A stretch of 64,000 bases of DNA from Ketobacter alkanivorans (GTDB taxonomy: Bacteria > Pseudomonadota > Gammaproteobacteria > Pseudomonadales > Ketobacteraceae), in contig NZ_CP022684.1 in NCBI RefSeq assembly GCF_002863865.1, forward strand, positions 3,787,990-3,851,989. The letters are read 5' to 3'. Each line of letters starts with the position of its first letter. The stretch's first letter is position 1. The notes under the pieces were generated by a model. The model was not told the DNA's origin. It saw nothing but the letters and a program-made list of their open reading frames with translations, and did not search any database. Shown here one piece after another: positions 1 through 64,000 of the stretch. Position numbers and translations under genes: made by a program.

Positions 1-55
1 TACGGTGGTGGGTTGGGTCTTTAACGGGTTACATTTTTCTATCTAGGAGAACCTG

Positions 56-292
56 ATGAAAAACATCAAAGTGCTGGGCAGTGGGTGCAGTAAGTGCACT
101 AAGACCGCAGACAGTATCGAACACATTGCCTCAGAGCTGGAAGTGGCGGTCACGGTCATCAAAGAGACTCGTCCGGAAGTCATTATGGGCTATGGAGTGA
201 TGTCCACACCGGCGGTGGTTGTGGATGAGGTGCTGGTGCACAGTGGTTCGATTCCTCATCGGGCCGAGATTGAATCCTGGCTAACTGCGTAA
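56..292 (+). CDS. Thioredoxin-like small redox-active disulfide protein
   Basis: A 78-residue protein with a thioredoxin-like fold pattern: beta strand, then Cys-Ser-Lys-Cys at residues 10-13, and a cis-Pro-like segment STPAVVVD near residue 52. This matches the small redox-active disulfide family often encoded beside arsenic or permease genes. The AGGAGA ribosome site 5 bases before the ATG supports the start. It lies 32 bases before the GAPDH gene, on the same strand as GAPDH and arsJ, so it is probably the first visible gene of an arsenic-resistance operon that begins outside the window. A role in thiol reduction during arsenic stress is inference. Confidence 0.8.
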
Positions 293-324
293 GCGGTGAG
301 CCATACACGTTAGGATGTAGCAAC

Positions 325-1335
325 ATGACGATAAGAATTGGTATCAATGGATTTGGCCGGATGGGTCGGTTAACACTGCGAGCGTTGTTTGAAAAGGCTG
401 ATGTGATTATCCAGCGCATCAACGATCCGGCGGGGGATGCAGCGACCCTGGCCCACCTGTTGAATTTTGATTCCGTGCACGGTCGTTGGCAGCACGAGGC
501 AACTTACAGTGCGCAGGCCATGATCATTCAGGGCCACAGCATCCCCTGCAGCCGCAATAAAGAGATCAGCGCCACAGACTGGTCGGATTGTGATGTGGTG
601 ATCGAAGCCTCGGGCAAGATGAAAACCAAAGCGGTGCTGCAGGGCTATCTGGATCAGGGCGTAAAGCGGGTGGTGGTGACGGCACCGGTGAAAGAAGACG
701 GTGTGCTCAATGTGGTGATGGGGGTGAATGATCAGTTATACGATCCTAAGCAGCACTCCATTGTGACGGCAGCTTCCTGCACCACCAATTGTTTGGCACC
801 GGTGGTGAAAGTGATTCATGAACAGCTCGGCATTGTGCATGGCTCCATGACGACCATCCATAGCATCACCAACACCCAGACTATTCTGGATGCGCCCCAT
901 AAAGATTTGCGTCGGGCTCGAGCCTGCGGTATGAGTCTGATTCCCACCAGCACCGGTTCGGCTACCGCTATTACTCACATTTTTCCTGAGCTTAAAGGGA
1001 AATTGAATGGTCATGCGGTACGGGTGCCACTGGCCAATGCTTCTCTGACGGATTGTGTGTTCGAAGTAAAGCGTGCAACCACGGAAGAAGAAGTGAACGG
1101 GCTTTTAAAACAGGCCGCCGAGAATGAATTAAAAGATATCCTCGGTTATGAGGAGCGCCCACTGGTGTCCATCGATTACAGGACTGACCCGCGTTCCAGT
1201 ATTATTGATGCGCTGTCCACTATGGTGGTGAATGGTACGCAGGTGAAACTGTATGCGTGGTACGACAATGAGTGGGGGTACGCCAACCGCACCGTCGAGC
1301 TGGCGCTGAAAGTAGCGCAGATGGATCGGGTGTAA
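325..1335 (+). CDS. ArsJ-associated glyceraldehyde-3-phosphate dehydrogenase
   Basis: A 336-residue type I GAPDH. The N-terminal Rossmann motif is [10 protein letters not shown] and the catalytic motif is ASCTTNC (Cys near residue 153), with the usual C-terminal WYDNEWGY. In arsenic operons this enzyme uses arsenate in place of phosphate and makes the unstable 1-arseno-3-phosphoglycerate, which ArsJ exports. The start is an ATG preceded by AGGA at 312-315. The arsJ start codon follows only 3 bases after the stop, so the two are almost certainly co-translated. It could also act in central metabolism, but the immediate ArsJ neighbour argues for arsenate resistance. Confidence 0.9.
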
Positions 1336-1338
1336 GCG

Positions 1339-2577
1339 ATGCAGTGGTGGTCGCGCTTGGCGCCTGAGATCCGCCAGTACATGCTGGTGACTGGTAATTA
1401 TTGGGCATTTACCCTCACAGACGGTGCCCTGCGTATGTTGGTGGTGCTGCACTTTCACGAGTTGGGCTACCAGCCGCTGGAGATCGCGCTTCTGTTCCTG
1501 TTCTACGAGTTTTTTGGTGTGGTCACCAATTTGACCGGGGGCTGGCTGGGGGCGCGCTTAGGGCTGAATCGCACCATGAACCTGGGTTTGTTTTTACAGG
1601 TGATTGCGCTGGTAATGTTGCTGGTGCCAGCAACCATGCTGACGGTGCCTTGGGTCATGGCTGCGCAGGCGTTGTCCGGTATTGCTAAAGATCTGAACAA
1701 GATGAGTGCCAAGAGCGCTATCAAGATGCTGGTGCCTGCAGAGGCGCAGGGTACGCTGTATAAGTGGGTGGCGATTCTTACCGGTTCGAAAAACGCGTTG
1801 AAAGGCGTGGGTTTCTTCATGGGGGGAGCCCTGCTCATGGTGTTGGGCTTTCAATGGGCTGTTGCCGTTATGGCGGGCGTGTTGGCACTGATCTGGGTAC
1901 TGAGCATGTTGTTTCTGCGCCGCGACCTGGGTAAAGCCAAAAGCAAACCTAAGTTTACCCAGATCTTCTCCAAAAGCCGGGCGGTTAATACACTATCGGC
2001 AGCGCGCCTGTTTCTGTTTGGCGCCAGAGACATATGGTTTGTCGTGGCGTTGCCGGTATATCTGTCGGTATCATTTAATTGGAGCTTCTGGCAGGTAGGC
2101 GGCTTTTTGGCGCTCTGGATCATTGGTTATGGCGTGGTACAGACTCAGGCCCCTCGTCTCACCGGTAACGCCCAGGGGCGTCTTCCCGATGGCAAGGCGG
2201 CTGTAGTTTGGGCGTTGGGGTTGTCGGTGATACCGGGGGCGATCGCGCTGTTGCTGTTCTATCAATGGCAGCCTCAGGTGAGTGTGGTTGGGGGGCTGTT
2301 GCTGTTTGGCGTTGCGTTTGCCATTAATTCATCGCTGCACAGTTATCTGATTGTCAGTTACGCGGACGAGGATGGGGTTTCGCTGGATGTAGGGTTTTAC
2401 TACATGGCGAATGCCATGGGGCGCTTGCTGGGTACGCTGCTTTCCGGGTGGCTGTTTCAGGCCTATGGGCTTGAGGTATGTTTGCTTGCCTCTAGTGGGT
2501 TTGTATTGGTGGCGATGTTGCTGTCGTTGGGCTTGCCCCGCCATGGAGGCGATTTGAGTTCAGTCGGTTCAAGATAA
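1339..2577 (+). CDS. arsJ: Organoarsenical efflux MFS transporter ArsJ
   Basis: A 412-residue, very hydrophobic major-facilitator protein with about 11-12 predicted membrane helices. The N-terminus (residues about 8-60: PEIRQYMLVTGNYWAFTLTD, then FYEFFGVVTNLTGGWLGAR) is typical of ArsJ. The family exports 1-arseno-3-phosphoglycerate made by the adjacent GAPDH, giving arsenate resistance without reduction to arsenite. It starts 3 bases after the GAPDH stop. Assignment rests on sequence pattern and the diagnostic GAPDH-ArsJ pairing. Confidence 0.9.
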   Translation: MQWWSRLAPEIRQYMLVTGNYWAFTLTDGALRMLVVLHFHELGYQPLEIALLFLFYEFFGVVTNLTGGWLGARLGLNRTMNLGLFLQVIALVMLLVPATMLTVPWVMAAQALSGIAKDLNKMSAKSAIKMLVPAEAQGTLYKWVAILTGSKNALKGVGFFMGGALLMVLGFQWAVAVMAGVLALIWVLSMLFLRRDLGKAKSKPKFTQIFSKSRAVNTLSAARLFLFGARDIWFVVALPVYLSVSFNWSFWQVGGFLALWIIGYGVVQTQAPRLTGNAQGRLPDGKAAVVWALGLSVIPGAIALLLFYQWQPQVSVVGGLLLFGVAFAINSSLHSYLIVSYADEDGVSLDVGFYYMANAMGRLLGTLLSGWLFQAYGLEVCLLASSGFVLVAMLLSLGLPRHGGDLSSVGSR

Positions 2578-2598
2578 TAACTAATGGAGTAGAAACGA

Positions 2599-3207
2599 AT
2601 GCAGATGACAAAAGTAATAAAAAGCAGGCTAGGAATTCTGATGTTGGGAGCCCTCCTGCTATCGGCTTGTGGCCAGGACAGCGCTGAGCCTGTTTTTTAT
2701 GATGAGAGCCGCTTATATAAGTTGCCATATCAATGGGATGAAAGCCGGTTTGTTATTCAGGGTTACGATGGTCCTTTTGGGCATTATGGTTATGAGTTAG
2801 ATTTTGTCATGCCGGTCGGTTCCTTGGTGTTGGCTGCTCGTTCAGGTGTGGTGATGAGGGTGAATGACTCTAATAATGGGAGTTGCCCAATACAGAAAAA
2901 TTGTGCCAATAACTACATTAGCGTTGATCATTTGGATGGAACGTATGCTGACTATCTTCACATCAAGCAAGATGGTGCTTGTGTGATGCCGGGTCAAACA
3001 GTGGAGCAAGGTGATGCCATAGCACTATCAGGTAACGTTGGCATCAGTGTTTTGCCTCATTTGCATATAGGTATCTCGACGTTGGACGGGCAGCCACCGA
3101 CTTTTGTTGACGTGAACCAAAAGGGTACCGGTATTCCTAAGCAAGGCACCCATTACCGTTCAGCCAATGAATTGAATGTTGATTACTGCTTGCTCTTAGA
3201 TGAGTGA
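2599..3207 (+). CDS. M23-family peptidase-like lipoprotein
   Basis: A 202-residue protein with a lipoprotein signal: a positively charged start, a hydrophobic run, and lipobox LSAC with Cys near residue 24. The mature part is an M23/LytM-like domain: HYGYELD (H-x5-D zinc site), a PVGS..AARSG segment, and the second zinc motif HLH within PHLHIGIS. M23 enzymes cut peptidoglycan peptide bridges. Two extra Cys in NGSCPIQKNC may form a disulfide. The start follows GGAG at 2586-2589. It is just downstream of arsJ but functionally unrelated; whether it shares the transcript is unknown. It converges with panC. Confidence 0.75.
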   Translation: MQMTKVIKSRLGILMLGALLLSACGQDSAEPVFYDESRLYKLPYQWDESRFVIQGYDGPFGHYGYELDFVMPVGSLVLAARSGVVMRVNDSNNGSCPIQKNCANNYISVDHLDGTYADYLHIKQDGACVMPGQTVEQGDAIALSGNVGISVLPHLHIGISTLDGQPPTFVDVNQKGTGIPKQGTHYRSANELNVDYCLLLDE

Positions 3208-3212
3208 GCCGA

Positions 3213-3238
3213 GGGCTAATCCAATACGGGGTTAGCCC
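3213..3238. terminator. Hairpin between converging genes
   Basis: A 10-bp stem (3213-3222 with 3229-3238, one G-U pair) and a 6-base loop, placed between the converging M23 and panC genes. There is no strong T-run on either side, so a shared bidirectional terminator is plausible but not proven. Confidence 0.45.
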
Positions 3239-3242
3239 GAGT

Positions 3243-4091
3243 TCACAGCTTAAAGTCGATATTATCAATCAGTCGGGCCTTTCCCATGCGAGCGACAGCA
3301 AGAATCACAAGATCTTTATTGTCGGGGGTGGCGGGCTCCAGGGTGTCGGCCCGGCAGACGCTGAAGTACTCGGGTTCAAACCCCGCTGCAGCCAGTTTTG
3401 CATTGGCTTGTTGGCTTATGGCGTCGTAATCCCTTGCGCCATTACAGATTTGTTCTTTGGCCGCTTGCAGGCACTGATACAGGGTGGCTCCTCGCTGCTT
3501 TTCGTCGTCAGTTAGATAGCCATTACGGGAACTCATGGCCAAGCCATTGGCTTCGCGTACGGTTTCCACCCCGATGATCTCAATGCCAAAACACAGTGCG
3601 GTGGTCATGCGACGGATCACCGCCAGTTGCTGGAAATCCTTCTTGCCGAACAGAGCTACATCCGGCAGCACGATGTTAAATAGTTTGCTGACCACGGTGG
3701 AGACGCCGTCGAAATGACCGGGGCGGGCGGCACCGCAATGGCGGTCAGTAATTTCCGTGACCACGACCTTGGCCCACTTATCCTGATCGCCGGGGTACAT
3801 TTCAGTCACTGGCGGAGCAAACAGCAGATGGCATCCCGCGGCTTCCAGCTTGGCGGCATCCGCTTCCAATGTGCGTGGATAGCTGTCGAAGTCCTCGCCG
3901 GGGCCAAACTGGGTGGGGTTCACAAAGACGCTGGACACCATGATGTCCGCCTGCTTTAGCCCTTCAGTGATCAGGGAGATGTGACCTGCGTGCAAGTTGC
4001 CCATGGTGGGCACGAAGCCGATACGTTTGCCCGCCATGCGCTGACGGTGTACTTCGTTGCGTAGCTCTTGAATGGTGTGGACAGTTTTCAT
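3243..4091 (-). CDS. panC: Pantothenate synthetase (pantoate-beta-alanine ligase)
   Basis: A 282-residue enzyme joining pantoate and beta-alanine with ATP to make pantothenate, in the cytoplasm. Visible motifs are PTMGNLHAGH (the ATP-binding HxGH-type signature, residues about 28-37), FVNPTQFGPGEDFDSYPRT, and the late SSRNGYL segment with the KMSKS-like role. Length is normal for the family. The ATG overlaps the panB stop as ATGA, so the pair is translationally coupled. It is the last gene of pcnB-folK-dNK-panB-panC. Confidence 0.97.
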   Translation of the reverse strand: MKTVHTIQELRNEVHRQRMAGKRIGFVPTMGNLHAGHISLITEGLKQADIMVSSVFVNPTQFGPGEDFDSYPRTLEADAAKLEAAGCHLLFAPPVTEMYPGDQDKWAKVVVTEITDRHCGAARPGHFDGVSTVVSKLFNIVLPDVALFGKKDFQQLAVIRRMTTALCFGIEIIGVETVREANGLAMSSRNGYLTDDEKQRGATLYQCLQAAKEQICNGARDYDAISQQANAKLAAAGFEPEYFSVCRADTLEPATPDNKDLVILAVARMGKARLIDNIDFKL

Positions 4092-4885
4092 CAGGCGAAT
4101 CCGTGCTCAGGGCCGGGGAAAGTACCGCTTTTAACCGCGGCGACGTAGGCTGCGATGGCACCTTGAATGCTGCCATCGCCTTCTGGCATGAAATTCTTTA
4201 CGAATTTGGCAGGCTTGCGTGTGGTGGCGCCAAGCATATCGTGCAGCACTAGAACTTGCGCGTCCGAGGAGGGGCCCGCTCCGATGCCGATGACGGGGAT
4301 GGATACTTTGGTCATGATCAGTTCCATCAGATCCGAGGGGATGCATTCATACAGAAGAATGGCTGCCCCGGCTTCTTCGGCAGCGATGGAATCACGGATC
4401 AGGGCATCCCGTTCTGCCGGGTCTCTGCCTTGTACTTTGTAGCCGCCGAATTTGTTAACGGATTGAGGGGTAAGACCAAGATGAATGCAGACAGGAACAC
4501 CACGCTCAGAGAGTTTTTTTACGCTGTCTTTCAGCCAGGCGCCGCCTTCGAGTTTTACGACATGAGCACCGGCTCGCATCAGCGCGGCACAGCTGTCGAA
4601 GGTCTGCTCTTCGGTGGCGTAGGTCATGAATGGCAGGTCGGCCATGATCAGCGCGCCCTGATTGCCTCGGCGTACGCACTGGGTGTGATAAATCATGTCC
4701 TGCAGGGTGACGGGCACCGTGCTGTCATGACCCTGCAAGACGTTACCCAGGGAATCACCCACTAACAGTACTTCCACTCCTGCGCTGCTGGCCAGGTTGG
4801 AAAAGGTGCTGTCGTAGGCGGTCAGGCAGGTGAATTTGGTGCCTTCCTGCTTGAGCTTGTTGAGTGTGGACAGGGTGATTGCCAT
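4091..4885 (-). CDS. panB: Ketopantoate hydroxymethyltransferase
   Basis: A 264-residue enzyme that transfers a hydroxymethyl group from methylene-tetrahydrofolate to ketoisovalerate, the first committed step to pantothenate. It shows the family signature [38 protein letters not shown] and the metal-binding Asp/Glu residues in VKLEGG. Full length. It overlaps panC by one base (ATGA) and follows the nucleoside kinase after a 63-base gap, so it belongs to the same operon. It uses folate made through the upstream FolK. Confidence 0.97.
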
Positions 4886-4948
4886 GATGAGTGATGCTCC
4901 CTCTGTGTTGCTTTGCGCGTGGACGTGGCAGCGAGGCTACCTCTGTGT

Positions 4949-5584
4949 TCACGGCAGGTTAGTGGCTGGATTGAAGTAATGTCGGCCACTGCGAATGGAC
5001 TGAATATACTCCACCAGATTTTCATAGTCACGGGTGCTTTCCGCCAAGTTGATGTGGGCGGTATTGACCATCAGTAAAGGTGATTCGTTGTAGCGCAGAA
5101 AAAAATCGATGTAGGCTTCGCTGAGCCGGTTGAGGTATTCGTCTGTAATCTCCTGCTCGCAAGGGATGCCGCGCCGGGTGATCCGCTGTTGCAGAATATC
5201 GACGGGGGCTTGCAGATAAATCACCAAATCGGGCTTGGGGATGTCGGAAATGACATGCTGATAGACTTTTTCGTAGAGGCTGAATTCGTCGTTGTCCAGG
5301 GTCAGGCTGGCAAACAGGCGATCTTTGTGGATCAGAAAGTCCGCTACCCTGACTGGCTGGAAAAGGTCGTTCTGTCGCAATTCGTTCAGTTGCTCTGAGC
5401 GCTGTAGCAGAAAGTAAAGCTGGGTTTGCATCGCCCACTGTTTGGGGTTGCTGTAGAAGCGCTCCAAAAAAGGGTTCTCGCTGGCACCTTCCAGCAACAG
5501 GTCGTAGCCGAAGGTGTTGGCCAGTTTGCGGGTCAATGTGGTTTTGCCTACGCCGATGGGGCCTTCTACCACAATAAACTTCAT
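4949..5584 (-). CDS. Deoxynucleoside kinase
   Basis: A 211-residue kinase from the ATG at 5584 (MKFIVVEG); an in-frame extension to 5620 would run into folK and lacks family similarity. The P-loop is GPIGVGKTT near residue 9, followed by ENPFLERFY and a DFLIHKDRLF segment (the DR(S/L) motif region), then the Arg-rich lid RITRRGIP. The family phosphorylates deoxynucleosides for salvage. The start codon lies 2 bases after the folK stop. Substrate (dA, dG or broad) cannot be read from the sequence. Its place between folK and panB differs from the usual Pseudomonas order. Confidence 0.85.
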   Translation of the reverse strand: MKFIVVEGPIGVGKTTLTRKLANTFGYDLLLEGASENPFLERFYSNPKQWAMQTQLYFLLQRSEQLNELRQNDLFQPVRVADFLIHKDRLFASLTLDNDEFSLYEKVYQHVISDIPKPDLVIYLQAPVDILQQRITRRGIPCEQEITDEYLNRLSEAYIDFFLRYNESPLLMVNTAHINLAESTRDYENLVEYIQSIRSGRHYFNPATNLP

Positions 5585-5586
5585 GC

Positions 5587-6087
5587 TCAAGCCTCGGTTG
5601 TGTCGTCCGGCAGGGGCCACAGCCCCTGCTTGCTTGTTGCGGCCAGCAGTGCTGCCACGCTGGTGCCATCAGGCAATAGCAGTGCGGCATTCAGGTCCAG
5701 CAGCGGCTGCAGTACAAAGTTGCGCTCCCGGGCGCGGGGATGAGGCACTTGTAAGCGCTGTGTGCTGATGACATCATTGTTGAACAGAAGGATATCCAGA
5801 TCCAGTGTTCGGGGTACCCATTGTTCTGGGCCGCGAATGCGCCCCTGGCCTTGTTCTATGGCCTGCAATTCGTCCAGTACGCTGTGGGCATCCAGTGTGG
5901 TGTGGAGCAGGGCTGCGGCATTCACGTAGTCTGGCTGTTGGCCAGGGCCAACCGCGCTGCTGCCATAAAAGGGAGAAACCGCAATCAGTTGCATGTTTGG
6001 AATAAGGCGGATGCTGGCAATGGCTTGTCGCAGCTGCTGGGCGGGGGTTTTAAGGTTGCTGCCCAGGCCGATGTAGACCTTGTTCAT
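5587..6087 (-). CDS. folK: HPPK, folate pyrophosphokinase
   Basis: A 166-residue 2-amino-4-hydroxy-6-hydroxymethyldihydropteridine pyrophosphokinase, which activates the pterin precursor for dihydropteroate synthesis. Motifs: YIGLGSNL at the start, SPFYGSSAVGPGQQPDYVN, and the signature RTLDLDILLF followed by PHPRARERNFVLQPL. Normal length. The ATG overlaps the pcnB stop by one base, giving translational coupling, and its stop is followed at once by the nucleoside kinase. Confidence 0.97.
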   Translation of the reverse strand: MNKVYIGLGSNLKTPAQQLRQAIASIRLIPNMQLIAVSPFYGSSAVGPGQQPDYVNAAALLHTTLDAHSVLDELQAIEQGQGRIRGPEQWVPRTLDLDILLFNNDVISTQRLQVPHPRARERNFVLQPLLDLNAALLLPDGTSVAALLAATSKQGLWPLPDDTTEA

Positions 6088-7445
6088 TACGCGTTTGGTG
6101 TGTTGTTACGGCGAGATTTGTTGTAGCGACGGCGACGGGGCTTTTTGCCTCCACCAAGGGATTGGCACATCTTGGTGCGTTCGCTTTGATCCGCTTCCTG
6201 GTATTGTGTCCACCATTCGCCCAGACCAGCTTCGGTTTCGCCTGCTTCTTCACGCAGTAACAGCATGTCGTAGGCAGCGCGGAAGCGAGGGTTCTGAATT
6301 AAGCCTTCACAGCGTTTGACTGAGCGCATGGCGAGGCGCCCTTGTAGTTCCCAGATCTCGCGCATGGGCAGACCAAAGCGTTTGGGGATCGAGGTGTGCT
6401 GTGCTTGCTTGTTGATGACTTTTTGAATGGCTTTTTGCAGTGCCGGGGCTGCATGCATTCCGTCTTCCTGAGCTTTACGCCACTCTTTCTGCAGTGGCCC
6501 CCACAGTAACACGGCTAATAAAAATGCAGGTGTTACCGGTTTACCTTCTGCAAGCCGGTTATCGGTATTGCGCAGAGCAATTTCGATCATGCGCTGCATG
6601 CCGGGTTCATCGTTACTGTCGGGTGATGAGAGGGGGAAAAGCCAGCGGGCGAGGTCGTATTGCACCAGCAAAGGCCAGACCGCTTGGGCGTGGCCGCTTA
6701 AGAACAGTTTTAATACTTCCTCAAACAGTCGGGCGGCGGGGATTAACCCCAGCAGTTCAGACAATTGGATGATGGGGGCTGCGGTGCGAGGTTCGATGGT
6801 AAAATCAAGTTTGGCGGCAAACCGCACGGCCCGTAACATCCGTACCGGGTCTTCGCGATAGCGTTGCTCGGGATCACCGATCAGGCGCAGGGTCTGGTGT
6901 TGGATATCTTCGTACCCGTTTACAAAATCCAATACCGCACCATCGGTGTGGCGGTAATAGAGGGCGTTGGCGGTAAAGTCACGCCTTATGGCGTCTTCAT
7001 CCAGGGTGCCGAATACGTTGTCCCGTAGCAGCATGCCCTCTTCGGACTGAGATGAGTGGTTTGCGTTCTCTTCGGCTTTGCCGTGGCTGGCCCGAAACGT
7101 GGCGACTTCTATGATTTCGCGGCCAAAGCGCACGTGGGCCAGGCGGAATCGTCTACCTATCAAGCGGCAGTTGCGGGAAAATACGGCCTTGATCTGCTCT
7201 GGAGTGGCGCTGGTGGCAATATCAAAGTCTTTAGGGTGCATGCCAATCAGGCCATCACGGATGGAGCCGCCTACCAGATAGGCTTCGTAACCGGCATCAG
7301 TCAACCCATCGAGCACGCTGTATACACTGCGGCCAATATCTTCTTCGGGGAAATGGTGCTGGCCACGGGGGATCACCCGGACGCTGGTTTTACCTGCGTT
7401 ACCGGAGATTAAGCCTTTGATTTTTTTGATAAGCCTTTTGGGCAT
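6087..7445 (-). CDS. pcnB: Poly(A) polymerase I
   Basis: A 452-residue member of the class II nucleotidyltransferases. It adds poly(A) tails that promote RNA decay. Motifs: LVGGSIRD, DFDIAT (catalytic aspartates), RRFRLAHVRFG, then RDFTANAL and the RMLRAVRFAAKL helix. The C-terminus is basic (KKPRRRRYNKSRRNN), as in PcnB. It heads the folK-dNK-panB-panC operon and starts about 100 bases downstream of the CrcZ-like RNA terminator, the same placement as in Pseudomonas. Confidence 0.95.
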   Translation of the reverse strand: MPKRLIKKIKGLISGNAGKTSVRVIPRGQHHFPEEDIGRSVYSVLDGLTDAGYEAYLVGGSIRDGLIGMHPKDFDIATSATPEQIKAVFSRNCRLIGRRFRLAHVRFGREIIEVATFRASHGKAEENANHSSQSEEGMLLRDNVFGTLDEDAIRRDFTANALYYRHTDGAVLDFVNGYEDIQHQTLRLIGDPEQRYREDPVRMLRAVRFAAKLDFTIEPRTAAPIIQLSELLGLIPAARLFEEVLKLFLSGHAQAVWPLLVQYDLARWLFPLSSPDSNDEPGMQRMIEIALRNTDNRLAEGKPVTPAFLLAVLLWGPLQKEWRKAQEDGMHAAPALQKAIQKVINKQAQHTSIPKRFGLPMREIWELQGRLAMRSVKRCEGLIQNPRFRAAYDMLLLREEAGETEAGLGEWWTQYQEADQSERTKMCQSLGGGKKPRRRRYNKSRRNNTPNA

Positions 7446-7548
7446 ACTACGGGTTGGCTATCCGTGTTAGTTGAATTTGGGATCGTTCGCGCAGAGATTC
7501 TAACACTGAGTACGTAAAGGAATACACTCTATTCAATAGCATGTGGCT

Positions 7549-7584
7549 AAAAAGCAAAAAGGGAAAGCCTTTCGACTTTCCCTT
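7549..7584 (-). terminator. Intrinsic terminator of the CrcZ-like RNA
   Basis: Minus-strand stem AAGGGAAAG/CTTTCCCTT (7576-7584 with 7559-7567), 8-base loop, followed by TTTGCTTTTT. It is a good rho-independent terminator just before the pcnB leader. Confidence 0.85.
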
Positions 7585-7947
7585 ACGCTTCATGCTTATA
7601 ATAGTTTTTATAGAAGCTCTATTCTTTTCTGACTGGGCCCGAAGGCCCAGTCTTGTGCCGACTCTTATTGTTGTTTTTTTGCGATCTGTTTTTGTTTTTA
7701 TTATCGCGTTTCTTATTTTTATTGTTTTACTTTTTTATTGGTGGTTGCGGCAGTAAGAGGGATCTTTCAATCTAAGCCATTTATTATTATTGTTTATATG
7801 GCTCACAACCCTGGGGTTGTCCTCTTTCTGTATGCCACTCAAAAAGTGACCACCGAGCTTTATTATTATTGTTGTTATCGCTCTCGACTGTTCAAGGGGG
7901 CCATTTATTATTGTTATTAGTTATGTCTGGCTGATCCTTGTTGGTAC
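7549..7947 (-). ncRNA. crcZ: CrcZ-like Hfq/Crc decoy small RNA
   Basis: This region between cbrB and pcnB has no credible protein gene. Read on the minus strand it gives a transcript of about 400 nt, from about 12 bases after a sigma-54 promoter to an intrinsic terminator. It carries about six A-rich (ARN)n tracts: at 7903-7922, 7859-7878, 7779-7797, 7707-7741, 7684-7705 and 7660-7682, for example AACAATAATAATAAATGG. These match the CA motifs that bind the Hfq distal face with Crc. It also has a 9-bp hairpin closed by a UUCG loop (7631-7652) and an ACAACCC/GGGTTGT stem (7805-7820). Pseudomonas crcZ has this locus, size, promoter type and motif count. Function here is inferred from these parallels. 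Confidence 0.85.
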
Positions 7948-7950
7948 GCT

Positions 7951-7975
7951 AGATATATAGCAGGGCGCGTGCCAA
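7951..7975 (-). promoter_or_regulatory. Sigma-54 promoter of the CrcZ-like RNA
   Basis: On the minus strand TTGGCACGCGCCCTGCTA has GG (7973-7972) and GC (7961-7960) exactly 10 bases apart, matching the -24/-12 consensus TTGGCACG-N4-TTGC closely. Predicted start of transcription is about 7946-7948. It lies downstream of cbrB, which encodes a sigma-54 activator. Confidence 0.85.
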
Positions 7976-8020
7976 CTCGGCCGAAAATAAATTATTTGTT
8001 AAATAACAGTAGGTTATGAT

Positions 8021-8287
8021 TGTTACCGTCTGTAAGTGGGGTGAAAAGTCAATATTCTGTTACCTGAAAACTGTGTATGTGTTTCCTTTTGTGTGTAGAG
8101 CGGTAACACTTGTGTGTGGAGTACCGTCGGTAACACGCACGTTACGCTTGGTAAAATTTGTTAACAATTCAAGGTTTTGAGGGCGGTAAAGCTCGATGCC
8201 CTTAGGGGCAAGGCGTTATTTTCATCGAATGGGTGTTTTGTACGGTAACATTCCGTAACATAAGGTCAAAAAATAGACAGTTGTTAC
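8021..8287. promoter_or_regulatory. Cluster of TGTTAC/GTAACA half-sites (candidate CbrB UAS)
   Basis: Seven exact half-sites lie upstream of the sigma-54 promoter: TGTTAC at 8021, 8058 and 8282, and GTAACA at 8103, 8130, 8245 and 8255, plus near matches at 8140 and 8159. In Pseudomonas, CbrB is reported to bind paired TGTTAC and GTAACA elements in front of crcZ. The 8245 and 8255 copies are exactly 10 bp apart, and the segments near 8090-8109 and 8109-8136 form an imperfect direct repeat. The exact paired spacing reported in Pseudomonas is not seen here, so the architecture may differ. Confidence 0.7.
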
Positions 8288-8314
8288 CGGTAGAAAAGTG
8301 ACGGTATTCCGTCT

Positions 8315-9718
8315 TTAGCGTGCAGCAGGCTTTTTGCGGGGGATGCCAAGTCTTTGACGTCGCTCCCACAGGCACTTACGGCTGATTCCCAGCTTTTGTG
8401 CCAGCTCGGTTTCCGTCATTTGCTCCTGGTGTTCCATTACGAAGCGTTGGAAATAGTCTTCCAGCGAGAGGTCTTCTGCAGGATCTGGCACTTCTTCGTG
8501 CTTGGTGAGGCTTGTGCGGGGTGTGGGTAGTGTGATGTCGTCGTCCAGCTCGTACTCGGACTCGGGGTGCATGTCCAGCGCCATCAGGTCTGGGGCGATT
8601 ATTTGGCCATCACACAGGATTACGGCGCGCTCGATCGCGTTTTCCAGCTCCCGAACGTTGCCCGGCCATCGATACAGGTTAATGGCGTCGAGGGCTTCCT
8701 TGGAAAAGCTCATCTCTTGCTTGGCCATGCGGCGGGCGGTGCGGATCAGGAGTTCGCGGGCGAGTTTTTCAATGTCATCACCCCGATCCCGCAAGGGGGG
8801 CAGCTTCAGCTCCACTACGTGCAGGCGATAATACAGATCCTCCCGAAAGCGCCCCTCTTTTGCCAGGCTTTTCAGGTTACGGTGGGTGGCGGCCACTAGC
8901 CGTACATCCACGGTTTTGGATTGCACGGAACCAACCCGGCGCACTTCTTTTTCCTGCAGCAGTCGCAACAGGCGGGCTTGAGCTTCCAGGGGCAGTTCAC
9001 CTATTTCGTCCAGAAACAGGGTGCCGCCATCGGCAGCCTCTACCAGGCCTTTGCGATTGGCGTTGGCCCCTGTAAATGCGCCTTTCTCGTGACCAAACAG
9101 TTCTGATTCGATCAATGTCTCTGGGATGGCGGCGCAGTTTACCGAGATCAGGGGGCCGCCGTGACGATGGCTTTGGTCGTGAACCGCCCGTGCCACCAGT
9201 TCTTTACCGGTGCCGGACTCACCCAGTACCAGTACGGTGGAGTCTGTGGGGGCGACTTTCTGGATGTTTTTAAACAATGCCTGCATGGCTTCGCAGGCAC
9301 CGATCATGCCGGTGAGGGGGAAATCTCTGCTGATTTGTGATTTCAGGGCCTGGTTTTCCCGTTCCAGCGCTTTCTCTTTGAGGATGCGCTCCACGGACAT
9401 CAGCATTTCGTCGTGGTCGAAGGGTTTGGAGATGTAGTCCACAGCGCCCATTTTCATGGATTCAACAGCGGATTTGAGGCTGGCGTAACTGGTCATCACC
9501 AGTACGGGGACGCCTTCGGCTTGTGGAATGATGTCTGTACCCGGAGCACCCGGCAGGCGCAGGTCGGTAATGATCAGGTCGAAGTCTGTGAGCTTGAAGG
9601 TGTCTACAGCATCCTGCACTGCACCGGCTTCGCTTATCTGGTAGCCGTTGCGCTCCAAAAGACGACGCAATGCGTTGCGTATAACTGCTTCGTCTTCAAC
9701 GATCAGGATGTGGCTCAT
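8315..9718 (-). CDS. cbrB: Sigma-54-dependent response regulator CbrB
   Basis: 467 residues from the ATG at 9718 ([14 protein letters not shown]); an upstream in-frame extension would only read back through the end of cbrA. Domains: receiver (phospho-Asp in [11 protein letters not shown], Lys in SKPFD), AAA+ sigma-54 activator (Walker [15 protein letters not shown] loop, Walker [13 protein letters not shown]), and a Fis-type helix-turn-helix at the end ([21 protein letters not shown]). It overlaps cbrA by 23 bases. In Pseudomonas CbrB activates crcZ and catabolic genes; the adjacent sigma-54 promoter supports the same job here. Confidence 0.93.
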
Positions 9719-12683
9719 GCTGTTCCTCATGGTCGACAGTGGTGTTGCCTTCGGATAACAGTGTATAGCGAGGCAGAGTAATGGTAACACGGGTTCCGCC
9801 ATTTTCGGAATCCAGCGGGCTCTGTATCGTAATTTGGCCGTAGTGCTCTTCGATGATGCTGTATACCAAAGACATACCCAGGCCCGTTCCCTTGCCAGGG
9901 TCTTTGGTGGTTACGAAGGGTTCGTAAATTCGCTTGAGTACATCCGGTGGGATGCCGCTGCCGTTATCCTCCACCTCTATTACGATGGTGTGGTCTTTCT
10001 CATGGCTTAATATTTTAACTTCCCCGTCGATGTTCATGGCATCCCGCGCATTGCTGAGCAGGTTGATGAACACTTGCGTGAGGCGTTGCTGATCGCCTTT
10101 AACGCAGTGCGAGGCGTCGGCCAGGTTGGTAAACGCAACCTGCGTCACCTCTTTATTCAGGCTCAGCAGGTCAATGGCTTCTTGGACGCATTCGTGTACG
10201 TATACGGGCTCCATGGCGACTTCGGTGGTGCCGCTGTGGCTGAAGCTCACCAGAGATTGCACGATACGAGTAATGCGCTTGGTCTGATCCAGGATTTGGT
10301 CGGCGCTTTCCAGGATGGCGGGTGCTTCGCTGTCGTATCGCAGATTTTGTGCCAGGCAGGCGATGCCGGTAATGGGGTTGCCAATTTCATGCGCCACCCC
10401 GGCGGCCAGTTTGCCCACAGAGGCCAGGCGTTCGTTGTGAGCCACATGGTGTTCCAGCATTTTGATTTCGGTGGTGTCTTCTACCACAACCACTTGACCG
10501 CTGTGGGCTTGTTTGGATTTGCCCAAGCCAATGGCCGCTTTGTGCAGGCTGATCCAGCGTTGTACGCCATCCAGCTCCACTTCGATCTGCTGGTTGCGGG
10601 AGTCGACATCAATGAATTGGCTGAACACTTGGTTCCAGGGTTGGGGCAGATGGCTGATCTGAGAGCCGAGGATTTGGTCTGGAGAGATGCGGGTAATGGT
10701 TTCCAGTGCGCTGTTCCAGCCCAGCACCTCGCCATCGCTACCCAGCGAGCAAACCCCCACCGGTAGATCTTGCAGGGTTTGACGGTGAAAGCGTCGCAGG
10801 CTGTCCAGTTCACCTGCAAGGCCTGTGAGTTTGTCGTGGTACTCTTCCAGTCGGCTTTCGATGAAGTGGATGTCCTGGCCGCTGGTGTCGTTGGTGTGGA
10901 TGACGTAGGGCACAGAGGTGTTCATGATCTCATGAGCCACCGATGGCCCCAGCAAACCGGACAGGTTGCTTTCCAGCTGATCCCGTAAGCGGCGCAGGGC
11001 GTAGGGGCGGGTTTCGTCCAGGCTCATGGCGAGATCGTTCAAGGCCAGTTCGACTTCGCGCCGGGCGGTGCTGGCCCCCAGCGGTTTGGCAAGGCGGCCA
11101 ACAAATTCGCGGGCCGAGGAAATGGACAGCTCCCAGCGCTGGGGGCGGCGCAAGTTGTCTACGTTGCAGGTCTCTGCGGCCTGTTTTTCGGCAGGGGAGG
11201 ATTCCGTCAGCATGGAGACGATGCCGAAAATGGTGGAGTTAATGAAGATGGCAAAGGTGGCCACCATATAGCTGTTGTTGGGGGTGGGGAACAGGTCGTT
11301 AATTAACAGCGGTGCAGAGATGTGAATTTGTATACCCAGCAGTACTGGCAGCAACAGCCCGAACAGCCACACGCTGATGCCCGCCGCCAGACCCGCCAGG
11401 AATCCATCTTTGTTCGCCTTGGGCCACAACAGCACGCCAAACAGCCCTGGCACAAATTGCATGGTTGCAACGAACGCCAGAAATCCCAGTTCAGAGAGGG
11501 TGTGCTTGTTTTGCATGACCACGTAAAACAGGTAACTCACCAGCACGATCGCGGTAATCAGTAAGCGCCGCATCCACAGTAGCCACGAGTACAGGTTGGT
11601 GCGGCGGTAGAATGGTGCCATAGGCAGCACCAGATGGTTGAGGAACATGGCCGACAGCGACAGGGTGCAGACAATGATTACGCCACTGGCGGCAGACAGG
11701 CCCGCCGCAAAACCCAGGATTGCCAGCCATTTGGATTCCATCGCCTGCGGTACCAGCAGAGTGAAATATTCGGGGTTGCTGAATATGTTGAGTTTGGCCG
11801 CAGCCCACACAATGATCAGCACCGGCAGGGCAATCAGGAACAGGTAGAGCGGCAACCCCCAGCTGGCGGTCAGGATGGCGCGCGGGTTGAGGTTCTCGGT
11901 GAATGCCATATGGAACATGTGGGGCATGGCCACCGATGCCACAAAGAACGCTGCCACCAGTGCTCGCCAAGGGCCTTCCTCAAGCGGCTGGTAAAGGGAC
12001 ACCAGTTGCTCCGGGTGATCCTCCAGCCAATTGTTCAGGCCGCTGGGGCCTCCAAAAACATCGAACAGAATGATACCGCCCACCAGCAGAAAGCCCACCA
12101 GTTTTACCAGTGACTCGAAGGCGATGGCCACTACCAGGCCTTCGTGTTTCTCACGAGTGCTGATATGGCGGGCACCAAACAGGATAGCGAACATGATAAT
12201 CAACACCACAAAAGCGAATGCCAGCATTTCGGGTGAGGTGTCTTCGTTGAGGATGTGGATTGCGTCGGCCACGGCTTGAATCTGCAGCGCCAGCAGCGGC
12301 ATGATGCCCACCAGCATAGTAATGGTGACCACCGCACCTACGACCGGGCTGCGATAGCGAAACGACAGCAGATCTGCCAGCGAGCCCAGCTGATAGGTTT
12401 GGGTTAACTTGAGAATGGGGGCGAGGATGATGGGGGCCAGCATAAAGGCCCCGGAAATGCCCAGATAATAGGCCAGAAAGTTGTAGCCGAAATCGTGGGC
12501 GAAGCCTACGGCACCGTAAATGGCCCAGGCACTGGCAAACACACCCAGTGACAGCACATAAGTGGCTGGGTGGCGAACGATGCGGGCAGGAATGTAGCCT
12601 TGTTCGGTGAGGTAGGCCACCAGAAAAAACAGCAGCAGATATCCGACACCGATACCAAACAGCTGGGCAACACTAAAATCCAT
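9696..12683 (-). CDS. cbrA: Transporter-sensor histidine kinase CbrA
   Basis: 995 residues from the ATG at 12683 (MDFSVAQLF); a TTG 21 bases upstream is less likely. The first ~500 residues are an SLC5/sodium-solute-symporter-like domain with about 13 membrane helices. A linker, a PAS domain ([20 protein letters not shown]) and a kinase core follow: H-box GVAHEIGNP near residue 764, N-box [11 protein letters not shown]-boxes EDNGSGIP and GTGLGMSLV. This is the CbrA architecture, thought to couple histidine or nutrient transport to phosphorylation of CbrB. It overlaps cbrX by 11 bases and cbrB by 23 bases, indicating tight translational coupling. Confidence 0.93.
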
Positions 12684-12849
12684 CCAGATCCCGACTCCGA
12701 GCAATCCAGAACGTCACCGCAATCAGCAGCCCCCACACAATAAAGGGTCGCCACCAGGCTGTGCCGCTCTCGGCCCACCACTGCATCAGTGAGGGCGACA
12801 GCACATAAGCGCCTGCGATGAATATAAGAACCAGCCGATCAATGTACAT
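12673..12849 (-). CDS. cbrX: Small membrane protein CbrX-like
   Basis: A 58-residue ORF from the ATG at 12849 (MYIDRLVLIF...) with a hydrophobic N-terminal segment (residues 6-21), a Trp-rich middle (LMQWWAESGTAWWRP) and a second hydrophobic segment (residues 36-49), ending RSRDLDGF. It fits the small cbrX gene that sits before cbrA in Pseudomonas and influences cbrA translation. It overlaps the cbrA start by 11 bases (ATGGATTTTAG). It begins 36 bases after the gluQ stop. Two membrane helices are predicted; its molecular role is not known. Confidence 0.8.
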   Translation of the reverse strand: MYIDRLVLIFIAGAYVLSPSLMQWWAESGTAWWRPFIVWGLLIAVTFWIARSRDLDGF

Positions 12850-12885
12850 GACAACAACCAGAGTATGACATCTACAGATGGTACG

Positions 12886-13791
12886 TTAGGACGCTGGGTG
12901 TTGCAAAGACTGTTCGCGAATGGTGCGTTGGTGGGGCACTGATTGCAGGCACCAGTGTTCGGTAGCCCACAGCAGAATCGTTGCTGCGCTGGCACCTTTA
13001 AGAGACTGTGGCGGATGCTGCCCCAGAGCATGCAGGCAATAGAGCAGATAGGGTGCAGGGTTGGTGTGGGGAATCGGTTCTGCGTACGTCTGCTTCGACA
13101 GCTTCTGACCGGCATGGTTGACGATAACGGGCAGGTGGCTGTAATGGGGGTGCGGTAGCCCCATCACCGTTTGCAGGTGCCAGTGGCTGAAGGTGGATTC
13201 CAGTAAATCGCTGCCACGCACAACGTGAGTTATGCCTTGCTCCGCATCGTCCAGCACTACGGCCAGGTGGTAGGCGTATAACCCTTCCTTGCGCTTGATG
13301 ACGAAATCCCCCCCGTGCTGTTTCAGGTTGCACACCATGGAGCCTTGAAGTGTGTCGTGAAAACGGATGTTGCGGTCGATTACTTGCAGGCGGACTGCGT
13401 AGGGTGATGAGGGGGTGGTATGGCACTGACGGCAGGTGCCGGGATAGGTGGTTGAGCCCGAAGCGGCCAGAATCTGAGTGCGTGAGCAGGTGCAATAAAA
13501 AGCTTGGTGCGTGTCGATCAGTTGCCGTACGGCGTCTTCATAATGTTGTTGGCGCTGGCTTTGGTAATACACTTCACCATCCCAGTGCAGGCCGTAGTGT
13601 TGCAGGGTGTCGAGGATGCTGTCGGCAGCGCCGGACATTTCCCGAGGTGGGTCGATATCCTCCATTCGCACCAGCCAGGTGCCTTGGTTGGCTTTGGCAT
13701 CAGCATAACTGGCAACCGCAGTCAAAAGCGACCCGATGTGCAGCGGGCCCGTAGGGGAGGGGGCAAATCGCCCGATGTAGTCAGCGGTCAT
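12886..13791 (-). CDS. gluQ: Glutamyl-Q tRNA(Asp) synthetase
   Basis: A 301-residue paralogue of the GluRS catalytic domain that attaches glutamate to queuosine in tRNA-Asp. Motifs: RFAPSPTGPLHIGSL (HIGH-type), a zinc site (YCTCSR ... Y..TCRQCH), and KLSKQ near residue 236. It lacks an anticodon-binding domain, as expected for GluQ. It lies downstream of dksA, a very common gammaproteobacterial pairing, with the dksA terminator in between. Confidence 0.95.
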   Translation of the reverse strand: MTADYIGRFAPSPTGPLHIGSLLTAVASYADAKANQGTWLVRMEDIDPPREMSGAADSILDTLQHYGLHWDGEVYYQSQRQQHYEDAVRQLIDTHQAFYCTCSRTQILAASGSTTYPGTCRQCHTTPSSPYAVRLQVIDRNIRFHDTLQGSMVCNLKQHGGDFVIKRKEGLYAYHLAVVLDDAEQGITHVVRGSDLLESTFSHWHLQTVMGLPHPHYSHLPVIVNHAGQKLSKQTYAEPIPHTNPAPYLLYCLHALGQHPPQSLKGASAATILLWATEHWCLQSVPHQRTIREQSLQHPAS

Positions 13792-13813
13792 GATAGGCGG
13801 TTAGCAAACTGGG

Positions 13814-13847
13814 CAAAACAAAAAAGGCACGGTGTTAAGACCGTGCC
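13814..13847 (-). terminator. Intrinsic terminator of dksA
   Basis: Perfect 8-bp stem GGCACGGT/ACCGTGCC (13826-13847) with a 6-base loop, followed on the minus strand by TTTTTTGTTTTG. It separates dksA from gluQ. Confidence 0.9.
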
Positions 13848-13872
13848 TGTCTTGGTTAAGCAATGGGTGCGA

Positions 13873-14319
13873 TCAGGTGCCCCATTGCTTTTCTTTGATC
13901 TCTTGCAGCGTCTTGCAGTCGATGCACAGAGTTGCAGTGGGGCGAGCTTCCAGGCGGCGAATACCAATTTCTATGCCGCAGGCCTCGCACCAACCATATT
14001 CTTCTTTCTCGATAGCGCCTAGGGCCTGGTTGATTTTGCGAATCAGTTTGCGTTCACGATCGCGAGTGCGCAGTTCCAGGCTGAATTCTTCTTCCTGGGT
14101 GGCGCGGTCGGCTGCGTCCGGCAGGTTGACGGACTCATCTTTCATGTGGTGCACAGTGCGATCCACTTCTTCCATAAGCTCCTGACGCCAGTTAAGCAGG
14201 ATCTTCTTGAAGTGCTCAAGCTGACCCTTGCTCATGTAGTCTTCGTTTTTGGCGGGCTCATAAGGTTCAAAGTGAGAGCGTGAAAGCTCTACGACGTTTT
14301 TCTTTTTTCTTGTTGCCAT
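13873..14319 (-). CDS. dksA: RNA polymerase-binding transcription factor DksA
   Basis: A 148-residue protein of typical DksA size. A long coiled coil (residues about 35-110) carries the tip segment DAADRATQEEEF with its catalytic-type acidic residues. A C4 zinc finger follows (CEACGIEIG ... CIDC). DksA works with ppGpp in the RNA polymerase secondary channel to adjust rRNA and biosynthetic promoters. It has its own terminator downstream and is divergent from the aminotransferase gene. Confidence 0.97.
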   Translation of the reverse strand: MATRKKKNVVELSRSHFEPYEPAKNEDYMSKGQLEHFKKILLNWRQELMEEVDRTVHHMKDESVNLPDAADRATQEEEFSLELRTRDRERKLIRKINQALGAIEKEEYGWCEACGIEIGIRRLEARPTATLCIDCKTLQEIKEKQWGT

Positions 14320-14644
14320 AAGCGTAATCCTCGCAACTGCTCAATCTTTAATCTATATCAGCAAATCCCAAGATTGGCAAATCCTTGATATTGCTTGACC
14401 TTGCGGTATTCCACATTAGGCTTCTCATCCAGTGGGTGCCTGGGCCAATCCGTTACAGTACTCTCATCTTCTATTAATACTGACTATTATCAGCATGGCG
14501 AGCCTGATATAACAGCTTGTTATATCGAGCATAGTCGCCCTGGGTTTGAAAGCAAGCGCCCGATCATAACCCCAATTGGCAGGGTATGGAATACTAATGG
14601 GGTGTGATCTTTTACCAGTTTTATGAAAAAACGATGACAAGAGG
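14320..14644. other. Divergent intergenic region, dksA / aminotransferase
   Basis: A gene-free stretch of 325 bases that should hold both divergent promoters. A 70-codon ORF inside it (14395-14607) has no ribosome site or family resemblance and is not called. The one notable element is a perfect inverted repeat at 14506-14526. Confidence 0.6.
14506..14526. repeat. Perfect 9-bp inverted repeat, possible operator
   Basis: GATATAACA-GCT-TGTTATATC: two 9-bp arms around a 3-base centre, about 120 bases upstream of the aminotransferase start and 190 from dksA. The dyad geometry resembles a dimeric repressor operator; no regulator is identified. Confidence 0.6.
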
Positions 14645-15823
14645 ATGGCAGCTTTGCGAAAACTTGCAGACAGGGTGGGGCAGATCACCTCATTCCACGT
14701 GATGGCGCTGATGGAGCAGGCCCAACAATTGGAGCAGCAGGGCAAGGATATTATTCATCTGGAGGTGGGTGAGCCCGATTTTCCTACACCGCAGAATGTG
14801 GTGGCAGCAGGGGTGCGCGCCATGGAATCCGGCAAGACCCGCTACACCACCGCGTTGGGGTTGCCCGCGCTGCGTGAGGCTATAGCAAGGTTCTACCAAA
14901 CTCGTTTTGGGGTGGAGGTGCCAGCCAGTCGCATTTTGATCACACCAGGCGCGTCAGGGGGGCTCGGCCTGTTCAGCGGGTTGCTGTTTAACGCGGGGGA
15001 CGGGGTGTTGCTGACCGATCCGGGCTACCCTTGCAATGACAACTTCCTTCATCTTGTGGGTGCGCAACCCCAGCGTATCGCGGTGGGTGAGGATTCCGGT
15101 TATCAGCTTTCCGCCAGCCTGGTTAAAAAACATTGGCAACCGTCTACGCGAGCTGCGTGGGTGGCATCCCCTTCCAATCCTACGGGTACGTTGATACCCA
15201 TGACTGAAATGGCCGCCATCAAGCAGGAGGTCGATGCTCGCGATGGGGCATTAATGGTGGATGAAATCTATCACTGCCTTTCTTATGAGCAGGCACCTGC
15301 AACGGCGTTGGCACTGCCAGATGAGCAGGACAGCCTGTTTGTGATTAATAGTTTTTCTAAATACTTCAATATGACCGGGTGGCGGTTGGGCTGGCTGGTG
15401 GCACCGCAACAGCACGTGGCAGCACTGGAGAAGCTGGCCCAGAACTTTTACCTGGCAGCCCCCACCGTGGCCCAGCATGCGGCGCTGGAGGCGTTCAGTG
15501 ACGAATCCATGGCGCTGTACGAAGAGCGCAGGGGCATCATGGCGCAACGCAGGGATTATCTGTTGGAGCATTTGCCCACGTTGGGTATTCGTATTCCCTG
15601 TGTGCCTCAGGGAGCGTTCTATCTGTATTGCGATGTATCGGCTATTACCGATAACAGTTTTGATTTTTGCCAACAACTTATTACCGGGTGTGGTGTGGCG
15701 GTCACCCCGGGTATAGATTTTGGCACCCATAAAGCCGAACAGCATATTCGAATCGCCTACAGTGCCAGCTTGGATAGATTGCAGGAAGCAGTGCATCGGA
15801 TCGCGCAGTTTGTGGGTCAATAA
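14645..15823 (+). CDS. Class I/II PLP-dependent aminotransferase
   Basis: A 392-residue fold-type I aminotransferase. Visible features: EVGEPDFPTP, the PLP-contact segment PGASGGLGL, SPSNPTG, VDEIY, the lysine motif SFSKYFNMTGWRLGW (PLP Lys near residue 239), and the C-terminal Arg in HIRIAYSAS. Substrate cannot be assigned. Its position before sfsA and across from dksA is the conserved order in Pseudomonas. The start follows AAGAGG at 14639-14644. Confidence 0.88.
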   Translation: MAALRKLADRVGQITSFHVMALMEQAQQLEQQGKDIIHLEVGEPDFPTPQNVVAAGVRAMESGKTRYTTALGLPALREAIARFYQTRFGVEVPASRILITPGASGGLGLFSGLLFNAGDGVLLTDPGYPCNDNFLHLVGAQPQRIAVGEDSGYQLSASLVKKHWQPSTRAAWVASPSNPTGTLIPMTEMAAIKQEVDARDGALMVDEIYHCLSYEQAPATALALPDEQDSLFVINSFSKYFNMTGWRLGWLVAPQQHVAALEKLAQNFYLAAPTVAQHAALEAFSDESMALYEERRGIMAQRRDYLLEHLPTLGIRIPCVPQGAFYLYCDVSAITDNSFDFCQQLITGCGVAVTPGIDFGTHKAEQHIRIAYSASLDRLQEAVHRIAQFVGQ

Positions 15824-15840
15824 TACATCGAGAACAGACT

Positions 15841-16545
15841 ATGAAATTTGATGCACCTTTAATCCAGGGCGTGCTGATCAAGCGCTACAAGCGCTTTCTG
15901 GCAGACATTACCCTGGCAGACGGCAGCGAACTGACTGTGCACTGCCCCAATACTGGCTCAATGAAAAATTGCGCTGAGCCGGGGAGCGCTGTTTGGCTTA
16001 GCGATAGTGGAAACCCGAAACGAAAATATCGCCACACCTGGGAAATGGTCTCGGTGGGTGATGGCGCCGTTGCAGGCATCAATACTGGCAGAGCCAATGG
16101 GCTGGTTAAGGAAGCGATCTTATCTGGGCGCATTGCAGAGCTGGCTGGTTATGACAATCTTCGCAGCGAAGTGAAATACGGAGACGAAAACAGTCGTATT
16201 GATCTGTTGCTGGAGAGAGCAGGCGAGCAATGTTACGTGGAAGTGAAGAGCCTGACTTTGGGAGAGGGTGAGGTGGGTTACTTCCCTGATGCTGTAACCG
16301 AGCGTGGCCGCAAACATCTGCGCGAGCTGGAAGCGATGGTTGGGCAGGGCCATCGTGCGGTGTTGTTTTTTTGCGTGCAGCACAGCGGGGTGAAAATGGC
16401 CAAGCCTGCTGATCATATCGATCCGAAATACGGACAGGCATTACGACAGGCCCACGCTGCCGGGGTTGAGGTAATGGCGTGGCAGTGTGACTTGAGTGAG
16501 GCAGAAATCACCATTGCCAGAGCGCTGCCCGTGGATTTATCTTAG
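15841..16545 (+). CDS. sfsA: SfsA family nuclease-like protein
   Basis: A 234-residue SfsA protein (sugar fermentation stimulation). It has the N-terminal OB-like part (LIKRYKRFLADITL, HCPNTGSM) and the PD-(D/E)xK-like core (EVKYGDENSRIDLLL ... CYVEVKSLTLGE). The biochemical role remains poorly defined, with proposed nucleic-acid binding or nuclease activity. It lies 17 bases after the aminotransferase and is probably co-transcribed with it. Confidence 0.93.
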   Translation: MKFDAPLIQGVLIKRYKRFLADITLADGSELTVHCPNTGSMKNCAEPGSAVWLSDSGNPKRKYRHTWEMVSVGDGAVAGINTGRANGLVKEAILSGRIAELAGYDNLRSEVKYGDENSRIDLLLERAGEQCYVEVKSLTLGEGEVGYFPDAVTERGRKHLRELEAMVGQGHRAVLFFCVQHSGVKMAKPADHIDPKYGQALRQAHAAGVEVMAWQCDLSEAEITIARALPVDLS

Positions 16546-16592
16546 TGGCTTCTTAAAACGACTGACTGACTAATAAGAGTAATGAGGAAAAC

Positions 16593-16967
16593 ATGACGAT
16601 CGCATATTGGTGTGTACTGGTGGCTATATGTTTGCCGTATCCTTTTTCCTGGATAGCCAAGGGCAGTAAACGGGGATTTGATAACAACAAGCCGCGGAGC
16701 TGGCTGGCAGAACTCGAAGGCCGAGGGGCGCGAGCCAATTGGGCGCAACTCAACACCTTTGAAGCGTTACCGGGTTTCATCGCGGCGGTTATTATTGCGC
16801 ATCTGGCGGGTGGCCCGCAGTTTTGGATTGATCTATTAGCGGTAAACTTTGTCGCTTTGCGCATTGCTTACGGTTATTTCTATATAGCAGACAAAGCAAC
16901 CGTACGCTCCATTTGCTGGGTGTTGGCACTGGCCTGTGTTGTGGCAATGTTTGTAGTAAGCGCATAG
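16593..16967 (+). CDS. MAPEG family membrane protein
   Basis: A 124-residue integral membrane protein with four hydrophobic segments. The loop after helix 1 carries NNKPRSWLAELEGRGARANWAQLNTFEALPGF, where the RA..NxxE.LP pattern marks the MAPEG family (eicosanoid and glutathione metabolism relatives). Function in bacteria is unknown. An AGGAAAA ribosome site lies before the ATG. A strong hairpin follows at 16998-17029. Confidence 0.8.
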   Translation: MTIAYWCVLVAICLPYPFSWIAKGSKRGFDNNKPRSWLAELEGRGARANWAQLNTFEALPGFIAAVIIAHLAGGPQFWIDLLAVNFVALRIAYGYFYIADKATVRSICWVLALACVVAMFVVSA

Positions 16968-16997
16968 CTTTTTAACTCAATAAAACTATTCTCCAAT

Positions 16998-17029
16998 TAA
17001 TGAGAGGCAGAATAACCTGTCTCTCATTA
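16998..17029. terminator. Stable hairpin after the MAPEG gene
   Basis: A 13-bp stem (16998-17010 with 17017-17029, one G-U pair) and a 6-base loop AATAAC. The T-run expected of an intrinsic terminator is missing, so it may be an RNA-stabilising or rho-assisted structure. Confidence 0.5.
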
Positions 17030-17210
17030 CTTACAAAATTGCACTGGCTTTGGTTTTATTGGGCCAGTGCGCTTCGATAATACCCACTTATAAACAATTG
17101 ATTTTCTTTTTGCTCGAGTAGTATTGGGATTAATGCAGGTGTCTTACGCCTGTCCATCGCTGTTTGAGTGCTCGGTTGTGCATGCAGCGAACACACACCG
17201 CTACTAACGG

Positions 17211-17225
17211 ACAATAACAATAATG
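17211..17225 (+). promoter_or_regulatory. A-rich Hfq/Crc motif over the GMC gene start
   Basis: ACAATAACAATAATG contains four consecutive ARN triplets (AAT AAC AAT AAT) and ends in the start codon, with only a weak CGGA in place of a Shine-Dalgarno. Such CA motifs at ribosome sites mark Hfq/Crc-repressed genes in Pseudomonas. Confidence 0.65.
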
Positions 17226-18842
17226 AAACGTCGTGATTTTTTTAAAGCCGGTGCGGCTGTTGGCGCGGCCGGTGCTATGGCTTCCGCTCCCCAACTCGCT
17301 TCAGCGGCAATGACTCCTGAAGAAAAATACCGTTTACAGGTTCCAGAACTGTTTGCTCCTGTATCCAGGCCACCTGCCTATACGCCAGCCATTGTGATCG
17401 GCTCCGGTTTTGGTGGCGCTATTTCCGCGCTGCGGCTATCCCAGGCGGGCATACAGACGACCGTACTGGAACGTGGATGCCGTTGGCCAATCGATCCCTG
17501 GCGCAAAATCCATCCTAATGATTTCTATCCTGATGGCCGAGCCTATTGGCATCGCACCAGTGCACGTCAACTGACGGGTTTGAATGTTTCTTTCGATGAC
17601 TTTGGTGGCATTCTGGATGTTACCGAGTATGAAAATATAGATGTATGGCGCGGCGCCTGTGTGGGTGGTGGTTCTAAAGTATTTACCGGCGTGATGATTG
17701 AGCCAGCGCAGGAATATTTTGACGCAATATTCGGTGATGTTGTGAATTACGATGAAATGCATCGCGTATATTACCCGCGCGTACGGGAGATGTTGCGACT
17801 CAGCTCATTGCCAACGGATCTTTATTACAAACCCTCCTTTGGCCATTCGCGGGTTTGGGATAAGCAGGTTCGGTTGGCGGGCTATGATCCGCAGCCCATT
17901 GATGGCATCTGGAACTGGGATGTTGTGCGCAAGGAGTTCCATTATCGCAGCAGGCCTTCGGCATCAATTGGGGAAAGCAATCATGGCAACAGCAATGGTG
18001 CCAAATTCGATTTAACCCAGAACTACCTAAAGTATGCGGAAGAAACCGGTTACACCACGATCTACCCTGGTATGCAGGTTAAGAGCCTGGGGCAAGATAC
18101 CTCTGGCCGCTATCTGGTACAGATTCAGCAGATCGACCCTATGGGCGAAATCATTGACGAGTACACCATCAGTTGTGATTACTTGTTTATGGCGGCGGGC
18201 TCCATCGGCACCACTGAGTTGCTGCTGAAGGCCAGAGAGTTGGGTGAATTGCCGGATCTTAATGAATACATTGGTGAAGGTTGGGGTACCAATGGCGATA
18301 CGGCGGTGGTGCGTACGGTCAGTGAGTTCCAGGGCCTTTACCAGGCCTCACCCTCTGCCAGCATTATTCATGATGCTAATTTTGGTACGCCGATCACCAT
18401 GGAAAACTGGTACGCCTTGCATGTGCCGGTCAACCTCACTGCCATTGGTTCTTTGGGTATGGGCTTCGATATGACCAATCGCTGTCGATTCCAGTACGAC
18501 GCTGCAACCGATTCAACAACCTTGCTGTGGCCAAGAGATGGGAACGCTGATGTGGTTGCTGCTACCCGTGAGATGAACAACCGTATCTGTGATGCCAGTC
18601 TGACCCTGCCTGGGCTGTTGGGTATCGTGCCAGACGTCAATGATTCCTTTACCGCACATCCATTAGGTGGTGCGATTCTTGGGCAAGCAGCTGACGCTCA
18701 TGGCCGTCTGCACGGGTATAACCGCCTGTACGTGATGGATGGCGCTATGATCAATGGCAGTACCGGAGCGGTGAATCCCTCCCTGACCATTTCCGCATTG
18801 GCAGAGCGCAACATCGAAAACATCCTCAACAATGATTTTTGA
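17223..18842 (+). CDS. Tat-exported GMC oxidoreductase, class I cholesterol-oxidase-like
   Basis: 539 residues. It starts with a twin-arginine signal (KRRDFFKAGAAVGAAG, cut near ASA at residue 28). The FAD Rossmann motif GSGFGGAISALRLSQAG is near residue 60, and GACVGGGSKVFTG covers the flavin contact region. At the C-terminus HPLGG (catalytic His) and VNPSLTISALAERNI (catalytic Asn) match non-covalent cholesterol oxidases of the actinobacterial ChoA type. It probably oxidises a sterol or related hydroxy lipid outside the cytoplasm. An A-rich motif covers its start codon, and a lipoprotein gene follows 37 bases later with its own A-rich motif. Confidence 0.85.
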   Translation: MKRRDFFKAGAAVGAAGAMASAPQLASAAMTPEEKYRLQVPELFAPVSRPPAYTPAIVIGSGFGGAISALRLSQAGIQTTVLERGCRWPIDPWRKIHPNDFYPDGRAYWHRTSARQLTGLNVSFDDFGGILDVTEYENIDVWRGACVGGGSKVFTGVMIEPAQEYFDAIFGDVVNYDEMHRVYYPRVREMLRLSSLPTDLYYKPSFGHSRVWDKQVRLAGYDPQPIDGIWNWDVVRKEFHYRSRPSASIGESNHGNSNGAKFDLTQNYLKYAEETGYTTIYPGMQVKSLGQDTSGRYLVQIQQIDPMGEIIDEYTISCDYLFMAAGSIGTTELLLKARELGELPDLNEYIGEGWGTNGDTAVVRTVSEFQGLYQASPSASIIHDANFGTPITMENWYALHVPVNLTAIGSLGMGFDMTNRCRFQYDAATDSTTLLWPRDGNADVVAATREMNNRICDASLTLPGLLGIVPDVNDSFTAHPLGGAILGQAADAHGRLHGYNRLYVMDGAMINGSTGAVNPSLTISALAERNIENILNNDF

Positions 18843-18850
18843 TGCATCAC

Positions 18851-18865
18851 AACAACAATAACAAG
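18851..18865 (+). promoter_or_regulatory. A-rich Hfq/Crc motif upstream of the lipoprotein
   Basis: AACAACAATAACAAG is five ARN triplets in a row, immediately before the AAGG ribosome site (18867-18870) of the next gene. It closely resembles the Pseudomonas CA motif. Confidence 0.65.
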
Positions 18866-18879
18866 CAAGGTTTAACGAT

Positions 18880-19671
18880 ATGTCTATGCAATTTATTTTA
18901 AAAGCCGCGTTACCTGCCGTGATGGTGTCATCTTTGTTGGTGTTGCCTGGCTGTGGAGGCGAGCAGCAGCCTCAGGATGATGTGGTGCGCAAAACTTCGG
19001 GCAGCCCCAATAAGCAGGGGTTGTGGCGAATGATTGAAGAGTTTGACGGTGAGACGTTCTATTCTACAGTGTTGGTGCGGGGCACGGGCAACTCTGTGAC
19101 CATGAATGATTGCAGCCGTGCGTTCGAAGTGGATTCCATGACGCTAAGCGGTAACCAATACAGTGGATACAATCATGACTTGGCACCATTGCAGGTTCTC
19201 AATAACGACACCATGCGATGGGCCTATACCAATCAGTCGCGCCAGTTTGAAAAAATGGACACCAACCCCCAGTTCAATATGGGGGAGTTCCGAGTCAGTT
19301 CGCCGTTGTTGCCCGATGTTGTTGCTTCCAATTTAGTGTGCGTACAGTTCTCGGAAACCGATCAAGGTGAAGTGCTGGTGTTGACAACGCAGGTGTTAGG
19401 GCATCCGCTATTGGTGACGATTACGGCTGATGGTGGTTTGAGCGAGGGTAGTTACGGCGTTGAACCTTATGGCAATCAGGATGCAATGGTGATTTTTTCA
19501 GGTTCCCATTGGGCCAATACGACCCTTACCGGTTACGATGAAATATCCGATGGTACCTTAACCATCACTTCTCGTGGCAATGTTTGGATTGAAGGGGAAG
19601 TGCAGGGCGTGCTCCGTAACGGAACCACGCCCATCAGTGTGACCTTTAATGTGGAAACGCCACGTAACTAA
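18880..19671 (+). CDS. Hypothetical lipoprotein paired with the GMC enzyme
   Basis: 263 residues with a lipoprotein signal (lipobox LPGC, Cys near residue 25) followed by a low-complexity linker. The mature part is predicted mostly beta strand, with no motif I recognise. It follows the cholesterol-oxidase-like gene by 37 bases on the same strand and shares the A-rich leader motif, so the two are likely co-expressed. A role as a partner or substrate-delivery protein is only inference. Its stop overlaps the stop of the convergent chemoreceptor gene. Confidence 0.75.
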
Positions 19672-22280
19672 TTATTGATCTGGAAGAATGCAATTTGGTC
19701 TCCCAGCCTGCGAGCCTGCTCTGCCATGGCTTCGCTGGCTGCGGAGGCCTCTTCAACCAGTGCTGCGTTCTGCTGCGTCATCTCATCCATTTGGCTGACC
19801 GCGACATTAACTTGCTCGATGCCTGAGGTCTGCTCTTTGGCAGACAAAGCAAGCTCGGACACCAGTTTGCCAACATCATTGATGGAGCCGATGATTTCAT
19901 TCAGCATACGACCTGATTCCTGAACCTGTGTGGTGCCGTTTTCAACTTGGGTCACACTTAGATTGATCAGCTCTTTGATTTCCCTCGCCGCATTGGCGGA
20001 ACGTTGTGCCAAATTGCGGACCTCACCGGCCACCACTGCAAACCCGCGGCCTTGCTCTCCGGCGCGGGCGGCTTCTACTGCAGCATTTAGGGCCAGCAGA
20101 TTGGTTTGGAATGCGATCTCATCAATGACGCCGATAATGTCGGCAATTTTCTTACTGCTTTCGTTTACGGCATTAATGGCTTCTACCGCCCGTTGTGCCA
20201 CGGTACCGCTGCGCTCTGCGTTCTTGCGGGTGCTATTGGTGAGTTCCTCTACGCGCATGGTGTTGTCTGCGCTCTGCTTAACGACACTGGTCATTTCCTC
20301 CATGCTGGAAGCGGTCTCTTCCAGTGAGGAGGCCTGCTCCTCTGTGCGCTGACTTAGATCGGCGTTTCCGTGAGCAATTTCGTTGGCGCCCTGTAATACG
20401 GAGGTGGTGGCAATATTGATCTCGCTGACAATAGACACCAGGCGTTGAATGGTGTTGTTGACGTTGTCTTTCAAGCGACCAAATTCACCTTGATAGTCTT
20501 TTTCCACGGTGTGGCGTAGATCCCCGTCGGCCATTTTTTCCATGATGCTGACCATCTCGCCCACTACATCCTCGCAGATATCCAGTACCTGATTGATGCC
20601 CTGGCTCATGGCAAGGAAGAAACCGCTGCGACCTTCAGTGGTGGCGCGATGGGACAGGTTGCCTATGGCGGCCGAACGGATCATGTGGTCCAGTTCTTTT
20701 TCGATGGCGACTTCTTCGGTGCGATCAGACCATTCCACTACCGTGCCAATGGAGTTGCCTTCATCATCAAACACCGGGCTGGCAAATACAGTCAGGGTAC
20801 GGCCGCCTAACAAAAAGGTTGAGCTGACCGGTTCTTTCAGATTGCCCAGAAGTCTGCGTTGATGGCTTGGGTCTTTGTGATAGATGTCGATATTGGCACC
20901 CATCAGATTCGCGACACTAAAGCGTGGCAGCTCTTTCTTGATGTCATCTTCTGCATGGCTCATCATTTCGAGCACGGCTTTATTGGTGTATACAATGTTC
21001 AGGTCGGTATCGGCCACCATAACGTTGGCAGAAACGGAATCCAGTGCCTGCTTGATGCGGGCATTGTCGTTCGCGATACGTCGTTCTTCATCGATTCTAA
21101 GCTGTTCTATGCGTTGCAGCTCGTTGTGCTTGCGCAGCTCTTCGGTGCGATCCAACCATTCGATAACGGTACCCAGGCGATGTTTCTGTTCATCAAACAC
21201 TGGCGTTGCGGTGATGACAATGGTGCGACCTGCAACCAGTACTTCCTGGCTGTGGGTGGTTTTGGCGGCATCCAGAATTTTTCGCTGATGAGATGGATCT
21301 TTATGGAATATATCCATATTGCAGCCCATCAGTTTGTCGGCTTCGAAATGCGTCAGGACGGTTTTAAGATCGGGCTCGGCGGTTTTCATCATCTTATTCA
21401 GAGATTCATTCATGTAGATGATGTTGTAGTCTTTGTCCGCCAGCATCACGTTGGTATTACACACGTCCAGTGCATTTTTGACCCGCAAGGCCTCGTTGGC
21501 AATGAGGCGCGTGTTCTCAAGCTCAAAGTTCAGTTTTATTTTCATGCACTGCATACCTTGCAGAACACGCCCTGGCTCATCGTTTATGTGAATAGGCAGG
21601 TTACTATCGAAGTTGCCGCTGCTGAATTGCATGAGCGAGCCAGTGGCGGTTTCCATTGGCTCGATCACACACCGTTGCATGAATTGCTGCAGTGCGACTA
21701 CGCCTAATACCAGGGTGACCAGATAGGCCCAAGGCAGGGCTTGGCCACTGACGATGAAATCACCACACATGACTGCGGCAAAGGCCGCGATGATCCAGTT
21801 CAATTTGGCTTTTAGCGATTGTTGTTGAAAGTAGTTGGTGATTTTTTCCAGGGCGCTGGGTTGTACGTTTTCGCCGGCGTTGAGGCGGGCATAGAGGGTC
21901 TCAGCCTCCTGTACCTGTTGCGCACTTGGTGCGTGGCGCACCGACATATATTCGGTTATTTTGCCATCGGACCAAATTGGGGTGACGTTGGCTTCCACCC
22001 AGTAATGATCGCCGTTCTTGCAGCGGTTTTTGACCATGCCGCGCCAGGGCTTGCCTGCCTGTACGGTTTCCCATAGATCCTTGAACGCTGCCTGCGGCAT
22101 ATCCGGGTGTCGAATCAGGTTGTGTGCTTGCCCTATCAGCTCGGTTTCGGTGAAGCCACTGATTTCGATAAAGTCCCGATTGATGTAGGTGATCACACCT
22201 TTGGGGTTGGTTTTGGATACGATGGTTTGGCCTGGGGCCAGCTTAACCTCTTTTTGAGTCACCGGCATATTGACGCGCAT
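19668..22280 (-). CDS. Methyl-accepting chemotaxis protein with three PAS domains
   Basis: 870 residues. An Aer-like PAS domain comes first (residues about 18-130: [16 protein letters not shown] ... [11 protein letters not shown]), then two membrane segments around residues 165-205. Two tandem near-identical PAS units follow (about 265-385 and 410-525; both contain HKDPSHQR and end in a D-R-T-E-E segment). The C-terminus is the signalling hairpin with the tip [26 protein letters not shown] sensors of this type often monitor redox or energy state through a flavin; the cofactor is not provable here. It could start at either ATG, 22280 or 22268. Confidence 0.92.
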
Positions 22281-22479
22281 GATCAGTCCTTTTGTGTTTG
22301 TCCTGGTGAAGCCTGAAATTCAAGGGCACTTAATTCAGTGTAGAAAAGGATTGGGTGGAAGAAAGTACAAAAGGGTAGGCGGCGCTAAAAAGCGCCTGAT
22401 TTCGCCAAGTTTTGACGAGCATCAGGGCTTGGGCTGTATTTATAGCAACGAATGATTCTAAGAATGTGGGTTTTAATCG

Positions 22480-23382
22480 CTATTCCCTTAGGAAACGGCC
22501 GAACTCACGTTGGAACTGGATAGGTTGGTCCACCATCGGTGCGTGGCCTGCACGATCGAAGATGACAACCTTGGCGTGAGGGATGTGGTGGGCGATTTCG
22601 TGTTGGGCTTCCAGGCTGAAGTAGCGGGACTGGCGGCCCATCATTAAAGTGGTGGGCACCTGTATATTGGCCAGAGCATCTCTGGTGTCGCGTCCGTTCA
22701 TGAATGCCTGCATGACATTCAGATAGGTCTGCCATTTTTCTACCGGCATCATGTAGCGGGTCAGCAGAGGCTCTGCATAGCGGGCGGCCAGATCAATTAT
22801 GCGTTGGGACAGGCCTCGATACATGGCTATGCGATAGATCTGTGCAACGGTGTCTCGAAATTGGATGCGAGTTTCTTTGGGTAGCTGCCAGTAGCCAGTT
22901 TGATCTCCGGCATTTTTTGCAATCGCCAACAGCTCCGAAAAAGTACGAAACAGGTCTTCCTGCTGTGCTCCGAATATGCCGTTTATTTTGCCGGGGCAGT
23001 GGGTGCTGTTTGCTCCGTGTTCGATATTCAGGTATTTGCCGATGCGCTCGAAACCGTGAATTTGGTTGTAGGTGAGGCAGGTATAGGCTCCGGTGGAGAC
23101 GCCCCCCAGAATCACGTCGTCTAATTGGAAATGATTGAGCAGATCCTGTACGTCATTGGCATAGGTTTCGAATACATCCAGCCCCTCCAGGTTCGCATGG
23201 TGGGAGCGCCCGAACCCCCGCAGGTCTGGCAGAAAGAATTCAAATTGACGGCTATAGGGCAATACATTGTGTAGCCAGTGAGCGCCTCGGGAGCCAAATC
23301 CGTGCAGCAGTAAGACGGGTTTGCCTCGGCCAACCCGGATCACATTCATTGTTTCACCGTCGCGTAGTGGTACTTGAGCCAC
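22480..23382 (-). CDS. Alpha/beta hydrolase
   Basis: A 300-residue alpha/beta-hydrolase fold protein. Motifs: oxyanion strand VLLHGFGSRGAHW, nucleophile elbow GGVSTGAY (Ser near residue 95), and C-terminal DRAGHAPMVDQP with the catalytic His. There is no signal peptide, so it is cytoplasmic. Substrate is unknown; sequence similarity to ester and C-C bond hydrolases is all that can be claimed. It is transcribed toward the chemoreceptor gene, 199 bases away. Confidence 0.85.
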   Translation of the reverse strand: MAQVPLRDGETMNVIRVGRGKPVLLLHGFGSRGAHWLHNVLPYSRQFEFFLPDLRGFGRSHHANLEGLDVFETYANDVQDLLNHFQLDDVILGGVSTGAYTCLTYNQIHGFERIGKYLNIEHGANSTHCPGKINGIFGAQQEDLFRTFSELLAIAKNAGDQTGYWQLPKETRIQFRDTVAQIYRIAMYRGLSQRIIDLAARYAEPLLTRYMMPVEKWQTYLNVMQAFMNGRDTRDALANIQVPTTLMMGRQSRYFSLEAQHEIAHHIPHAKVVIFDRAGHAPMVDQPIQFQREFGRFLRE

Positions 23383-23614
23383 GAAGTTCCCCTAGTTTGT
23401 TTTCATTATTTTTCGTTTGTGGTGAAAATCTACTCCTTAGAAGATCGTTTTAGAATAATTAAAACGTACAATTTGTGTAAGCGATTAGGATGTAGGCTGC
23501 TACGCATGTCTAATTAGGACGATTGTACCGAATTTGGATTATCAGCTTGTTTAGCCCGCTTAATGTAATTAAAGTGAGGGCGTTCTTATCCGGGGTAATG
23601 ACAACGGGGATGTC

Positions 23615-24904
23615 ATGATGGGGAAATCAGGGATTGCCTTGCTGCTGGTCTGGGGGCTGGCCGGCTGTGATAACACAAAGGATCTGCCGCTTCTGGGGCG
23701 TTATGTGGCAAAGAATGTATGCGCATCTGTGTGGCTGGAAGGCTACGATGACGCTGCCGCGATTCAGTACGTCACCAATATTGCAACCTTGATCCAGCCC
23801 AGCTGGAATGTGCGGCTGGATGAGCGCGGCCGGGTTGCGGTGAACAATTTCTGGTTCCCCTGGCTTGCTCCCAAATACGCTGCTCCTACCTCGAGTCAGC
23901 CCTTGTCTGATTGCCGTAACGACTATGGCACGGTTCTTCCCTCTGCTGAGTTAGCGGCTCCCCTTGAACCCGGTTCTTCTCTGGTGACAGATCTCACCCC
24001 AGGTTCTGCCCTGCAGGGCTATCTGGATGCCATGATTACGGTTGGTGCTCCTGAGCACACTACTGCCTTGTTGGTGCTGAAGGGCAACCGGGTGATTGCA
24101 GAAGCCTATCGTGATGGTCTGGGGCCGGATGCCCCTTTGAAGGGCTTTTCTATGTCGAAGAGCTTTGCCAATCTGCTGGTGGGGCGTTTGGTGGATAGCG
24201 GGGCTGTTGCGGTGAGCGATGCCATGCTGCTGCCGGGGTGGGAGCTGGATCAACGTGCAGCCATCAGCTGGGATCACAGCCTGCGTATGAGTTCAGGGCT
24301 GCAATGGCATGAGGCGGCGCTGGGGGAGAATAATGATCAGGGCCAGATGTTTTACAACAGCGTGGATCCCAGTGGCTATGCTGCGACCAAGCCTTACAGT
24401 GTCGAGCCCAATACCCGTTTTAATTATTCCAGTGGCGATTTTATGAACCTGGCCACAGCGCTGGTTCAGCATGAGGGCTGGTTTGATCCTGGCTGGGATC
24501 TTGGTGGTGCGTTCGCCCTGGAGTATTCACCGGATGGACAATATCCGTTGCTGGGGGAGGGTGTGTATCTCACCACCCGCGGTTGGGCCGAGATGGCGAC
24601 CCTGTACATGAACGCTGGTCGCCTGGGGGATGCGCAGATTCTGTCCCCGGAATGGGTGGCATACACGCTTGCGTCCAGCGCTACCAATTCTGACTATGGT
24701 GCGGGCATTTGGCTTAATCGGAGCCAGAACCTGTTTCCTGATTTACCCGCCGACACCTTTGCCTTTGCCGGTTCTTATGACCGTTTTGTGGTGGCTCTGC
24801 CCGCCCATGATGTGGTGGTGGTGCGTGTAGGTTTCAGCGCCCAGCCCGGTGATTTTGACATGCAGCGCTTTGTCTTGAACCTGTTGGAGCTGGTGCCGAA
24901 TTAG
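23615..24904 (+). CDS. Serine hydrolase (class C beta-lactamase fold), lipoprotein
   Basis: 429 residues. An N-terminal lipobox LAGC (Cys near residue 18) predicts a membrane-anchored protein. The catalytic domain has SMSK (the SxxK motif near residue 186) and YSSG (the Y-x-N-like motif). This matches the 6-aminohexanoate-dimer hydrolase/EstB/class C beta-lactamase superfamily, which includes esterases and amidases. Substrate cannot be read. It converges with the lipase-foldase-like gene, 23 bases from its stop. Confidence 0.85.
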   Translation: MMGKSGIALLLVWGLAGCDNTKDLPLLGRYVAKNVCASVWLEGYDDAAAIQYVTNIATLIQPSWNVRLDERGRVAVNNFWFPWLAPKYAAPTSSQPLSDCRNDYGTVLPSAELAAPLEPGSSLVTDLTPGSALQGYLDAMITVGAPEHTTALLVLKGNRVIAEAYRDGLGPDAPLKGFSMSKSFANLLVGRLVDSGAVAVSDAMLLPGWELDQRAAISWDHSLRMSSGLQWHEAALGENNDQGQMFYNSVDPSGYAATKPYSVEPNTRFNYSSGDFMNLATALVQHEGWFDPGWDLGGAFALEYSPDGQYPLLGEGVYLTTRGWAEMATLYMNAGRLGDAQILSPEWVAYTLASSATNSDYGAGIWLNRSQNLFPDLPADTFAFAGSYDRFVVALPAHDVVVVRVGFSAQPGDFDMQRFVLNLLELVPN

Positions 24905-24927
24905 TCTCGACCTGGTTTTAAACCCGT

Positions 24928-25893
24928 TCAGTACATTTCGGCACGATCCAGTGTTTTCACCCTCAGTACCTCACTGCCGGAGAAGTACTGCTGCCGCAGT
25001 TGATTCAGCTGCGGATCATCCTCTGATGTCACACCACCTTGCTGCATTAAGGTTTGCCTGGCTCGGCTGTACTGCTGATATTGATTCATGAAGGCCGGAC
25101 TGGGTTCGCCGAAGACGAAATCCGGCTGCACCAAAGCCCGCGCTGCCATCTGCTCGGCCACGCTTTTCAGGGTTGCCGGATCGGGGCGTGATGTGGCCAG
25201 CGCCGTGAATAGATCCTCGCTGTGCTGCAGTATTTTCTGCGCCTGGGGCTGCACGGTAACGGGTAGGCTATAGATTTGCTCCTGCAGGGATTGCTTGAGC
25301 TGGACCGGATCCTGGGTGTTTACCATTTGTTGAACGAATTGGCTGGTGAAGGTTTCCATCTCTTGCCAGTCGCTGAACAGGTTGGCGCTGTCCGGCCCCA
25401 GATAGTCATCACGAATCTGCTGCACTCGCTGCAGAGCATCGTTGAGGCTGGCGACACCCTCCATGGGCAGTAACTGTAGGGCGAGGTTGAATTCGATATA
25501 GCGATTCAGCAAAGTTTGCAGCTGCTGATGAGCGCGGGGGCCGAGCTGATTGGCGTATTGATCCAGGATCGACTGTTTCCATTCATCGGCCGCTATTGCG
25601 CCCTGTTGACGGGCGATGGCATCGAACAGCTCGCGAACTTCCGGGCCGGTAATCAGGTTACCTTTGCTATCAATATCCAGTGTCTGATCAAGGCCCTGGA
25701 GGTGCACGCTGCGGGCAGTTTTAGGGCGGTTTGGATTGATGCTGGCGGGTGGGGCTGTATCCAGGTCATCGGCGTGGGCGCTGGTGGTAGCGGTATGCAC
25801 CGGGGGTGAGGCTTGCTCAGGGGAGGTGTTCCAGAACATTAGCGCCAGAATCAACAGCGTAATGCAAGCTGCTATGGACAGAGACCACTTCAT
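24928..25893 (-). CDS. Lipase-specific foldase (Lif)-like protein
   Basis: 321 residues from the ATG at 25893, chosen because GAGGAA precedes it and because the longer frame begins only with TTG. One N-terminal membrane anchor (residues about 4-22) is followed by a Pro/Thr-rich linker. The foldase-like domain begins SVHLQGLDQTLDIDSKGNL..., then EVRELFDAIAR, which corresponds to the Lif motif RxxFDY in degenerate form. Lif proteins fold secreted lipases in the periplasm and normally follow a lipase gene. Here the upstream gene is a diguanylate cyclase, so no cognate lipase is adjacent. Confidence 0.8.
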   Translation of the reverse strand: MKWSLSIAACITLLILALMFWNTSPEQASPPVHTATTSAHADDLDTAPPASINPNRPKTARSVHLQGLDQTLDIDSKGNLITGPEVRELFDAIARQQGAIAADEWKQSILDQYANQLGPRAHQQLQTLLNRYIEFNLALQLLPMEGVASLNDALQRVQQIRDDYLGPDSANLFSDWQEMETFTSQFVQQMVNTQDPVQLKQSLQEQIYSLPVTVQPQAQKILQHSEDLFTALATSRPDPATLKSVAEQMAARALVQPDFVFGEPSPAFMNQYQQYSRARQTLMQQGGVTSEDDPQLNQLRQQYFSGSEVLRVKTLDRAEMY

Positions 25894-25905
25894 GGTGTTC
25901 CTCGA

Positions 25906-25920
25906 ATTTGTTTTTATTGT
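25906..25920 (-). promoter_or_regulatory. A-rich motif in the lipase-foldase leader
   Basis: Minus-strand ACAATAAAAACAAAT includes four ARN triplets (AAT AAA AAC AAA) just before the ribosome site of the foldase-like gene. It is a weaker candidate for Hfq/Crc control than the two at 17-19 kb. Confidence 0.45.
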
Positions 25921-25975
25921 GGATGCCAAGCTTACTATGGGGACGGGCGGTGACCAAGCCCTGTGGGTGTGGTTG

Positions 25976-27247
25976 CTAAACCAGGTTGATCAGGGTTTGT
26001 TGCTCCGGTTCGCAATGGGATATCTGAGTGTTGGACCAGCCGTTGCGGCCGTTCTCTTTGGACTTGTAGAGCATTTGATCGGCCGCACTCACCAGCTTTT
26101 CTGGATCGAGGCTTTTCACCGGAAACACCGTGGCCGCGCCCAAGCTGGCGGTCACGACTTTTTTCACGTGGGAGCCTTCGTGGGGAATGTTTAATTCCAG
26201 TATTCGTTGTTGAATCCGTATCAGGGTGTTTTTGATCTGGGTGGCATCGATGTTGGGGTACAGCAGAATAAACTCTTCTCCGCCGTAGCGACCCACCAGT
26301 TCAGCAGGGCGGCTGGCTTCTTTCTTAAGGGCTCGTGATATCTGGGTCAGACAGTGATCCCCGGCCATGTGTCCATAGTGGTCGTTGTATTGTTTGAAGT
26401 AATCAATATCCAACAGAATCACCGACAGGGGTTTTTTCTCCCGCAGGCAACGGTGCCATTCCATTTTCAGGCGTTCATCAAAGTAACGTCGGTTGGCCAG
26501 TCCGGTGAGCGAGTCCTCCCGTGACAGTTTCTCCAAATACTGATTCAGCAGATCTTTCTCGGCTTTGTCGATGTCCAGCAGCAGCCCCTGCAGGAACATA
26601 GCGCGCTCCCGGTGCTCAATGATGTAGGCGATGCCCATGCCGATGACGTTGGCGAAGATAAAGAAGGTCTGAAATTCGAATTGGGTGAAGTGAAGATCAA
26701 AAGTTCGGCTGATCAGCAGTGTGGCCAGCCCTGCCAGATGACACCAGATGACGGTGTTGAAGAATCGCATCTTGGACATAGCATAAATAATGATCACTAC
26801 ATAAATGTTGATGGCGTGCAGCCCGGCCAGGCCGATGGGGTCGGTAATGGTGGTGGCACTCACCATAATGGCCGTCAGGATCACCATTGAGGTGACGCCG
26901 GTATACCAGTGGAAGGCTTTGTCCATATTGGGCAGGCGTGCGCAGACATTGATGAACAGCAGCCCGAAGCCAGTAATCACGTAGGCCCAGGTGAACATCC
27001 CCTTGTCTTGACCGGCGAACTGTACGAATACCACGATGCCCATGATCACATACAGCCCAACCAGATATACGGCATTGGACAGCATGTTTTTCAGTGCGAG
27101 TTTGCGATAGGAGTGGGCGAAAAACTGTTCCAGAAAGTCAGGGAAACGCAGCAGTCGGAAACCCGAGGCCAGCACGTCCTCGATCTCATGCTTTAAGGCT
27201 GGATCGGTAATGAGCAGATTATCTGTGCGGATAATAAGATTGGACAT
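25976..27247 (-). CDS. Membrane-bound diguanylate cyclase (GGDEF)
   Basis: 423 residues. About six membrane helices (residues 60-205) form an unassigned sensor. A short coiled coil leads to the GGDEF domain, which begins SREDSLTGLANRRYFDERL and has the active site RYGGEEF. This should make cyclic di-GMP from GTP at the inner membrane. The product-inhibition I-site position reads RPAE instead of RxxD. It lies between the foldase-like gene and an HD-GYP-like gene on the same strand. Confidence 0.9.
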   Translation of the reverse strand: MSNLIIRTDNLLITDPALKHEIEDVLASGFRLLRFPDFLEQFFAHSYRKLALKNMLSNAVYLVGLYVIMGIVVFVQFAGQDKGMFTWAYVITGFGLLFINVCARLPNMDKAFHWYTGVTSMVILTAIMVSATTITDPIGLAGLHAINIYVVIIIYAMSKMRFFNTVIWCHLAGLATLLISRTFDLHFTQFEFQTFFIFANVIGMGIAYIIEHRERAMFLQGLLLDIDKAEKDLLNQYLEKLSREDSLTGLANRRYFDERLKMEWHRCLREKKPLSVILLDIDYFKQYNDHYGHMAGDHCLTQISRALKKEASRPAELVGRYGGEEFILLYPNIDATQIKNTLIRIQQRILELNIPHEGSHVKKVVTASLGAATVFPVKSLDPEKLVSAADQMLYKSKENGRNGWSNTQISHCEPEQQTLINLV

Positions 27248-27256
27248 GGATACGGG

Positions 27257-27268
27257 GTTATTGTTGTT
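27257..27268 (-). promoter_or_regulatory. A-rich Hfq/Crc motif in the diguanylate cyclase leader
   Basis: Minus-strand AACAACAATAAC (four ARN triplets) lies 9 bases before the ATG, in the place of a Shine-Dalgarno, none of which is otherwise visible. Confidence 0.6.
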
Positions 27269-27367
27269 CTCTGAGCTGGGTGGCTTTCTTATTAGGTTTA
27301 GCAGATAACTGCGTTAACTGCCTGCTTTATCGCCGGTTCTGCCGACGGAAGGCCGGGCAGAAAATAA

Positions 27368-28645
27368 TCAGAACGAAGATGCGTGACGGAAGTAATGGCT
27401 GTGGCGGTGTTCGCTGTCCGGTGCCAGCGCGGGTTGGCTGGCGACGATGAAGTCGTCGTTGGCAGGATTGTTGAGATCCACGATCCGGCGCTTGAAAAAT
27501 TGCCAGGGTTTGCGGCCGTCTTCCAGTATCAGTAGTTTGGGCTTGAGGCGTGCCTTGTTCTGGCCGATGACCACTGCCAGGCGGTCGTCATTCAGAGTCA
27601 CAACCGAGCCGGTTGGATAGAGCCCGATAGCCTGGATGAATTCTTCCACCAGATAGGAATCAAAGAGCACATCCCGTTGGCTGAACAGCTCTCGTACCGC
27701 ATCGGCGGATGAGAGGGGCTCGTCACGGTAATCGTAACTGACCAGGGATTCATAGTAATCCGACAGACCAATGATTTGTGACAGGAAGGGAATATGTCTG
27801 CCACTGACGCCACGGGGGAAACCGCTGCCATCGTGACGTTCCAGGTGGTGAGATACCAGTTTCACGATGCGGCTGGTGAACTGATCGCTGGCACGCAGTA
27901 ATTTCACACCGCGTACCAAAGACCATTTTAACATCTCGTTCACATGGGGCGTGGGTGTGCCCTTGATGCGCAGAATCTCTTGGGGGATGGTGGTGTAGCC
28001 GATTTTGCACAGCAGCGAGGCCAGAGCAAGATCCGACATGGCTTCGCGGGTCAGATCCAGATGACGCCCAGTCAGCACTGCCCAGGATGCCACACGAATG
28101 CTGTAATTCAGCAGATCTTCACTGTGGGAATCAATACGGGATAGATAGGCGAAGGCGTCCGGGTTACGGATGACGCTGTTCACCAGTTGATTGGATACAT
28201 CCCGCAGGTCTTCGATGCTCAGGCGGCCATCACCAGCCAGTGCACGTAATGTACGTTTAATTCGATCACGAATGCGCTTGTGTACCTTGCGGGCCTGGCG
28301 CATTTCGGTGTTCAGGTTAGTCAGGCGCTTGTAGGGGCGGTCGTTCTGAATGCTGCGAATGCGCAGATTCAGTAGCTCTCGGCCGTTTCTACGTTGTTTC
28401 TCTTCGAAGTAATTGGAGACGAAACTGAAATCCTGAGCCGGGGCAACAGTAACCTGGGCGCGTGATTTTTGTACATCTACATACGCCCACTTGCAGAGGT
28501 GCTGCATTCTTTCCAGCTGTTCGCGGCTTTCGATATGGAACCCTTGAATCGGAAACGGCGTTTCGCGCCACGGGCGATCAATGCCCGAGACGAACATGCC
28601 TATCTGCAATTCATCTGCTATGAGTTTTTGGGTTCTGACTGCCAT
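27368..28645 (-). CDS. DUF3391 / degenerate HD-GYP domain protein
   Basis: 425 residues. An N-terminal DUF3391 domain (IADELQIGMFVSGIDRPW) is followed by an HD-GYP-like domain from about residue 165. In active HD-GYP phosphodiesterases the metal motif is HD in LLHDIGK; here it is LLCKIG (Cys213-Lys214). The HHE..DGSGYP motif reads HLERHDGSGFP, losing one His. It therefore probably cannot hydrolyse cyclic di-GMP by the usual mechanism and may instead bind it or act structurally. The diguanylate cyclase gene follows it, 120 bases downstream on the same strand. Confidence 0.85.
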   Translation of the reverse strand: MAVRTQKLIADELQIGMFVSGIDRPWRETPFPIQGFHIESREQLERMQHLCKWAYVDVQKSRAQVTVAPAQDFSFVSNYFEEKQRRNGRELLNLRIRSIQNDRPYKRLTNLNTEMRQARKVHKRIRDRIKRTLRALAGDGRLSIEDLRDVSNQLVNSVIRNPDAFAYLSRIDSHSEDLLNYSIRVASWAVLTGRHLDLTREAMSDLALASLLCKIGYTTIPQEILRIKGTPTPHVNEMLKWSLVRGVKLLRASDQFTSRIVKLVSHHLERHDGSGFPRGVSGRHIPFLSQIIGLSDYYESLVSYDYRDEPLSSADAVRELFSQRDVLFDSYLVEEFIQAIGLYPTGSVVTLNDDRLAVVIGQNKARLKPKLLILEDGRKPWQFFKRRIVDLNNPANDDFIVASQPALAPDSEHRHSHYFRHASSF

Positions 28646-28973
28646 TTGCGAGCGTCTGCTATATAAAAGGTAGAACGTGTGTTTATTATATAATTTTAAT
28701 GAATTGTAATCCTCTGGTTACAAAAAATGCAAAGCAGTTCTCGGCCTTTCGTGTTGAATTATGTAACCAACCTAACGATTTAATCGGTCTATAGAGACAT
28801 TGCGGTGCGTTTGTATCCATCGGTTTGGGGCGCGAAGTCGCTGTCAGCGGGCGTGAGGGGGGGATTTGGTCTCTCTCACATCAGCCCACACACTTTCTAA
28901 TGAATAGTTTTGGTCTGGGCTGATCCGAGAGAGTGCGCGCATAATAAATACAAACTGTTACATTTACAAGTCA
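28646..28973. other. Intergenic region with imperfect inverted repeat
   Basis: A gene-free stretch of 328 bases upstream of the HD-GYP-like gene and downstream of the EamA gene. The part near 28670-28700 is AT-rich and suits a promoter for the HD-GYP-like gene. An 18-base inverted repeat lies at 28871-28933. No ORF is credible. Confidence 0.6.
28871..28933. repeat. 18-base imperfect inverted repeat with 27-base spacer
   Basis: Left arm CTCTCTCACATCAGCCCA (28871-28888) and right arm TGGGCTGATCCGAGAGAG (28916-28933) pair in 16 of 18 positions. An 8-base direct repeat TTTGGTCT occurs at 28865 and 28909. No T-run follows it on either strand. Confidence 0.65.
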
Positions 28974-29822
28974 CTAAGATCGATAAGTTTCAAAGGCAGC
29001 GGTGCCAATAATAACGGTGCCGCCGAGGATGGTCATCCAGCCAGGTTCTTCTGCCAGCACCAGATACGCCAGTAGCGCGCCATAGACCGGTTGCAGGCAT
29101 CCGATCAGGCCCACGGTTTTGGCTTTCAGGTAGCGCAGGCTGTTGGCAAAAAAACTGTGGGGCAGCGCGGTGAACAGGGCGCCCAGCAGCAGTAGCTTGA
29201 TCAGATCCGTATTTTCCACATCCAACGGGTGGGTGGTCATAAAGGGTATGACCACCGCTCCCGCTACCACGCCCTGATACAGGATGCTGGTTTCGCCAGT
29301 GTAGCCCTTGAGGTAATGACCCTGCATTACGTTGCGCAGAGCAAATAGCGCAGCCGACAGTACTCCCCAGCACACCCCTTGGGTGACGCTGTTCTCGAGG
29401 TCGAATTCGGGTACCAGCAGGGTGACGCCAAACAGCATGACAAATGCGCAGATCACATCGGAGATGTGAGGTCTGTGGCCCTTAAATAATGGCTCCAGAA
29501 ACACAATCAGAATGGGGTAGGTGTACATGGCCACCATGCCCACGGCGATGCCGGCTACCTGCATGGCCTGGAAGTAGGTGGCCCAGTGCAGCCCCAACAG
29601 GGCTCCGCCAGCCAACATGATCAGGCCGTCCCTGGGGCGCTGGAGCCGAAGGGGGCGGCGTTGTATCAACAGTAGAATCAGAATCACCGTCACCGCAATA
29701 AAGCTGCGCCAGACGGTGATGTCGCTGGCGGGCAGCGATATCAGTTTGGCGAACAGGGCGGTGCCGCCGAATATAAGAATGGCGCTGTGCAGAAACAACA
29801 GGCCTTTGCGTTTGTCTTCCAC
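28974..29822 (-). CDS. EamA/DMT family permease
   Basis: 282 residues with about ten membrane helices and two EamA repeats (first about residues 10-135, second about 145-280). Typical features: LFAKLISLPASDITVWR in repeat 1 and LKAKTVGLIGCLQPVYGALLAY plus LGGTVIIG in repeat 2. The family exports small metabolites such as amino acids or nucleosides; the substrate is unknown. The start is a GTG, since no in-frame ATG is available upstream. It lies 39 bases after the DedA-PAP2 gene. Confidence 0.87.
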   Translation of the reverse strand: MEDKRKGLLFLHSAILIFGGTALFAKLISLPASDITVWRSFIAVTVILILLLIQRRPLRLQRPRDGLIMLAGGALLGLHWATYFQAMQVAGIAVGMVAMYTYPILIVFLEPLFKGHRPHISDVICAFVMLFGVTLLVPEFDLENSVTQGVCWGVLSAALFALRNVMQGHYLKGYTGETSILYQGVVAGAVVIPFMTTHPLDVENTDLIKLLLLGALFTALPHSFFANSLRYLKAKTVGLIGCLQPVYGALLAYLVLAEEPGWMTILGGTVIIGTAAFETYRS

Positions 29823-29861
29823 GGAATGCTCGCTGATGGACTTGGATTTTGTGGGCTGAGG

Positions 29862-31217
29862 TTAGATCAGGCTTACCGGCAGGTAGCTGTCTGATAATGC
29901 CTGAAAGCGGGGAATTACCCACAGGGCCAGGCTGACGCCCCAGGCTATCAGGGTGGCCACGATCACTGGCAGGGGGCGTATTGTACGGAACGGACGCTTT
30001 AATACAATGCAGTAGAGGGTGGCCAGGATCATGCCGCCCAGTAGCAGGCCGCCGAGGATGTCGGTGGGCCAGTGTACGGTCAGGTAAAGTCGAGATGCCG
30101 CGACGGTGGCGACCAGTATGCACAGTCCGCTGAGGATGGCTTTCTGGCGCTTGCCCGGTACGCCCGGCAGGCAGAGGATGGCGAGGGCTCCGAAAAACAC
30201 CAGGTTCATGGTGGTGTGGCCACTGGGAAAGGCATAGGATTCCGGCGGCATGGCCACCAGTGCCGGTCGTGGCCAGGCAAACCCGTCTTTAAGCCCAAAC
30301 AGCAGTGTTTGCCCCAGCAGGATGGTGCCCACCCAGAGTGTGGCGCCATACACATTGCGCTGGGCCAATATGGCGATGGTTACCAGCACGCCCCACAGGG
30401 TCATGGCATTGCGATAACCCAGTTCGGTGAGGCCGATAAAAAATCCATCCAGCCAGTGATGGCGCAGGCTCAGGGCCCACAGGCTAAAGCGGTGATTGAG
30501 ATCCACCAACTGATCCAGCTGCATGACCTGGGATACCATAATAAACAGGCCCAAGCAGCTGCAGCCCGTAATCAACGCCAGTTGCAGTTTGTTACGGCGC
30601 TGGCGAATGTGATCGTGACACCACCACAGGGCCTGAGCCAGCAACCAGCCGCTGAAAATCATGCCGATCAGAAAGCCCATATGACGCCCCGAAAGGGCGT
30701 TTTCCGCTTCCAGACTGGCACCAATCAGGTAGCCGGGCATTAAGTAGAACGGTGCCCAGGCGATGGCGGACAGCATGTTGACGCCGAGAAAGCTGGTGGG
30801 CTTCATTTGCATTAGGCCTGCCACCAGGGGCATGACCGGGCGGATGGGGCCTACAAAACGGCCAATCACGATCCCCATCAAACCGTATTTGCGGAAGAAG
30901 ACTTCGCCTTTTTCGATCCATTCAGGGTGGCTTTTAAACGGAGGCACCCGGCGTATCACTTCGTGGTAGCGGTAGCCCAGCAGAAAGCTGATACCATCAC
31001 CTGCCACCGCACCGCAGAAGGCTGCCAGCAGCACCCAAATCACCTCTACTTCGGCGCTGCCCGCTGCGGTACCCGCCGCAAACAGCAGTGCCACGCCAGG
31101 TACCACAATGCCAACCACCGCCAGGGACTCCAGAAACGCCATCGCAGCGATCGCGATCAGAATCCATTCCTGGTGCTGGCTCAGCCATTGGGTGAGAGAC
31201 TCAAATGCCACTTCCAC
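29862..31217 (-). CDS. DedA-PAP2 fusion membrane protein
   Basis: 451 residues. The first half (about 1-205) is a DedA/SNARE-associated domain with FFRKYGLMGIVIGRFVGPIRPVMPLVAG. The second half (about 225-440) is a PAP2 phosphatase: KDGFAWPRP, the AFPSGHTTMN motif and SRLYLTVHWPTDILGG supply the three catalytic motifs. DedA proteins include undecaprenyl-phosphate flippases and PAP2 enzymes include undecaprenyl-pyrophosphate phosphatases. A single protein that dephosphorylates and returns the lipid carrier is therefore a reasonable inference. The start lies 8 bases after the lipA stop. Confidence 0.9.
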   Translation of the reverse strand: MEVAFESLTQWLSQHQEWILIAIAAMAFLESLAVVGIVVPGVALLFAAGTAAGSAEVEVIWVLLAAFCGAVAGDGISFLLGYRYHEVIRRVPPFKSHPEWIEKGEVFFRKYGLMGIVIGRFVGPIRPVMPLVAGLMQMKPTSFLGVNMLSAIAWAPFYLMPGYLIGASLEAENALSGRHMGFLIGMIFSGWLLAQALWWCHDHIRQRRNKLQLALITGCSCLGLFIMVSQVMQLDQLVDLNHRFSLWALSLRHHWLDGFFIGLTELGYRNAMTLWGVLVTIAILAQRNVYGATLWVGTILLGQTLLFGLKDGFAWPRPALVAMPPESYAFPSGHTTMNLVFFGALAILCLPGVPGKRQKAILSGLCILVATVAASRLYLTVHWPTDILGGLLLGGMILATLYCIVLKRPFRTIRPLPVIVATLIAWGVSLALWVIPRFQALSDSYLPVSLI

Positions 31218-31225
31218 GGCCGTGG

Positions 31226-32263
31226 TCAGTCTCTGGGTTCAAGCTTTAGGCTGGCTTTGTGTACGGCGTTAACGTCTTCACCTTTGTGTTGTAAATCAGC
31301 ATGATAGGATGAGCGCACCAAGGGGCCGCTGGCTACGTTCGCGAAGCCAAGTGCCTCACCGAACAGACGAAACTCTTCAAATACATCAGGGTGTACAAAG
31401 CGGTCGACTGGGGCGTGTTGTTTGCTGGGTTGCAGGTATTGGCCGATGGTCACCATATCCACCTTGTGCTCCCGCAGATCCTGCATCACTTGTTTGACCT
31501 CTGCATCGGTCTCCCCCAGGCCCACCATCAGGCCTGATTTGGTGGCGACATGGGGCATGCGCTCTTTATAGAGCTTGAGCAGATCCAGTGACCACTGGTA
31601 ATCGGAGCCAGGGCGTATGGCCTTGTACAGGCGCGGCACGTTCTCCAGGTTGTGGTTGAACACATCAGGCGGATCGGCTGCCATCAGATCCAGTGCGATT
31701 TCCATGCGGCCACGAAAATCAGGTACCAGCACTTCGATTTTGGTGCTGGGCGAGCTTTCGCGAATGGCTCGTATGCACTCACCGAAATGGCCGGCACCAC
31801 CATCGCGCAAATCATCACGGTCCACCGAGGTCACCACGACGTATTTAAGGTTGAGGGCGGCAACGGATTCCGCCAGATGGGCCGGTTCTTCTGGGTCCAG
31901 CGCGTTGGGGCGGCCGTGGGCAACGTCGCAGAAGGGGCAGCGGCGGGTGCAGATGTCGCCCATGATCATAAAGGTGGCGGTGCCGCCGCCAAAGCACTCT
32001 GGCAGGTTGGGGCAGGATGCCTCTTCGCATACGGTATGCAGCTTCTGTTTGCGCAGCAGGGTTTTGATACGCTGCACCTCGCCATTGGCGGGCACCCGCA
32101 CTCGAATCCAGTCCGGTTTCCGGGGAAGATCGGTGGTGGGGATCACCTTCACCGGGATACGGGCAACTTTATCTGCGCCGCGCAGTTTTTCGCCCTGAAC
32201 GACTTTTTTGCGAGTAGGGTTGTCCGGCTTGCTGTCTGGGGTGGTGGGGGTATGCTGGCTCAT
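31226..32263 (-). CDS. lipA: Lipoyl synthase
   Basis: A 345-residue radical-SAM enzyme that inserts two sulfurs into protein-bound octanoyl groups. It has the auxiliary cluster motif [12 protein letters not shown] and the radical-SAM motif CTRRCPFC. The C-terminal Ser of the auxiliary cluster sits in VRSSYHA. The ATG overlaps the lipB stop by 4 bases, so the pair is coupled. Confidence 0.97.
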
Positions 32264-32934
32264 ACTGCGGTTTCGAATCCTGTGGCGTGATGGCAGCTAG
32301 TATATCCCAGCTGCTGCTGTAAATGATGGGCCATTCGTGAGCTGATGTGTCTGAAATCGGGCTGATCGGCGAAGTTGCGCACCTGGGTCATCTCCATACC
32401 CTGATAGCCGCAGGGGTTAATGCGCTGGAAGGGCTCCAGATCCATGTCGATATTGAGGGCCAGCCCGTGGAATGAGCGGCCGTGGCGAATGCGCAAGCCA
32501 AGCGAGGCGATTTTTTTGCCACCACTGTAGACTCCGGGGGCATCCGGGCGCGGCGCAGACTCAATATTCAGCTCGGCGAGGGTGGCCACGATGGCGTTTT
32601 CGATTCGGGATACCAGATCCCTGGCTCCGATGCCCATACGGCGCAGATCAATCATCAAATACCCCACCAGCTGGCCGGGCCCGTGGTAGGTGACTTGACC
32701 GCCACGATCCACTTGAATGACCGGGATGTCGCCGGGGGCCAGTACGTGCTCGGCTTTGCCTGCCTGACCCTGGGTGAATACACGGGGGTGCTGCAGCAGC
32801 CAGATCTCGTCGGGGGTCTGTTCGTTGCGTTGCTCGGTGAAGTCTTTCATGGCGTGCCAGGTGTCGGTGTAGTCCACCGTGCCCAGATCCCGCAGGATCA
32901 GAGTCTCGCCCGCTTCGCCTTTGAGGTCACTCAT
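32260..32934 (-). CDS. lipB: Octanoyltransferase
   Basis: 224 residues. It moves octanoate from acyl carrier protein to lipoyl domains, the step before LipA. Motifs: [16 protein letters not shown], the catalytic Lys in GGKKIASLG, and the catalytic Cys in NPCGYQGM. It lies 2 bases after the DUF493 stop, in the usual DUF493-lipB-lipA order. Confidence 0.96.
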
Positions 32935-32936
32935 AC

Positions 32937-33203
32937 CTAGAGGGTCATCGCGATTTCTTCGCGCTCATGCAGTTCAAGAAACACGGCTTCCACCTGTTCT
33001 TTTTGGGTGAAATGCACGGCGATGGTAACGGAAACGTATTTGCCGCTGCCACTTTCCCGCAATGAAATGCTGTCGCGATCGAAATCATGGGCGTGTTTGC
33101 CGACGATTTCGGTGACGATGTCCACCATGGGGTGTGTGGACAGGCCCATGATTTTCAATTTATGAACACAGGGAAATTCCCATAGGTGCTCCTGAATGCC
33201 CAT
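32937..33203 (-). CDS. DUF493 (YbeD-like) protein
   Basis: About 88 residues, taking the ATG at 33203 ([12 protein letters not shown]), which has AAGG at a proper distance; an ATG at 33209 is possible, but the longer frame to 33263 is unlikely. The small alpha/beta fold resembles allosteric regulatory (ACT/YbeD) domains, with the typical segments [11 protein letters not shown] and [10 protein letters not shown]. The family commonly precedes lipB; its function is uncertain. Confidence 0.9.
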
Positions 33204-33363
33204 TGTCATTACCTTCGAACTTAATAAGTCTCTATTGTATGACAGGCTTTGTCTGCAAACCATCCTGAGAACGTCTGTGGCAAAGCTGTCTTGAATTGGG
33301 GGCTAGATAAGTTAGGTATCAGGCAGTGCCCCGGCCTTGGGCCGGAGCAGCTGGAGCAGAGGC

Positions 33364-34542
33364 CTAGCTAAACAGGCCTTTTACCATCAACAGAATCCAA
33401 TGCCAGAGGCGCTTGAACAGGCCGCCTTCTTCGACACTATCCAGGGCGATCAGAGGCTTGGTGGCAATGGTTTCGCCATTCAGTGTCAGTTTGAGCGTGC
33501 CGATCTTTTCGCCTGCTGTGATCGGTGCCTGCAATAATTCGGGTACCTCCAGCTCAGCGTTGATGTCACCGGCGGTGCCCCGTGGAATGGTCAGCCAGAT
33601 GGCTTCTTCTGTGCCCAGCTTCAAGGTGTTGGATTTGCCTTTCCATATTTCGGATTGCAGCAGTTCCTGTTGCGCATCGTAGCTTTTGACGGTTTCGTAG
33701 AAGCGGAAACCATAGGTGATCAGCTTTTGGCTCTCGGCGGCGCGCTCTTTCTCTGAGCGGGTGCCCATGACTACCGAGATCAGGCGCATGTCATCTTTTA
33801 CGGCCGATGAAACCAGACAATAGCCTGCTTCCTCGGTGTGTCCGGTTTTGATGCCATCCACGGCGTCATCCTGCCATAACAGCGAGTTGCGATTGGGCTG
33901 GCGGATGTTGTTGTAGGTGAATTCTTTTTCGGAGTAAATGGAATAGTCTTCGGGGTGATCGTTGATGATGGCGCGGGCCAGCAAGGATAGATCGCGGGCG
34001 GTGGTGTAGTGATCTTGCGCGGGCCAGCCGGTGGCGTTCTTGAAGTGGGAGTTGGTCATGCCGAGGCTGAAGGCGGTTTGGTTCATCAAGTCGGCAAAGG
34101 CGTCTTCGCTGCCGGCGATGTACTCAGCCATGGCGATGCTGGCATCGTTGCCTGACTGGATGATGATGCCCCGCAGCAGGTCTTCGAGTTTAACTTCAGT
34201 GCCTTCGCGGATGTACATCTTGGAGCCGCCCTTGCGCCAGGCTTTCTCGCTGATGCGCACCATGTCTTCGTAGCGAATGTTGCCGCTGGCTAATTGCTCG
34301 GAGGCAATGTAGGTGGTCATCATCTTGGTCAGGCTGGCGGGAGGCAGTTTCTGATCCGGGTTGTACTCGGTGATGATGTGTCCGGTTTTGGCATCCAATA
34401 GAATCCAGGACTTGGCGGCCAGGCTGGGCGGAGCCGGAATCATCGGGGCGGCGGCCCACAGATTCATGGCAGCAAACTGGGAGATAATCAGGGTGGCGAT
34501 CAGGGCCAGAAGCCCACGGTGTTTTACAAGTGTGAAAGTCAT
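33364..34542 (-). CDS. dacA: D-alanyl-D-alanine carboxypeptidase (PBP5/6 type)
   Basis: 392 residues with an N-terminal signal peptide (cleavage near LWAAAP). It removes terminal D-Ala from peptidoglycan pentapeptides. The three penicillin-binding motifs are SLTKMM (SxxK near residue 71), SGNDAS, and KTGHT. A C-terminal beta domain and an amphipathic anchor (LFKRLWHWILLMVKGLF) follow, as in PBP5/6. It lies between DUF493 and rlpA in the conserved cluster. Confidence 0.96.
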   Translation of the reverse strand: MTFTLVKHRGLLALIATLIISQFAAMNLWAAAPMIPAPPSLAAKSWILLDAKTGHIITEYNPDQKLPPASLTKMMTTYIASEQLASGNIRYEDMVRISEKAWRKGGSKMYIREGTEVKLEDLLRGIIIQSGNDASIAMAEYIAGSEDAFADLMNQTAFSLGMTNSHFKNATGWPAQDHYTTARDLSLLARAIINDHPEDYSIYSEKEFTYNNIRQPNRNSLLWQDDAVDGIKTGHTEEAGYCLVSSAVKDDMRLISVVMGTRSEKERAAESQKLITYGFRFYETVKSYDAQQELLQSEIWKGKSNTLKLGTEEAIWLTIPRGTAGDINAELEVPELLQAPITAGEKIGTLKLTLNGETIATKPLIALDSVEEGGLFKRLWHWILLMVKGLFS

Positions 34543-34668
34543 AGTCGCGCTATACAGTTTCTGTTCGAACGTTTATTGAGTAGTCGTTGCCGACGGTCAT
34601 TTTGAAATCAGGATCGTTTAATCAGGGTCTTTAAATCAGGCAGAGCCGATGGTAACACACTCGTTTTT

Positions 34669-35538
34669 TTATCGCCTGATCAATAAGGGGTCTGACACTG
34701 TACCGTGCAGTTGGTTCTGTACGGTCATGGCGGCCTGTTCGGTTAAAAACGGCCCGACCCTTACGCGATGTACGCCACTGCTGCCCGGTTCGGGGGAGGA
34801 GTGAATACCCACGGGCGCGTTGGTGACGGTGATCAATTGCTGTTGCATGGATTTTGCGGTGGAAAGATCGCGGTAGGCGCCCACTTGAATGTAGTATTTT
34901 TCGGCAGCCGGAGCCGAGTTTTTAGGCGGTGCATAGGGCACGGCGGTGGCTTCTGATTGTTTGTTGCTGGCGGGCATAGCGCCATCATTTACCGTAATGG
35001 CTTCCACCAGCACCCGGGCAGTACCCTGGTTGGCGTAGCCGATTTTGTGGGCAGCAGCGTAGGATAAATCAATGATGCGCCCACCGTGAAAGGGGCCGCG
35101 GTCGTTGACCCGTACAATGATCTGTTTGTTGTTATCCAGGTTGGTGACGCGCACGTAACTGGGTAACGGCAGGGTTTTGTGGGCTGCGGTCATGGCGTAG
35201 GGATCATAGGGCTCCTGGCTGGAAGTGGGGCGGCCAGAAAACTTTTTGCCATACCAGCTGCCGATACCGGTTTCCCGATAGCCGTGGGCGCTGGGCATTA
35301 CGTAGTAGGTTTTGCCAAACACTTCATAGGGGGAGTGGTTTCCGTAGCGGGCGCGGGGTTCATGTTTGGGTTGGGCGTCTGGAATGTTGTGCCAGTCGCG
35401 CACTTCGCCGGGCGCGCTGTCTTTTTCTTCAAACGGGCCCGCTGTGTAGGGGCTATGACTGCTGCAGGCACTCAATAGCAACAGGGAAACCAGCAGGGTC
35501 TGAAAACGCAGTTGGCTGCGACGGTTGAGTCCAATCAT
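34669..35538 (-). CDS. rlpA: RlpA septal lytic transglycosylase, SPOR lipoprotein
   Basis: 289 residues with a lipobox LSAC (Cys near residue 25). The double-psi beta-barrel domain has GIGSWYGKKFSGRPTSSQ, TAAHKTLPLPSYVRV and NDRGPFHGGRIIDLS with the catalytic Asp. A C-terminal SPOR domain (YYIQVGAYRDLSTAKSM) targets stripped septal glycan. The ATG overlaps the mltB stop as ATGA. Confidence 0.95.
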   Translation of the reverse strand: MIGLNRRSQLRFQTLLVSLLLLSACSSHSPYTAGPFEEKDSAPGEVRDWHNIPDAQPKHEPRARYGNHSPYEVFGKTYYVMPSAHGYRETGIGSWYGKKFSGRPTSSQEPYDPYAMTAAHKTLPLPSYVRVTNLDNNKQIIVRVNDRGPFHGGRIIDLSYAAAHKIGYANQGTARVLVEAITVNDGAMPASNKQSEATAVPYAPPKNSAPAAEKYYIQVGAYRDLSTAKSMQQQLITVTNAPVGIHSSPEPGSSGVHRVRVGPFLTEQAAMTVQNQLHGTVSDPLLIRR

Positions 35539-36626
35539 GATAATCGTTGTTTCAGCTCTTCACTCAGTTGATACACCGCCATGGCGTACAGCGGACTGTG
35601 ATTGTAACGGGTAATCACGTAGAAATTCTGCAAACCAATCCAGTATTCCGTACCTTCTGCCCCGGCAAAGCGCATGGCCGTGGCTTTTTCATCGTCGCGA
35701 TAGTCCGCGTCTGCCAGTAGGCCAGCCTGTTTGATGTCAAGTATAGTCAATTGCGGTTTTTGTGGTTTTGGGCCTTGGCTGATGACGGCATCCAGCGCCG
35801 GGTTGTCGTTATCCGTCAGGCTGCGGGCAACGCTGGCCACCGGTTCGCCGCTTTTCCAGCCATGCTGTTTGAAGTAGTTGGCGACGCTGCCAATAGCGTC
35901 CACCGGGTTGTTGATCAGATCCCGATGACCGTCGCCGTCAAAATCAACGGCGTAATGGCGGTAACTGCTGGAGATAAACTGCCCGAAACCCATGGCTCCG
36001 GCGTAGGAGCCTTTGGCGCTCATCAGGTCGATGCCTGCTTCTTGTTCCAACTGTAGGAAATGCTTCAACTCGCTGCGAAAAAATGGGGCGCGAGGTGGAT
36101 AGTCAAAGGCAAGTGTGGCCAGTGCATCAATCACCCGATAGTTGCCTTTGTGTTTGCCGTAGCGGGTTTCGACACCAATGATGGCCAGGATCACATAACG
36201 GGAGACGCCAAATTCCTTTTCTGCGCGCAGAAATGTGTCTTTGTGCGCTTGATAGAACTCAACGCCTTTGTCGACGCGATCCTGGGTTAGAAATATGGGC
36301 CGATACTCTGCCCAGGTTTTGGTTTTTTCTGCTGGGCGGGCGATGGCATCGAGAATGGATTGTGATTTTTCGGCGCTGCCCAGCAGGGTGTTGAGCTTAT
36401 CCATCGGGTAGCTTTTTTCTGCTTCAATCTCTGCCACCAGTTTTTTTGCTTCTGGATGGCTCAGATAACCAGGTGCGGTGGTTGAGGCAGGCGCTGGTGA
36501 GGCTGCAGCGACTTGGCTGAAGATGCCGAGCGTCAGTAGCAGCGTCATGCGGCGCAGTGGTTTGCTCAAAGACTTCGGTGTTCTGTTGGTTTCAGATTGG
36601 CTCATCAGTTTACCTGAAATGTTCAT
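35535..36626 (-). CDS. mltB: Membrane-bound lytic transglycosylase B
   Basis: 363 residues with an N-terminal signal segment (TLLLTLGIFSQVAAASP). The catalytic domain contains the GH103 motif IIGVETRYGKHKGNYRVIDALATLAFDYPPR with its catalytic Glu, and MGFGQFISSSYRHYAVDFDGDGHRDL. It cuts glycan strands to 1,6-anhydro ends. It starts 4 bases after the rodA stop and overlaps rlpA by 4 bases. No lipobox is visible, so it may be the soluble or membrane-anchored form. Confidence 0.93.
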   Translation of the reverse strand: MNISGKLMSQSETNRTPKSLSKPLRRMTLLLTLGIFSQVAAASPAPASTTAPGYLSHPEAKKLVAEIEAEKSYPMDKLNTLLGSAEKSQSILDAIARPAEKTKTWAEYRPIFLTQDRVDKGVEFYQAHKDTFLRAEKEFGVSRYVILAIIGVETRYGKHKGNYRVIDALATLAFDYPPRAPFFRSELKHFLQLEQEAGIDLMSAKGSYAGAMGFGQFISSSYRHYAVDFDGDGHRDLINNPVDAIGSVANYFKQHGWKSGEPVASVARSLTDNDNPALDAVISQGPKPQKPQLTILDIKQAGLLADADYRDDEKATAMRFAGAEGTEYWIGLQNFYVITRYNHSPLYAMAVYQLSEELKQRLS

Positions 36627-36630
36627 GCTG

Positions 36631-37779
36631 TTAGGTGGAGACCAGTTTACGATGGGTATGAATCGACATCAGGATACCGAAACTGGCCATCAGGGTTACG
36701 ATCGAGGTGCCGCCGTAGCTCACCATGGGCAGCGGCACGCCAACAACGGGTAAAATGCCGCTGACCATGCCGATGTTAACGAATACATACACGAAGAATG
36801 TCATGGTCAGTGAGCCTGCCAGCAGCCGTGAATAGGTGTCCTGTGCGTTCATGGCAATGTACATGCCGCGGGCGACGATGGCGAAGTAGATCATTAACAG
36901 AGCGCAGACACCCAGCAGGCCAAATTCTTCAGCCAGCACGGCGATGATGAAATCGGTAGAGCTTTCCGGCAGGAAATCCAGATGCGCCTGGGTGCCGTGG
37001 AGCCAGCCTTTGCCCTCCCAGCCTCCCGAGCCGATGGCGGTTTTAGATTGGGTGATATTCCAGCCAGCGCCCCAGCGATCCCGCTCAGGATCCAGGAAGG
37101 TCAGCACCCGCTGGCGCTGATAATCATGCATGACCATCCATATACCGCCCGCAGCGGGTATTGCCGCAGCGGCCAGGCCAGCGATGTATTTCCAGCTGAG
37201 GCCAGATAGAAACAGCACCAAAAAGCCGGAGCTGGCGATCAGCAGCGAGGTGCCCAGATCCGGTTGTTTGGCAATCAATAGTGTCGGCACCAGAATCAGA
37301 ATGGCCGACAGCAGCACCGGCTTCCACCCCGGAGGCAGAGCCCGTTCGGACAGATACCAGGCCAGCATCATGGGCACGATGACCTTCATGATCTCGGAGG
37401 GTTGAAAGCGCACGCCGGTACCGGGGATCGCCAGCCAGCGCTGAGCCCCTTTGGCTTCGGTGCCGGTAACCAGCACGCCAATCAAAAACAGAAGGCCCAG
37501 GCCAAATAGCCAGGGCGTCCAGCGTTTATAGGTGCGGGGTGAAATGAAGGCCATTATCATCATGGCCGCAAAGCCTGCTACGATGCGGACTAATTGCCGC
37601 ATCAAGGTGTCCATGCTTTGGCCGCTGGCACTGTAGAGTACAAACAATCCCACACTGACCAGAACCAACAGCCCGCCCATAAGGGGAGCGTCCAGGTGAA
37701 TGGCTTGCATTATGCTGATGCGCTTGGTGACAGGGGAGTGACCACTGCCCAGCTGATGTTGATAGTCGTATCGGCTCAT
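36631..37779 (-). CDS. rodA: SEDS peptidoglycan polymerase RodA
   Basis: 382 residues with about ten membrane helices of the RodA/FtsW/SpoVE family. Typical segments are RWLAIPGTGVRFQPSEIMK, WNITQSKTAIGSGG, LPESSTDFIIAVLAEEFG and PMVSYGG. It polymerises glycan during cell elongation together with PBP2, whose gene overlaps it by 4 bases (ATGA). Confidence 0.96.
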   Translation of the reverse strand: MSRYDYQHQLGSGHSPVTKRISIMQAIHLDAPLMGGLLVLVSVGLFVLYSASGQSMDTLMRQLVRIVAGFAAMMIMAFISPRTYKRWTPWLFGLGLLFLIGVLVTGTEAKGAQRWLAIPGTGVRFQPSEIMKVIVPMMLAWYLSERALPPGWKPVLLSAILILVPTLLIAKQPDLGTSLLIASSGFLVLFLSGLSWKYIAGLAAAAIPAAGGIWMVMHDYQRQRVLTFLDPERDRWGAGWNITQSKTAIGSGGWEGKGWLHGTQAHLDFLPESSTDFIIAVLAEEFGLLGVCALLMIYFAIVARGMYIAMNAQDTYSRLLAGSLTMTFFVYVFVNIGMVSGILPVVGVPLPMVSYGGTSIVTLMASFGILMSIHTHRKLVST

Positions 37780-39656
37780 GGTGTCTGCACTGCCTGTGTG
37801 GTGGGGACGTCCGCATCCTGTTGCAGTGACTGGAAATAGGCATCCAATACCTGGCGGGCCACGGGCGCGGCCGCTGATCCACCGCCGCCGCCGTTTTCCA
37901 CCAATACTGCGATCGCAATTTTAGGCTTATCTACCGGGGCAAAGCCCACAAACAGGGCGTGATCCCGATGCCACTCTGCGATCTTTTCAGCATCGTATTC
38001 TTCATCCTGTTTGATGCCCAGCACCTGAGCGGTTCCGGTTTTGCCTGCGATGTCGTAACCCTCAAGGCCTTTGGCAATACCGCGGGCGGTGCCTTTGGCG
38101 CTGTGCACGACATCGCGCATCGAGTCGGTAATACGCTCCCAGTTTGCTTGATTCTTAAGGGTGATGGGGGCTCCGGCATCCGGTGTAGACAGCGGTATAC
38201 CGCCGATGGCTTTTACCATGCGGGGCTGCACTTTTTCACCACGATTGGCCAGAATGGCTGTCGACAGGGACAGCTGCAGTGGTGTGGCCAGCATATAGCC
38301 CTGGCCGATACCGGTGATCAGGGTTTCGCCGGGAAACCAGGCCATATTGCGATTGGCTTTTTTCCAGAAGCGGGAGGGGAGCAGGCCGCCTTTTTCATTC
38401 ACCAGATCCACGTTGGTTTTGCTGCCAAAGCCGAATGGCTCCATGAAGTCATGAATATCATCAATGCCCATTTTGAAGGCCAGCTCATAGAAGTAGGTGT
38501 CGCAGGATTGCACAATGGCGTCGTGTAAATTAACCACACCGTGCCCCCACTTTTTCCAGTCACGATAAAAACGATCGTCGTTTTCCAGCTTGTAGAAGCC
38601 AGGGTCGTAGATGGAATAGTCCCAGGTGGTGGCACCGGTGTTGATGCCCCCCAGACCCACGATGGGCTTGATGGTGGATCCTGGCGGGTAGCGCCCCTGC
38701 AGCGCCCGGTTGAACAGGGGGCGTGCCCTGGAGTTCTGCAGGGCATCGTAACTGGCGTGGTCGATCCCGGTTACGAACAGGTTGGAGTTGAAGCCCGGCA
38801 CGCTGACAAAGGCGAGAATGCCGCCGGTTTCTGGTTCGATTGCCACCACCGCGCCGCGCCTTCCTTCCAGTGCGGCCACTGCGGCCATCTGCGTGGGCAA
38901 ATCCATAAACAGTTGCAGGTTTTCACCGGGGGTTGGCGCGGTGCGTTCCAATACTTTGGTGATGCGACCACGGGCGTCGGTTTCGATAGTCTGGAAGCCA
39001 ACCTGACCGTGCAGGCGATCTTCGTAAAAAGCTTCTATACCGGTTTTGCCGATGTGTTCTGTGGCGCTGTAATTGGTTGCGTCGAGTTTTTTCAGTTCGG
39101 CTTCGTTAATGCGCCCTACATAGCCGATGGCGTGTGACAACGCCTCCGCTTTTGGATAGTGGCGCACCAGGTTGGCATCCAGGCTGACACCGGGCAGCAA
39201 GTGCTGATTCACCGCAATGATGGCGATTTCTGTTTCGCTGAGTTTGAATTTTACCGCGACCGGGGTGAATGGGCGTCGACGTTGGGACAGCCGTTTTTTG
39301 AACTCATCCTGACGGCTGTCGGAGATGTCCACCAGACGGGACAGTTTCTGCAGTGTGTCATCAATATCAGGGCATAGCTCTTTGGTGATACTGACGGAGT
39401 AGTTGGGTCGATTGTCCGCCAGCAATTGCCCGTTGCGGTCAACAATCAGCCCTCGGGTCGGAGCAATGGGCTCGACGCTGACCCGGTTTTCATCAGACAG
39501 GTTGCTGTATTTCTCATATTGCAGTATCTGCAAATACACCATCCGCGAAATCAGAGCCAGAATCAGCAGGATGACCATGAAAACAGACACCACAGCCCGG
39601 CGCGCAAACACCCGGGTTTCTCGGTAGTGGTCTTTCAGGGTTATGGGTTTTGGCAT
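37776..39656 (-). CDS. mrdA: Penicillin-binding protein 2
   Basis: 626 residues. One N-terminal membrane helix is followed by the pedestal domain and a transpeptidase domain with PPGSTIKP (SxxK), SCDTYF (SxN position) and AGKTGTAQV (KTG). It cross-links peptidoglycan in the elongasome with RodA. A Gly-rich segment (VENGGGGGS) near the C-terminus is the usual loop. Full length. Confidence 0.97.
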   Translation of the reverse strand: MPKPITLKDHYRETRVFARRAVVSVFMVILLILALISRMVYLQILQYEKYSNLSDENRVSVEPIAPTRGLIVDRNGQLLADNRPNYSVSITKELCPDIDDTLQKLSRLVDISDSRQDEFKKRLSQRRRPFTPVAVKFKLSETEIAIIAVNQHLLPGVSLDANLVRHYPKAEALSHAIGYVGRINEAELKKLDATNYSATEHIGKTGIEAFYEDRLHGQVGFQTIETDARGRITKVLERTAPTPGENLQLFMDLPTQMAAVAALEGRRGAVVAIEPETGGILAFVSVPGFNSNLFVTGIDHASYDALQNSRARPLFNRALQGRYPPGSTIKPIVGLGGINTGATTWDYSIYDPGFYKLENDDRFYRDWKKWGHGVVNLHDAIVQSCDTYFYELAFKMGIDDIHDFMEPFGFGSKTNVDLVNEKGGLLPSRFWKKANRNMAWFPGETLITGIGQGYMLATPLQLSLSTAILANRGEKVQPRMVKAIGGIPLSTPDAGAPITLKNQANWERITDSMRDVVHSAKGTARGIAKGLEGYDIAGKTGTAQVLGIKQDEEYDAEKIAEWHRDHALFVGFAPVDKPKIAIAVLVENGGGGGSAAAPVARQVLDAYFQSLQQDADVPTTQAVQTP

Positions 39657-39707
39657 GCTGAGCGCCGACTGCCTCTGTTCGTTGTCTGGATGATCGCGAT
39701 GTAAGCG

Positions 39708-40175
39708 TTACCTGTGATAGGGATGGCCCTTTAAAATAGACCACGCACGATAGATTTGTTCCGCAATTAAAACACGAACCAGGGGGTGAGGCAGCGTCAG
39801 ATCCGACAGAGACCAGCTTTCCTGTGCTTTTTGCTTGCATTGGGGAGCCAGCCCTTCAGGGCCGCCGATCAGGATCGACACATGCTGACCACCCTGCAGT
39901 AACTGCGCAAGGCGGTCGGCCAGCTTTTCTGTGCTGATGCGTTTGCCGGGCACATCCAGTGTAATGACGTGGTCGCCGCCATGAATTGCCGCCAGCATCA
40001 GTTCGCCTTCCTTGTCGGTGATGCGGTCTACGTCGGCGTTCTTGCCCCGTTTGCCAGCCGGGATCTCCACCAGCTCCAGGGTGATATCCTGGTTCAGGCG
40101 TTTACTGTATTCCTCATAGCCCTGGGTGACCCAGGCGGGCATTTTGGTGCCCACTGCAATCAGGCGAACGCGCAT
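39708..40175 (-). CDS. rlmH: 23S rRNA pseudouridine-1915 methyltransferase
   Basis: A 155-residue SPOUT-class methyltransferase that modifies helix 69 of 23S rRNA. The conserved knot region reads [12 protein letters not shown] and the C-terminal [28 protein letters not shown] is nearly invariant. It follows rsfS by 35 bases, as in most gammaproteobacteria. Confidence 0.97.
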
Positions 40176-40210
40176 ATCGGTCTTGTCTGCTTGGCCTTGG
40201 TGATAAAGGC

Positions 40211-40552
40211 TTAGTCCTGGCGATCCGGAGACATGCTCCAGAGCTTTTCAAGATCGTAAAAGCGGCGGGTGTCCGGCAGCATGACGTGAACGATGATGTC
40301 GCCCAGATCCACCAGCACCCATTCCGCCACATCCTCGCCTTCTACGCCCAAAGGCATCATGCCGTTCTTTTTGACTTGCTCGCGAACGTTGTCGGCAATG
40401 GATTTGACGTGGCGGTTGGAGGTTCCACTGGCCACGATCATCAGATCCGCAACGCTGGTGAGGGGTTTGACATCCAATACCACGATGTCTTTGGCTTTCA
40501 TGTCTTCCAAAGCGTTCATGGTGATGTCTTTCAGAGTTTGAAGGTCAGTCAT
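40211..40552 (-). CDS. rsfS: Ribosomal silencing factor RsfS
   Basis: 113 residues from the ATG at 40552 ([21 protein letters not shown]); the longer frame would run through nadD. It has [19 protein letters not shown] and [15 protein letters not shown]. RsfS binds uL14 and blocks subunit joining in starvation. Its start lies inside the end of nadD (8-base overlap). Confidence 0.96.
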
Positions 40553-41222
40553 TGGATCTGTTTTCGTTCCTGTAACCGTAAAGTTTGTTTTGTTGAATAT
40601 AGGCCCAAACGGCGTCTGGTAACAGAAAACGGGGCGTGATGCCCTCTGCAATCTGTTGCCGTAGCTTGGTGGCGGAGATATCCAGTGCGGTGGTTTCGTG
40701 TACGTGGATCTTGCCGGCCGGGCAGGTTTTCAGCTCATCGGCCGGGCATTGCAGTTGTTGCAGCAACTGGTATTCGGTGGTGTCGTCTTCGGGCAGCTTG
40801 TTGCCTGGGCGATGGGCTACCCACAGGTGTGCCACGGTGAGAATCGTTTGCCATTCATGCCAGTTACTGAACTGGTTGAAGGCATCCATCCCCATAATAA
40901 ACACCAGCTGTGCAGCATCGCCGATCTGCTCCCTTACGTGCAGCAAAGTGCTGACGCTGTACGAGGGGTCATTACGGGTGATTTCCCAGTTATCCACTTC
41001 AAACCCGGGCACGCCGATGCAGGCCAGCTCCGCCATGGTGAGGCGATGTTTGGCGGTGGTGTCCGGCGATTCCCGATGAGTCGGCACGTGACAAGGCACC
41101 AGACGTACAAAGTCCAGTGACAGTCTCGACTTAGCCTCCCACGCCAGGCGCAGATGGCCGGTGTGAATCGGGTCGAAGGTGCCGCCCAGAACGCCGGTGG
41201 CGTTAGACGCGGATTTGTCCAT
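40545..41222 (-). CDS. nadD: Nicotinate-mononucleotide adenylyltransferase
   Basis: 225 residues. Motifs: [12 protein letters not shown] (nucleotidyltransferase HxGH) and the C-terminal [10 protein letters not shown] (ISxTxxR type). It makes nicotinate adenine dinucleotide in NAD synthesis. The ATG overlaps the proA end by 20 bases and its own end overlaps rsfS by 8. Confidence 0.96.
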
Positions 41223-42456
41223 CGCCCAGCACTATGTATTTCTGTGAGGTGAGCCCTTCCAGCCCAACCGGGCCGCGAGCGTGGATTTTGTCGGTGGAAA
41301 TGCCAATTTCGGCACCCAATCCGTATTCAAAACCGTCGGCAAAGCGGGTGGATGCGTTGACCATCACCGAGCTGGAGTCTACTTCGGCGAGGAAGCGGCG
41401 GGCCAGCGTGTAGTTTTCGGTGATAATGCTTTCGGTGTGCTGCGAGCTGTACTGGTTGATGTGATCGATTGCCGCATCCAGATCATCCACTACCCGGATC
41501 GCCAGAATGGGGGCCAGGTATTCGGTTTGCCAGTCGGCCTCGGTGGCGCTGACGCAATCAATAATGGCGCGGGTTTGCTCGCAGCCACGCAGCTCCACGC
41601 CTTTTTCAGCATATAACTGCGCCAGCTTGGGCAGAATCAAATCCGCTACGGCGCTGTGTACCAGCAAGGTTTCCATGGCGTTACACACGCCATAGCGATG
41701 GGTTTTGGCATTGATGGCAATGTCGATGGCTTTTTGTGGATCGGCCTCGGCATCAATATAGACATGGCAGATGCCGTCCAGATGCTTGATAACCGGCACG
41801 CGGGCATCGTTGCTGATGCGCTCAATCAGGCCTTTGCCGCCACGGGGAACAATTACGTCCACGTAGGCGGGCATGGTGATCAGTTCGCCAACGGCAGCAC
41901 GGTCGGTGGTTTCCACGACCTGCACAGCGCTATGAGGCAGACCTGCCTGCTCCAGGCCCTGAGCGATGCAGCGGGCGATGGCTTGATTGCTGTTGATGGA
42001 TTCAGAGCCGCCCCGCAAAATGGTGGCATTGCCCGATTTCAGGCAGAGGCTTGCGGCTTCCACCGTAACGTTTGGGCGCGATTCGTAGATGATGCCAATC
42101 ACACCCAGAGGTACGCGCATTTTGCCTACCTGTATGCCGCTGGGGCGATAATTCATATCACTGATTTCGCCGACGGGGTCGGGCAGGGCGGCTACTTGCT
42201 GTAAGCCTTCGATCATGGTGTCGATGCGTGCGGGGGTCAGCTCCAGACGATCCAGCATAGCTGGCTCCAGTCCATTGTTACGGCCGTTGTCCAGATCGAT
42301 CTGGTTCGCCGCTGTCAGTGCTTCGCGCTGAGCCTCGATGGCTTCTGCGATGGCGATAAGCGCAGCGTTTTTTACACCGGTGTTGGCTTTCGCCATTTGG
42401 CGCGACGCAGCACGGGCCTGTTGACCCAATTGGGTCATATAGGCTTTTACATCCAT
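41203..42456 (-). CDS. proA: Gamma-glutamyl phosphate reductase
   Basis: A 417-residue aldehyde-dehydrogenase-fold enzyme that makes glutamate semialdehyde for proline. Motifs: [25 protein letters not shown], and the catalytic Cys in [12 protein letters not shown]. It heads the proA-nadD-rsfS-rlmH block. Confidence 0.97.
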
Positions 42457-42542
42457 GGGAATGGTAACCTTGTTTACTGATTGGTTGGGAACAAGAGCGG
42501 GATTATACCGCTAAACCAGCATCACTGCTATGCGGGCGCCGA

Positions 42543-44009
42543 TCAGGACGTCAGTGAATAGCGTCCACTGATGCGGGTAAGCTCGCCGCTCTGGCCCAAT
42601 TTCAGAAATTCAGCCACCAGAAACGGATCCAGATGATGGCCGGACAGGGATTGCAGCTCCTGAAAGGCGGTCTCCACGCTCCAGGCTTCTTTATAGGGGC
42701 GGCGGCTGGTGAGGGCGTCGTAGATATCCACAATAGAGACTATGCGAGCACTGAGGGGGATGTCTTTGCCTTGAATGCCATAGGGGTAGCCACTGCCATC
42801 AAAGCGCTCGTGATGGGCCACTGCAATGTCGGCTGCGTGCTGGTAAAAGGGGCGGTTGCCCAGCAGCTCTTTGCCTTTGATGGGGTGCGTGCGCATGATC
42901 TCCCATTCGGCGTCATTGAGCGGGCCAGGCTTGCGCAGTATCGAGTCCGGGATGCCCAGCTTGCCAACATCGTGCATCATGCTGGAATAGCCGTATTCTT
43001 TTGCTGTGCGTTTGTCGATGCCCAGATGCAGTGAAAACGCTTCTACGTAATCTTTCACCCGAGCAATGTGGTTGGCGGTGTCCACATCCTTAAGATCACA
43101 GGCTGTGGCCAGCTTGTATATGGTCTCTATATTGGTTTCAAAGATTTCTCGGGTGCGCTCGGATATTTTTTCTTCCAGCAGGGCACTGAATTCGATCAGC
43201 TCCTGGTTCAGGCGAAATTGTTCTTGCACCAGTACCCGGTTGCGCAGGTGCGCTTGCACCCGGCTGCGCAATTCCAATTCGCGGAATGGTTTTTGGATGA
43301 AGTCACTCACGCCCAGGCTGAGCAGGTCATACAGGACGGGTTTTTCCTGTTCGGTTGTGATCACTACAATCGGTATCTGATCGAATTCGTGATGCGAGCG
43401 AATCAAATTGCACAGCTCTTTACCGTCCATCACCGGCATGAACAGATCGGTGATGATAAGGTCAAAGTCGGCGTTGCACTTCAAGAGGTCCCAAGCCTGC
43501 TTGCCATTATCGCAAAGCGTGACAATGCAGTTTTCGGCGGGCAATACGGCTTCATAGAATTGTTGTAGGGAAGGGCTGTCTTCTGCGACCAGCACTCGAT
43601 ATTGATAATCGGTCATTCGGGTGGCCATTGAGTAGCGTTGGCTGCCATGGAGCAGGCTGAGGATTCGTTCTCGAATAAAATAAGGGGAGCTGACCCGCTG
43701 AATCAGATCAAGGGCACCGGCTTCAAGCGCTCGTTGTCGCTCTTCCATTGCCGGGGCGTTGGATAGCAAAATAACCGGCAGCATCAGGGTGAGTCGATTC
43801 TGCTTCAATTGCTTGCACAATTTATAGCCGTTGCTGGAGCCAAAATCTATATTGATCAAAATAAGATCGGGGCTCAGGTTAAGCGCCAGTGTGCGCAACT
43901 TGCTTGTGTCGTTACAACCGATAACCTGAGTGGATTCGCCCTTTAGTGCATCATTATAGATGTCGACCAACTGACTATCAGGGTCACAGAGAAGTACAAT
44001 CTTATCCAT
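42543..44009 (-). CDS. Dual-receiver HD-GYP response regulator
   Basis: 488 residues: two receiver domains (about 3-125 and 138-260) and an HD-GYP domain. In the first receiver the phospho-Asp position is Asn53 (PDLILINI) and the conserved Lys is missing (LIQRVSSPYF), so it should not be phosphorylated. The second is intact (LIITDLFMPVMDG, IQKPF). The HD-GYP domain is also intact (MMHDVGKLGIP; HHERFDGSGYP), predicting cyclic di-GMP hydrolysis. No partner kinase gene is adjacent. Confidence 0.93.
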   Translation of the reverse strand: MDKIVLLCDPDSQLVDIYNDALKGESTQVIGCNDTSKLRTLALNLSPDLILINIDFGSSNGYKLCKQLKQNRLTLMLPVILLSNAPAMEERQRALEAGALDLIQRVSSPYFIRERILSLLHGSQRYSMATRMTDYQYRVLVAEDSPSLQQFYEAVLPAENCIVTLCDNGKQAWDLLKCNADFDLIITDLFMPVMDGKELCNLIRSHHEFDQIPIVVITTEQEKPVLYDLLSLGVSDFIQKPFRELELRSRVQAHLRNRVLVQEQFRLNQELIEFSALLEEKISERTREIFETNIETIYKLATACDLKDVDTANHIARVKDYVEAFSLHLGIDKRTAKEYGYSSMMHDVGKLGIPDSILRKPGPLNDAEWEIMRTHPIKGKELLGNRPFYQHAADIAVAHHERFDGSGYPYGIQGKDIPLSARIVSIVDIYDALTSRRPYKEAWSVETAFQELQSLSGHHLDPFLVAEFLKLGQSGELTRISGRYSLTS

Positions 44010-44109
44010 CGTTGCCTGCCTGCTGTAATGCGTCCTGCTCTACCGCGCGGTGCTGTAATTGGCATACACACTGTAAGTGTATGCTGGCGGAGGCTAACTG
44101 TCAGGCTGA

Positions 44110-44128
44110 AGGGCAGAATTACTGCCCT
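44110..44128 (-). terminator. Hairpin downstream of DUF3570 gene
   Basis: AGGGCAG-AATTA-CTGCCCT, a perfect 7-bp stem 17 bases beyond the DUF3570 stop. Only TT follows on the minus strand, so it is a weak intrinsic terminator at best. Confidence 0.4.
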
Positions 44129-44145
44129 ATATTACGGATTGGTAT

Positions 44146-45294
44146 TTAGAACCAGGCTGATATGAAGAATCGGATGACGTCGGCGTCGAAGCTATAAGCG
44201 GATTCACTGCCGGCCGGTACGCCTTCTTCGCGGGCATCGAGGAAGTTTTCGTAATCCAGGCTGATGATATCCCAGGCCAAAGTGACCGAGGCTTTTTCCA
44301 GCCAGTCATTGCTCCAGCCGGTGTCGATTTCATAGGACACTTTTACACCAAAGGTGTTGGTGGTGAAGGCGCTAAGCTCTTTGTCTCTACCCATGTAGTT
44401 CTGGAAATCCGCTCTGGGAAACAAGTCAGAGTAGAAGTCGGCATCCCCTTGGGAGTAATAGCGATAGTGTACATCCAGTATCCACTGCTCGTTAAAGGGG
44501 TGTACGTAACCCAGATCCATGTTGTAGGCATTGATGCCCCAGGTGTCGTTAAAACGGCGATATTCGAAGGAGAAGGCTGCACGATAAGGCATAAAATACT
44601 TGCCCCGCACAGCGTAGGCGTGACTGGTTCGGGTTTCGGGGTATATTTCGGTCAGCCAGCTGTAACCGCCGCTGGGATCATCAGCATCATTTAAATAGCG
44701 GAATGAACGATAGGGGTTGTTCAGGTAGCCCTCATCGGTAACCACATGATAGATGAAGTTCATCAACAGGTTTTTGGTGACTACCTGAGTCCAGCTGAAC
44801 TGGTAGCCCTGCCGTTCTATCTCCTCCTTGAAGGTGGGATCACCGGTTTTTTTAACCACATCGGAACCGTAGGCGAAGCTCAAGCTCAGAGTGCTTAAAT
44901 CGCCAAAAAAATCCTGGCTGATGCCCAGGCTGTAGGTGTCAGCTTCGTAGTCGTTTTCTGTACTGTTGGAGTAACCTACATTGATGATGGTTTTGTTCAG
45001 CAGGTAGTCTGCACCAATGTCGTATTGGGTGCGCTCTTCTGCGTATTCGCTGGCCAGCACCTGAACGTCGATGGAGGCACCTGATATTTGATCCACATAA
45101 TACTGCGCACTCACCGAAACATCGTCAGTCACGCTTTTGCGCACCAGTACGGCGGGGCCATCAATCTTGACGCCACCACCATCGTAACTGTGATACATCA
45201 CGTCGGCGCGATCTTCGGGCAGCACGGCAGCCACGCTCACGCCATAGGCTACAAGGGCGAGCAGGCCAGCGCTGCTGCGTAGTAATGTCTTCAC
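44146..45294 (-). CDS. DUF3570 outer-membrane barrel-like protein
   Basis: About 382 residues from the GTG at 45294 (VKTLLRSSAGLLALVAYGVSVAAV), the only start giving a clean signal peptide; the longer frame reads back into DUF4266. The mature protein has many alternating beta strands and ends in VIRFFISAWF with a terminal Phe, typical of outer-membrane barrels. DUF3570 has no assigned function. It is the last gene of a five-gene run and follows DUF4266, its usual partner, by 10 bases. Confidence 0.87.
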   Translation of the reverse strand: MKTLLRSSAGLLALVAYGVSVAAVLPEDRADVMYHSYDGGGVKIDGPAVLVRKSVTDDVSVSAQYYVDQISGASIDVQVLASEYAEERTQYDIGADYLLNKTIINVGYSNSTENDYEADTYSLGISQDFFGDLSTLSLSFAYGSDVVKKTGDPTFKEEIERQGYQFSWTQVVTKNLLMNFIYHVVTDEGYLNNPYRSFRYLNDADDPSGGYSWLTEIYPETRTSHAYAVRGKYFMPYRAAFSFEYRRFNDTWGINAYNMDLGYVHPFNEQWILDVHYRYYSQGDADFYSDLFPRADFQNYMGRDKELSAFTTNTFGVKVSYEIDTGWSNDWLEKASVTLAWDIISLDYENFLDAREEGVPAGSESAYSFDADVIRFFISAWF

Positions 45295-45304
45295 GGTGCG
45301 CAGA

Positions 45305-45535
45305 TCAATTACAGCCACAACCGCCTCCGCCGCCGCCTTCGGCACCACGGGCACCTTCTCGGGCCTGATACACGTGGTGCATATACCCGGCCTCCACTGG
45401 ATCAGGGCTGAAACTCATGATTGGATCTGCCAGGTTGTTGCGCTCATAGGGCTTTACCCAGGGCGTAATCGGGCTGCAGCCGCTGCTGATCAGCAGTGCC
45501 AGCAACAATAAGGGCATGGTAATGGTATGCATCAT
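45305..45535 (-). CDS. DUF4266 lipoprotein with Gly-rich CGC tail
   Basis: 76 residues. A lipobox SSGC (Cys near residue 20) is followed by the DUF4266 segment WVKPYERNNLADPIM and HHVYQAREGARG. The tail is a Gly run ending GGCGCN, placing two Cys at the very C-terminus. The ATG overlaps the TlpA stop by 4 bases. The CxC tail looks suited to metal or thiol chemistry and may be a target of the neighbouring TlpA protein, but that is inference. Confidence 0.87.
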   Translation of the reverse strand: MMHTITMPLLLLALLISSGCSPITPWVKPYERNNLADPIMSFSPDPVEAGYMHHVYQAREGARGAEGGGGGGCGCN

Positions 45536-46047
45536 TCGCGAATCAATTGTCGAATTTGTTTTTCGTAATCCTGCTCATAGCCGGGTTTGTAGCCACGGTG
45601 CAGAAAACGCATATTACCCTTGCGATCCACCATTACGGTGGAAGGCATGGAATCTACTTTATACAGCTCGCTCACTTTGTTTTTTGTGTCGTAGCCAACG
45701 GGGAAGCTGACACCGGTTTCTTTCAGCAATTGCTGAGCGTCTTTGGGGTTGGCATCTACGTTCACGCCATAGACAGTAAAGCCGAGCTTTTTATACTTTT
45801 GGTAGATGCCTTCAATCAATGGCATTTCTTCACGACAAGGGCCGCACCAGGATGCCCAGAAGTTAATCATGACCACATCGCCTTTCAGGTCAGATAGTTT
45901 CAATACCTTTTTACCGGCCATGGGTAGTTTAAAGTCAGGTGCAGGGCCGTTTAGTGTTTCGGTTTTGGCGAACGTCGCAGAACCAATGAGCAGGCCAGGC
46001 ACAAACAGGGCAGCTGCCATCCAACGGATCAGGTTTCGTTTCGTCAT
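45532..46047 (-). CDS. TlpA-like periplasmic thiol-disulfide protein
   Basis: 171 residues from the ATG at 46047 (MTKRNLIRWMAA); a GTG 15 bases upstream is less likely. A signal peptide (to about GSATFAK) precedes a thioredoxin-like domain with WASWCGPCREE (CxxC near residue 70) and the cis-Pro SMPSTVMVD. It likely reduces or isomerises disulfides in the periplasm. The overlap with DUF4266 suggests it acts on that Cys-rich lipoprotein. Confidence 0.88.
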   Translation of the reverse strand: MTKRNLIRWMAAALFVPGLLIGSATFAKTETLNGPAPDFKLPMAGKKVLKLSDLKGDVVMINFWASWCGPCREEMPLIEGIYQKYKKLGFTVYGVNVDANPKDAQQLLKETGVSFPVGYDTKNKVSELYKVDSMPSTVMVDRKGNMRFLHRGYKPGYEQDYEKQIRQLIRE

Positions 46048-46069
46048 AATGGTTTGCCTCACTACATGG

Positions 46070-46729
46070 TCAGAAGAAGTAAGTCAGGCTGGTGGTGTAC
46101 TGCATATTGTGCGCAGAGCCATCACTGCCATCGCTGAGTTCTTTCACTTTATCGGTCATGATGTCCTGAAAGGTCACATGGATTGCCAATGAATCCGTGG
46201 CAATCAAGCGCAGCCCCATGCCCAGGTTAATGGCGAACTCTTGTTCACCGAAAAAATCTACGGTTCCGCCACCGGCCAGCACATAAATGGAGGTGTTGAA
46301 GGCCCAGTCACGGGTGACAAATACTTCGCCGGGCAGTAGATTAAAGCCCATAGATAGATTGTAGTAGGTGAAATCGCGGTCATCGTCTGTTTTCAGGCTG
46401 ATGGGGCTGCTCACGTACTCTGCCGGGGTTTTGCCCACCGTGGCCATGCCGTAGTTGGCTTCAAAGAACAGGTCTTCGTTGACATGCCAGGCACCGCGTA
46501 CGCCGTAGACTTCATGGGTGCCGAAGTGCTCAACGCTCATGAAACCAAAAAAGGCTCCGACTTCGAAATTTTCATCGTCTATTTCAGCGTCTTTAAGCCC
46601 TAATCGCACCACGTTCGGGTCAATCACGGGGGGTTCCTGCAGAATGCTTTCTTCTGCGCGAGTTGCCCCGGTGGTCAGCAGCGTCAGGGTCAGGGCGCTT
46701 AGAAAAAGGCGGATAAACCGATTGTCCAT
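46070..46729 (-). CDS. Outer-membrane beta-barrel protein
   Basis: 219 residues with a signal peptide (cut near TRAEE, residue 25). The remainder is amphipathic beta strands ending in MQYTTSLTYFF, with the terminal Phe recognised by the BAM complex. It overlaps the upstream SH3-barrel gene by 31 bases and resembles it in the barrel part. Function unknown; it may act as a pair with that protein. Confidence 0.8.
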   Translation of the reverse strand: MDNRFIRLFLSALTLTLLTTGATRAEESILQEPPVIDPNVVRLGLKDAEIDDENFEVGAFFGFMSVEHFGTHEVYGVRGAWHVNEDLFFEANYGMATVGKTPAEYVSSPISLKTDDDRDFTYYNLSMGFNLLPGEVFVTRDWAFNTSIYVLAGGGTVDFFGEQEFAINLGMGLRLIATDSLAIHVTFQDIMTDKVKELSDGSDGSAHNMQYTTSLTYFF

Positions 46730-47439
46730 TCGTCACTCTCTTCGTTCTGTTCTTGGTCAGTGAGGATCACGGTGTTGCGATACTCTGCCCGGGCCATTAG
46801 CTGTCGTGTTAGATAAACACGGATGCCCAGCCCGGCATGAAGTGTTTGGTCTGTACGGCTGCTGAGCTGGACTTCTGTGCTGGAATAGCGGGTGGCTTTG
46901 GCACCGCCCCCCAGGGTTATATAGGGGGAGTAGCGCCACTGCGGCCAAGGTTGGTGGGTAACGCTCAAATTGAGAAACTGAAAATCCACGCTGGTGCCGA
47001 AGGCTTCGCCAATGGTGGCCTCCAGGGAAAGATTGTCGGTGAAGTAATAACCAAGATAAGCGTCGATTGTACGCGCGCCAGAGAAGGTGCCCAGTTTGAA
47101 TCCAGTCTCCCAGCGGCGATGAACGAATTCGCCTTCGCCTACTGTGGCAATCTGCGTCGGTTCGCCATCTGGATCCAGGGTTTTGGCCATGTCATCCTGG
47201 TGAGCCCAGCCGATAAAGCCCTTTTTGGTGCGAACTTTTATCCAGTCCGTGCGGCGTACCATGACTTCCACCCAGTCGCCCCGTTCCACAATCTGGGTTT
47301 TAGGGTAGCCACGCCCCGGCCCTGTGTGCAGATCCAGAAAGGCCTCGGCCACTTTCACAGAAGGGTATTCGGTCGCCTGAACGTGACCAATGCCCGCGCA
47401 ACAGAGGATTAAAATGCTTAATAGAATCCGGACGATCAT
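46699..47439 (-). CDS. SH3-domain plus outer-membrane beta-barrel protein
   Basis: 246 residues. A signal peptide (cut near VQATE) is followed by a bacterial SH3 domain (residues about 27-90: VAEAFLDLHTGPGRGYPKTQIVERGDWVEVMVRRTDWIKV split over this range, ending GFIGWAH). A C-terminal barrel follows, ending WTIGLSAFF. The SH3 part probably contacts peptidoglycan in the periplasm. First gene of the operon running to DUF3570. Confidence 0.8.
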   Translation of the reverse strand: MIVRILLSILILCCAGIGHVQATEYPSVKVAEAFLDLHTGPGRGYPKTQIVERGDWVEVMVRRTDWIKVRTKKGFIGWAHQDDMAKTLDPDGEPTQIATVGEGEFVHRRWETGFKLGTFSGARTIDAYLGYYFTDNLSLEATIGEAFGTSVDFQFLNLSVTHQPWPQWRYSPYITLGGGAKATRYSSTEVQLSSRTDQTLHAGLGIRVYLTRQLMARAEYRNTVILTDQEQNEESDEWTIGLSAFF

Positions 47440-47521
47440 GTTGGGGGTAGGGTGCCTTCTTTCGTGTTGGGGTTCTTGTTAGGTCGATATAAGGTCTTGT
47501 TTTCAAGCCATTCTATAGCAT

Positions 47522-47547
47522 TGCGGTGGGCGCAGCTACCCACCGCA
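47522..47547. terminator. Strong hairpin between two minus-strand genes
   Basis: TGCGGTGGG / CCCACCGCA, a perfect 9-bp GC-rich stem with an 8-base loop. It lies 9 bases beyond the HzsA-like stop. There is no T-run, so it may act as an mRNA 3' end stabiliser or a rho-dependent terminator. Confidence 0.5.
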
Positions 47548-47555
47548 GCGTTTCA

Positions 47556-50384
47556 TCAATTGGCTTCGGGGGCGGCAAACAGATCGTTGTAGTATTGCCC
47601 CCCGATATCCAGCCATTCTGCTATTACTCGTAGCTCGGCCGGGGTCAGGTAGTCCTCATGGCTGGCTCCGGGCTCAAAAATATCGAAGAAGCGGCTACTG
47701 CTGATCGCCCCTGCGGATGACATATAGGGCCCTTCGGTGGCTGGGCATTGAACGGGCACTTGGACTATTTCGGTGATGGGGTTGCCGTCGATGTCAAAGG
47801 TTGGGTTGCCATCTATATCCAGTACGGGTTGTTCCTGAGGCTCGGTGCACACTATGTCCTGGAGGGAGCCTTCGTCGTTGATTTCCTGTTCGACATCAGC
47901 AAAGAACAGCTCCTCGTAGGAGCGCATGCGGATGCCGGTATCCACCTGGCTGGTGAGTTCCAGCTGGCCTGCGGGCACTTGAGGGGCTGCCATGTCGTCC
48001 ACTCGGCTGTGGCAGCGGGTACACACCGCCGGTTGCATGTCGGAGGCAAGGTTGGTGCGCGCGTATTCCCAGAATGGTTGAATGTGGTTCGGGTAATTGA
48101 TCTCGATACGGCAACGGTAGCTCCAGTTGGCGCAGAACTGGTTAGTGGGCAAGGTGTAGGTATCGGGGTCGTCAATGTAGGCTGGAATGTTTTCGTACCA
48201 GGGCAGCAGCGGGTCGCTGGGGTCTTCCATTTCCAGATCTGCGGCGGTGAGGTCGGTCAATGCATCGCCATCATCCAGCCAGTCAAAGGTGAAGCGAGGA
48301 TCCTGATTCAGGTTCAGCATTTGGCCCGCGGTGGCGCTCAGGGTGGTTTCGATGAAGCTGAACTTGGCTTCTGCCATGGTGGCGTTCAGTACTTCTGCGC
48401 TCACAGTATAAGAAAAGGGTGAAGTGATCTCGGTGGTGGCGCCGGTGTAGGTTGTGCCAGCCGTTTCACCAGTGTTGGTGGTGGCTGGTTGTGCATAAAA
48501 GCGGCCGTGGGGCTCGGTGCTGGCGTTGGTGTGACAGCCTTTGCATTCCAGCACTTCGCCAGGGCGCACGCTCAGCCAGTTTTGGTGGCGGCGGGTGAGC
48601 CGTTTGCCGCTGGCATCGGTGATGCTGAGCATCAAGGGCACGTTGGCCGGTATGCGCACTTTCACCGAGCCATCGGGTTCGATGGGGGCGTAACCCAAAA
48701 TCTGTTTCATGCGTTGGGCGCCTGCGCGGCCAAAGGCATCGTTATCCGGTTGCTGTATATCGCGATCCGGTTCCGGGTAGCCTTTTATAATCCGCAGGAA
48801 GCGGGCAGGTCGGTTGTTTGCAGGGGTTAGAGTGGGGTTAGACCAGGTGGGGTAGGTCGCGCTCACATCACTACCGCCGAAATTTAATGCGCCATCGGTT
48901 TCATAGATGTTGCGAATGTGCAGCACGCCTTCGTAGCTTTGACACAGATCGTTGATGGTGGCAGCCGCCAATTTGAAATTGGCGGTGGTGCAGTTTTCCG
49001 CCTCAAAGGGTTGCTCATCGGAAAACGTCAGGGGAGCGGTGCGTTCGTAGCCTAAAGCGATATCGGTTATAACTATGCCGGTGCGGGCTGTGATCACGGG
49101 CACTTGAGTGTTTTCTGCGTAGTCCAGCATCCAGATACCATAAGCAGGTGTTGCCGGGGTCGCTCCTGGTGCGCTCATGCTGCTGCTATTGCAGGGCAAA
49201 ACCGTGCCACCATTTCTTACCCGGCACAGGCTCCAGCTGGCCAGCGCTCGATTGGTGCCATCCCACAGGGGATGAAAGTCTGCATAATAGCCACCTGTTG
49301 AGTATGTGCTACCGGTGGCAACGCTGGTATCGGTGATGCTTTGCTGGGCCGGGCCACTGCCATTGGTGGTTGCCGTCGGGGTGGTATTGTCGACGTAATT
49401 GTCGATATCGATGGTAATAAAATCGCCGCCATAGGCTGCGCTGTCCATCGGGCGAGCCAGCACAAATAACTCACCACTGGGCAGAATGTTGGATTTTATA
49501 AATTGGAAGTCAGAAGCGCCGCTACCGGTGGTGTGACTGTGCATGCCGTACATGATTTGGTTGCCGGTGCCATCGGGGTTGACGCGATACAGGTTCATGG
49601 CATTGCGATTGAAGTTATCCCAGCGGGTATACAGGATGCTGCCATCGGGCAATATGGCGGGGTAGGCGTCGTGGCTCATGTTAAACGTGATCTGGCGGAT
49701 GCTGCCGAGGTCTCCTGATGAGGCCATCACATGCAGGTTAAGCGCACGTTGCTGACGATCCTCTTCCAGCCCGGAATAGCCGGGTTTGCCGGTGTCTTGA
49801 TTGATTGATCGAGTGTACTTCTGCCGGGTGGAAGCAAATACGATGTCCCCCGATGGCAGGTAACGCGGTGTGATTTCATGGTTGACCTTGGAACTGTCGT
49901 CAGTGGCGATTACTTTTCGGAAGGAATCCCCCGCGATGTCGTACTCCCATATATCCCAGGTGTATTCAATGTTGTCGTTGTCGTCGGGATCTTCCTGGCG
50001 CATGGAAAACAGCAGATAGTCCCCTTCGTAGGACACCTCCAGATCGCGGAAATCGCAGTTACCGGAGCAGATGCGGCTGGACAGTACCGTTTCGGGCGCA
50101 CTTTGATCGGCGCGGGCTTTCATGATCAGCCTGCCGCCGCCAATAAAACGCAGCGGGTCGCTCAGCTCGTCTTCATCCGCGGTGATCCTGCGCTCGATAT
50201 AAAATAAGGGCGTACCCGAGGCCAGCGGATCCTGATCCCCTGGATTGCTGCCACCGGGGAGCTTGTCATCGCTGCCGCAGCCGTGAAGCGCCAGCATCGC
50301 TGTTAACAGAATTAAAAGTGGCTTTGTTATAACGTCTACCGTTAAATTGAGCCGGTTTGTGGTGTTTAGGAAATAAATACTCAT
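47556..50384 (-). CDS. HzsA-like haem lipoprotein with PD40 propeller repeats
   Basis: 942 residues from the ATG at 50384, preceded by GGAAT. Lipobox LHGC gives a lipid-anchored protein. The N-terminal half carries PD40-like beta-propeller repeats (PRYLPSGDIVFASTRQK, YPAILPDGSILYTRWDNF). Two c-type haem motifs follow, CKGCH and CTRCH, plus a Cys-rich stretch. This organisation is that of the hydrazine-synthase alpha-related family, whose members outside anammox bacteria have no known function. There is no sign of the other hydrazine synthase subunits. It is divergent from the haem/LamG/DUF1501 genes. Confidence 0.8.
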   Translation of the reverse strand: MSIYFLNTTNRLNLTVDVITKPLLILLTAMLALHGCGSDDKLPGGSNPGDQDPLASGTPLFYIERRITADEDELSDPLRFIGGGRLIMKARADQSAPETVLSSRICSGNCDFRDLEVSYEGDYLLFSMRQEDPDDNDNIEYTWDIWEYDIAGDSFRKVIATDDSSKVNHEITPRYLPSGDIVFASTRQKYTRSINQDTGKPGYSGLEEDRQQRALNLHVMASSGDLGSIRQITFNMSHDAYPAILPDGSILYTRWDNFNRNAMNLYRVNPDGTGNQIMYGMHSHTTGSGASDFQFIKSNILPSGELFVLARPMDSAAYGGDFITIDIDNYVDNTTPTATTNGSGPAQQSITDTSVATGSTYSTGGYYADFHPLWDGTNRALASWSLCRVRNGGTVLPCNSSSMSAPGATPATPAYGIWMLDYAENTQVPVITARTGIVITDIALGYERTAPLTFSDEQPFEAENCTTANFKLAAATINDLCQSYEGVLHIRNIYETDGALNFGGSDVSATYPTWSNPTLTPANNRPARFLRIIKGYPEPDRDIQQPDNDAFGRAGAQRMKQILGYAPIEPDGSVKVRIPANVPLMLSITDASGKRLTRRHQNWLSVRPGEVLECKGCHTNASTEPHGRFYAQPATTNTGETAGTTYTGATTEITSPFSYTVSAEVLNATMAEAKFSFIETTLSATAGQMLNLNQDPRFTFDWLDDGDALTDLTAADLEMEDPSDPLLPWYENIPAYIDDPDTYTLPTNQFCANWSYRCRIEINYPNHIQPFWEYARTNLASDMQPAVCTRCHSRVDDMAAPQVPAGQLELTSQVDTGIRMRSYEELFFADVEQEINDEGSLQDIVCTEPQEQPVLDIDGNPTFDIDGNPITEIVQVPVQCPATEGPYMSSAGAISSSRFFDIFEPGASHEDYLTPAELRVIAEWLDIGGQYYNDLFAAPEAN

Positions 50385-50779
50385 TTTTTTATTCCGTAAA
50401 ATGCCGCAATAGGATCTGCCACATTGCATGCATATAGAAAATATTCTGCCTGTACCCAAAGTGTGGCACGTTCTTCACTGCCTGAAATTTGGACTGAATC
50501 ACACTGTTGCCAATCCTTTATTTATGAATTGTCAGTTTGCGATACCGGTCACGCATTACTCACTCCGGTGGTGTTTAAACTGGAACTGTATTATCCGTAA
50601 ATCTGCGTCACTGGATCTAATAATGGTTGATGGCAAGCGGTGGCACAACAACGCTAGTTCTTTGGAATAGCCCGTTTGTCTAAAGTTCAACCAGATATAC
50701 AAAACAATGATTATGCTTGAAGAGTGATCTATTTGCGTTGCCGCAGTGTTGGATTAGCCAGGATTAAAGGTGTAGCACC
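50385..50779. promoter_or_regulatory. Divergent promoter region of the haem-protein cluster
   Basis: 395 bases between the HzsA-like gene (minus) and the DUF1588-like gene (plus). An 80-codon ORF inside it has no ribosome site, signal or family resemblance. No clear operator, sigma-54 site or long dyad is visible; divergent promoters are inferred from the gene layout. Confidence 0.5.
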
Positions 50780-52000
50780 ATGTTGAAGAACAAAAGTCTA
50801 AAACGTGCAGCAAGAGCCGGAGCCGCCCTTTTGGCGGTGACCATGGCGATGACTGCCACCTTGGCTGAGGCCGGGGCACGAGAGCAGGCCAAGCGCATGT
50901 ATGATCGGATCGCGGGTGTACCCGCCACGGATGCAGAGCTGGATGCCATGCTCGCGATCATGGATGCCAACGATGATAACATCACCGACAGCGATGCTGA
51001 CGCCAAAGCAGCCGCTGAGTTGGCACTGGATTCATCCGGTTTCTATAACGTTACCCTCAAGAACATGGTGACGCCCTGGACAAACGAAGAGCAAACCATG
51101 TTTGCCGATCTGAACGATTTCACCGCCACGGTGATCGGCTTAGTGCGGGATGGCGACGATTATCGCAAAGTATTGTACGACGATGTGATCTATGTCGGTG
51201 CCAGCGGTAGCCTGGCTGCCTACTCCAACGGAAGTAATCAACATTATGTGGATCTGGAAGCCAGCGGTGCCGACATGGGCGACACCAATGTGCTGGAGCG
51301 CCGCAGCCAGTCCAGCGTCACCGGTTTGCAGTCATCCGCTACTGCAGGTGTGCTCACCACCAGAGCAGCAGCCAAGGCCTTTTTCGTGGCCGGTACCAAC
51401 CGGGCCATGTTCCGTTTTACGTTGATGAACTTCATGTGTCGCGATCTGGAGCAAGTGCAGGATACTACGCGTACGCCTGATCGTATTCGCCAGGATGTGT
51501 CACGTAGCCCCGGTGGCGATAGCCGAATCTTTCTTAACCGTTGCATCGGTTGTCACGCTGGCATGGATCCATTGGCCCAGGCCTTTGCATATTATGAGTG
51601 GAGTGGTGAAGAAGGCACCGAAGATGGCCAGCTGATCTACACCGCTAACCAGGTGCAAGCCAAGTACCATATCAACGCAGATAACTTCCGCTACGGTTAT
51701 TCCACACCCAACGATCAGTGGGATAACTATTGGCGCGAAGGCCCTAACTCGGCGCTGGGTTGGGATTCCGGCCTGCCGGGCTCAGGCTCCGGTGCCAAAT
51801 CAATGGGGATGGAGCTAGCCCACTCTGACGCTTTTGCGGAATGCCAGGTTAAAAAGGTATTCCAAACAGTTTGCTTGCACGAGCCCACTACCAGTGCGGA
51901 TCACTCGCAAGTGTCGTCCATGGTGACCAACTTTGAAGCCAGCAATTACAACATGCAGACTGTGTTTACGGATGCCGCAGTTTACTGCCGTGGTGATTAA
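50780..52000 (+). CDS. Secreted DUF1588-like haem c protein
   Basis: 406 residues with a signal peptide (cut near LAEAGA, about residue 32). A single haem-c motif lies in NRCIGCHAGMDPLAQAFAYYEW, which resembles the DUF1588 motif of the planctomycete-type DUF1592/1588/1585 cytochromes. The segment RDLEQVQDTTRTPDRIRQDVSRSPGGDSRIF is also characteristic. Two later Cys may form a disulfide. It leads a three-gene run with 46- and 10-base gaps. Function unknown. Confidence 0.75.
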   Translation: MLKNKSLKRAARAGAALLAVTMAMTATLAEAGAREQAKRMYDRIAGVPATDAELDAMLAIMDANDDNITDSDADAKAAAELALDSSGFYNVTLKNMVTPWTNEEQTMFADLNDFTATVIGLVRDGDDYRKVLYDDVIYVGASGSLAAYSNGSNQHYVDLEASGADMGDTNVLERRSQSSVTGLQSSATAGVLTTRAAAKAFFVAGTNRAMFRFTLMNFMCRDLEQVQDTTRTPDRIRQDVSRSPGGDSRIFLNRCIGCHAGMDPLAQAFAYYEWSGEEGTEDGQLIYTANQVQAKYHINADNFRYGYSTPNDQWDNYWREGPNSALGWDSGLPGSGSGAKSMGMELAHSDAFAECQVKKVFQTVCLHEPTTSADHSQVSSMVTNFEASNYNMQTVFTDAAVYCRGD

Positions 52001-52046
52001 GCCCAGAACGTTGTGATGGCCTGACAGGATACTGTGGAGAATTAAA

Positions 52047-54695
52047 ATGACTAAGTTAACTGAACTGAATATGAAAACCTGGCTCAGCTCGATGCTACTG
52101 AGCATTGTGATGGTGCTGACCGGTTGTGGTGGTGGTGCCTCAACAGAAACCAATGCCCAATATAATAATGGCCTGGGCGGCGGCGGGGAGCAGGTGTCTG
52201 TGGACAGCAATCCCTATAACGGGCCGGTTTGTGGTTCCAGCTATGCCGGTGATCCGGATACACAGGCGGAGGTCTGTCGTTTCAAGCAATATTTCTATGA
52301 CGAGCTGCGTGTTAAAACCTGCGGTGGTTGCCACAACTCCAGCCAGGCACCCTTGTTCCTGGTGTCGGGAAACGTGGACACAGCCTATAACTCCGCTCGC
52401 AGCTTTATCAATCGTACCAATCCTTCTGCATCGGAATTTGTCACCAAAGTAGCCAGCGGCCACAACTGCTGGTTAGACAGCGACCCCGCCTGCGCCTCCG
52501 AGATGACCGATTACATTGATCGTTGGCTGAATGGAGTGAACTCCAGCAATACCGAGATCCAATTGACCGCTCCGGTGGAACACAGCATTACGGTTACAAA
52601 GCAGCTGCCTGCCGCCGGTGCCGATAACTACGAAACAGCAGTAACGGCCTTTTCTACCTACATCTATCCATTGTTTGCAGATTACAGTTGTGATGGCTGT
52701 CACCGTGCGGATTCCCGCACTGCGCAGCAGCCTTATTTTGCCAGCGATGATATTTATGAAGCCTATGATCTTTCCCGCAGCAAGATAGACATCGAGGACG
52801 GCTTGCAGGATCGTGCCCTGGCCGACGCATTGTCCCGTTTTGTTGTGCGTCAGCGCAGCGAGTTCCACAACTGTGGCGAAGACTGCATGGCCAATGCGCA
52901 GGAAATGTTGAACGCCATCAAATTGTTTGAAGCGCAGATCCCTGCGCCCAATGAAGTCCCGGATAGCTGGGTTACCAGTCGCGCCCTGATATTGGAACGC
53001 GATGGTATCCTAGCCAGCGGTGGTGGCCGTGTTGACACCGGTGCCATTGCAGTATGGGAGTTTTCTGAAGGGGGCGGAGCGCTGGTGCTGGATAAGAGCG
53101 ATGTCACCCCTGCCATGAATCTGGATCTGTACGGTGATTACAACTGGGTTGGTGGTAATGGTATTCAGTTCCTGCCGGGCGGTAAGGCGCAGGCCACAAC
53201 CACTGCCAGTCGTAAGCTGGCAACGCGAATCAAGGCTAATAGTGCGTACTCGTTGGAGGCCTGGGTGGCTCCGGCCAATGTAACGCAAGAGGGGCCAGCC
53301 CGCATCATGACCTATTCTGATGGCAATTCCAGCCGTAACTTCACCCTGGGTCAGACACTCTACAATTACGATTTTCTGCATCGCAGCACCACCACCGATG
53401 GCAACGGTGAGCCCGCGCTGTCTACAGCCGATGCCGATGAGCGTTTACAGGCCACCCTGCAGCACGTGGTACTGACCTTTGATCCAGTAAACGGGCGTCG
53501 CATCTACGTGAATGGCGTCTTTACCGGTGATGAAGATTCTTCTGATCCCGGCAGCCTCAGCGGTTGGGATGACAGCTTTGTGTTTATCCTGGGCAACGAA
53601 GCCTCCGGTGATCACCAGTGGGAAGGTATTGTTCGCTTCGCTGCGGTATACGATCGGGCTCTCAGCCAGGAAGAGATCACCACCAACTTTGATGCCGGTG
53701 TTGGTGAAAAGTACTTCCTGCTGTTCAAGCTCGAGCACTGCTCCGACCCGGATGATTCAGCAACCTGTGTGGACCTGACCGGTATTGATGACGGCTTTGA
53801 CAGCTACGTGGTATTTGAGGCTGCGGTGTTCGACAGTTACAGTTACCTGTTCAGTGAGCCTTACCTGTATCGCCTGCGCGCCAGCGGCACGGCGTCGGAT
53901 GCAGAGCCTTCCAGTTATAGCGGCGTTGTGCTGGGTGGTATGCGCGTTGGCATTAACGGTAAGGAGCCTGCGGTTGGTCAGGCGTTTGCCAAATTGTCCA
54001 CCACGCTGGAATCCAGCTTGTATACAGCAGAAGGTGGTCAGGTGTTGTCCAGTATCGGTACCATTCTACCTTTGGAATCAGGCTCTAATTCCGATGAGTT
54101 CTTCCTGACCTTTGAACGCATCGGCAGCTATTCTGATGTGAGGGTGGAAGCTGCAGTGTCGCCTGTTGCTCCGGCGGTGTCCGAGCAGGAGCCCGATGTC
54201 GGCTTGCGCAACTTTGCCGAGATCAACGCCTCTATGTCCAAGATCACCGGGGTGCCGGTAACCAACAGCAATGTGGTGTCCACCTACACCACTGTAAAAC
54301 AGCAATTGCCAACGTCTACTTCTGCCGAGTCGTTCCTGTCGGCTCAGCAGATGGGTGTGGCTCAGATGGCAATAGAGTATTGCAGTGAAATGATCGATGA
54401 CACTGCCATGCGAAATGCCTTCTTCCCTGGTTTTGTCAGTAATTTTGGCATGGGTGTAACCGCCGCCTTCGATACCACACTGGAGCGCGATGCCGTTATT
54501 GATCCGCTTTACACCCGTGTGGTGGGCAGCGCGCTGTCATCGCAGCCGAATGAGAATGATATGAAAACTGAATTGGATGATCTGATTGTGTTGTTGGCCA
54601 CACGCCACGCCGGAGAAACTTCCGTTGAAACACAAAAGATTGTCAAAGCAACCTGTGCCGCCGCGTTAGGCTCGGCCGCCGTACTGGTACAGTGA
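52047..54695 (+). CDS. Lipoprotein with two haem c motifs and a LamG domain
   Basis: 882 residues. Lipobox LTGC with a Gly-rich tail predicts surface or periplasmic anchoring. The first third holds two haem-c motifs (CGGCH, CDGCH) and other paired Cys. A LamG/concanavalin-like domain follows (about residues 330-560: AYSLEAWVAPANV ... GRRIYVNGVFTGDED ... RFAAVYDRALSQEEI). The rest has no recognised domain. LamG domains bind carbohydrate or lipid; here it may position a substrate or a cell surface ligand. It starts 46 bases after the haem gene, with GGAG before the ATG. Confidence 0.8.
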   Translation: MTKLTELNMKTWLSSMLLSIVMVLTGCGGGASTETNAQYNNGLGGGGEQVSVDSNPYNGPVCGSSYAGDPDTQAEVCRFKQYFYDELRVKTCGGCHNSSQAPLFLVSGNVDTAYNSARSFINRTNPSASEFVTKVASGHNCWLDSDPACASEMTDYIDRWLNGVNSSNTEIQLTAPVEHSITVTKQLPAAGADNYETAVTAFSTYIYPLFADYSCDGCHRADSRTAQQPYFASDDIYEAYDLSRSKIDIEDGLQDRALADALSRFVVRQRSEFHNCGEDCMANAQEMLNAIKLFEAQIPAPNEVPDSWVTSRALILERDGILASGGGRVDTGAIAVWEFSEGGGALVLDKSDVTPAMNLDLYGDYNWVGGNGIQFLPGGKAQATTTASRKLATRIKANSAYSLEAWVAPANVTQEGPARIMTYSDGNSSRNFTLGQTLYNYDFLHRSTTTDGNGEPALSTADADERLQATLQHVVLTFDPVNGRRIYVNGVFTGDEDSSDPGSLSGWDDSFVFILGNEASGDHQWEGIVRFAAVYDRALSQEEITTNFDAGVGEKYFLLFKLEHCSDPDDSATCVDLTGIDDGFDSYVVFEAAVFDSYSYLFSEPYLYRLRASGTASDAEPSSYSGVVLGGMRVGINGKEPAVGQAFAKLSTTLESSLYTAEGGQVLSSIGTILPLESGSNSDEFFLTFERIGSYSDVRVEAAVSPVAPAVSEQEPDVGLRNFAEINASMSKITGVPVTNSNVVSTYTTVKQQLPTSTSAESFLSAQQMGVAQMAIEYCSEMIDDTAMRNAFFPGFVSNFGMGVTAAFDTTLERDAVIDPLYTRVVGSALSSQPNENDMKTELDDLIVLLATRHAGETSVETQKIVKATCAAALGSAAVLVQ

Positions 54696-54705
54696 GGGTA
54701 GCAAT

Positions 54706-56298
54706 ATGAAGAAGAAACCAAACACGTTGAATCCTGATACCCCGCTGGTTTATCCAGATCACCAACGCCCCAAGTCCCGACGTGACTTTATTCGTCAGGG
54801 GATGATGACTGGCGCGGCCAGTGTGCTGGGGCCAGGCATTATGGGGATGTTTGCCAATCCCAATGCGGCCTACGCTGCCCTGTCGGGGGATATTGCCACG
54901 ATCCGCGATGGTTGCGGCATTTCAGTGCAGGGTGCCGGAAAGATTCCGTTTATCTGCTTTGATCTGGCCGGCGGTGCCAATATTGCGGGCTCCAATGTCT
55001 TGGTGGGTCAGCAGGGTGGGCAAGAAGATTTCATCAGCACAGCGGGTTACAACAAAATGGGCCTGCCCGGAGATATGGTGCCCAGCATCATGAACCCGGA
55101 TACCAGTCTCAGCGATTTTATCGACACCACCATGGGTCTGCTGTTTCATTCCGACAGCGCGTTTGCCCGCGGTATTCGCGAGAAAGCCTCCGTTGGCGCA
55201 CTGGCCAATGTGGACGGAGCTGTGATTCCTGCCCGCTCCGAAAATGATACAGGTAACAACCCTCACAACCCCATGTACGGTATCTGGCGTGCAGGTGCCG
55301 ATGGCGAGCTGTTGACCCTGATTGGCTCACGCAGCTCTGATTCTGGTGGTAACTCCATGGCACCGGCCATGATGATTGACTCCAGTGTTCGCCCGACCAA
55401 AGTGGATCGCCCAAGCGATGTAACCGGGCTGGTGGACACCGGTAAACTTGTGGGTATGCTGGATCAGGCGGACGTGGTGAGCGTTATGGAGTCCATTTCC
55501 CGCATCAGTGAGCAGAAAATGGCGGCCCAGGCCATTAATACAACGGTAACCCGGGAGGAAGTCATTCGTGATTTGATCCGCTGTGGTTATGTGAAAAGTG
55601 CCGATCTGGCGGATCGTTACGGCAATCCTGCGACACTGAATCCCGAAGGTGATCCTGATATTGTCGGCCCGGCGGGCATTTTCTCGTCGGGTGAATTCAG
55701 CGATGGCGAGTTCCGTAAAACCGCCTCAGTGATGAAACTGGTGGTGAACGGGTTTGCAGGCGCAGGCACCGTTACCATGGGCGGCTTCGACTACCATACG
55801 GGTGATCGCTCAACCGGTGAGAACCGCGACTTGCGTGCTGGCCGTTGTATGGGGGCATGCATTGAGTACGCTCACAGAGTCGGCGTGCCGCTGTTTCTGT
55901 ACGTGTTCAGCGATGGTTCGGTCGCGAGTAACGGCATGATTGATGATTCTGTCGACGGGCGTGGCAAAGGCGTCTGGACCGGAGATAACTCGTCCACCGC
56001 TGCTTCGTTCTTTCTGGTATACAGCCCCAATGGACGTGCAAGCATGACCGGCGCGCTCCCTGGCCGCCAGATCGGTTGGTTCCGGGGTGACGGTTCGGTA
56101 GAAACCGCGTCCAGCCCTGCGGCCAACAACCCTAACTTGCTGGTTGAGACTGTGGTGCTGAATTACATGGCTCTGCACGGGCAACAGAGCAGTTTTAGTA
56201 CAGCATTCCCAGGGCATGGGTTGGGTGGCAGCAGTGCCCGCGACGGGCTCACAGTATTCCAGACTCTGCCGGGCATTGTTGGCGGTGTGATGACGTAA
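54706..56298 (+). CDS. Tat-exported DUF1501-like protein
   Basis: 530 residues. The twin-arginine signal SRRDFIRQGMM lies near residue 25, unusually far from the start, and the signal is cut near AAYAAL. The body resembles DUF1501 proteins of the alkaline-phosphatase/sulfatase superfamily (ICFDLAGGANIAGSN; later GGFDYHTG and YVFSDGSVASNG where the metal-binding region would be). It follows the LamG gene by 10 bases, so the three genes are one operon closed by a terminator. Substrate and catalytic status are uncertain. Confidence 0.75.
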   Translation: MKKKPNTLNPDTPLVYPDHQRPKSRRDFIRQGMMTGAASVLGPGIMGMFANPNAAYAALSGDIATIRDGCGISVQGAGKIPFICFDLAGGANIAGSNVLVGQQGGQEDFISTAGYNKMGLPGDMVPSIMNPDTSLSDFIDTTMGLLFHSDSAFARGIREKASVGALANVDGAVIPARSENDTGNNPHNPMYGIWRAGADGELLTLIGSRSSDSGGNSMAPAMMIDSSVRPTKVDRPSDVTGLVDTGKLVGMLDQADVVSVMESISRISEQKMAAQAINTTVTREEVIRDLIRCGYVKSADLADRYGNPATLNPEGDPDIVGPAGIFSSGEFSDGEFRKTASVMKLVVNGFAGAGTVTMGGFDYHTGDRSTGENRDLRAGRCMGACIEYAHRVGVPLFLYVFSDGSVASNGMIDDSVDGRGKGVWTGDNSSTAASFFLVYSPNGRASMTGALPGRQIGWFRGDGSVETASSPAANNPNLLVETVVLNYMALHGQQSSFSTAFPGHGLGGSSARDGLTVFQTLPGIVGGVMT

Positions 56299-56328
56299 TG
56301 CATTGATAACGTAAGACATATAGAGGAA

Positions 56329-56359
56329 AAGGCCGGTACAGCGTTACCGGCCTTTTTTT
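56329..56359 (+). terminator. Intrinsic terminator of the DUF1501 operon
   Basis: Stem AAGGCCGGTA/TACCGGCCTT with a 6-base loop, followed by TTTTT (56355-56359). A clear rho-independent terminator for the three-gene run. Confidence 0.93.
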
Positions 56360-56550
56360 ATTTGGGCAGATTGTACGCAGTGCTTATTGGCAAATCTGAT
56401 CAATTTTTGTGAGCTTTTGGGCTCTGGACTATAAAAGGAGGTACTTTAGTATCTGATACAGATGTGTCATATTGTCTCAAGGCGTAATGGCTTATACGCA
56501 ATTGGCAGTCACTACATATAACAATTAGAAATCGAAAAGAGGTTATTCCT

Positions 56551-58221
56551 ATGTCTGTACTTCGGTCGTTGTGCTTGTTGGCTTGTCTGAGTGGGGGCCT
56601 GGCTCTGCAAGGCTGCTCTTCGATGCTGCCGGAACCGGATTTTGTGGCCGCCGACCCCGAGAGCCTCAATGAATGGATGGTGGAAGGTCAAGTCACCATC
56701 AAAAACGCGTCTGGCAGGCAAAAAGCGTATTTTGAGTATCGTCAGATCGATGGTGGATACCAGATGTCACTACGCCCAGAATCGCCGGTAGGCAAGACCA
56801 AGGCGGTTATTTCTGGCTATGAGGGTGAGGCTGAGGCCAGCCTTGAGGTGATTGACCCCGAAGCACGAGAACTGGCCCAGGCCGTTCAGGAATCCCTGCC
56901 GATGGACAGCATGGGCTTCTGGCTGCGGGCATTGCCTGCTACAGATCGGGCCGAGCTGACCCAGGATGATGACATCGTCAGCGAGATACAGGAGTCCGGC
57001 TGGTCGATAGAATACGATAACTACATGCAGGTGAGTAACTATCGCTTGCCTGATCAAATCTCCCTGCAGAAAAAGAAAACCAGCGTCGAGATGGCGCTGG
57101 TTCGCGCGGAGACAGGCTTTCTCAGCAGCCCCTGCCCGGCAGACTTTGACATTGAGGCAAGCAAACAGGGAGCAACCCCGGCGCTGACCTCAGCCTATGC
57201 CGTCGCCCACGCGGATACTCGTCCTTATGGCGCGGCGGTGAGTGAATTGGTGCCCCGATCAGGCCAAGCTCCTTTGCCTCGCTGGATCGATGATCTGGAC
57301 TTCTGCACGCAGCTCTTCAAGGTTCATGGGCGCATCCCTGATCCTCGTATCGGTCTGTATGGCCCGGATTCAATGATGTGGCGCATTACGGGGCCGCTCA
57401 CACCGGCCGGTATGGGGGCAGGGCGTGCATTGCTGTTGCAAACAGCTCACCCTTGGATCACTGCAGGTATTGATGAGCACTCTATTGTTCGCTACGACCC
57501 GCTGGAACGTGCCCGCCGAACCTTCATACATATATCGACTATGGTGTACGGCAGCATGCCCCAGGTGATGGCTTCGGCTAATTTGGTGCACGGTATTCAC
57601 AAAGAGATCAAGGGCAAGATGCCTTACGATGCGGGGTCATTCCACAAGAGTTCTGAGTATCGGGCTAATGAGGTGGCCGCCATGGTATGGGTTTCGGCTA
57701 CCTTGTGGGATACCCTGGTTCGCATGTATGAAGAGATAGAAGAGCCACTGACCTATGCCGAGAAAGAGCAACTTTATGAGGAGGCCAAACTATTTAATAT
57801 GCTGTTCGGTATTCCAGAAGAAGCGATGCCCCGTAACTGGAAAGAATTTGCAGATTATAACGAAACCATGTGGTTAAGCCCGCAACTCACCGTTACCGAT
57901 AACGCCCGCATCCTGAAGGAAGATTTATTCAACCCAGGTTCAATATTCCTGGCGTTTCCGCTGTGGGTGCAGGAGGTGGTGACGGCAGCGAACCTACCAC
58001 CGAGCATTCGTGAAGGATATGAAATGGATTATGGCCTGTGGGAGCGTATAAACTACGCGTGGATTTTGCCAGCGGCCAAAGTGTATAACTGGGTGCTACC
58101 GAAAGGCATGGGTTACAACCCGGTTTACCACGAAGCACAGGCACGCCTAAAAGGAGAAAGAGTGGGTTGGTATCAGCAGAGCCTGATCAAAGCCGCGGGC
58201 GTGGAGCGATTGGTGAATTAG
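56551..58221 (+). CDS. LolB domain fused to MpaB/DUF2236 haem oxygenase
   Basis: 556 residues. Lipobox LQGC (Cys22) gives a lipoprotein with Ser at +2, hence outer-membrane sorting. Residues about 38-185 are LolB-like: LNEWMVEGQVTIKN, then LPMDSMGFWLRALPA, IQESGWSIEYDNY and YRLPDQISL. Residues about 240-545 are a DUF2236/MpaB domain: LLLQTAHPWITAGIDEHS (His300, His310), ARRTFIHIS (His327) and NLVHGIHKEIKG (His347, His350), the type of haem-binding fold used by rubber oxygenase and MpaB. I know of no described LolB-oxygenase fusion. It starts after GAGG and runs directly into the FMN-binding and PepSY genes. Confidence 0.8.
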   Translation: MSVLRSLCLLACLSGGLALQGCSSMLPEPDFVAADPESLNEWMVEGQVTIKNASGRQKAYFEYRQIDGGYQMSLRPESPVGKTKAVISGYEGEAEASLEVIDPEARELAQAVQESLPMDSMGFWLRALPATDRAELTQDDDIVSEIQESGWSIEYDNYMQVSNYRLPDQISLQKKKTSVEMALVRAETGFLSSPCPADFDIEASKQGATPALTSAYAVAHADTRPYGAAVSELVPRSGQAPLPRWIDDLDFCTQLFKVHGRIPDPRIGLYGPDSMMWRITGPLTPAGMGAGRALLLQTAHPWITAGIDEHSIVRYDPLERARRTFIHISTMVYGSMPQVMASANLVHGIHKEIKGKMPYDAGSFHKSSEYRANEVAAMVWVSATLWDTLVRMYEEIEEPLTYAEKEQLYEEAKLFNMLFGIPEEAMPRNWKEFADYNETMWLSPQLTVTDNARILKEDLFNPGSIFLAFPLWVQEVVTAANLPPSIREGYEMDYGLWERINYAWILPAAKVYNWVLPKGMGYNPVYHEAQARLKGERVGWYQQSLIKAAGVERLVN

Positions 58222-58222
58222 T

Positions 58223-58774
58223 GTGAGGCAGTTTGTTGGCGTCATTCTGTTTGGGCTGATCTTGAACCTTGCGGTTGTAGCGCAGGGGATGGCATTGGGT
58301 ATCCCGCAGATTCAGCATCTTAGCAAAGACGATTTTTTGTCGAGCGCATTCAGTGGCGGTGAGCCGGGCTGGAAGATGCTGCGGCTTAATCGTGAACTGA
58401 AACAACGGGTACAAGCCATTCTCACCCACCGCTACCCTGCCAGTCGGATTCGTTATTGGCATAAAGATCAACGCACGGCGTGGATCATTGATGAGATTGG
58501 TAAGGAGCAGCCCATAACAATCGGGGTGGTGGTGGAGCACGATCGAATTGTGCAGCTGAAAATTCTGGTATATCGGGAAGAGCGGGGAGGAGAAGTGCAC
58601 CAGGAATTCTTTACTCGCCAGTTCATTAACGCTCAGCGACAGAACGATGGAATCTCCCGGCACATCGATGGCATCACCGGTGCAACCTTGTCGGTGGATG
58701 CGGTAACCCGTGTAGCAGCGCTGGCGTTGATGTTGCACCATTCGGTGCACACTCAGTTGGCGATCAATCCGTGA
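58223..58774 (+). CDS. Secreted FMN-binding protein
   Basis: 183 residues from a GTG one base after the previous stop. A signal peptide (cut near QGMA) precedes an FMN-binding domain. Near the end is DGITGATLS, the threonyl-FMN attachment motif (T-G-A-T-L-S) that ApbE-type transferases flavinylate. A periplasmic covalent flavin carrier is therefore predicted. Its stop overlaps the PepSY gene start (GTGA). No apbE gene is nearby. Confidence 0.85.
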   Translation: MRQFVGVILFGLILNLAVVAQGMALGIPQIQHLSKDDFLSSAFSGGEPGWKMLRLNRELKQRVQAILTHRYPASRIRYWHKDQRTAWIIDEIGKEQPITIGVVVEHDRIVQLKILVYREERGGEVHQEFFTRQFINAQRQNDGISRHIDGITGATLSVDAVTRVAALALMLHHSVHTQLAINP

Positions 58775-59529
58775 TACAGAAAATGACATGGTGGCTGAAA
58801 TGGCATCGCAGGTTGGGTTTGGCGGTTGTGATCCTTATTTTCATGCTGACGGTTTCAGGAATTCTGATCAATCACAGTCAGTCGTTGGGGTGGCACCATG
58901 AGCCAGTTTACGCCCATTGGCTGGCCCGTTTATATGGCATTCCCCCAAGCCGCGTCAGTCAGGGCTTTCCTGTCGGTGAGGCTTGGGTGTCTGAGTTGAA
59001 TGGCACCCTGTACTTAGATGAATCCGAATTAGTGCGTTGCGATAGACCCATGCTGGGTGCCATGCAGCTTAAAGGTTGGGTTGCCGTGGTGTGTGCTGAT
59101 TCAATGTGGCTGTTTGAACTGGATGGCGAATTGGTGGAACAGATTCGTGGCGTACCATTTGATGCGCGGCGAATGGGTGTAATCCACGAAGGCGATCTAA
59201 CCAATATTTTTGTCACTACAGCGGCCGGTTTAGCGCAATTTGATGAACTCAGTGGTAGCTGGATTGACCAGCGTCCGGTGCCGAACATTAATTGGCTGCA
59301 GCAAGCACCCTTGCCAGAGCAGCTTGCAGATAGGATTAACAGTCAGGCCCCGATTGCGGGTTTGACTCGGGAGCGTGTGCTACTGGATCTTCATAGCGGG
59401 CGTATTCTGGGGAAGGTTGGGGTGTGGATAGTTGATGCCGCTGCAGTGGCCATGTTGATACTGGCGTGCAGCGGGTTATTTGCCTGGTTTGGGCGTTATC
59501 GTAGACGGGGCAAACGCAACATTACCTAA
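58771..59529 (+). CDS. PepSY-associated membrane protein
   Basis: 252 residues with two membrane helices: near residues 14-34 (RRLGLAVVILIFMLTVSGIL) and near 215-240. The region between is periplasmic and predicted beta-rich. This is the PepSY-TM layout, whose relatives act in membrane electron transfer. A basic C-terminus (RRRGKRN) is cytoplasmic. The GTG start overlaps the FMN-binding gene stop. It could feed electrons to the FMN protein and then to the LolB-MpaB oxygenase, but this is inference. Confidence 0.8.
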   Translation: MIQKMTWWLKWHRRLGLAVVILIFMLTVSGILINHSQSLGWHHEPVYAHWLARLYGIPPSRVSQGFPVGEAWVSELNGTLYLDESELVRCDRPMLGAMQLKGWVAVVCADSMWLFELDGELVEQIRGVPFDARRMGVIHEGDLTNIFVTTAAGLAQFDELSGSWIDQRPVPNINWLQQAPLPEQLADRINSQAPIAGLTRERVLLDLHSGRILGKVGVWIVDAAAVAMLILACSGLFAWFGRYRRRGKRNIT

Positions 59530-59537
59530 AGGCAGGT

Positions 59538-60332
59538 TTATGCTGCGTCCGGTTTGGAATGGCGTTCATGCAGGAAGCGTAATACCTCTGCACGGTAGTG
59601 ATTGTACTGCGCGTTGTCGGCCAGCTCCAGGCGATGGCGGGGTCGAGGTAAATCTATTTCCAGAATCTCTCCCACGGTGGCTGCCGGGCCGTTGGTCATC
59701 ATTACAATGCGATCTGAAAGTAACACGGCCTCATCTACATCATGGGTAATCATGATCACGGTGTTGTTCAGCTCTGCTTGTATTTCCATAACGGAATCCT
59801 GTAGATGAGCCCGGGTTAGCGCATCCAGCGCACCGAATGGTTCGTCCATCAGTAATACTTTTGGTTTCATGGCCAGAGCGCGGGCAATACCTACCCGTTG
59901 CTTCATGCCGCCTGAGATCTCTCCTGGGCGTTTGTGCATTGCGTGATCCATATGCACAAGGTGGAGGTTGTGCTTAATCCATTCGTCCATCTCTTTTTTA
60001 CTCATGGACTTTTTAAACACCTGCTTTACGGCCAGCTCCACATTTTGATAGGCGGTCAGCCAAGGCAGCAGAGAGTGATTCTGGAACACAACAGCACGCT
60101 CGGGGCCAGGCTCGTTTACCTCCGCTCCATCCAGTAGCACGCTGCCTCTGGTCGATACCAGTAAGCCTGCCACAATATTTAGAACAGTGGATTTGCCGCA
60201 ACCGGAGTGCCCGATCAGGGAGACGAACTCACCTTTGTCTATGTTGAGTGTTACGTCATCCAGTGCTTTGAACGTGCCTTTGGGAGTGTCGAAATCCATG
60301 TGCACCTGTTCGATGGTGAGATATCCTCGCAT
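59538..60332 (-). CDS. Nitrate-type ABC transporter ATP-binding protein
   Basis: 264 residues with Walker A GHSGCGKST, the signature ISGGMKQRVGIARAL and Walker B VLLMDEPFGALD. The close relatives are NrtD/NasD (nitrate, nitrite) and related cyanate or bicarbonate ABC systems. It is the last gene of a three-gene transporter operon, 46 bases after the permease. It is cytoplasmic and powers import. Confidence 0.9.
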   Translation of the reverse strand: MRGYLTIEQVHMDFDTPKGTFKALDDVTLNIDKGEFVSLIGHSGCGKSTVLNIVAGLLVSTRGSVLLDGAEVNEPGPERAVVFQNHSLLPWLTAYQNVELAVKQVFKKSMSKKEMDEWIKHNLHLVHMDHAMHKRPGEISGGMKQRVGIARALAMKPKVLLMDEPFGALDALTRAHLQDSVMEIQAELNNTVIMITHDVDEAVLLSDRIVMMTNGPAATVGEILEIDLPRPRHRLELADNAQYNHYRAEVLRFLHERHSKPDAA

Positions 60333-60378
60333 GACTCTTTCCTCGTAATTCGTTTGCGCATTGGCTAATGGATGTTGG

Positions 60379-61401
60379 CTAGCGGACTATGGCGTCTTTA
60401 TCCCAAGAGAATGATTTCTGCAGTGACAACATCAGACGATCCAGAATGAAGCCGATAAATCCGATAGTGAACACCGCCACCATAATGCGGCCCAGTGATT
60501 GTGAGCTGCCGTTCTGAAATTCATCCCATACAAATTTGCCCAGGCCTGGGTTTTGCGCCAGCATCTCGGCGGCGATCAGCACCATCCAGCCCACACCCAG
60601 TGACAGGCGCAGGCCTGTAAAGATCATGGGGATTGAAGAGGGCAGTACAATTTTGATGATTTGGGTGTACCAGTTCAGGCGCAATACTTTCGAAACATTC
60701 ACCAGATCACTGCTCAATGAGGACACGCCTACGATGGTGTTGATCAGCGTGGGCCATAGGCAACACAGGGTAACGGTGATAGCTGAGTTGACGAATGATT
60801 TGGAAAACGCTGGATCTTCGGATGAATAAACTGCGCTTACCACCAGGGTTACGATAGGTAGCCATGCCAGGGGCGAGACGGGTTTAAACAGTTGAATCAG
60901 TGGATTCATTGCGGTGTAGATGATTGGGCTTAGTCCGCACAGAATGCCCAAAGGTATTGCAATCAGGCTGGCCAGCAGGAACCCCGCGAATACGGTCTTC
61001 AGGCTGGTAAAGATCTGGTCGAAATAGGTTGGCTTACCGGTGTAATCACGGTGCTTTATTACAGCATTCGGGTTTTTGGCCAGTTTCTTGGCGTTACGCT
61101 CATCTTGTCTTTCGTAGAACGCGACTTCTTTTACTCGTTCTGCTTTATGTTCTTGCCACAGACCTACGGATTGCTCCCATACGGCAGCAGGGCCTGGCAC
61201 TTTGCCCAGGCTGGTTTCGATCTGTGATGCAGCCATATGCCATACGCCAAGAAAAACAGCGAAAGCAAACAGTGGTACACCCAGATTGCGGATCAGGTTT
61301 TCGAACTGTTCTTTTGGATTTTGCAACGTGAATAACTTCATTATAGACACCAGCCAGGAAAAACCGATTGATTCAAACAGATTCATTACCCGTGCAGCCA
61401 T
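60379..61401 (-). CDS. nrtB: Nitrate-type ABC transporter permease
   Basis: 340 residues with about six to seven membrane helices. It carries the binding-protein-dependent permease region (LASLIAIPLGILCG ... LAWLPIVTLVV). The NrtB-like extra segment of about 60 residues near the N-terminus (ERVKEVAFYERQDERNAKKL) is typical. It sits between the binding protein and ATPase genes. Confidence 0.88.
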   Translation of the reverse strand: MAARVMNLFESIGFSWLVSIMKLFTLQNPKEQFENLIRNLGVPLFAFAVFLGVWHMAASQIETSLGKVPGPAAVWEQSVGLWQEHKAERVKEVAFYERQDERNAKKLAKNPNAVIKHRDYTGKPTYFDQIFTSLKTVFAGFLLASLIAIPLGILCGLSPIIYTAMNPLIQLFKPVSPLAWLPIVTLVVSAVYSSEDPAFSKSFVNSAITVTLCCLWPTLINTIVGVSSLSSDLVNVSKVLRLNWYTQIIKIVLPSSIPMIFTGLRLSLGVGWMVLIAAEMLAQNPGLGKFVWDEFQNGSSQSLGRIMVAVFTIGFIGFILDRLMLSLQKSFSWDKDAIVR

Positions 61402-61464
61402 TGCGAAAGCCTCCTTTGGTAAAGTTGCCGGGGCGGCATAGTGCTCGCCCCGGTCATGTTGTAC

Positions 61465-62862
61465 TTAGATCTTGTCGGCTTCTTTCAAGCCAATTTTAAA
61501 CTTGGAGATATATTCGTTAGGTTTGGTGCCGTCGTAAGTAACACCATCGATGAACTCTTTCTGTGGAGGACGGAAGCCGTCTTCGTCCGCCGCAGGGAAG
61601 TCGGCTGCCGACATTTTACCTTCAGCGATCAGCAGGTTGGCCGCTTTCATATAAATGTCCGGGCGATAAACTTTCTTGGCGGTTTCCATGTACCAGCTAT
61701 CCGGTTTGTGATCGGCGATCTGGCCCCAGCGGCGCATTTGCGTCAGATACCAGATCGCGTCGCTGTAGTAGGGGTAAGTTGCGTTGTAGCGGAAGAATAC
61801 GTTGAAATCAGGCAGCGAGCGCTTGTCGCCCTTTTCGTATTCGAAGGTGCCGGTCATGCTGTTGGCGATAACGTCGTAGTCTGCTCCTACGTAGTTTGAT
61901 TGAGACAGAATTTTCACCGCTTCTTTGCGGTTTTTGTTGTTGTCTTCATCCAGCCATTTTGCTGCGCGAATCATGGCTTTTACTACAGCAAGGTGTGTGT
62001 TTGGGTTTTCGTCAGCCCATTTTTTGCTGACGCCGAATACCTTCTCGGGGTTGTCTTTCCAAATTTCGTAGTCGGTAATGACCGGCACGCCGATGCCTTT
62101 AAATACAGCTTGCTGGTTCCAGGGTTCGCCTACGCAATAACCGTAGATAGTGCCAGCTTCAAGGGTGGCAGGCATTTGTGGTGGCGGTGTAACTGACAGC
62201 AATGCATCGGCTTGTAGCTGACCTGAGATGTCACCTTTGTGTGGAGCATAAAAGCCCGGATGAATGCCGCCCGCAGCCAGCCAGTAACGTAATTCGTAGT
62301 TGTGAGTTGAAACCGGGAATACCATGCCCATATTAAACGGCTTGCCATCGGCTTTGTATTTATCAACGACAGGTTTCAGGTAATCAGCTTTAATCGGGTG
62401 AACCGGTTTGCCATTTTCGTGGGGGATGTTCTTTTTCATTTCTTCCCACACAGCATTCGAAACGGTGATACCGTTGCCGTTTAGATCCATGCTGAAGGCA
62501 GTAATAATATGCGCTTGGGTACCAAAGCCGATGGTTGCGCCCAGAGGCTGGCCGGCCAGCATGTGTGCGCCATCAAGCTCGCCGGTAATCACGCGATCCA
62601 GTAGAATTTTCCAATTGGCTTGGGCTTCCAGTGTGACAAACAGGCCTTCGTCTTCAAAGAAACGCTTTTCGTAGGCGATTGCCAGAGGGGCCATATCGGT
62701 GAGCTTGATGAAACCAAATTTGAGATCTTCTTTTTCTAACTCAAGTTCTTCTGCTTGCGCTGGCGTTACCATCATGCCGCTGGCCGCTGCGCCAATCAGT
62801 AAGCTTTTGGCTAAGTTTTTCAGGGAGAACACTTTGCGCCATTTCTTTCTGGACTCTTTCAT
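61465..62862 (-). CDS. nrtA: Nitrate-type ABC substrate-binding protein
   Basis: 465 residues from the ATG at 62862 ([12 protein letters not shown]), preceded by GGAG; the longer frame starts only with TTG. A signal peptide is cut near TPAQAEE. The mature protein matches the NrtA/CmpA family ([35 protein letters not shown]). It binds nitrate or nitrite for import; the family also includes bicarbonate binders. A sigma-54-like promoter precedes it. No nitrate reductase gene lies in the window. Confidence 0.9.
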
Positions 62863-62926
62863 CTTTAACTCCAAATTATGAACGTGGTTCGAATCAACAA
62901 GTACCGAAGCTCCTGGCAAGAGGTGT

Positions 62927-62943
62927 TTCAACTTGCGTGCCAA
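62927..62943 (-). promoter_or_regulatory. Sigma-54-like promoter before nrtA
   Basis: Minus-strand TTGGCACGCAAGTTGAA matches TTGGCACG-N4-TTGCA except for A instead of C in the -12 GC. Predicted start near 62915, giving a leader of about 53 bases. Nitrogen genes of this type are often NtrC/sigma-54 controlled. Confidence 0.5.
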
Positions 62944-63077
62944 GTTGCAGAAATAATAAAAATGGAGGGATGACTGCGGTTAAACGCAGTTTTTGTTTTA
63001 ATTTGAAGCAGAAAAATTCAGGTGTGCACCGAACTAATGCTTGATGGCTTTGGGTGTTGGTGAAATGGTGAAACAAA

Positions 63078-63104
63078 AATGGGCCATAAATTGGCCCATT
63101 TTTT
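63078..63104. terminator. Bidirectional terminator
   Basis: Perfect 9-bp stem AATGGGCCA/TGGCCCATT with a 5-base loop, and T-runs on both sides (TTTTTG on the minus strand). It fits the end of the methyltransferase gene. Confidence 0.85.
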
Positions 63105-63138
63105 CATTTGTGCTCTGATATGGTTCCAAGCTGCCCCA

Positions 63139-63939
63139 TTAGGGGTGGATTTGGCACTCTACTACCCGAACCATGCTCTTTGCCGAGGGTTTTCTGCCGA
63201 CGGGTGAAAATCGGGGGATGGCCAACTGTTCTCGGAACTGTTCAGGATGGTGCACGGTCACCTGGCTGAAGCCGCAGTCTTTGAATCCCTGTTCGATTTG
63301 GGCTTTACCTTTAAAGTGCAGATTGACATGGGCGCGGGTTGCTAACGAAAGCATACCGGCACCTACCTCAATCAGTGGCAGCCAGTTCTGTTTGGGTTTG
63401 GGCACCAGATCGGTAATGTACCAAGCTTTGGGGAAGCTCTTACCCAGTTGTGCCAGCTTGCGCCATACCTGACTGATGTCACTTAGGCGAAAATAGTTTA
63501 CCAGGCCTTCGGTGATGATAATGGTGGGGCGAGTTGGGTCCAGCACTTCGCTCATGATGTAGTCCAGCCCGTGGGGAGCGCCAGACTCAAACACGTCGCA
63601 CCCTACAACATGGTGATCCGGCCCAAAGCCTTGATGCTGTTGCAACAAGGCTTTTTTACGCTCTGCCATGTGGGGCAGGTCTGCTTCTACGTATTTCAGG
63701 TTCGGGTACTTACGTGACAGCTTGTAACCTCTGGGAGAATAGCCGCAGGCGATTTCCAGTATCTGGGTTACCCCCTCGTGCTTGATCAGCCAGTCAATCC
63801 GATGATCAATGATATGGTGTCTTTGCAGCAGCATGTCGTGGACAGTCAATCCCAGCAGGGACTGGCTCAGTTTTTCTGCTGGTTGAGCGGCGCTATACAG
63901 CAGGCGTGCTTTAGGCGAGGTAAAGAAATGGGCGGACAT
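63139..63939 (-). CDS. Class I SAM-dependent methyltransferase
   Basis: A 266-residue protein with the SAM motif EIACGYSPRGYKLS near residue 62 and EADLPHMAERKKALL after it. The pattern resembles the leucine carboxyl methyltransferase/TcmP O-methyltransferase family. Substrate unknown. It ends 38 bases before the terminator and starts 61 bases inside the window edge. The remaining 61 bases hold no recognised feature. Confidence 0.82.
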   Translation of the reverse strand: MSAHFFTSPKARLLYSAAQPAEKLSQSLLGLTVHDMLLQRHHIIDHRIDWLIKHEGVTQILEIACGYSPRGYKLSRKYPNLKYVEADLPHMAERKKALLQQHQGFGPDHHVVGCDVFESGAPHGLDYIMSEVLDPTRPTIIITEGLVNYFRLSDISQVWRKLAQLGKSFPKAWYITDLVPKPKQNWLPLIEVGAGMLSLATRAHVNLHFKGKAQIEQGFKDCGFSQVTVHHPEQFREQLAIPRFSPVGRKPSAKSMVRVVECQIHP

Positions 63940-64000
63940 GCCGTTTTCATACCAGACGTGTCCGGTGAAGAGGGCTGTAAAACTGATACCGGTAGAATCC

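Follow-up and report, generated by a model that had tools for sequence, protein, structure and literature searches.

A crcZ orthologue in a Ketobacter-group bacterium that probably acts as a decoy for Hfq alone

In Pseudomonas aeruginosa, the RNA CrcZ (407 nt) carries six A-rich stretches and titrates Hfq by binding to its distal face (PMC4063720). The same report calls Crc ancillary in P. aeruginosa, and Hfq "necessary and sufficient" for repression of amiE in E. coli; it also states that full repression in P. aeruginosa in vivo requires Crc, and over-expression of crcZ in a crc deletion strain formed part of its study design (PMC4063720). At the crcZ gene of P. putida, CbrB binds one forward subsite (TGTTAC) and two reverse subsites (GTAACA) (PMC6296734). 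CbrAB is stated to be exclusive to the Pseudomonadaceae, where it occurs in Pseudomonas and Azotobacter (PMC8871633, PMC6296734), and a review states the same exclusivity for the crcZ arrangement (PMC8871633). Among the literature matches listed, titles and abstract openings contained no description of crcZ outside Pseudomonas and Azotobacter, or of CrcZ without Crc, and nothing that spoke against the exclusivity of CbrAB.

The DNA analyzed here, referred to as the window, is a 64-kb stretch (64,000 nt) of a complete genome of 4.91 Mb. We infer that its genus is Ketobacter and that the family sampled around it is Ketobacteraceae. NCBI places Ketobacter in the Ketobacteraceae, Pseudomonadales, and species of the genus degrade alkanes. 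Three protein-coding genes frame the locus:

9696..12704, minus strand: cbrA, sensor kinase fused to a transporter-like part (Pfam, and identity to Pseudomonas CbrA)
8315..9802, minus strand: cbrB, sigma-54 response regulator, longest open reading frame (sigma-54 activator domain)
6087..7445, minus strand: pcnB, poly(A) polymerase, the downstream neighbor (TIGR01942)

The order on the minus strand, 5' to 3', is cbrA, cbrB, a gap of 869 nt, and pcnB, so that a CbrA-type kinase adjoins the sigma-54 response regulator CbrB as in the described two-component system. The window CbrA is 54 to 56% identical, over most of its length, to CbrA of named Pseudomonas loci, and 90% identical to that of a second Ketobacter genome (G003); Pfam at E 1e-3 identified only the PAS, HisKA, and HATPase domains, and the transporter-like part is assigned solely by the 54 to 56% identity. 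The true start of cbrB probably lies further in, near 9718. PcnB scored 510.5 bits against TIGR01942 (cut-off, 305.65). A crcZ-like unit lies between cbrB and pcnB on the strand of both, and is placed likewise in the five congeners examined; in three further family genomes (L040, L041, and L044), no pcnB was found downstream of it. An earlier note on this DNA, made from the letters of the sequence, had described a gene-free segment of about 400 nt between cbrB and pcnB, and this was borne out: the neighbors are identified, the segment contains no open reading frame of at least 100 aa, and the longest one wholly inside it on the sense strand has 35 aa. The elements of the unit, with the tracts defined by motif count and predicted fold, are as follows:

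7959..7974, minus strand: sigma-54 promoter TGGCACGCGCCCTGCT (match to TGGCACNNNNNYTGCW)
7550..7948, minus strand: crcZ-like RNA gene, about 399 nt (start predicted from promoter spacing, end from terminator)
7904..7918, minus strand: ARN tract 1, 5 units, in a stem-closed loop
7859..7876, minus strand: ARN tract 2, 6 units, in a GAGC/GCUC loop
7780..7794, minus strand: ARN tract 3, 5 units, in a hairpin loop
7709..7726, minus strand: ARN tract 4, 6 units, in an unpaired linker
7685..7702, minus strand: ARN tract 5, 6 units, in a GCGAU/AUCGC hairpin loop
7661..7678, minus strand: ARN tract 6, 6 units, in an unpaired linker
7631..7652, minus strand: UUCG hairpin (aligned with the CUUCGG hairpin of Rfam CrcZ)
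7550..7584, minus strand: intrinsic terminator, stem 7584-7559 plus T-run (terminator scan)

The sequence TGGCACGCGCCCTGCT (7974-7959) is the sole match to TGGCACNNNNNYTGCW in the 64-kb window; since 0.35 matches are expected by chance, the match taken alone is weak evidence. Judged from the spacing to the promoter GG/GC, transcription would start near 7948, adjoining the 7947 that had been proposed together with a sigma-54 promoter. The terminator that had been claimed at the other end was recovered by the scan as a stem at 7584-7559 followed by a T-run, in a region where 1.2 terminator-like sites are expected by chance. What had been counted as "about six" (ARN)n tracts are exactly six at n >= 5, starting on the transcribed strand at 7918, 7876, 7794, 7726, 7702, and 7678, while the opposite strand of the RNA region has no 5-unit tract and one 4-unit tract. 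The motif AANAANAA occurs 21 times on the sense strand and 0 times on the other; in 2,000 dinucleotide shuffles its mean was 3.2 and its maximum 13, and none of the shuffles attained any of the four tract counts. The RNA region, 42% of which is A, is the densest 398-nt stretch for AANAANAA in the window when both strands are compared. The window RNA fits the published description of CrcZ, which has a length of about 407 nt and six (ARN)n tracts (n >= 4).

Upstream of the promoter lie three words that correspond to the CbrB subsites and that were absent from the earlier description of the unit:

8103..8108, minus strand: CbrB subsite F1, TGTTAC (word match; invariant in six genomes of the genus)
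8080..8085, minus strand: CbrB subsite R1, GAAACA, one mismatch to GTAACA (5/6 positions invariant)
8058..8063, minus strand: CbrB subsite R2, GTAACA (word match; invariant in six genomes)

All three subsites known from P. putida are thus represented upstream of the sigma-54 promoter, R1 with one mismatch. They are positioned at -134/-111/-89 from the promoter T, with spacings of 23 and 22; the corresponding positions in six named Pseudomonas loci picked for this comparison are about -124/-104/-82, with spacings of 20 and 22. A pattern with this layout, composed after inspection of the site, has a single match in 64 kb and none in any of 100 shuffles. Extra TGTTAC and GTAACA words are found at -161 and -52.

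No Rfam family reached its gathering score in the window. The best match in the gap at a relaxed threshold was CrcZ (RF01675), spanning the last tracts and the CUUCGG hairpin, with 22.9 bits (E 7e-4); the gathering score is 95 bits, and the window RNA is by that measure not a member. When the loci of 14 relatives were scanned, weak CrcZ matches (24.5 to 31 bits) appeared in 6 of 10 Ketobacteraceae loci, the other four giving none at E 0.1, and the Pseudomonas-type locus L046 gave a full match of 306.8 bits; the loci without a match at E 0.1 were L039, L042, L043, L044, L045, L047, and L050. In its place, enhancer, promoter, and architecture the RNA is an orthologue of crcZ, yet it stands outside the curated Rfam family. 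The UUCG hairpin had been taken for a possible local addition; this does not hold, as Rfam CrcZ has a CUUCGG hairpin at the aligned place, and 21/22 positions of the window hairpin do not vary among the six genomes compared within the genus.

The remaining elements were compared across the same six genomes. Promoter, tracts, and terminator lie between cbrB and pcnB in all five congeners (5/5). Invariant positions number 15/19 in the promoter, 6/6 in F1, 5/6 in R1, 6/6 in R2, and 30/35 in the terminator, and 12/15, 13/18, 8/15, and 15/18 in tracts 1, 2, 3, and 6, respectively; tracts 4 and 5 stand at 0/18 because one genome (L039) lacks both. Three spacers are 29 to 32% invariant. The predicted RNA fold has an energy of -106.5 kcal/mol, against a mean of -68.9 in 100 shuffles (z, -7.6), and would place tracts 1, 2, 3, and 5 in loops and tracts 4 and 6 in linkers. 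Two-sided changes are seen in 9 of 82 predicted pairs over the six close genomes, and with a covariation term of only -1.84 we regard the predicted structure as moderately supported.

A covariance and motif search of related genomes, which the earlier note had proposed as a check, was in agreement with these results: the five congeners keep the unit, and a covariance model of the 3' module matched 14 of 15 family genomes, G012 being the exception. The model was limited to the 3' module (the full alignment has 437 columns) and was trained on eight family genomes; six of the 14 matched genomes lie outside the training set, with E values of 4.5e-13 to 1.5e-6. One match was obtained per matched genome, a lower bound, as at most 150 first-look candidates of each were scored. 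The module lies in the cbrB-pcnB gap in G008 and G013, about 1.2 kb after cbrB in G006, 2 kb after a cbrA fragment in G007, and on contigs other than that of cbrA in G010 and G014. All 11 family stretches carry tracts, with 6 to 11 tracts of at least 4 units each. The G006 locus (L044) has an enlarged version after cbrB, with 11 such tracts in 1 kb.

Hfq-bound small RNAs end in hairpins and a U-run, as does this RNA, and its 3' module is the part conserved enough for modelling. It might therefore be mainly an ordinary base-pairing small RNA that depends on Hfq, with the ARN tracts serving other ends, such as stability. Six tracts far exceed the need of one Hfq contact, however, and they persist across the 11 family stretches while their number varies; we consider such an RNA very unlikely, and favor a decoy.

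Given the role of Crc in P. aeruginosa, the window genome was searched for this protein. PAO1 Crc as a query gave no match there at E 0.001; it matched 44 of 57 sample genomes, many only at a weak, exonuclease III level. Three proteins of the window genome exceed the PF03372 cut-off, namely one exonuclease III and two others that fall under every NCBIfam cut-off. A Crc/NExo profile of 14 rows, run over 15 family genomes, gave 85.2 to 105.8 bits in 12 and 404.4 bits in G006, compared with 399.5 to 412.5 bits in the control genomes (three Pseudomonas and one Stutzerimonas); 11 of the 12 weak hits exceed the NCBIfam exonuclease III cut-off, G005 being the twelfth. No protein was returned from G001 and G007 (54% complete), and as even exonuclease III was missed in these two, the first look of the profile search is imperfect. 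The G006 protein keeps four catalytic motifs, as read by eye, and is for that reason taken to be NExo rather than Crc. The genes of Crc (L075) and NExo (G006) both sit between rph and pyrE, whose aligned ends are 1404 and 1143 nt apart, respectively. In the other family loci rph and pyrE abut, 5 to 53 nt apart (13/13, G001 and G007 included; the count excludes G012, which gave no pyrE match). A diverged Crc or a remnant of it in the window genome was considered and ruled out by the PF03372 search, the Crc/NExo profile, and the closed rph-pyrE junction.

Of the Hfq-Crc system, the window genome therefore has Hfq (one gene, 103 bits) and no detected Crc, and we infer a decoy for Hfq rather than for Hfq and Crc. 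The earlier note had claimed an Hfq/Crc decoy outside Pseudomonas: the CrcZ-type decoy is supported by place, CbrB sites, promoter, tracts, length, and terminator, and by the weak but collinear Rfam CrcZ match, whereas the Crc half is not supported. The absence of crc, which had been named as grounds for refutation, refutes an Hfq/Crc decoy but not an Hfq decoy.

If Crc is ancillary and Hfq suffices for amiE repression in E. coli, a decoy acting on Hfq alone is plausible, and because full repression in P. aeruginosa requires Crc, repression in such a circuit may perhaps be weaker than with Crc (PMC4063720). The same requirement (PMC4063720) could be taken to mean that the RNA sequesters Hfq together with some other partner in place of Crc, either a non-homologous protein or an exonuclease III put to new use; the genome keeps XthA, which is distantly related to Crc (27% identity). 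XthA has the usual catalytic motifs, however, and scores 434 bits against an exonuclease III cut-off of 280, and no candidate was seen in a search confined to the Crc family, so that we hold a substitute partner to be improbable. The lack of a detected Crc would also suit a relic, a decoy functionless since the loss of Crc whose A-rich sequence (42% A) lingers, and L039, of the same genus, has lost tracts 4 and 5. Against this, conservation is specific to the elements while the spacers are free to vary, and tracts are still present in 11/11 family stretches; a relic is the least likely of the alternatives, with hardly any weight in our judgment. We therefore retain the crcZ orthologue acting as a decoy on Hfq alone, at a probability of about 0.8.

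In this reading, scarcity of good carbon sources would lead CbrA to activate CbrB, which, bound at its three subsites, would drive sigma-54 transcription of the RNA of about 400 nt; the transcript would end at its own terminator, as the conserved sites suggest for both steps. By analogy with P. aeruginosa, the six single-stranded (ARN)n tracts would bind the distal face of Hfq and pull it off A-rich ribosome-binding sites in mRNAs for less favored carbon sources, relieving their repression. Crc was not detected, and the RNA would then work on Hfq without it.

A point against this reading is that Hfq of the window genome has F25, a position at which Y is frequent in the other sequences compared. 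Hfq sequences from 30 of the 57 genomes (L195 and L269-L297) fall into two types, F25 with Y42 and F42. The F25/Y42 type is found in 19 genomes, 12 of them Ketobacteraceae, and in none of these was a degenerate Crc-type protein found; of the 11 genomes with the F42 type, 8 have a degenerate Crc-type protein, 2 are unclassified, and 1 is without. The pattern of Hfq type and Crc may reflect kinship only.

A search for Hfq targets found 75 matches to AAYAAYAAYAA in the genome, 8 of them in the crcZ-like RNA. Among 59 other places, 10 are followed at 11 to 50 nt, on the same strand, by an ATG that has an SD-like match, compared with 2 for the opposite strand, a weak control because leaders are purine-rich; a reversed-pattern control is uninformative, since the pattern reads almost the same backwards. 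None of the classical carbon-use set was recognized among these open reading frames, by eye from their first residues, and the search is suggestive only of possible targets. In one leader (L228:1501-1520), an ARN tract runs into AAGG just before the ATG of an open reading frame of about 500 aa, the layout expected of an Hfq-repressed mRNA; other leaders in the window genome are similar.

CbrA orthologues are present in 48 of the 57 sample genomes (cut, 677 bits; next genome, 245). The stretch after cbrB was examined in the window and, among the other 47 genomes with CbrA, in 40 (all except G007, G010, G012, G014, G024, G041, and G046), and was crcZ-like in 31 of these 41 genomes of the order, with thresholds chosen after the sequences had been seen. 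Grouped by catalytic class, assigned by eye from four motifs, the crcZ-like stretches occur in 16/22 genomes with a degenerate Crc-type protein, 4/5 with catalytic NExo only, 10/11 with neither, and 1/3 unclassified; 14 of the 31 have no detected Crc-type protein, and the positives include every one of the 11 Ketobacteraceae stretches. Some of the stretches not counted lie on cut contigs (G015) or narrowly missed the thresholds (G056, a genome in which the only match is at exonuclease III level, 97 bits). A set of 80 named loci consists of 73 that are nearly all Pseudomonas (L122-L194) and seven that are Ketobacteraceae-like (L115-L121). Of the former, 72 have 3 to 6 tracts of at least 4 units, and L184 has none; of the latter, two on cut contigs (L118 and L119) gave none. 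In Alcanivorax limicola (L169), cbrAB and three tracts are present, and the sole match is at exonuclease III level (98.8 bits). The Ketobacter among the named genomes profiled for Crc is G003 and is not an independent case.

Several of the stretches differ in form. The gaps of L055 and L071, from two other families, each have two sigma-54 promoters with ARN tracts after each, and that of L053 is similar by eye, its first promoter being off-consensus. These look like tandem copies of crcZ, from which CrcY/CrcX-type paralogues could have arisen. L055, L061, L064, and L066 show by eye a short crcZ-like type, with 2 or 3 tracts and a common GACCTGGRTGGGG before the last hairpin. In three genomes, G043 (L104/L105), G017 (L101/L111), and G037 (L094/L107), a catalytic NExo occurs alongside a degenerate Crc-type protein, as would be expected if Crc arose by duplication of an exonuclease.

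In the genomes examined here, cbrAB with a crcZ-like stretch is spread over many families of the order and has been retained in one in which no Crc was detected. We tentatively extend this to a broader proposal, to which we give a little less than an even chance: that CrcZ is in essence an Hfq decoy independent of Crc; that several lineages (Ketobacteraceae, Alcanivorax, and the families with NExo only) run CbrAB-CrcZ-Hfq without Crc; and that Crc is an optional cofactor, descended from an exonuclease at the rph-pyrE locus, which some lineages have and others have lost. The Ketobacteraceae offer a natural experiment on the part that Crc plays beside Hfq, and if the decoy stays under selection without Crc, then Hfq alone must suffice for some carbon-control circuit. 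The locus also gives a handle on carbon preference in the marine Ketobacter group.

CrcY and CrcX of pseudomonads are encoded elsewhere than the place between cbrB and pcnB, and no second copy of the 3' module that could correspond to them was found among the 150 scored of 229 candidates in the window genome. According to PMC8871633, they should likewise act as A-rich decoys of Hfq controlled by CbrB. Decoys of the CsrB/RsmZ type likewise titrate a translational repressor with repeated motifs, a parallel drawn in PMC4063720, but the motif and the protein are different. CrcZ of Pseudomonas and Azotobacter is the closest described RNA. The window RNA differs from it in scoring below the Rfam gathering score and in belonging to a genome without detected Crc; furthermore, another conserved stretch and then a separate terminator come after its UUCG hairpin, whereas in Pseudomonas-type gaps, as read by eye, the last hairpin is itself closely trailed by T-rich sequence. 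The two share the place between cbrB and pcnB, the CbrB subsites, the sigma-54 promoter, six ARN tracts, a length of about 400 nt, a CUUCGG hairpin near the 3' end, and a terminator.
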